A stretch of DNA of 20,383 nucleotides from a virus, in the IMG/VR virus record IMGVR_UViG_3300000477_000019, positions 1-20,383 of that record. One strand, given 5' to 3'. Position numbers and translations under genes: made by a program. The notes below the pieces were generated by a model that made no database searches, was not told where the DNA came from, and saw only the letters and a list, made by a program, of their open reading frames with translations. Below are positions 1 to 20,383 of the stretch, one piece after another (positions within the stretch are counted from its first letter, which is position 1; each line of letters opens with the position of its first letter).

Positions 1-608
1 ATCGGGATAACCATGCCCAAGGCTCCAGCAAGTTCGTCGATCGTGGTTCTCCCGCGCCTCACTCCGGTGAACAGGATGTCCGCTGCCTCGTGCGCTTCCA
101 TGGACCCGCGTCCGTAGGCGATCACCGCTGTCTCAAGCAGGTCCGTGGCCGTTTTCAGGTCAGAGACGCCCGCTACCGCTAGGACCGCAGCGCCCTCAAG
201 AAACTCGATTGCCTTTCCCGCGTCCACACCGGCAGAGAGGATCGCGTACAGCGCGTGCACACCATCATCTCGTGCGATTCCGAACTCGCGGCTTACCTCC
301 CTCACCCCATGCGCAAGCTCTTGGCGCATTTCCTCGCCCACTTCAGGGATGAGGGTGTAAACCTCGGCCATTCCTTTCTCGAACTCGCGCCAAGCCTTAA
401 CGCCAGCGGCCGCTGTTGCTACAATTGCCGCGCCAGCCGCCACCATGCCGCGCTTGATGTACCTGTCCACGTTGTTGCCAAGCGTGCGCATCTGAGTCCC
501 GAAACGCTGGGCAAAGGTCTGCCCATGAGACTCAGCCTGGCTCAACTGCTGTTGCAGGTCGCGCTGGTTGATCGCTACGCGCCCGGCAATCGTGAACAGT
601 TCTAGCAT
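1..608 (-). CDS. Tail tape measure protein, N-terminal part (runs off the window)
   Basis: The frame is open from an ATG at 608-606 to the window edge, giving the first 202 residues. The ATG overlaps the TGA of the preceding chaperone extension (TGATG), which suggests coupled translation. Seen: an N-terminal helical stretch, an Ala/Val/Gly-rich hydrophobic segment at about residues 54-70, then a helical region ending in a GRTTIDELAGALG-like motif at about 186-197. That motif and the position after tail chaperones are typical of the TP901/PhageMin_Tail tape measure family. Such proteins set tail length, line the tail tube and can be injected into the host envelope. The rest of the protein, usually several hundred residues or more, lies beyond base 1, so total length and any C-terminal peptidase or lysozyme domain cannot be judged. 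Confidence 0.9.
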   Translation of the reverse strand, partial: MLELFTIAGRVAINQRDLQQQLSQAESHGQTFAQRFGTQMRTLGNNVDRYIKRGMVAAGAAIVATAAAGVKAWREFEKGMAEVYTLIPEVGEEMRQELAHGVREVSREFGIARDDGVHALYAILSAGVDAGKAIEFLEGAAVLAVAGVSDLKTATDLLETAVIAYGRGSMEAHEAADILFTGVRRGRTTIDELAGALGMVIP

Positions 609-988
609 CAGTCTACCTTCCTCTTCTTATCCATCTCAGCGATTCGTCGCGCCTTCTCAAAGCACTCCTCCACGCTGAGCTCCTCCTCGTACACCCGGTC
701 CGTGGGCTTCAGCCCGAGCATCCGGCACCACTCCGCAAAAGACATGGCCCGCTTGTCCCGCGTCTGCACGATGTAGTTCTGCCATCCTTGGAACGCTGCC
801 AGCTCTAGCCGCTCTCGGCTCTCCTCTGCCTGCTTTTCGGCCACTACTTCCGCGATCTCCACTAGCCTCGCGTAGCCGATCTTCAGGACTTCTTCGTCCG
901 TCCACCCGTACCTCGCTTGGATTTCGTCGACCCACTCCGCGATAGTTTGTCCAGCGCCCCGCTTGTCAGGACGTGCTTCAACTTGTCG
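608..988 (-). CDS. Tail assembly chaperone extension (GT-like), read by -1 frameshift
   Basis: This is the downstream half of a lambda G/GT-type chaperone pair. The open frame continues upstream of its first possible start (GTG at 862) without a stop as far as the slippery site at 988-994. The residues before that GTG look truly coding (an AEWVDEIQARYGWTDEEV stretch just ahead of it). The frame is exactly -1 relative to the upstream chaperone. If the ribosome slips, the fusion has 137 residues of the first gene plus 126 from this segment, 263 in all. By analogy with lambda gpG/gpGT, the extension would bind tail tube subunits while the shared N-terminal part binds the tape measure protein. 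Stop is the TGA at 610-608, overlapping the tape measure start. Internal start at 862 without frameshift is the alternative, but it would discard well-formed coding sequence. Confidence 0.8.
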   Translation of the reverse strand, partial: RQVEARPDKRGAGQTIAEWVDEIQARYGWTDEEVLKIGYARLVEIAEVVAEKQAEESRERLELAAFQGWQNYIVQTRDKRAMSFAEWCRMLGLKPTDRVYEEELSVEECFEKARRIAEMDKKRKVD

Positions 989-1398
989 AAAAAAGCCCGC
1001 AGATCCTCGTGCTCTGCCAGCTTGAATATAATGTCCATCTCGCTGCCCATCGGGAACAGGTCCTTGTCCTTCAGCCTCTCGGGGTCCTCTCCAATGAGGT
1101 CCGCGAGTAGCTGGAACGTCTCCTCTTCAGCGAACGGCAAGCAGGAGATCAGGATCCACGCCACTTTCTCAACCGTCAGTTGGTCCAGCGGCCCAGCTTC
1201 CGGCCCGATGGTCGCTATGCCGGCCGCGAGCACCCGAGCGAGCCTCATGGTGTGGATGATTCCGAGGCCCCCCATTTCATAGGTGGTCTGCGTGCCGTCC
1301 CGGTGCGTGATCGTGACCGTCGGCCGCTCGTTAAGGATCGCTGATTGCTCCTGCTTCCCCTCACCTTCGTTCGTGCCTGCTGCCTTCTTCTTTGCCAA
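883..1398 (-). CDS. Tail assembly chaperone (G-like)
   Basis: Encodes 171 residues. I chose the TTG at 1398-1396 because it follows an AAGGGGG ribosome binding site by five bases and lies just after the stop of the upstream gene (TAA 1411-1409). Longer readings upstream lie inside that gene in another frame. The N-terminus is Lys-rich and polar. A beta segment follows (about residues 28-45), then a helical body ending near residue 147 and a basic Ser/Lys/Arg/Gly tail that the frameshifted product would lack. Size, helical content and place directly before the tape measure gene fit a tail assembly chaperone, a cytoplasmic protein absent from the finished virion. Family assignment rests on context and general look rather than on a diagnostic motif. 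It carries a slippery site at codons 135-137. Confidence 0.75.
   Translation of the reverse strand: MAKKKAAGTNEGEGKQEQSAILNERPTVTITHRDGTQTTYEMGGLGIIHTMRLARVLAAGIATIGPEAGPLDQLTVEKVAWILISCLPFAEEETFQLLADLIGEDPERLKDKDLFPMGSEMDIIFKLAEHEDLRAFFDKLKHVLTSGALDKLSRSGSTKSKRGTGGRTKKS
988..994 (-). promoter_or_regulatory. Probable -1 ribosomal frameshift slippery site (T TTT TTC)
   Basis: On the minus strand the upstream chaperone frame reads GCT TTT TTC GAC, which contains the heptamer T TTT TTC in the classic X XXY YYZ phase. Slipping back one base puts the ribosome in the frame that stays open to 608. The upstream frame itself ends at TGA 885-883, about 100 bases later. The position in a tail assembly chaperone gene just before the tape measure gene is where many tailed phages carry a programmed frameshift. 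I did not establish a stimulatory hairpin or pseudoknot downstream. Confidence 0.75.
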
Positions 1399-1408
1399 CT
1401 CGTCCCCC

Positions 1409-2620
1409 TTAGTCCGTATCCCCAGGCTCGCCCAGGGTCCAGTACACGCGGATCGTGGCTTCTCCCGCATCACGGTCAGTGGTGAGGTCCATGAGAAGCG
1501 TCCGCTCCGCAGCTCCGATATGGCCCAGGTTCTCGAACACGTTACCGTCAGCGATTCCTGCTGACTCGATGTCCAAGTCGTTTGCGTAGCCGGCCCTCGT
1601 TGGGTCCCAGCCAATGTCGACCTGCGCGGTTGCTCCGTTGCCACCAGTGAACGCGGTCGTTGTCACCACGTCAATGCTCAGGACGTAGGCGTTAGCTGGC
1701 AGGACTCCGATCTCGATGTCCGCTCCCGTGTCCTCATAGTCGAATGCAAACTGCGTCACCATGAGCGCACCCGCGTTGGTCGCACCTGTGTGGCTCACGT
1801 TGCCCCCGACCTCAAGGTCCCCAGCGGCCGTCACGTCTCCGGTCTCGCCATCAACCTCGAACGTCGCTACCCCTCCGTCATCCACGACCTCAAGGAATCC
1901 GTGCGTGTCTCGCAGATCGGAGCCGATGCTCACGTTGGCCGCAAACATGGCGTTGCCCGTCTCTCCGTAAATCTCAACGAACGCCAGTCCCGCGTCGTTG
2001 TTGAGTTGCAGGTAGCCATGCGTGTCGGCAGTGTTGTCTCCAAGCACGAGAGTGGCAGCGATCATGGCGTTTCCGGATGCCCCGCTGAAGCTCATCTGCT
2101 CAACGCCGGCATCATTCACGATGGAAAGCACGCCATCACTGGACACGGTGTCATCACCGATCGTTACAGTCCCGGCAAACATCGCGCTACCGTCTTCCCC
2201 CGAGATGGTGGCGTACGTGTCGCCCGCAGCTTCGTCCACTACTATCAGCGATCCATCGCCTTGATCCTGTTCGCCAAGGGTGAGCGGCTCTCTCAGGGTC
2301 CAAGGCTCAGGGAACTCGGTTCCGGCGTGAACAGTGATCGTGCCTAGCACCTCAAGGTCCCCTGCCAAAGTTAGGTCACCCGTGGTTCTCGTCAGCGTTA
2401 TTTTCGGATCGCCAACCGGCCCGATCAGTACGTCACCGTGGAACCGTGCCCCGAGAAGAGTGTCCACTCTCCCGCTACGCGTGAGCCCACCGATCACGGT
2501 CCCGTCCGGAGCTGTCCAGGCAATCTCGTAAGACGCCCGAATCAGCTCATCATCCGCGAGGCCCACCACCGCCCCGAGGCCAAGTACCGCCGCAAGCATC
2601 GCTACGGCCAGTTTCCTCAT
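1409..2620 (-). CDS. Repeat-rich phage protein with a signal peptide, tail or surface
   Basis: Encodes 403 residues from the ATG at 2620, which follows an AGGAGG site by about five bases. An ATG at 2638 overlapping the upstream stop is possible but less well placed. Residues 1-22 look like a secretion signal: MRK, a hydrophobic Ala/Leu/Val core, and a plausible cleavage after Gly-Leu-Ala. A Gly/Asp/Thr-rich beta region follows, with about three and a half tandem repeats of 39-40 residues at roughly 125-265. Each contains a hydrophobic strand, a Gly-x-x-Gly-x-Ala-Met-(Phe/Ile)-Ala step and a Gly-Asp turn. The last ~115 residues resemble beta domains at the ends of phage surface proteins. It sits between the tail tube and the chaperone genes, so a tail decoration role is possible, but a signal peptide is odd for a virion protein. 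Function is unproven. Confidence 0.75.
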   Translation of the reverse strand: MRKLAVAMLAAVLGLGAVVGLADDELIRASYEIAWTAPDGTVIGGLTRSGRVDTLLGARFHGDVLIGPVGDPKITLTRTTGDLTLAGDLEVLGTITVHAGTEFPEPWTLREPLTLGEQDQGDGSLIVVDEAAGDTYATISGEDGSAMFAGTVTIGDDTVSSDGVLSIVNDAGVEQMSFSGASGNAMIAATLVLGDNTADTHGYLQLNNDAGLAFVEIYGETGNAMFAANVSIGSDLRDTHGFLEVVDDGGVATFEVDGETGDVTAAGDLEVGGNVSHTGATNAGALMVTQFAFDYEDTGADIEIGVLPANAYVLSIDVVTTTAFTGGNGATAQVDIGWDPTRAGYANDLDIESAGIADGNVFENLGHIGAAERTLLMDLTTDRDAGEATIRVYWTLGEPGDTD

Positions 2621-2637
2621 GGTTCCTCCTGTTCCCA

Positions 2638-3498
2638 TTAGCCTACCGGCCAGCGGATCTCGAACGGCACCAAGTCCAACTGGTTCACGTCGTAGTGCCC
2701 TTGGAACACGACCTCACTCACAACCTCGTCGCGAGGCGTGAAGTTGAGGGAGAGCTCGCCCGAACCGAGCACGTTGTAGAGGATGATCACGACAGGCGTT
2801 CCCCTACCTGTGACGGTCCCAACCAGCGCCACGTTCTCAACGTAGTGGTCAAGCGTGACCTCGCCTTGCGTGAGCTTGTGGTACGCCTCACCTGCGTTGA
2901 ACTCTTCGTCTCCGACAATGCTCGCGCCGTCGTCGTCATCCGAGTCCACTTTGAGGCCAGGCTGACCTGCGGACATCTCGAACGTGATCACGAGCTCCGT
3001 CGCAACCGCGTTGCGCAACTCAACGCTGGCAACAACGCCCGGCCCGTACAGGGCGTCGAGCGCCTGCTTGATCTCCGCAGCCGTCGACTCACCGTTGAGC
3101 TCCCACGTTGACGTGCCCAGTTTGCTGTCCTTGAGCTTGAACGTGTCAGCGTCGCTTCCCGTCAAGTCGATGTCGTACGTGGCGGCCTGAGCGTCCTCAT
3201 CCACCAGCTCAGAGTACATCCCCGGCAGTGCACGCTTCAGGTTCTCGTGGCCGAACTCCACAAGGTTCGTGCGCAGGACGGGCGCGATGCGCTCAACCCT
3301 CCGCAGCCCCTTCACCGGCCCCGGTGCCCCGTCAACCTCGATCTCACGGACAGTGATGCCCGGCTCGAATACGTTGCCTCCACGGGTCGCACCCAGCTTT
3401 GTTTCCTGGGGCGTACCGTAGTTCAACCATACTGCACCGGACTCCACCAACAGTCGTTCAGGGGTTTCCGGCGTCAGCCCCATGGTCCTAACGTCCAT
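2638..3498 (-). CDS. Probable major tail tube protein with inserted beta domain
   Basis: Encodes 286 residues from the ATG at 3498-3496, which follows a GGGGAGGTGA site and starts five bases after the upstream gene ends. A longer reading to 3558 would overlap that gene and lacks such a site. The N-terminus (about 15-75) and C-terminus (about 205-286) are beta-rich and fit a tail tube protein of the lambda gpV/TTP type, as does the place between the tail completion gene and the chaperones. Residues about 107-200 look like an inserted domain: strands, a TAAEIKQALDAL helix, then an Asp-rich loop (residues 185-190 include five Asp). This resembles the beta domains often inserted in phage structural proteins and probably projects from the tail surface. 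The tail tube call is mainly from gene order. Confidence 0.7.
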   Translation of the reverse strand: MDVRTMGLTPETPERLLVESGAVWLNYGTPQETKLGATRGGNVFEPGITVREIEVDGAPGPVKGLRRVERIAPVLRTNLVEFGHENLKRALPGMYSELVDEDAQAATYDIDLTGSDADTFKLKDSKLGTSTWELNGESTAAEIKQALDALYGPGVVASVELRNAVATELVITFEMSAGQPGLKVDSDDDDGASIVGDEEFNAGEAYHKLTQGEVTLDHYVENVALVGTVTGRGTPVVIILYNVLGSGELSLNFTPRDEVVSEVVFQGHYDVNQLDLVPFEIRWPVG

Positions 3499-3503
3499 GC
3501 AGT

Positions 3504-3977
3504 TCACCTCCCCAGTATGCGCGACACTTCCTTCAGTCGCGTGTACCGGAGGTCCCACACTGAAGTCCAGTGCTGGATCTCCTCTTCTTCCTCCGGCTGC
3601 GGTCCGTCATCCATCCACCAGAGCGCAAGCCGTCCCTCATCCGTATGGAACACCCGTTCGTCCAGGAGCGTCATCAGCCTGCCCCTCACCTGAGACAACA
3701 GCTCAAATCTCATGCTGTGATCCCACGCGTCCAGGTACAGCGTGCCACTTCCCACCTCCGGCCCGCCCTCCGACCTCATCCGAACGCGGTACACGAGATA
3801 CGGAAACCTGTGCTGCCTGGGGGCCATGACATGATGAACTCTTGGCGCAAGCGGCTTTCCTTGTCCCTCTCCCGGCGGAACGCCCATGATCTCAGCAAGG
3901 GTCTCATCCTCCACCAGCACGTCCCATATAGCTTGGCGAATCGCTGCCTGCAGGTCAGGATGCTTATCGCTGCTCAC
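3504..3977 (-). CDS. Tail terminator / tail completion protein (gpU-like position)
   Basis: Encodes 157 residues. The GTG at 3977-3975 overlaps the upstream TGA by four bases (GTGA), with an AAGGAG site inside the upstream gene. The N-terminal helix (HPDLQAAIRQAIWDVLVEDE) is followed by beta strands (FPYLVYRVRM; TLYLDAWDH), a helix with QVRGRLMTLLDE and a final strand. This arrangement is that of tail terminator proteins (lambda gpU, DUF3168 and related families), which cap the tail tube and join it to the head connector. Its place after an HK97 gp10-like gene and before the tail tube gene is the usual one. I see no catalytic motif and none is expected. Confidence 0.65.
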   Translation of the reverse strand: MSSDKHPDLQAAIRQAIWDVLVEDETLAEIMGVPPGEGQGKPLAPRVHHVMAPRQHRFPYLVYRVRMRSEGGPEVGSGTLYLDAWDHSMRFELLSQVRGRLMTLLDERVFHTDEGRLALWWMDDGPQPEEEEEIQHWTSVWDLRYTRLKEVSRILGR

Positions 3978-4390
3978 AGGAACGCTCCTTCAAGGATGGC
4001 CCTGACCTCACGCCGGTTCTCGGCAAACAGCCTGCTCATCCACGGCCTCGGAAGTACGTTCATGGTTCCGACTTCCAAGTCTCTGCCGTAGAAAAGCGGC
4101 GTCCCCATGTACCCGGCAACCCACTCTGCGTCCCTTGTCATCGCGGTATCCAAGCTGTCCCTCAAATCCCCGAGGCGCTCGGCCGGAGGTTCTCCCGGTG
4201 CTGAAGCCTGGTAGTAGCGGTTCGTGCCAGGGATTTTGTAGAACCGACCTGTCCTTGGTCCGGTCAGCATCCTTCGGCCGACCTGCTGAAGGTAGGTCAC
4301 GGCTTGCGCCACGGCCTCCTCCGCATCCGCAGACATATCCCGCTCTACCTCAATGCGGTAGGACTGAAAGTCCGCGCCGCCCGGCTTCAT
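3974..4390 (-). CDS. HK97 gp10-like head-tail joining protein
   Basis: Encodes 138 residues from the ATG at 4390-4388. This ATG overlaps the upstream TGA by four bases (ATGA) and follows a GAGGGAGGG site. The longer reading to 4417 has no comparable site. The long N-terminal helix (about residues 15-35), a Gly/Pro/Tyr-rich middle (GRFYKIPGTNRYYQASAPGE) and a C-terminal segment with LPRPWMSRLFAE then a helix match the HK97 gp10/connector family, where a loop rich in aromatic and Pro residues followed by xRP(W/F) is typical. These proteins form part of the neck between portal ring and tail tube. The gene lies in a tight cluster of four small neck genes. Confidence 0.8.
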   Translation of the reverse strand: MKPGGADFQSYRIEVERDMSADAEEAVAQAVTYLQQVGRRMLTGPRTGRFYKIPGTNRYYQASAPGEPPAERLGDLRDSLDTAMTRDAEWVAGYMGTPLFYGRDLEVGTMNVLPRPWMSRLFAENRREVRAILEGAFL

Positions 4391-4746
4391 GGGATACCCT
4401 CCCTCTTCCACCTGCACAGCACCTTGGTCCAGTGTCCGTGGGGCATGTGCAGTAGCTTATCCGGAGGACTCACGGGTACAAGACGCTTTCCCTCGCCCGC
4501 GTAGTCGATCTCGAACTCCGTGGGCTCATCCGCCCCGAACTGGAACTCAGCGTCCCCGTCGAACAGGAGCATGATGTCCACTTCCCCGTACACTTGTGCA
4601 AAACGCACCCGTGCACGTGAGCTGAGGGGTGCCATTCGCGCCCAGCGTTCCTCTCTCAGGGTGCGTGAGAACTGCCGCCCGTCAGAGCCATGCTCAAAGC
4701 CGACGTCGTACACCCGAACCTTCACGGCTCCTGTGCTCGACCTCAT
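4387..4746 (-). CDS. Small neck protein, probable head closure (stopper)
   Basis: Encodes 119 residues. The ATG at 4746-4744 overlaps the upstream TGA by four bases, and the stop overlaps the next start by four bases, so it is translationally coupled on both sides. The protein is predicted beta-rich (VKVRVYDVGFEHG; RARVRFAQVYGEVDIMLLF; FEIDYAGEGKRLVPV). It begins with an Arg-rich segment. Head closure proteins of siphoviruses (SPP1 gp16, lambda gpFII) are small beta proteins at this point in gene order, between the adaptor and the gp10-like gene. No specific family motif was recognised, so the role is inferred from position. Confidence 0.55.
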   Translation of the reverse strand: MRSSTGAVKVRVYDVGFEHGSDGRQFSRTLREERWARMAPLSSRARVRFAQVYGEVDIMLLFDGDAEFQFGADEPTEFEIDYAGEGKRLVPVSPPDKLLHMPHGHWTKVLCRWKREGIP

Positions 4747-5081
4747 AGCACCCCTCCGGGCGGCGGTTCACCGCTATCCTTTCCTGCCCTGATCAGCGCC
4801 TTGTTGAGTTCCTTCGCGTACTCCTGCTCCCAGTCAAGAGCCACGTACGTCGCGCTGGTCTCCCCAAAGCCTTCGCTGGCCGCAGTCCTCTCTATGCGTG
4901 ATGCGTTGGACGCCGCTTTATACAGGACAAGCCTGCGCCGGTCGGCCGCACTCAGGTTCACCCCGAAGCGCCGCTCGGCGAAGGCCACGTCCTGCTGGGC
5001 GTCTCTCAGCATCTCGTGCAGTGTCTCGTTGGACAAGACGCGCACACCCGCAAGATTCCTCAGCTCACTGAGAAGGCTCAC
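4743..5081 (-). CDS. Head-tail connector adaptor (gp6/gp15-like)
   Basis: Encodes 112 residues. Start is the GTG at 5081-5079 behind a GGGAGGTGA site. The protein is almost entirely helical, with Ser-Asn-Glu-Thr-Leu-His at about 17-22 beginning a long helix (LHEMLRDAQQDVAFAERRFG) and a second helix with DRRRLVLYKAASNAS. This matches the helical adaptor proteins that dock under the portal (HK97 gp6, SPP1 gp15), which usually follow the major capsid gene as here. The Pro/Gly-rich last ten residues are probably disordered. The assignment is from size, helicity and order. Confidence 0.65.
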   Translation of the reverse strand: MSLLSELRNLAGVRVLSNETLHEMLRDAQQDVAFAERRFGVNLSAADRRRLVLYKAASNASRIERTAASEGFGETSATYVALDWEQEYAKELNKALIRAGKDSGEPPPGGVL

Positions 5082-5107
5082 GACTCACCTCCCGGTGTTC
5101 GCGTGCG

Positions 5108-6226
5108 TTACACCCGCGTGTTGAGCCTCCCCACGTAGTCGATGCCCATCATCTGCGGCACCGCAGTGGCCTCTCCAAGCGTCCACACGACGCCCGGGTC
5201 CTCGCCTTCCTTGTACACGCGGACCACGAAGCGCGGGGGCTCGGACAGCTCACGGATCGCCGTCTGGTAGCCCTGCTGGTTCCAGATTTGCGCTGGCGTG
5301 GGGCCAAACAGTGTCTGACCCACTTGCACGTTCGGAGGCGGCAACAGTATGATGCAGTTCTCCGGAACAAGCGGGATCGTGTGGCGTTCCTTGGTGCGCG
5401 GGTCCTCGACCATAACCTTCACGTCGTAGGTCACGAAGTCCGGCAGGTTCATCTGCCGCAGGAGCGTCTGCAGCTCGCCGTCCAGGACCGGCCGCGTGGT
5501 GCCAAAGGTCTGAGCCCCGGTGTCATCCAGCACACGACCGTGGATCCATTCCTTCGTCTCGTTCTCGTTCCACAGCAGCTCGCTCCAAGTGGCGCTCCGG
5601 CAGATCGCCCGCGTGGGACGAACACCTGATTCCTCAGCGATCGTGTCGCAGAGGGTGCGAAGGTCGGTCAGCGGTGTCGCGGCACCAAAGTTGCTCCAAT
5701 CCGTTGAGGTTGTGAGCACGTTGACTGCTGGCCGCTGGTAGTCCAGCCGCACCTCCATCTCCGGAGTCCTGTACAGGACCTCGGCGTCAGCGAGTGCCTG
5801 CCAGCGAAGCCGCTCAACCCGCGCCGCGAGAGAAGCCACAACACGGTCCACGTCGTTGTACATACGCCGCACCGCATCCTTCATCTCGTTCGGAGCGCCG
5901 GAGCGCATCGCACGCTGGATTCGCTGGGCCTGCTTCACGTTGAGGTCGATCTTTTGCTTCATCGTGACCAGCTCACCGCTCACCTTGTCCATCTGCGAGA
6001 CTCGGCTCGCAACAGGTGCCGGAGAACTGAAGTCCACGATCGAAGCCATGACCGGGATCTCACCGTGTCCCCGCAGGTACTCGAACTCCAGGTCATCGGT
6101 CCGCTCCGTTGGTAGCAGTGTAGGTCCAAGATACTGATTCCTGTGATGAACCTGCGTCAGCTTGGCTTCGACGTACCCGAGCAACCGCGGAGCGCGGAAC
6201 TCTTTTAGGTTAAGTAGCTCTTCCAT
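5108..6226 (-). CDS. Major capsid protein, lambda gpE type
   Basis: Encodes 372 residues from the ATG at 6226, behind a GGGGGGAG site and ten bases after the upstream gene ends. The order of elements fits the Phage_cap_E family: an N-terminal arm (LLNLKEFRAPRL), a middle helical region (about 75-145) and then a conserved core. The core has a DYQRP step, a Trp-Ser-Asn-Phe segment followed by an aromatic-poor helix with DLRTLCDTI, and GVRPTRAICRSATWSELL. The C-terminal part carries VYKEGEDPGVVW and a terminal VGRL. This HK97-fold protein forms the icosahedral shell. It is preceded by scaffold and decoration genes, as in lambda-like head modules. There is no sign of an N-terminal delta domain; the separate scaffold gene serves that purpose. 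Confidence 0.88.
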   Translation of the reverse strand: MEELLNLKEFRAPRLLGYVEAKLTQVHHRNQYLGPTLLPTERTDDLEFEYLRGHGEIPVMASIVDFSSPAPVASRVSQMDKVSGELVTMKQKIDLNVKQAQRIQRAMRSGAPNEMKDAVRRMYNDVDRVVASLAARVERLRWQALADAEVLYRTPEMEVRLDYQRPAVNVLTTSTDWSNFGAATPLTDLRTLCDTIAEESGVRPTRAICRSATWSELLWNENETKEWIHGRVLDDTGAQTFGTTRPVLDGELQTLLRQMNLPDFVTYDVKVMVEDPRTKERHTIPLVPENCIILLPPPNVQVGQTLFGPTPAQIWNQQGYQTAIRELSEPPRFVVRVYKEGEDPGVVWTLGEATAVPQMMGIDYVGRLNTRV

Positions 6227-6235
6227 CGCTCCCCC

Positions 6236-7093
6236 CTAGTCCTTGATGTCGTAGTAGTCCGGGCCAAGCTCGCTCAGCGCCGGAGCTTCTACGAAGGTGA
6301 TCTCACTCAGTTGCGTGGTGAGCTGATCATCGTTGTCGACGAAGGTCGCCATAGGTGTCTTGTCGTACGTGGTCCCTCCGGTGTACCCGGAGTCTGAGCC
6401 CGCAGGGAAGCTCGCGATGAACCTCTCCCCGTTGGGACCCTCCGGCCTCGGGATCTTGTTGAAATACGGCAGCGCGTGAATGTTCACCCGCGCCCAGTCG
6501 ATGACTGCAACCTCCCCAGCCTTGTCCGTGACCTCAGCGTCAGAGAACGCCAAGAAGTCGGCGTCGCGCCCGCCTTCCAGGTTCTCCTCCATCTGCTCAA
6601 CCATGGCCGCTGTGCTCTCCAGGTCGTACGGCTCCGCCCAGCACCGCGAGTTGAACTCGCTGGCGTCAGAGTGCGTGTTCAGCCAGTCACAGAGCTCCTG
6701 CACGTTCCGGTCACCCGGCGTCTCCAGATTGATCGTGAGCTTGCCATCCGAGTACAGCACCTCGTCCTGGCTTGCATCCACGACCTCGACCGACAGGTCG
6801 TTGCCCCATACGCCGGTCTTGAGCGCAGTGACCACGAACCACGTTTCTTCAGCCGATGCTTGCGTCACTCCAACGACGCACTGCGCTCGTTTCGCGGGAG
6901 CGTACATGCGTGGGCTGAGCTGCCCGACAGGTGTTCCGGCTTCAAGGATCTTGCGTGCTTTACCCGCGATGGTTTCCTCGCGGACCTCATCCGGGTCGAT
7001 GGTCACGCCGCCCGTCTTGAGCCGAACAAAGTCGGAATCCAGCCAGCCGCGCCGCTTCACGTCCCACAGCGCTTCGGTCAGAATCCTGCTCAT
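6236..7093 (-). CDS. Probable capsid decoration protein with a beta-domain insertion
   Basis: Encodes 285 residues from the ATG at 7093 with a GAGGAGG site. Its place between scaffold and major capsid genes is that of head decoration proteins (lambda gpD). The segment around residues 43-61 (GKARKILEAGTPVGQL) and the C-terminal half (FLAFSDAEV, then VIDWARVNIHALPYF) are consistent with such a fold. Residues about 84-165 look inserted: a strand, VTALKTGVWGNDLSVEV, a second strand pair, then a DRNVQELCDWLNTHSD helix. This resembles beta domains seen inserted in many phage structural proteins. It would make the protein more than twice the usual gpD length and expose extra surface on the capsid. 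The stop is TAG (6238-6236). Alternative: a minor head protein of other function. Confidence 0.55.
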   Translation of the reverse strand: MSRILTEALWDVKRRGWLDSDFVRLKTGGVTIDPDEVREETIAGKARKILEAGTPVGQLSPRMYAPAKRAQCVVGVTQASAEETWFVVTALKTGVWGNDLSVEVVDASQDEVLYSDGKLTINLETPGDRNVQELCDWLNTHSDASEFNSRCWAEPYDLESTAAMVEQMEENLEGGRDADFLAFSDAEVTDKAGEVAVIDWARVNIHALPYFNKIPRPEGPNGERFIASFPAGSDSGYTGGTTYDKTPMATFVDNDDQLTTQLSEITFVEAPALSELGPDYYDIKD

Positions 7094-7103
7094 CTAAGCC
7101 TCC

Positions 7104-7796
7104 TCACTCTCTCCATCCAGGGGGCACGTAGCCCTCCTCTTCCTGTGAGCCCTGACCCGCCGCCCGCCTTCCTTCCTCAAAGTCGCGATCAGCCGCGCTG
7201 GGTTGGCCTTCCCCAGCACCGTCGCCGCCTCTGCCGATGTTCGTGGGCCTTCCGATTCCGCCGGGCCTGTCGGGTGCATGTGCCTGCCCGATCCTGCCCG
7301 CGTTCTTCAGCCCGCGAAGCACCTGCAGCTTGCTCACGGCCGGCAAGTCCTCTGGAAGCGCCGCCTCCACGATCCTGCGGTCCTCAGTGGTGAGCGCATC
7401 CAATTCCTGGTCCACGATCTCCTGAATCCTGGTCTCCAGTTCCTGAGCCCGTGTCTGCTCACTCTGCATCGCAGTCTTGAGCTGGCTCAGTTCCTGCTCG
7501 CGCTTCTGCAGACGCTGCTCGACGTCAGTGCCTTCCTCTTCCTTCATACGGTTCAGTTCCTCGATCTGTGTGTTCTTCTGCTGAATCTGGGTCTGCAGGT
7601 CTTGCAGTTTCTTGTCCCGCGTGCCAAGCGCCTTCGTGACCGCTTGATCAATTTGGGACCGAAGCTCCTTCTCCGTCAGGGTGATCGTGGCGTCTCCTCC
7701 GCCCTCACTTCCTTCGGGAGTCCCCTCCTGGTTCCCAGGCTGACCGCCTTGCGGCTGTTCCTGGTTCCCGTGCTGGTACTCCGATTGCCTCTGCAT
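7104..7796 (-). CDS. Capsid scaffolding protein
   Basis: Encodes 230 residues from the ATG at 7796-7794, which follows a GAGGAGG site. A frame extension to 7937 has no such site and non-coding-looking sequence. The N-terminal 36 residues are Gln/Gly/Asn/Glu-rich and probably disordered. Residues about 40-145 form a long charged coiled coil (Lys/Glu/Gln-rich, with repeated QxxxIQQ and ELxxLK patterns). The C-terminal ~70 residues are Gly/Arg-rich with a final VPPGWRE. This layout and the place directly before decoration and major capsid genes fit the scaffold of the lambda/SPP1 type, which guides shell assembly and then leaves or is degraded. Ser-protease motifs of capsid proteases are not visible, so it appears to be a plain scaffold. 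Confidence 0.82.
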   Translation of the reverse strand: MQRQSEYQHGNQEQPQGGQPGNQEGTPEGSEGGGDATITLTEKELRSQIDQAVTKALGTRDKKLQDLQTQIQQKNTQIEELNRMKEEEGTDVEQRLQKREQELSQLKTAMQSEQTRAQELETRIQEIVDQELDALTTEDRRIVEAALPEDLPAVSKLQVLRGLKNAGRIGQAHAPDRPGGIGRPTNIGRGGDGAGEGQPSAADRDFEEGRRAAGQGSQEEEGYVPPGWRE

Positions 7797-8134
7797 AAAT
7801 GCCTCCTCTTGCCTCTGCTCAGGAACGACGCGAGAGAGGTGGGCGGGGGCCGTGAGCCTCTTTTCCGGGAGGTGACCACGACCCCCGACCGGCAACAGGC
7901 GAGAGAACGACGGCAAAGCGCCGTTCCTGGCAATCACATGCTAGGAGATCCCGCGCTGATCACAAAACTGTCCACAGCGGGGGACAGAAGTCCGTTGTCA
8001 AGGAAAAGTGACGTATGTCTGTTCCACAGGGACGCGAGGTCCGAAATGACTCTTCGGGGATGGGTGCGTAGTCCTTCTCAGCGTTGGCGAAAGGGTAAAA
8101 GTATAGGCGTAGTTTCTTTTCGGCGTAGAGTGTT
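7797..8134. other. 338-base gap between galE and scaffold genes
   Basis: No convincing gene here. On the minus strand there is a TTGACA hexamer at about 8001-7996, but I see no good -10 box at the right distance, so a promoter for the head genes is only possible. A stem CTGTCC/GGACAG (7968-7987) followed by four T on the minus strand could be a weak terminator behind galE. A second hairpin of about seven pairs with GCTTT loop lies near 7905-7923. Two GCGAGAG motifs on the plus strand (about 7830 and 7899), 69 bases apart, resemble the core of the repeat array at 18390-19180 in opposite orientation. The scaffold ribosome binding site lies at the left end. Confidence 0.4.
7964..7987 (-). terminator. 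Weak terminator-like hairpin behind galE
   Basis: On the minus strand CTGTCC and GGACAG form a 6-bp stem around an 8-base loop and are followed by TTTTG. It lies about 150 bases after the galE stop. Short stem and short T-run make termination uncertain; partial attenuation between the enzyme gene and the head genes is a possible role. Confidence 0.25.
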
Positions 8135-9136
8135 TCAGATGCGGCCTGGCTCCTTCTCAAGCGTTTTACGGGCCACGTGCCACGCACTCTCCACGATCGG
8201 GTCCAGATTGCCCACGCGGGGGTCCCATGCGATCCCACGCCGGGCCTCCTCGATCACCGCAACCAGCTTTTCCGGATCCCCTTCTCGCCTCGGGCCGACG
8301 GACTCAGGGATCGGGTGCCCCGTGACCCTCCGGCACGCTTCGATCACCTCACGCACGCTGTACCCGCGGCCCGTCCCCACGTTGTACGCATACCTGTGCT
8401 CCCTGCGTCCAAGGGATTCCATCGCCGCCACGTTCGCCCGGGCCACGTCCGTCACGTGAACGTAGTCCCGCACCGCCGTGCCGTCCTTCGTGTAGTAGTC
8501 ACCGCCATTGATCACGATTTCGGGCCGGATACCCAGCGCTACCTCCAGCACTCGTGGGATCAGGTTGCTGCCTTCCTGCCCCCAGTTGTACACTTTCCCT
8601 TCCAGATCGCAGCCGGCCACGTTGAAATACCTCAGCGACACGTGTTTGATCTCGTTCACGAGAGCGCAGTCCGCCAGGACGTACTCGAACATCAGCTTCG
8701 ACCTCGCGTAGGGGTTGACCGGCATACGCGGGTGCCCTTCCCCTATCGGAAGCGTCTCCCGGTTCACCGTCTGCTGCGGGTATCCATAGACCGATGAGCT
8801 CGACGCGAACACGATCCGGTCGATCCCCCTCCTGCGCATGACCTCCAGCAAGTTGAGTGACCCCGACACGTTGTTCCAGTAGTACCAGGCCGGATCAGAC
8901 TGCGAGTCCGGGATGTTCGTCAGCGCCGCTAGGTGGATCACGTCTCCGATGTGGTACGGCCGCAGTGCTTCCTTCACCTGATCTAGCTGGGTGAGGTCTG
9001 CCTGCACAATGCCCGGCCCGCCAACTCGATCCAACCCCACCACGCTGTACCCTTGCCGCGAGAGCTCCAACACCGTGTGCTGCCCGATGTACCCCGCCGC
9101 CCCAGTCACCAAGACCTTCATCTGCCTGTTGCCCAT
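8135..9136 (-). CDS. galE: NAD-dependent UDP-glucose 4-epimerase family enzyme
   Basis: Encodes 333 residues, the usual GalE length. Start ATG at 9136 lies six bases after an AGGGGG site; an in-frame ATG at 9121 is possible. Seen: the NAD-binding glycine motif at 11-18 (TGAAGYIG), a Ser cluster at 112-115 before VYG, the catalytic Tyr143 and Lys147 in NPYARSK, a NVAGCD step, LIPRVLEVALG, and the GalE-specific DGTAVRDYVHVTD segment. Extended short-chain dehydrogenases of this type invert C4 of UDP-sugars, for example UDP-glucose to UDP-galactose; whether this one prefers UDP-glucuronate cannot be told. It acts in the cytoplasm to supply precursors for polysaccharide or glycoprotein synthesis. 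It lies inside the virion gene operon, between a DNA-binding-like gene and the scaffold, and probably works with the dehydrogenase at 13094-14521. Confidence 0.93.
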   Translation of the reverse strand: MGNRQMKVLVTGAAGYIGQHTVLELSRQGYSVVGLDRVGGPGIVQADLTQLDQVKEALRPYHIGDVIHLAALTNIPDSQSDPAWYYWNNVSGSLNLLEVMRRRGIDRIVFASSSSVYGYPQQTVNRETLPIGEGHPRMPVNPYARSKLMFEYVLADCALVNEIKHVSLRYFNVAGCDLEGKVYNWGQEGSNLIPRVLEVALGIRPEIVINGGDYYTKDGTAVRDYVHVTDVARANVAAMESLGRREHRYAYNVGTGRGYSVREVIEACRRVTGHPIPESVGPRREGDPEKLVAVIEEARRGIAWDPRVGNLDPIVESAWHVARKTLEKEPGRI

Positions 9137-9145
9137 GCCTACCCC

Positions 9146-9577
9146 CTAGACTTCCGTCCACGAGAGCTGGTACAAAACGCTCTTCCCACATGCCGCGCAT
9201 CTCTCTGCCAGGATGATCTTGCCAGCTCCCTCTCCAGTGTGCGCCGACGGATGGCCTACAGCTATCATCTCGCCAGTGCACGCACATCTCCTGCTCGGCT
9301 GTTTTCCGTGTCCTCCACCTGTTGCTACTGCCTCACGCCCGGCACGCTTCCTCACCGCGTGAGCCGTGCGCCCCAGGACCGCTGCCAGTAGTTCGGTCGG
9401 CAGGATCCCGTACCACGCTCTCAGCACCTGCGCTTCCCAGTCCGAGCAACGCTTGCCGTCCTGGTCAGCCATGGCCCTCCGTATCGCAAGCTCAACTTGG
9501 AGCGTCTGCTCGTTGAACTCACGTCCCCGTGCCTTCGCCTCACGGACCTCGCGGACAAGCTGCTTCAGGGTGTTCAT
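9146..9577 (-). CDS. Small protein with HTH and zinc-ribbon-like region
   Basis: Encodes 143 residues. The ATG at 9577 overlaps the upstream TGA by four bases. Residues about 46-79 (WEAQVLRAWYGILPTELLAAVLGRT and the following AHAVRKRA) look like a helix-turn-helix of the SANT/sigma-70 region 4 style. A Gly/Lys linker follows. Cys98 and Cys100 with Cys127 and Cys130 (CxC and CxxC) could bind one zinc ion. DNA or RNA binding is therefore likely; a regulator of late genes or a recruited homing-type cargo protein are both possible. It stops with TAG at 9148-9146 just before galE. No family was recognised with certainty. Confidence 0.6.
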   Translation of the reverse strand: MNTLKQLVREVREAKARGREFNEQTLQVELAIRRAMADQDGKRCSDWEAQVLRAWYGILPTELLAAVLGRTAHAVRKRAGREAVATGGGHGKQPSRRCACTGEMIAVGHPSAHTGEGAGKIILAERCAACGKSVLYQLSWTEV

Positions 9578-9852
9578 CCCACGATCGCCTTACGCTGTTG
9601 CTCCGACATAGCTTCCCAAAGCTCGGGGCTCTCGATCCAAAACGGTGCCATCCATAGCTCCCAGCCCTCGGGCGGCTCGTGGTCCGGGTCACGTGTCACC
9701 CACCACTCCACGTACTTGTCAGCCTCAACCCATCGAGGATCTGCTTCAGGCTTGTACTTCCAGTATATCCAAGCGTTCTGCTTGCGCTGTGCCTCTCGCA
9801 CTCTGGCTGGCGGCGCTCTCATCGGGTTAAGTCTCCTGCTAGTCTCGCGCAT
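9574..9852 (-). CDS. Small tryptophan-rich protein of unknown function
   Basis: Encodes 92 residues from the ATG at 9852, which has GGAGGTGGAGGG just upstream. A second in-frame ATG at 9822 overlaps the upstream TGA by four bases and has an AGGAG site ten bases ahead. Since neighbours mostly use 4-base overlaps, the 82-residue form from 9822 is a real alternative. The product has many Trp and Glu/Pro residues (YVEWWVTRDPDHEPPEGWELW) and a basic N-terminus. No transmembrane segment or known motif was recognised. It is cotranscribed with the head morphogenesis genes. Confidence 0.55.
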   Translation of the reverse strand: MRETSRRLNPMRAPPARVREAQRKQNAWIYWKYKPEADPRWVEADKYVEWWVTRDPDHEPPEGWELWMAPFWIESPELWEAMSEQQRKAIVG

Positions 9853-10388
9853 ATTCCCTCCACCTCCGGCGGCAGGTCCCCTGCTTTATAGTACGGCGAC
9901 GTGTACTTGGCGAACGCCTCTGCGAACATCTCATGGTGGTTCTGGCTTCCGTAAGTGCTTAGGTGGTCCCGGAAGAACTGGTCATCGTATATCGCACGGG
10001 GTCCAACCGCCTCTGTGCCAAACACCCTGTTCATCTCCTCCACGCTTACTCCTAGCTTCTTCGCGCCTCCACGCTCGATCGTTTCTTTCAACGCGTGACC
10101 GTACTCATGGCGGATTACTTTCTTCCGGAAGGCTGCCTCTGATACGAGTTCCTCATCGTAAGCTACCCAGAACGGCTTTACGTCCGGTGCCATCTCCGGC
10201 ATACCCATCTCCCGCGCCATCTGTTGCGCCTTGTACACCTGATTCCTGGCCTCCATCTCTCCCGCTGCCAACTTCCTGAAGTGCGCCGCGTCGTTCCGAA
10301 TGTGGATGTTTTTCGTTTTCGGGTCGTACATACCCATGTATCCGTGAGCACCGTCGTAGTGTATCTCGTTCACCTCCGCAAGGCGCAT
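9819..10388 (-). CDS. Zinc metallopeptidase domain, in frame with the MuF gene
   Basis: Encodes 189 residues if started at the ATG at 10388. The zincin motif HEYGH (His94, Glu95, His98) is clear, and NHHEMFAEAFA (about 150-160) downstream would supply the third metal ligand, probably Glu153. Such domains are often found fused to the C-terminus of phage MuF-like minor head proteins. Here the frame is the same as that of the MuF gene. Only one TAG (10427-10425) and 12 sense codons lie between its end and this ATG, and those codons (charged, Glu/Arg/Lys-rich) look coding. The ATG has no ribosome binding site at a normal distance. So this may be the second half of one gene, expressed by stop-codon suppression, or a domain cut off by a nonsense change. 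Substrate unknown. Confidence 0.75.
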   Translation of the reverse strand: MRLAEVNEIHYDGAHGYMGMYDPKTKNIHIRNDAAHFRKLAAGEMEARNQVYKAQQMAREMGMPEMAPDVKPFWVAYDEELVSEAAFRKKVIRHEYGHALKETIERGGAKKLGVSVEEMNRVFGTEAVGPRAIYDDQFFRDHLSTYGSQNHHEMFAEAFAKYTSPYYKAGDLPPEVEGICARLAGDLTR

Positions 10389-10424
10389 GCCCTCGATCCG
10401 CTCTAGCTCTTCCTTGCGCTCCCT

Positions 10425-11378
10425 CTACGCCTGGTCGACATTCAGCGGGTCCTCGGGCTCGGTCGTCTCGTCAACGATGTGCTCCTCTTCCCATGCCGCC
10501 GCGTACCTCATCTGAACGTCCTCATGCACGACCGGACTTCGGATGCACCTGCAGTGGGGGTGGATCGGAAGCTGCGGTGCCTCGCTTATCTTGGGTTCCG
10601 CCTCGTAGTACCAGACTTCCCCGTGCAACCCTTCGCATATCGGACACGTGTTCTCGTCCAGTAGCGCGGAGTGCTGCATCCCCCGATAGATGTTCTGGTT
10701 CTCGCGGCTGTGCTGCCGAACCGCTCTGTCGAACACCGCACCGCTGTGTTCCTCGACAGCACGCGTGAGCTGGCGGCTCGCGCGGCGTGAGTACAGCATC
10801 CGCATCCCGGTGATCGCCAGCCCCAGCTTTCCCTCGGTGCTCGGATCGCGGGTCTCCGCCTCTCGCCTGGTTACGCCCTCGTCGATCGCTTCCTGCAGTT
10901 CCTCCGACCACAGGTCCTCAACCTTGCGCTGAACGGCTCGCTCAGCCCGCTCGAACACGTTGGCTATCGCTGCGGCCGGCGCGACACCATGGATCGGAAG
11001 CTCTGCGTACTCGCTATGGGGCTCTTCCCTGTTGACGTCGACCACACCGCCAAGCAATCCGTCCACGACGTCGTTAATGTGGTCGTACTCTTGCTCGTAC
11101 ATGCGGCGGAGCTCCGGGGTCACGAGCTGCTCGATCTCTTCAGCGGCCCGCCTGCCCCGGCTTCGGATGGCCGCTAGGAGTGCCTCTGCCTCATCCAGCG
11201 AGTGCGAGAGGTCAATCTCGTGCAGCCGGTCGACAACCCATGCCGTGTGCTCTCTGAGTACTGCCTGCACCTTGCGGTCAAGGGCTCGTTGGTTCTTCTC
11301 AAACCGGACCCGCTCCTCCAACAGGCTGTGAAGGATCTTATCGTCAACCGTCTGTTTCTCGGCCACCCTTACGGGCAA
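10425..11378 (-). CDS. MuF-like minor head / head morphogenesis protein
   Basis: Encodes 317 residues. The TTG at 11378-11376 is chosen because GAGGAG lies six bases upstream, inside the end of the portal gene. The N-terminal ~200 residues are helical and charged. The C-terminal MuF region has the paired motifs CPIC (Cys245, Cys248) and HPHCRC (His273, His275, Cys276, Cys278), typical of the SPP1 gp7/Mu gpF family. These minor capsid proteins associate with the portal and can act in DNA delivery or carry effector domains. The gene ends in TAG, after which the same frame continues into a metallopeptidase domain, giving a possible fused product covering 9819-11378 (about 519 residues). Confidence 0.88.
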   Translation of the reverse strand: MPVRVAEKQTVDDKILHSLLEERVRFEKNQRALDRKVQAVLREHTAWVVDRLHEIDLSHSLDEAEALLAAIRSRGRRAAEEIEQLVTPELRRMYEQEYDHINDVVDGLLGGVVDVNREEPHSEYAELPIHGVAPAAAIANVFERAERAVQRKVEDLWSEELQEAIDEGVTRREAETRDPSTEGKLGLAITGMRMLYSRRASRQLTRAVEEHSGAVFDRAVRQHSRENQNIYRGMQHSALLDENTCPICEGLHGEVWYYEAEPKISEAPQLPIHPHCRCIRSPVVHEDVQMRYAAAWEEEHIVDETTEPEDPLNVDQA

Positions 11379-11381
11379 GGA

Positions 11382-12776
11382 TTACTCCTCTTCGCCTAGA
11401 AGCTGTCGCAGCCTCTGCTGGTCATCCTCGGGAGTGCCCCTGGCCTGAGCCTCTGCAAGGATCGTCTCCGTCTCCTCCGGCAACGTGACCACGTTCAGAT
11501 TCTTCATGGAGTCGATCACGTGATGTGGGCTTAGGAGCTGCCTCGTGTACAGTTCGATGATCAACTTGGCCCGTGCCCGCTTGGTCTCCTCGTCCTCAAG
11601 GTCCAACGGCGGATAGCTGACCGTCACAGGCATTCGCTCTTTGTCGTACTGCACTTGCTGGGCCAGCGCCGCGCACTTGGACAGGAGCTCCGCGTACTGT
11701 TCCTCAAGGTCCTCGACCAGAGAGCTGATGTACTCGATCCCGTCGTGGCTCAATACGAGCAAAGCCCGGCCGCTCATCCCGCCGATGCCCGTACGCGCAG
11801 CGTCAAGCTGAGACTGTCCGAATCGCGGCATCACCCGCCCGATCTCGTACATATCCTGCAGGTAGCGCTCTTCCTCGTTCTCGTTGGCTTGCGCGTCCGT
11901 GTTCCACGAGAGCACCCGCAGCGAGTTCTCCTCATCGTGGCTGTAGCCGCCCGGCCGCAGGTCCACAACGTCCGGCGATGAGGTGCCCGCAAAGGCCGGC
12001 CAGCCCGACCACCTGTTGCAGGCGCGGAGCGTTGAGCTCGCCGCTGCCATCAGGATCTGCGGGTCTATGAGCTGCTCGATCACCGACTCGCCCCACAGCT
12101 TGTCATCACGCAGGTTCGTGGTCAGGTGCATCACAGGAATCCAACCAAGGTTGTGATCCCACTCCGCTACCAGCTCTTCATCCTCGTACCTCCGCATCAC
12201 GTAGGCGTCGATGTACTCGCGGATCTCGTGGTGGTCGACAGCATCTCCGTAGCCTCTGCCCTCGGTACGGAAGCGGAACTCCCACGCAAGCACCTGCGTG
12301 TAGTCCTCGGGGTTCACGATCTTGTCGGCCCACTCCATGTTCATGCGGGACACGTAGACATTGCCATCATCATCGCGGGTGAGCTTGAGCACCACGTTGC
12401 CCTGCCGCTCCAGCATCCGGTTCCAGTTGCGCTTCGCCTTCCACAGGCTGTGCTCCCCGTCGAAGAACCGGCCCTTGATCCAGTCCGTGAGCCAGTTCAT
12501 CGCCGCCTCGTTGTCCGGAATGTCCACGTCGAACCAGTTGGGGATCGACTCGGCCCGCTTGTTCACGATGCTCTTGATCTTGTTCCGCCAGACAAGCTGC
12601 TTCGTGTCGAACTTGTGGCCTTTCTTCACGATGCGTTCGGAGAACCTCTCCACAATCTCTTCGAGGTTCCGGTGGTTGACGCGGTAGTACAGGTCCCATT
12701 CCCGGACCATCTCCGCTATATCCGTGATCGAGCTCGCCCGGACGCCCTCCTCTGGTGCTAGGGTCTGCGTCTCCAT
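11382..12776 (-). CDS. Portal protein, SPP1 gp6 type
   Basis: Encodes 464 residues from the ATG at 12776 behind GGGGGG. The early part has the pattern of SPP1-like portals (YYRVNHRNLEEIVERF; then an NKIKSIVNKRAESIPNWF segment). A middle region carries the GESVIEQLIDPQ motif and the long helix ends in ALLVLSHDGIEYISSLVEDLEEQY. The C-terminal part is charged and helical. The portal is the dodecameric ring at one capsid vertex through which DNA is pumped and to which neck proteins attach. It lies before the MuF gene, the usual pair. The stop (TAA 11384-11382) is three bases from the MuF start. Confidence 0.9.
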   Translation of the reverse strand: METQTLAPEEGVRASSITDIAEMVREWDLYYRVNHRNLEEIVERFSERIVKKGHKFDTKQLVWRNKIKSIVNKRAESIPNWFDVDIPDNEAAMNWLTDWIKGRFFDGEHSLWKAKRNWNRMLERQGNVVLKLTRDDDGNVYVSRMNMEWADKIVNPEDYTQVLAWEFRFRTEGRGYGDAVDHHEIREYIDAYVMRRYEDEELVAEWDHNLGWIPVMHLTTNLRDDKLWGESVIEQLIDPQILMAAASSTLRACNRWSGWPAFAGTSSPDVVDLRPGGYSHDEENSLRVLSWNTDAQANENEEERYLQDMYEIGRVMPRFGQSQLDAARTGIGGMSGRALLVLSHDGIEYISSLVEDLEEQYAELLSKCAALAQQVQYDKERMPVTVSYPPLDLEDEETKRARAKLIIELYTRQLLSPHHVIDSMKNLNVVTLPEETETILAEAQARGTPEDDQQRLRQLLGEEE

Positions 12777-12786
12777 TCTTCCCCCC

Positions 12787-13065
12787 TCAGCCTATGCCCT
12801 CCGGCGTTCGGCCCTTCCACTTGTCCGGCTGCATGGTGGTCTCCCACATGGAGCGGACATCTGCCGCACGCAGCCGTATCGTGCCACGCGAGTAGGTGAT
12901 CTCCAGCATGGGTCCGAGGTCTCCCCCGCCGTTCTTAACGTACCTCAACCTCTTCACGTCACTGAACGTGCGCTGTGGGCCTTCCCACAGTTGGACGGTG
13001 AGCGTGTGCCGGTAACCCCTCGCCTTGCTCCACTTCCGCGCCAGTGCCGCCACTCTGCCAGTCAT
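12787..13065 (-). CDS. Small protein of unknown function before the portal gene
   Basis: Encodes 92 residues from the ATG at 13065, behind GGAGGGG with a five-base spacer. The N-terminus is basic (RVAALARKWSKARGYRH). Beta strands seem to follow (HTLTVQLWEG; GPMLEITYSRGTIRL), and the C-terminus has a short RAADVRSMWE helix. No signal or membrane segment and no recognised family. It is placed between the sugar dehydrogenase and the portal gene; a minor head component or a regulatory protein are guesses only. Confidence 0.65.
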   Translation of the reverse strand: MTGRVAALARKWSKARGYRHTLTVQLWEGPQRTFSDVKRLRYVKNGGGDLGPMLEITYSRGTIRLRAADVRSMWETTMQPDKWKGRTPEGIG

Positions 13066-13093
13066 CTCATCCCCTCCACCACCATCATATACC

Positions 13094-14521
13094 TTACGGC
13101 GATACCTCGCCTCTCCCCCAGCCTATGTACTTCAGCCCGGCTTCCTTCACGTTGGTAGGGTTGAGGATGTTCCGCCCGTCCACAACGACTGGTTTGCGAT
13201 CTGAGTCGTGCCTCAACCGGTTTAGCTCCTTCCAGTCTATCCCTGTGAACTCCGGCCAGTCCGTGAGAACCATGACCGCCTCCGCTCCCCGGAGTGCGCC
13301 TTGGATTCCTCCGACTTCTCGATCGAAGTAGGTGATGCGCGGTAGCTGCAATACATCCGCCGCTGACGTGACTGCCATGGGATCGTATGCCTGCACCCAT
13401 GCGCCCAGCTCCACCAGCTTCCGTACCACGTCCACGGCCGGGGAGAACCGAGCGTCAGCTACTCCCGCCTTGAACGCGAGCCCCAGTACCGCGATGGTCC
13501 GCCCGTTCAGGCACCCCATGTGCTTGACCAGCTTGAGGATCGCCCGCTCACGCTGCCGGTCGTTCACCTTCCGGATCGCATACGTGATGTCCATGTCCAG
13601 AAAAAGCTGCTCTCCCTCCGTCAGGAAAGCGTGCGTGTCCTTCGGCAAGCAGGGACCGCCCCATCCAACGCCCGGCCGGTTGAACAGTTGTCCAATGCGA
13701 GGGTCCAGCCCAGCCGCATCCATCACCGTTTCTACGTCAGCACCCATGACCTCGCAGTACTCCGCCACCTCCTGCGCAAAGCTGATTCTCATGGCTTGGA
13801 ACGTGTTGGCGACCTGCTTCATCACCTCGCAGTTCTCCCACGTCGTTTCCTGAACCGGAGGCACGACATAGCCTTTCGGCTTTAGCCCCTCGATCGGTTC
13901 GTCGAACGTCTGCCCCAGGACCCGCGAGTGGAACGCTCGGGAGAGCTCCGCGGCCACCAGGCCTTTCTGCCCAGGCCCCACGCCCACGAAGTACCGCATC
14001 GGATACAACACGTCCTGAAGAGCGTTTCCGGCGTCCGTGAAACACGGGTTCGCGACCACGTGAAACTCGGGGCTCTTGCCGTCTGCTTTCAGCGCATCGG
14101 CTACGAACGCGTCCAGAGCCCGCGCCGTGCCGACGTGCACCGTGCACTTGTCCAGGATCAGGTACTCTCGGCCGTCGATCATGCCCTCCGCGATCTCCTT
14201 CGCTGCCGCGTACACCTGGCTCATGTCCGACAAGCCCGACGGAAGCTCCGGAGTCCAGACCGCCAGCACGATTACCTCAGCGTCCCGTGATCTTAGCCGC
14301 GTATCCGTTGAGAAGAAGATAGACCCTTCCAGTTCCCCGCGCAGCCCTCGTTCGAGTAGCTCCGGCAGGCCCTTCTCGCTCACCGGACAAATGCCCTGCC
14401 TGAGCTGGTCTACCTTGCCACGGTCCTTGTCCACAACCACCACGTCATCTCCCATGTACGCGTGCGCCAGTCCGTATGTGAGCCCGACGTACCCAGCCCC
14501 TACAATCGCCACTCTCGCCAT
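13094..14521 (-). CDS. ugd: UDP-glucose/GDP-mannose dehydrogenase family enzyme with altered catalytic motif
   Basis: Encodes 475 residues from the ATG at 14521 with a strong AAGGAGG site. Three-domain family layout: Rossmann motif GAGYVGL at 8-14, a helical middle and a C-terminal nucleotide-sugar domain starting near AVLGLAFK (345-352). The active-site Cys291 in GGPCLPKD is present, with Lys294 and Asp295, and Lys235/Asn239 in KQVANTF match the usual Lys/Asn pair. Oddly, the usual NPEFL(R/K)EG motif, whose first Glu acts in thioester hydrolysis, reads NPCFTDAG at 158-165, so both Glu are lost. The family normally oxidises UDP-glucose to UDP-glucuronate with two NAD+. This one may use another sugar, work by changed chemistry, or be weak. 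Its neighbours are terminase and portal genes. It probably feeds the same pathway as galE. Confidence 0.9.
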   Translation of the reverse strand: MARVAIVGAGYVGLTYGLAHAYMGDDVVVVDKDRGKVDQLRQGICPVSEKGLPELLERGLRGELEGSIFFSTDTRLRSRDAEVIVLAVWTPELPSGLSDMSQVYAAAKEIAEGMIDGREYLILDKCTVHVGTARALDAFVADALKADGKSPEFHVVANPCFTDAGNALQDVLYPMRYFVGVGPGQKGLVAAELSRAFHSRVLGQTFDEPIEGLKPKGYVVPPVQETTWENCEVMKQVANTFQAMRISFAQEVAEYCEVMGADVETVMDAAGLDPRIGQLFNRPGVGWGGPCLPKDTHAFLTEGEQLFLDMDITYAIRKVNDRQRERAILKLVKHMGCLNGRTIAVLGLAFKAGVADARFSPAVDVVRKLVELGAWVQAYDPMAVTSAADVLQLPRITYFDREVGGIQGALRGAEAVMVLTDWPEFTGIDWKELNRLRHDSDRKPVVVDGRNILNPTNVKEAGLKYIGWGRGEVSP

Positions 14522-14530
14522 GCTGCCTCC

Positions 14531-16042
14531 TTATCCGATTCCTTCGACTTCGCCACGCTTCTGCCACTCATCCTTGATCTCCATCGCCCTCACCCGTTTC
14601 ATCAGCCTCTGCATGAGCCCGGTGAAGGCGTCCACGCTGTCATCCTCTTCTCCGTCAGGGAACTCAACCAGCAAGTCCCTAAGCCCCAGGGCGCGTTGCG
14701 ACAACATGACTCGCCCCTCCGCCACGTACGGCTGACACGCCCAAGCCATCCTGATCTTATCACGATCCCTCTGCGTTGGCCGAATGGGATAGAGCGTGGT
14801 CGCCATGAGGTGCTTCGCCAAGACAGACTGATAAGCCACGGCCTCCACGCCTATCTCATCCCACTCAAACTCGCGCTGTGTTCGCTTGATCTTCGCGATC
14901 TGTTCAGATAGGCCCGGCTTCCCGCGCCACCAGTACTCGATCACGATGTTCATGTCCTTCGTCACGAACGCCCCGACGCAGGCCGTGTAGTGCGTTTTGC
15001 CTCCCTCTTGGGACCCGTACCGCGTCGCCACCTTCTCCCTCTCTCCCGTCGCGAGGTCCCAGTAGCAAGCGGACGTGATCGCCGTCTGTTTCAGCCGCGC
15101 CACCTCGTGCGGGTCAATTATGATGAAATCATCAGCGTTGAATATCATGCCCGTCACGAGTACCGAGCTCGCGTCCTGCTGGTACTGCATGGAGAAGATG
15201 CTCGGACCCTGCTGACGCTTGATCCGCATCAGCAATTCATACGGGTACTCCTCCGGCCAGAGGACCGTTTGCGTGTCATCGTCTATGACCGCAACTGCTT
15301 TCCAGACAACGTAGCCGTCCTCCGTCTCCGCATCCTCTGAAATCGCCTCAAGCCGTCCGTACACATCATCGGGGTGCCACCTCGTTCCAATGATGTGCAG
15401 CTCCCCGTTTGGCATGAGCGTCGGCACCACCGTGCTCTGAAGCCAATCCCACACCACTTGCCGCTGTCCGGGGGTGCGCGAGTTCCAGAGGTCATGCAGG
15501 TCATCAGCGATGATCAGGTCAAAGTGCCACGTCGGGAGCGATCCCCCGACACCGAACGCTGTGATCGTTGGTTCCTTGGCTATGAGGTCACGCGGGATTC
15601 GTATCTGAACCGTTGTCCACTCATCCCCCTGCACCCAGTCCCCAAACAGGTAGCGGAACACGGGGTTCTTTTCCATGTGCTGCTTGATCTCGTCCAGGAA
15701 CAGCTCCGCCTGCCGGCCGGTCTTGGACACGATCAGTATGCGCAGGTTGCGGTTGTTCACGAGCCGCCACAGCACGAACGCAGCGTTACAGATCGTACTC
15801 TTGCCGTGACCTCGGGGTGCGAGCAACAGCGTCTGCTGGTTCTCATCCTGATGGCGGAACCAATCTTCGTGGAAGTCCCTTAGCTGGTAGCCCAGCACGT
15901 CGGTGACGAAGATGCGCCAGTCGCTCAGCGCCGCTTTCACACAGCGCTGCCGAAACGCCTCCTCGGTCAGCTCATCTTGCTTGAGCTCTTCCCGGAGTCG
16001 TTCAGCTAGTGTTCCCGCCGCCGTTCCCGTTGCCGGACTCAT
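14531..16042 (-). CDS. Terminase large subunit
   Basis: Encodes 503 residues. Start ATG at 16042 overlaps the terminase small subunit by 41 bases. Seen: Walker A at about 75-83 (APRGHGKST), Walker B with acidic pair at 176-181 (LIIADD), the coupling-type GTRWHPDD at 219-226, and an RNase H-like nuclease with candidate metal ligands Asp329 (YWDL), Glu400 and Asp468/Asp471 (DDSVDAF). The ATPase pumps DNA through the portal into the prohead and the nuclease cuts concatemers. The length is normal. Walker A has the phage-type His (GHGKST). The ATG has AAGGGG directly before it, poor spacing, so coupling to the small subunit gene is likely. Confidence 0.95.
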   Translation of the reverse strand: MSPATGTAAGTLAERLREELKQDELTEEAFRQRCVKAALSDWRIFVTDVLGYQLRDFHEDWFRHQDENQQTLLLAPRGHGKSTICNAAFVLWRLVNNRNLRILIVSKTGRQAELFLDEIKQHMEKNPVFRYLFGDWVQGDEWTTVQIRIPRDLIAKEPTITAFGVGGSLPTWHFDLIIADDLHDLWNSRTPGQRQVVWDWLQSTVVPTLMPNGELHIIGTRWHPDDVYGRLEAISEDAETEDGYVVWKAVAVIDDDTQTVLWPEEYPYELLMRIKRQQGPSIFSMQYQQDASSVLVTGMIFNADDFIIIDPHEVARLKQTAITSACYWDLATGEREKVATRYGSQEGGKTHYTACVGAFVTKDMNIVIEYWWRGKPGLSEQIAKIKRTQREFEWDEIGVEAVAYQSVLAKHLMATTLYPIRPTQRDRDKIRMAWACQPYVAEGRVMLSQRALGLRDLLVEFPDGEEDDSVDAFTGLMQRLMKRVRAMEIKDEWQKRGEVEGIG

Positions 16043-16529
16043 CCCCTTCGTCGCCAGTGTCGCCTCCGGTGACCCTCTTCAGCAACCCTTCCAGACGCTC
16101 GTCGGGAATGGCGTCCAGTGCCTCTCCTGCATCAAGCGAGTGCCTTACATTCGCCTCCAACGTCTGCCTGTGAGGCGGCTCAAGCCCCTGGTACATGATC
16201 AGCTTTTCGATGCACTTCACAATCCTATCGACCGCGGATAGGTTAACGTACGGGTCCTGCGTCACGCTGAGCTCCGTGGCTATACGCAGAGCCCGCTCAA
16301 GCCGGCTGATCTGCAGGTCCAATTCTTCCTCTCCGTACTGCCGCCGCTCCTGTGCCGTTTTCTTCAGCCCACGCTGCACCGCTGCGTGCGCACCCCTCAC
16401 GCTTATCCCCATGGCCTCAGCTATCTCTCGGAAGGTCAGCCCCGCCACACGAAGCCGGAGCGCTTCCTTCTCTCGCTGAAGTGCTCGCGCCTTCTTGCCG
16501 ATGGTCTTGCGGTCCCTCCCCTGGGCCAT
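16002..16529 (-). CDS. Terminase small subunit
   Basis: Encodes 175 residues from the ATG at 16529, behind GGGGGG. A basic N-terminus is followed by a helix-turn-helix at about 29-53 (GLTFREIAEAMGISVRGAHAAV), the DNA-recognition element of many small terminases. A helical oligomerisation region follows (about 65-120, with YVNLSAVDRIVKCIEKLI), and the C-terminal ~25 residues are Gly/Asn/Asp-rich and probably disordered. It would recognise the packaging site and load the large subunit, whose gene overlaps its end. The packaging site itself is often in or near this gene; the 8-bp GC hairpin at 16667-16687 upstream is a candidate landmark. Confidence 0.85.
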   Translation of the reverse strand: MAQGRDRKTIGKKARALQREKEALRLRVAGLTFREIAEAMGISVRGAHAAVQRGLKKTAQERRQYGEEELDLQISRLERALRIATELSVTQDPYVNLSAVDRIVKCIEKLIMYQGLEPPHRQTLEANVRHSLDAGEALDAIPDERLEGLLKRVTGGDTGDEGDESGNGNGGGNTS

Positions 16530-16666
16530 GTTCCCCCCTATACGTTACCGCTTCTCCAAAGCAGTTCCCGGTGCGTTTTCCCGCCGGTTTCGCTTCCTGA
16601 GCATGGATTCTGATGCTTTGTGGTGGGTGCGAGAGTGCTTCGTATTCCTGCCTGCCGTTCCCCATG

Positions 16667-16687
16667 GGGGGCGGTATGTCCGCCCCC
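16667..16687. repeat. Perfect 8-bp GC hairpin upstream of terminase genes
   Basis: GGGGGCGG and CCGCCCCC flank a 5-base loop (TATGT on the plus strand). It lies in the 181-base gap between the methyltransferase stop and the terminase small subunit start. No T-run follows on either strand, so it is not a standard rho-independent terminator. A processing site, a transcription pause or part of the packaging site are possible. An overlapping CCCCATGGGG palindrome starts at 16660. Confidence 0.6.
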
Positions 16688-16710
16688 TGGGGTTCTAACG
16701 TGTCCGGGCA

Positions 16711-17454
16711 TTAGAGCATCGGCCCCTCTGTGCGGGACCTCTTCTCACCGTTGCCGTTGTTCTCCTTTTTCTTGGCGAGCGGCTTGATCTTGAGCTTGAG
16801 GCCGTCCTCTTCCATGCGGTCCAGGTAGTGCGCTGCCGCCGCCTTCCCAAGCCGCTCCGTGTCGGTTCTCTCCGGATCAGCGTACACCACGACGTTCTGC
16901 TTGTAGAACGTGGGCACCGCAGCATCCCCCCAAAGCAGATGCCGCACCACGTCGAACGCGATCATCCCATGGCTCTTGAACAGTCCCGCCCAGTACGACT
17001 GCCACTGCGTGTTGACGTGCCTGTCCCCTTTCTGTCCTGGGATCGCTGCGGAGAACAACACGACAGGGGCTGCTTCGGCCAGCATTCGGATGAGATTCTC
17101 GCCGGCCCTTCGCTTCAGGTGCTCCGCCACCTCCAGACACATCACCATTTCCGCTTTCATCCCCAGCTCTTCTTCTTTCTCAAGGTCGATCTTGCACCAC
17201 ATATGCCGGGGGAAAAGCAGGTCCTCGGGCTTCATCCAGCTCCCGTCCATGCCGGTCACCTTCTCAATCCCACTGTCCAGTAGAACTTTCGTCCAGACGC
17301 CCGCACCACACCCCACGTCGATAGCGGAGCGGATCGGCCACACCAAAGGCAGGACTATGCGCAGCGTCTCCCGGGCGGCATGTTCCCTGCGGGCGTTGTA
17401 CATATCGGCGTAGTACTTGCGGGTGTAGACCTGCTCCCTGCTCTGACTGTTCAT
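16711..17454 (-). CDS. SAM-dependent class I methyltransferase
   Basis: Encodes 247 residues from the ATG at 17454, with a rather weak GGGAGAG site upstream. The SAM-binding motif I is AIDVGCGAG at 44-52, with the acidic residue of strand 2 at Asp70 (VTGMDGS) and a strand-4 region VMCLEVAEHL. Then comes VLFSAAIPGQKGDRHVN, a pattern common in methyltransferases of sugar and surface-glycan gene clusters and in phage genomes. The last ~40 residues are Lys/Glu-rich. Methylated target unknown: a sugar, host glycan or protein are more likely than DNA, since no DNA methyltransferase target motif (such as NPPY) is seen. It sits just upstream of the terminase genes and in the same operon as the two nucleotide-sugar enzymes. 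Confidence 0.85.
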   Translation of the reverse strand: MNSQSREQVYTRKYYADMYNARREHAARETLRIVLPLVWPIRSAIDVGCGAGVWTKVLLDSGIEKVTGMDGSWMKPEDLLFPRHMWCKIDLEKEEELGMKAEMVMCLEVAEHLKRRAGENLIRMLAEAAPVVLFSAAIPGQKGDRHVNTQWQSYWAGLFKSHGMIAFDVVRHLLWGDAAVPTFYKQNVVVYADPERTDTERLGKAAAAHYLDRMEEDGLKLKIKPLAKKKENNGNGEKRSRTEGPML

Positions 17455-17532
17455 CTGCTCTGCTCTCCCTTTTTTGATCTACGTGAAGGCGTCCGTAGTG
17501 GTCCCCGCGCTCGGTACAAGGGTAAAGGGTAG

Positions 17533-17579
17533 GGGTGCCGGATGAGGGGATCGCACCCTCCGGTGACCTGCTTTCCAGC
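17533..17579 (-). other. tRNA-like element: T-arm plus acceptor stem, no anticodon arm
   Basis: On the minus strand GCTGGAA (17579-17573) can pair with ATCCGGC (17543-17537) with one wobble and one end mismatch. Inside lies a perfect 5-bp T-arm with the 7-base loop TGCGATC (17560-17544). After the acceptor strand come A and CC, as at a tRNA 3' end. Only 12 bases stand where D-arm and anticodon arm should be, so this is not a working tRNA. An 11-bp stem GGGGTGCTGGA/TCCGGCACCCC (17532-17584) covers the same place. Possible readings are a tRNA relic, an attachment-site remnant from a tRNA 3' end, or a small structured RNA before the methyltransferase gene. Confidence 0.4.
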
Positions 17580-17600
17580 ACCCCTCCCCATCTCAGCCTC

Positions 17601-18386
17601 CTAGAACACTTGCATGTGCTCTTCAGCCAGCTCCAGCACGTTGTCCGGAAGCTGCGTCACCGGCCCGAGCTCGATCAGTTCGTAATCGTATTGCCCTTCG
17701 CCAAGGCTTCTCTCAGCTCCGTACCCGTGCACCCCACCATACAGGAGCACCATGTCCAAGTGCTCCTTCGTCACGTGCGGGTTGCGCAGGATACCCACGA
17801 TGCTCCAGAGCTCCGCCTCCTCTATGTACATGGATCGCTTGAGCGCCGACCTCGGACCCATGGGCGTGATCACATGGATCGGCCTCTCCTGCCAGCCGTC
17901 AGGACGGTTCGTGGGTTCGCCATCCTTGATGATCGGCACCCAGTACGGCTTGACATAGATGAAGTTTGCCAGCTTACTCCGGAACACCGGGACCTTGACC
18001 TGCTTCGCCTGGTACAACTGCCGGGCGCAGTCCTTCAGGTGAGCCTTGATCGTTCCCGCCCTCACCACGAGCCGCCCTTGCTTGTCCATCTGGAACCCGC
18101 TCGACACGCGCTTCATGTCCGCGGTGTCCTCGCGTGTGGAGGATGTCTCCTCCTCGATCTCCTCAGCGTCCTTCGCCCAGTAGATGCTTCCCTTGACCTC
18201 GGACTCTATGTCGGGTAGAGCTCGCGCTCCCTCTGGTGCTTTCTCAGGGGCGCGTGATTCGAGCCACTTGGAGACCACATCCTCTTCCATCGGCACGGAA
18301 CCTATGATCCTCCCCTCGAAGCGCATCCGTAGCAGATACGCATCCCAGGTGATGCCTTCCGTCTGTTTCTCTGCCTTCGTTGCCAT
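17601..18386 (-). CDS. Unknown protein, weakly RAMP (Cas7/Cas6)-like
   Basis: Encodes 261 residues from the ATG at 18386, behind AGGAGG. I do not recognise the family with certainty. Seen: an early strand RMRFEGRIIGSVP (about 20-32) followed by a KWLESRAP helix, an acidic linker (about 70-90), a GTIKAHLKDCARQL helix, a RSKLANFIYVKP strand, GPRSALKRSMYI, and near the C-terminus a Gly-rich loop with GAERSLGEGQYDY. A strand-helix start, a central G-(T/S)-x-K-(G/A) helix and a late Gly-rich loop recall RNA-binding RAMP folds of type III CRISPR proteins. That is inference from pattern only. It has no HD or nuclease motif. It lies between the repeat array and the methyltransferase, in a place where late phage genes of unknown role are common. 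Confidence 0.7.
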   Translation of the reverse strand: MATKAEKQTEGITWDAYLLRMRFEGRIIGSVPMEEDVVSKWLESRAPEKAPEGARALPDIESEVKGSIYWAKDAEEIEEETSSTREDTADMKRVSSGFQMDKQGRLVVRAGTIKAHLKDCARQLYQAKQVKVPVFRSKLANFIYVKPYWVPIIKDGEPTNRPDGWQERPIHVITPMGPRSALKRSMYIEEAELWSIVGILRNPHVTKEHLDMVLLYGGVHGYGAERSLGEGQYDYELIELGPVTQLPDNVLELAEEHMQVF

Positions 18387-18389
18387 CCT

Positions 18390-19180
18390 GCCTCCTCTCG
18401 CCTGTTACCTTCCGCTTTCGCGGCCCGACTACTTTGCGTCGCGGGACAGTTCAGCCCGGCACGCTTCTCGCCTTCCTTGCGTCTCTCTTCGCATCACACC
18501 ACTCGGCTTCTCGCCTCCGCTTCACTTCGGCTCGCAACTGCTCGCATCTCGGTTTCGTCGCAGCCCAGTACTCTTCGTACCTCTTCGCCCTACCGATTCG
18601 AGTCATCACTCGCTCCGCTGCGTTGCAATTCGTGACAAGTCGTCACTCGCCTTCGAGCCAAGTGCTTTGCGTCTCGAACCTCGGTCCCGATCAAAGCCGT
18701 TACGTTTCGGTCCTCGCTTCCGATGCAGTGCTCCGCATTGGGTTCCGATCCTCGGTTCAGTTCCACTCGGACCGCCGCTGTACATATCGCTACTCGCCTC
18801 CAATCCGGTACTGTACGACGCGTTTCTCGCGTTCTCGCCACGACAAGGCACAACGCTTCGCTTCTCGCGTTCTCGACAGAACAACCCGTGTCGCATCTCG
18901 CCTACAGTCCGGTTCAGTACAAGCCGCCTCTCGGGTCCTAGACGGGACGTGCCGAGCCGCAACTCGGTTCCTTCTCGGTACACATCGTCCCTCGGTTCCA
19001 CACCATCCCATGCCGATGCAAAGCACATCGCTTCTCTCCTTCAGCGCATTACCAGGCACCGCACACCGAATCTCGCCTCCGCAACAGTTCTCAACGCTTC
19101 ACTTCTCGCCTTCGTACCTTCCCGGTTCACTACGCGCCTCGTCTCCTGTGTTCTCTTCTCCGTAGCACAACTCTCGCGTC
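18390..19180. repeat. Degenerate tandem array, ~33-bp period with 11-bp sub-rhythm
   Basis: The stretch between the genes at 18386 and 19130 holds no gene I can support. Read on the plus strand, a CTCG(C/G) core recurs at 18646, 18680, 18713, 18751, 18793, 18826, 18864, 18897, 18930, 18963, 18991, 19072, 19105, 19138 and about 19173. Seven of the steps are exactly 33 bases; others are 28, 34, 35, 37, 38 and 42. A less regular part lies at 18390-18640. Units share CTCG-(C/G)-x-TxC, often CCGGT(T/A)C eleven bases on, then an ACGC or GCCGC step. Copies are too diverged to be a recent duplication. Because 33 is a multiple of three, long empty frames appear on the plus strand. The array also runs under the last ~16 codons of the gene at 19130-19462. 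No conserved repeat/variable spacer split, so not a normal CRISPR. Confidence 0.7.
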
Positions 19181-19462
19181 TCGTATCTTCCTCTCCGTTA
19201 ACCCGAGATGAATGGCAAGCCAGCGGTCGGTGCTCCTCCAGAACTTGCGGATGAAGCGCAGCCGCGTGTCGCTCATCTCGTCGATCACCGCGCACGCGTG
19301 CGAGTACCGCTTTTCCTGCCAAGCGATCTTCACGTACTCGGGGTCCTCGTCGAACCTCCGGGCCAGGCGTTCCACCTCTCCTGGCTTTGGATCTCTGGCC
19401 TTTGCCCTCCTCTGCACTTCCTCCAGCAACGCCGTGTTCGCTAGGCTTATGCCTGAAGCCAT
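19130..19462 (-). CDS. Small basic protein, possible DNA binding
   Basis: Encodes 110 residues from the ATG at 19462, behind GGAGGTGG. It is helical and highly charged (VERLARRFDEDPEYVKIAWQ; DTRLRFIRKFW). The C-terminal part (TDRWLAIHLGLTERKIRDAR) could be a helix-turn-helix, and the last 15 residues are mostly Arg. It ends in TAG followed at once by TGA. Its C-terminal codons lie inside the repeat array, so either the array spread into the gene or the gene end was made from it. No family recognised; a regulator acting on the array is a natural but unproven idea. Confidence 0.6.
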   Translation of the reverse strand: MASGISLANTALLEEVQRRAKARDPKPGEVERLARRFDEDPEYVKIAWQEKRYSHACAVIDEMSDTRLRFIRKFWRSTDRWLAIHLGLTERKIRDARVVLRRREHRRRGA

Positions 19463-19551
19463 CCACCACCTCCAAGGAAAGTAGCGAAGGGGACACCCCC
19501 CACACGCATCGCAGCAAGCCTCAGCTTTTCTCGCTCAGCTTTGGTCAGCAT
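19447..19551 (-). CDS. Possible 34-residue small protein
   Basis: An open frame from ATG 19551-19549 to TAA 19449-19447 overlaps the end of the upstream gene and the start of the next one in other frames. It begins MLTKAEREKLRLAAMR, a plausible helical peptide, then turns Gly-rich. It fills the 72-base gap between two genes in an otherwise tightly packed region. I see no clear ribosome binding site, so it may be chance. Confidence 0.3.
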   Translation of the reverse strand: MLTKAEREKLRLAAMRVGGVPFATFLGGGGWLQA

Positions 19552-19795
19552 CGGCACTCGCCTGCTTTTTCTTCGTTGCCGTACGCGCCATCCGCGATGC
19601 CAGTGAGTCTATCTGCCGCATGAGCTCCAGTACGACTTCCGGTCCAACCTCAAGCGCTCCCGTGGGAAGCGGCAGGCATCCCACGTCCTTCAGCTTCTGA
19701 AGCTCCGCGTTCGTGAGCTCCGGGTACATCTGCCTCACCCAGGGCTCGTTACGCTCCCATGCCAGGTCAAACTGCTTCGCTTTGTCCATCGCCAT
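19535..19795 (-). CDS. Small protein of unknown function
   Basis: Encodes 86 residues if started at ATG 19795 (AAGGGG seven bases upstream), or 84 from the in-frame ATG at 19789, which has GAGGAG six bases upstream. Both fit. The protein is helical, with an aromatic N-terminal segment (FDLAWERNEPWVRQMYPEL), a middle helix (ALEVGPEVVLELMRQIDSLASRM) and a Lys/Ala-rich tail. It overlaps the end of the nuclease gene by 29 bases. No motif or family recognised. Confidence 0.6.
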   Translation of the reverse strand: MAMDKAKQFDLAWERNEPWVRQMYPELTNAELQKLKDVGCLPLPTGALEVGPEVVLELMRQIDSLASRMARTATKKKQASADADQS

Positions 19796-20207
19796 CTCCT
19801 CGCCCCTTCCGTCGACGTTCGATCGTTTCGTTGATCAACACCGCCCAGGTCTCAGGCTCGTGCCGCAGCATCTCCGGCGTCAGCCTGAATACAAGCCACC
19901 CCATCCATGCGGCCGTGTTGAGCTTCACGCAGTCCTCTTGGAATCCCTTGGGCCGAAGGTGCCTGCCAGGCTTGTTCTCGCCTTTCTTGGGCCATAGCCC
20001 GCCGTCAATCTCAACCGCAACCTTCGCGTCGGGCCAGGCAAAGTCCAGTCTCCACTGCCGGCCCACCCTTTCTCTGGCAAAGCGGTGCTGGCGTTCGTAG
20101 GGTGGAAGGTCCATGACACGGGCGATATACGCAAACTCCGCTTCATAGTCCGCCTGTTTCTTGCTTGCCTTCGCCACCACCGGCCTCCCGGTCCATCTTA
20201 GTCCCAC
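19767..20207 (-). CDS. Small endonuclease, Vsr/DUF559-like PD-(D/E)XK fold
   Basis: Encodes 146 residues from GTG 20207, five bases after GGGAGG. In-frame GTGs near 20177 are alternatives. Seen: WRLDFAWPD with Asp55, then VAVEIDGGLW with Glu66 and Asp68, then GRHLRPKGFQEDCVKLN and a strand GWLVFRLT. An Asp, a Glu-x-Asp-Gly strand, a His/Arg-containing loop and a final GW-(V/L)-x-R strand are the core of Vsr-like and DUF559 nucleases. The usual catalytic Lys is not obvious. Such small phage nucleases nick or cut DNA, for example in repair, recombination or homing. It overlaps genes on both sides, so it belongs to the same operon. Confidence 0.75.
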   Translation of the reverse strand: MGLRWTGRPVVAKASKKQADYEAEFAYIARVMDLPPYERQHRFARERVGRQWRLDFAWPDAKVAVEIDGGLWPKKGENKPGRHLRPKGFQEDCVKLNTAAWMGWLVFRLTPEMLRHEPETWAVLINETIERRRKGRGDGDGQSEAV

Positions 20208-20383
20208 TGCGACCTCCCGCGCAAGTAGGGGACCGACCTACGCGGATCTCCCGTGATCTTGAGCAACCGCTTCTCGCAGGTCGCCCGGTGCTGTATCCGT
20301 TCCTGCCGCTTCAGCTCCTCTTCCAGAGACTGCGGCGGGTCAATGTCTTTTTTCCTGTCCTCTGCTATCTTCATCAGGAACCG
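20198..20383 (-). CDS. Unknown protein, C-terminal part or short gene at window edge
   Basis: An open frame runs from the window edge to TAA at 20200-20198, giving 61 residues, overlapping the nuclease start by ten bases. The sequence is charged (MKIAEDRKKDIDPP, then LEEELKRQERIQHRATCEKRLL) and ends SVPYLRGRSQWD. An ATG at 20374 could be the true start, which would make a 58-residue protein, but the upstream region is outside the window. No family recognised. Confidence 0.5.
   Translation of the reverse strand, partial: RFLMKIAEDRKKDIDPPQSLEEELKRQERIQHRATCEKRLLKITGDPRRSVPYLRGRSQWD

Follow-up and report, generated by a model that had tools for sequence, protein, structure and literature searches.

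What is an ordered stretch of roughly 750 nt, devoid of any conserved gene, doing in a phage genome? The stretch lies between positions 19130 and 18386 of the window, by which we mean the whole 20,383-nt DNA that was analysed (positions 1 to 20,383 of the IMG/VR virus record IMGVR_UViG_3300000477_000019). This virus record carries terminase and major head protein genes, and the closest terminases to its own are below 30% identity. (Sugar-nucleotide genes also stand among the structural genes, namely an NAD-dependent epimerase and a UDP-glucose dehydrogenase, at 8135-9136 and 13094-14521 on the minus strand.) The original prediction, made from the letters alone, matched the stretch to no known element. 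We find that it does match one: the feature is very probably a guide array with its Vipr gene, belonging to VIPR, which a 2026 preprint (PMC13142463) describes as a phage RAMP, Vipr, acting with vrRNAs of alternating GGY and NN. We therefore refer to the neighbouring gene as vipr.

Anatomy of the array and fold of the adjacent protein

The array abuts vipr and precedes it, on the minus strand, which is also the strand of the flanking genes (Table 1). The tetranucleotide CTCG (CGAG on the transcribed strand) recurs in the region in 33-nt steps with shifts of 5. An ordered, gene-poor array of about 750 bases with recurrent CTCG, 33-base steps and deviations of about 5 bases had been predicted, and autocorrelation against mononucleotide shuffles confirmed it, with z-scores of 8.9 at lag 5, 8.0 at lag 33, 9.8 at lag 38, 6.7 at lag 66 and 6.8 at lag 71. 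The peaks fall at 5, 10 and 15, and at the unit lags 23, 28, 33, 38 and 43 and their sums. The 11-bp helical rhythm that had been proposed alongside is absent from the autocorrelation, in which lag 11 is depleted (z -2.8). Since the signal is a 5-nt comb with 5n+3 unit lags, the rhythm of the array is pentanucleotide, not helical. The suggested check by autocorrelation thus gave a peak at 33 and none at 11. Tandem Repeats Finder did not detect the array, which is not an exact tandem array.

Table 1. Positions, strand and supporting evidence of the features described in the window
Feature	Positions	Strand	Description	Evidence
vipr	17601..18386	minus	predicted 261-aa Cas7-like RAMP with glycine-rich loop GYGAERSLGEG	weak Csm4 match, AlphaFold2, PDB fold matches, family alignment
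vrRNA-like guide array	18387..19143	minus		autocorrelation; HMM segmentation; HMM trained without the window
Unit plan of the array			pentamers G-NN-N-Y; units of 5n+3 nt; GGCGA/CCGA(G) header; truncated G-NN pentamer closing the unit	
End of the array	18387..18402	minus	last header-like GGCGAG merging into Shine-Dalgarno-like AGGAGG, then vipr ATG	direct sequence reading
Clean 38-nt unit	19040..19077	minus	header GGCGA and guide g2 (19040-19072), AT.GT.CG.CC.TA.CG.AA	

Under a hidden Markov model (HMM) of five cyclic positions, the array resolves into G-N-N-N-Y pentamers interrupted by GGCGA or CCGA headers. The resulting units are 28, 33 or 38 nt long (that is, 5n+3) and start with GGCGA(G) or CCGA(G), and the guides of the window are short, at 5-8 NN pairs. 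An HMM trained on the arrays of 27 relatives, with the window left out, finds the window array on the minus strand only, with a maximal segment at 18771-19143. Its best 300-nt window scores +38.9 nats in the array, against -19.2 elsewhere on the minus strand and -24 on the plus strand, and the array score has a z of 10.7 relative to dinucleotide shuffles of the array. The two halves differ: the 18771-19143 half is clean, whereas the 18387-18770 half has a weaker fit to the clade HMM, irregular unit lengths and misplaced pentamers. The array is also crossed, on the plus strand, by long antisense open frames of 356 and 261 aa (18184-19254); they are probably a by-product of repeat composition, because the unit lengths are not multiples of three.

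A structured leader RNA ahead of the gene at 17601 had also been suggested. This idea survives in part, in that the array is linked to that gene and is probably transcribed as RNA ahead of it. From the way in which the array runs into the Shine-Dalgarno-like AGGAGG, we infer that array and vipr share one transcript; a promoter scan found none. The folding energy of the array RNA is ordinary (z 0.26), so the label 'structured' is unsupported, and a structured leader was rejected. A conserved structured 3′ tail was likewise not found in the array, in which only the short GGCGA/CCGA headers recur. Rfam gave no match in the window or in 15 relatives, and therefore no known ribozyme or hammerhead was seen in them.

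The vipr reading frame is intact and its glycine loop conserved. Neither Pfam nor PHROGs gave a match for this gene or for the gene at 19130. The protein has a weak, sub-threshold similarity to Csm4 (E 0.018), which covers the glycine-rich loop. Its AlphaFold2 model, built with 52 aligned relatives, reached a pLDDT of 90.8 and a pTM of 0.86, and the closest folds in the PDB are those of type VII Cas7 (Z 12.8, rmsd 2.5 over 138 residues) and Csm3 (Z about 12). As modelled, the protein is a Cas7-like RAMP. Its likeness to the Cas7 family suggests that it would polymerise along a guide RNA, disrupting the pairing at regular intervals; the array has a 5-nt register, against 6 nt in Cas7 filaments. 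Unlike a CRISPR effector Cas7, this single small RAMP stands in a window without cas genes, CRISPR repeats or spacers. CRISPR-Cas was accordingly rejected: there is no exact tandem array, and scans of the window genes in Pfam and PHROGs gave no cas family match, leaving the sub-threshold Csm4 similarity of the RAMP. TIGR-Tas systems also have phage-borne tandem guide arrays that are not CRISPR, and the window array resembles them in these respects. However, Tas proteins carry a Nop domain, whereas the window protein has no Pfam match and is predicted to fold as a RAMP.

Linkage of gene and array in two clades

A search of viral contigs with the 17601 protein as a single sequence found no relatives, but an aligned profile did. 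In three gut phages, a distant relative of the gene is directly followed by an array of the same rhythm, and the profile scan of viral contigs added 73 further loci, for a total of 77 with the window. Of these 77 loci, 74 have a 5-nt-comb array no more than 1.5 kb from the gene, and at distances above 3 kb such an array was seen in 0 of 76. For at least two of the three loci without an array, the contig stops at the gene or shortly after it. The array is downstream of vipr in most relatives, and upstream in the window. (The clade B contigs L107 and L108 have several arrays scattered on both sides of a single vipr gene, at distances that exceed 3 kb.)

The arrays form two clades. In clade A the pentamer is G-C-A-N-N and each unit contains one additional G, giving units of 5n+1. 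A GCANN array with 5n+1 units directly follows a distant vipr relative in the unannotated human gut phages L002, L003 and L004, and the isolate-derived IMG/VR records L060, L062, L064 and L068 likewise carry one after such a relative. Clade B, to which the window belongs, has the pentamer G-N-N-N-Y, CGA junctions and units of 5n+3. Its pooled consensus is G-NN-N(G)-Y, or (G)YG/NN, and the two bases after the G are nearly flat. The clade comprises about 45 virus contigs, and a pattern search of 84,980 cellular genomes did not find it. Across 40 clade B loci, the only broadly common gene is vipr (a 569-aa protein recurs in nine), and no conserved vap gene was found. That vipr alone is broadly common indicates that gene and array are the unit that is kept.

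A one-nucleotide-skip code in one guide-target pair

For clade B, every guide was decoded by each of 18 rules (position by skip) and matched to the collected phage DNA, with arrays masked. The sole clear excess among the 18 rules in this clade was obtained when NN was taken as the two bases after the G, with a 1-nt skip (31 perfect matches versus 9). In a second test of this rule there were 6 perfect matches, versus 0.9 +/- 0.9 (maximum 3) in 20 shuffles. An apparent excess for a skip of 3 in one scan was attributed to unmasked array sequence, and for clade A guides none of the rules gave enrichment with these targets.

Most of the excess, and with it most of the decoding evidence, comes from a single guide, L094:3994 (3994-4060), carried by a relative with a Vipr that shares only about 36% identity with that of the window. 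It decodes to CA.GG.TA.GC.GG.GA.CG.AG.GA.GG(.GA), which corresponds in frame to HGYAGERSDG(E), the glycine loop of Vipr. The guide matches the glycine-loop codons of vipr in five other phages at 20 of 20 core positions (22 of 22 with the tail), and every skipped base of the target falls on a codon wobble base. In 2.9 million viral contigs, the 20-base core occurs in six, each time in a vipr gene. The vipr gene of L094 itself encodes the same peptide, but with three mismatches at read positions owing to the synonymous codons AGA (Arg) and TCC (Ser); a phage that has to evade its own guide would be expected to show such a difference. To judge from these sequence matches, the 1-nt-skip code is thus shown in one clade B guide-target pair. 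Another clade B guide, L080:4042, has one mismatch of 18 at a site in L097 (L097:1922), which encodes TDPPYGVE, a DNA methyltransferase-like motif, on the other strand; a second site is L164:12524. These matches are not wobble-phased and could be due to chance.

For the window's own guides g3, g18, g2 and g14, matches among all viral contigs are near background, with the exception of a cluster for g2. In eight contigs, the decoded target of g2 corresponds to codons for FRYGRT[IM], a conserved motif of portal-like proteins; the matches are antisense and wobble-phased, in mostly divergent genes. (These proteins are named P22-like portals by sequence resemblance, not by a database match.) As clusters of similar size occur with g14 in non-wobble phases, the portal match is suggestive, a lead only.

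Relation to VIPR and alternative explanations

The preprint depicts VIPR as encoded mainly by viruses, with guides that read double-stranded DNA with a 1-nt skip at the codon wobble and that are used against competing phages, including guides against other phages' vipr genes (PMC13142463). The window system is similarly phage-encoded and has a single small RAMP, as predicted, with a glycine loop, adjoined by tandem pentanucleotides in which fixed bases alternate with hypervariable NN. Through L094, clade B also appears to share the NN pairs with one skipped base at the codon wobble, and a guide against other phages' vipr genes.

As a yardstick, we took the VIPR locus of Escherichia phage SUSP1, which is of type II, and located its YNNGG arrays; ALH47069 is the gene there that matches the published layout. 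In hmmsearch, ALH47069 comes first among the SUSP1 ORFs with the broad family profile, at a marginal E of 0.0019, and the clade profile gives it an E of 0.24. The fixed bases differ, being (G)YG/NN in clade B and GGY/NN in SUSP1. The SUSP1-type vrRNAs have 9-16 repeats, are about 100 nt long and end in an invariant 3′ tail (PMC13142463), whereas the window has shorter guides, of 5-8 NN pairs, in short abutting 5n+3 units split by GGCGA/CCGA. The missing tail excludes only a SUSP1-type architecture and not VIPR, because the preprint describes other architectures: it counts seven types, and mentions staggered arrays as well as related consensus sequences among them. It also presents the vap accessory gene as typical but not universal (PMC13142463), and in the 40 clade B loci none was found. 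The (G)YG/NN clade may already be among the seven types. We nevertheless tentatively put forward, at somewhat less than even chances, that clade B represents a VIPR type not described so far. It would consist of a RAMP standing alone, with a shifted (G)YG/NN triplet and compact GGCGA-delimited guides but no accessory gene, and would be spread among environmental phages that otherwise have little in common. Its guides would be directed at the invariant glycine-loop codons in the vipr genes of rivals, and the owner's gene would be recoded at Arg and Ser to escape.

Besides the leader RNA, the original prediction proposed a DNA element, an ordered surface to which proteins would bind in packaging, replication, partition or late control. 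An ordered, long, non-coding array a few genes upstream of the terminase genes would suit such a role. However, the 11-nt helical rhythm is missing, the signal is strand-specific and sits beside a RAMP gene in phages that share few other neighbours, and the arrays of relatives lie up- or downstream of that gene, not beside packaging genes. That NN positions are the most variable also fits guides rather than iterated binding sites, and we consider a DNA element highly improbable. The position of the window array, upstream of vipr and running into its ribosome-binding site, could instead suggest a VIPR-derived array that serves the phage itself, with Vipr binding its own leader repeats to control its own expression and no foreign DNA as target; the window guides, for which targets are not established, are compatible with this. 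It is nonetheless very unlikely, given that the array is downstream of vipr in most relatives, that the L094 guide matches foreign vipr genes at 22 of 22 positions and avoids its own, and that self-control leaves the hypervariable NN positions unexplained. A degraded array, in which vipr was kept and the guides decayed, would account for the poorer clade-HMM fit, irregular unit lengths and misplaced pentamers of the 18387-18770 half. The clean 18771-19143 half, the intact vipr frame and the conserved glycine loop make this reading, too, unlikely.

Under the preferred reading, a VIPR guide array with its Vipr gene, the order of the array reflects the 5-nt register in which a RAMP binds its guide RNA. 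The minus-strand transcript would carry a series of guides, with the GGCGA/CCGA headers and truncated G-NN tails separating neighbouring guides. Vipr subunits would align side by side on a guide, each of them gripping the fixed (G)YG bases of one 5-nt repeat and leaving the two variable bases (NN) exposed. Double-stranded target DNA would be bound by successive NN pairs that leave out one target base between them, and each subunit would thus read two target bases in every three. Through such binding, genes of competing phages would be repressed at the level of transcription.

VIPR, which has been proposed as the ancestor of CRISPR RAMPs on the strength of one 2026 preprint (PMC13142463), was here recovered from a raw sequence anomaly, which adds about 115 further virus loci and tests its noncontiguous code in a clade whose fixed triplet differs. 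The L094 pair offers a clean natural example, in which a guide would read the most conserved codons of a rival's vipr, ignore the wobble bases and spare its own gene. Self-avoidance would rest on Arg and Ser, for which sixfold codon degeneracy allows synonymous changes at the bases that the guide reads. The pair makes inter-phage targeting and self-avoidance directly testable.
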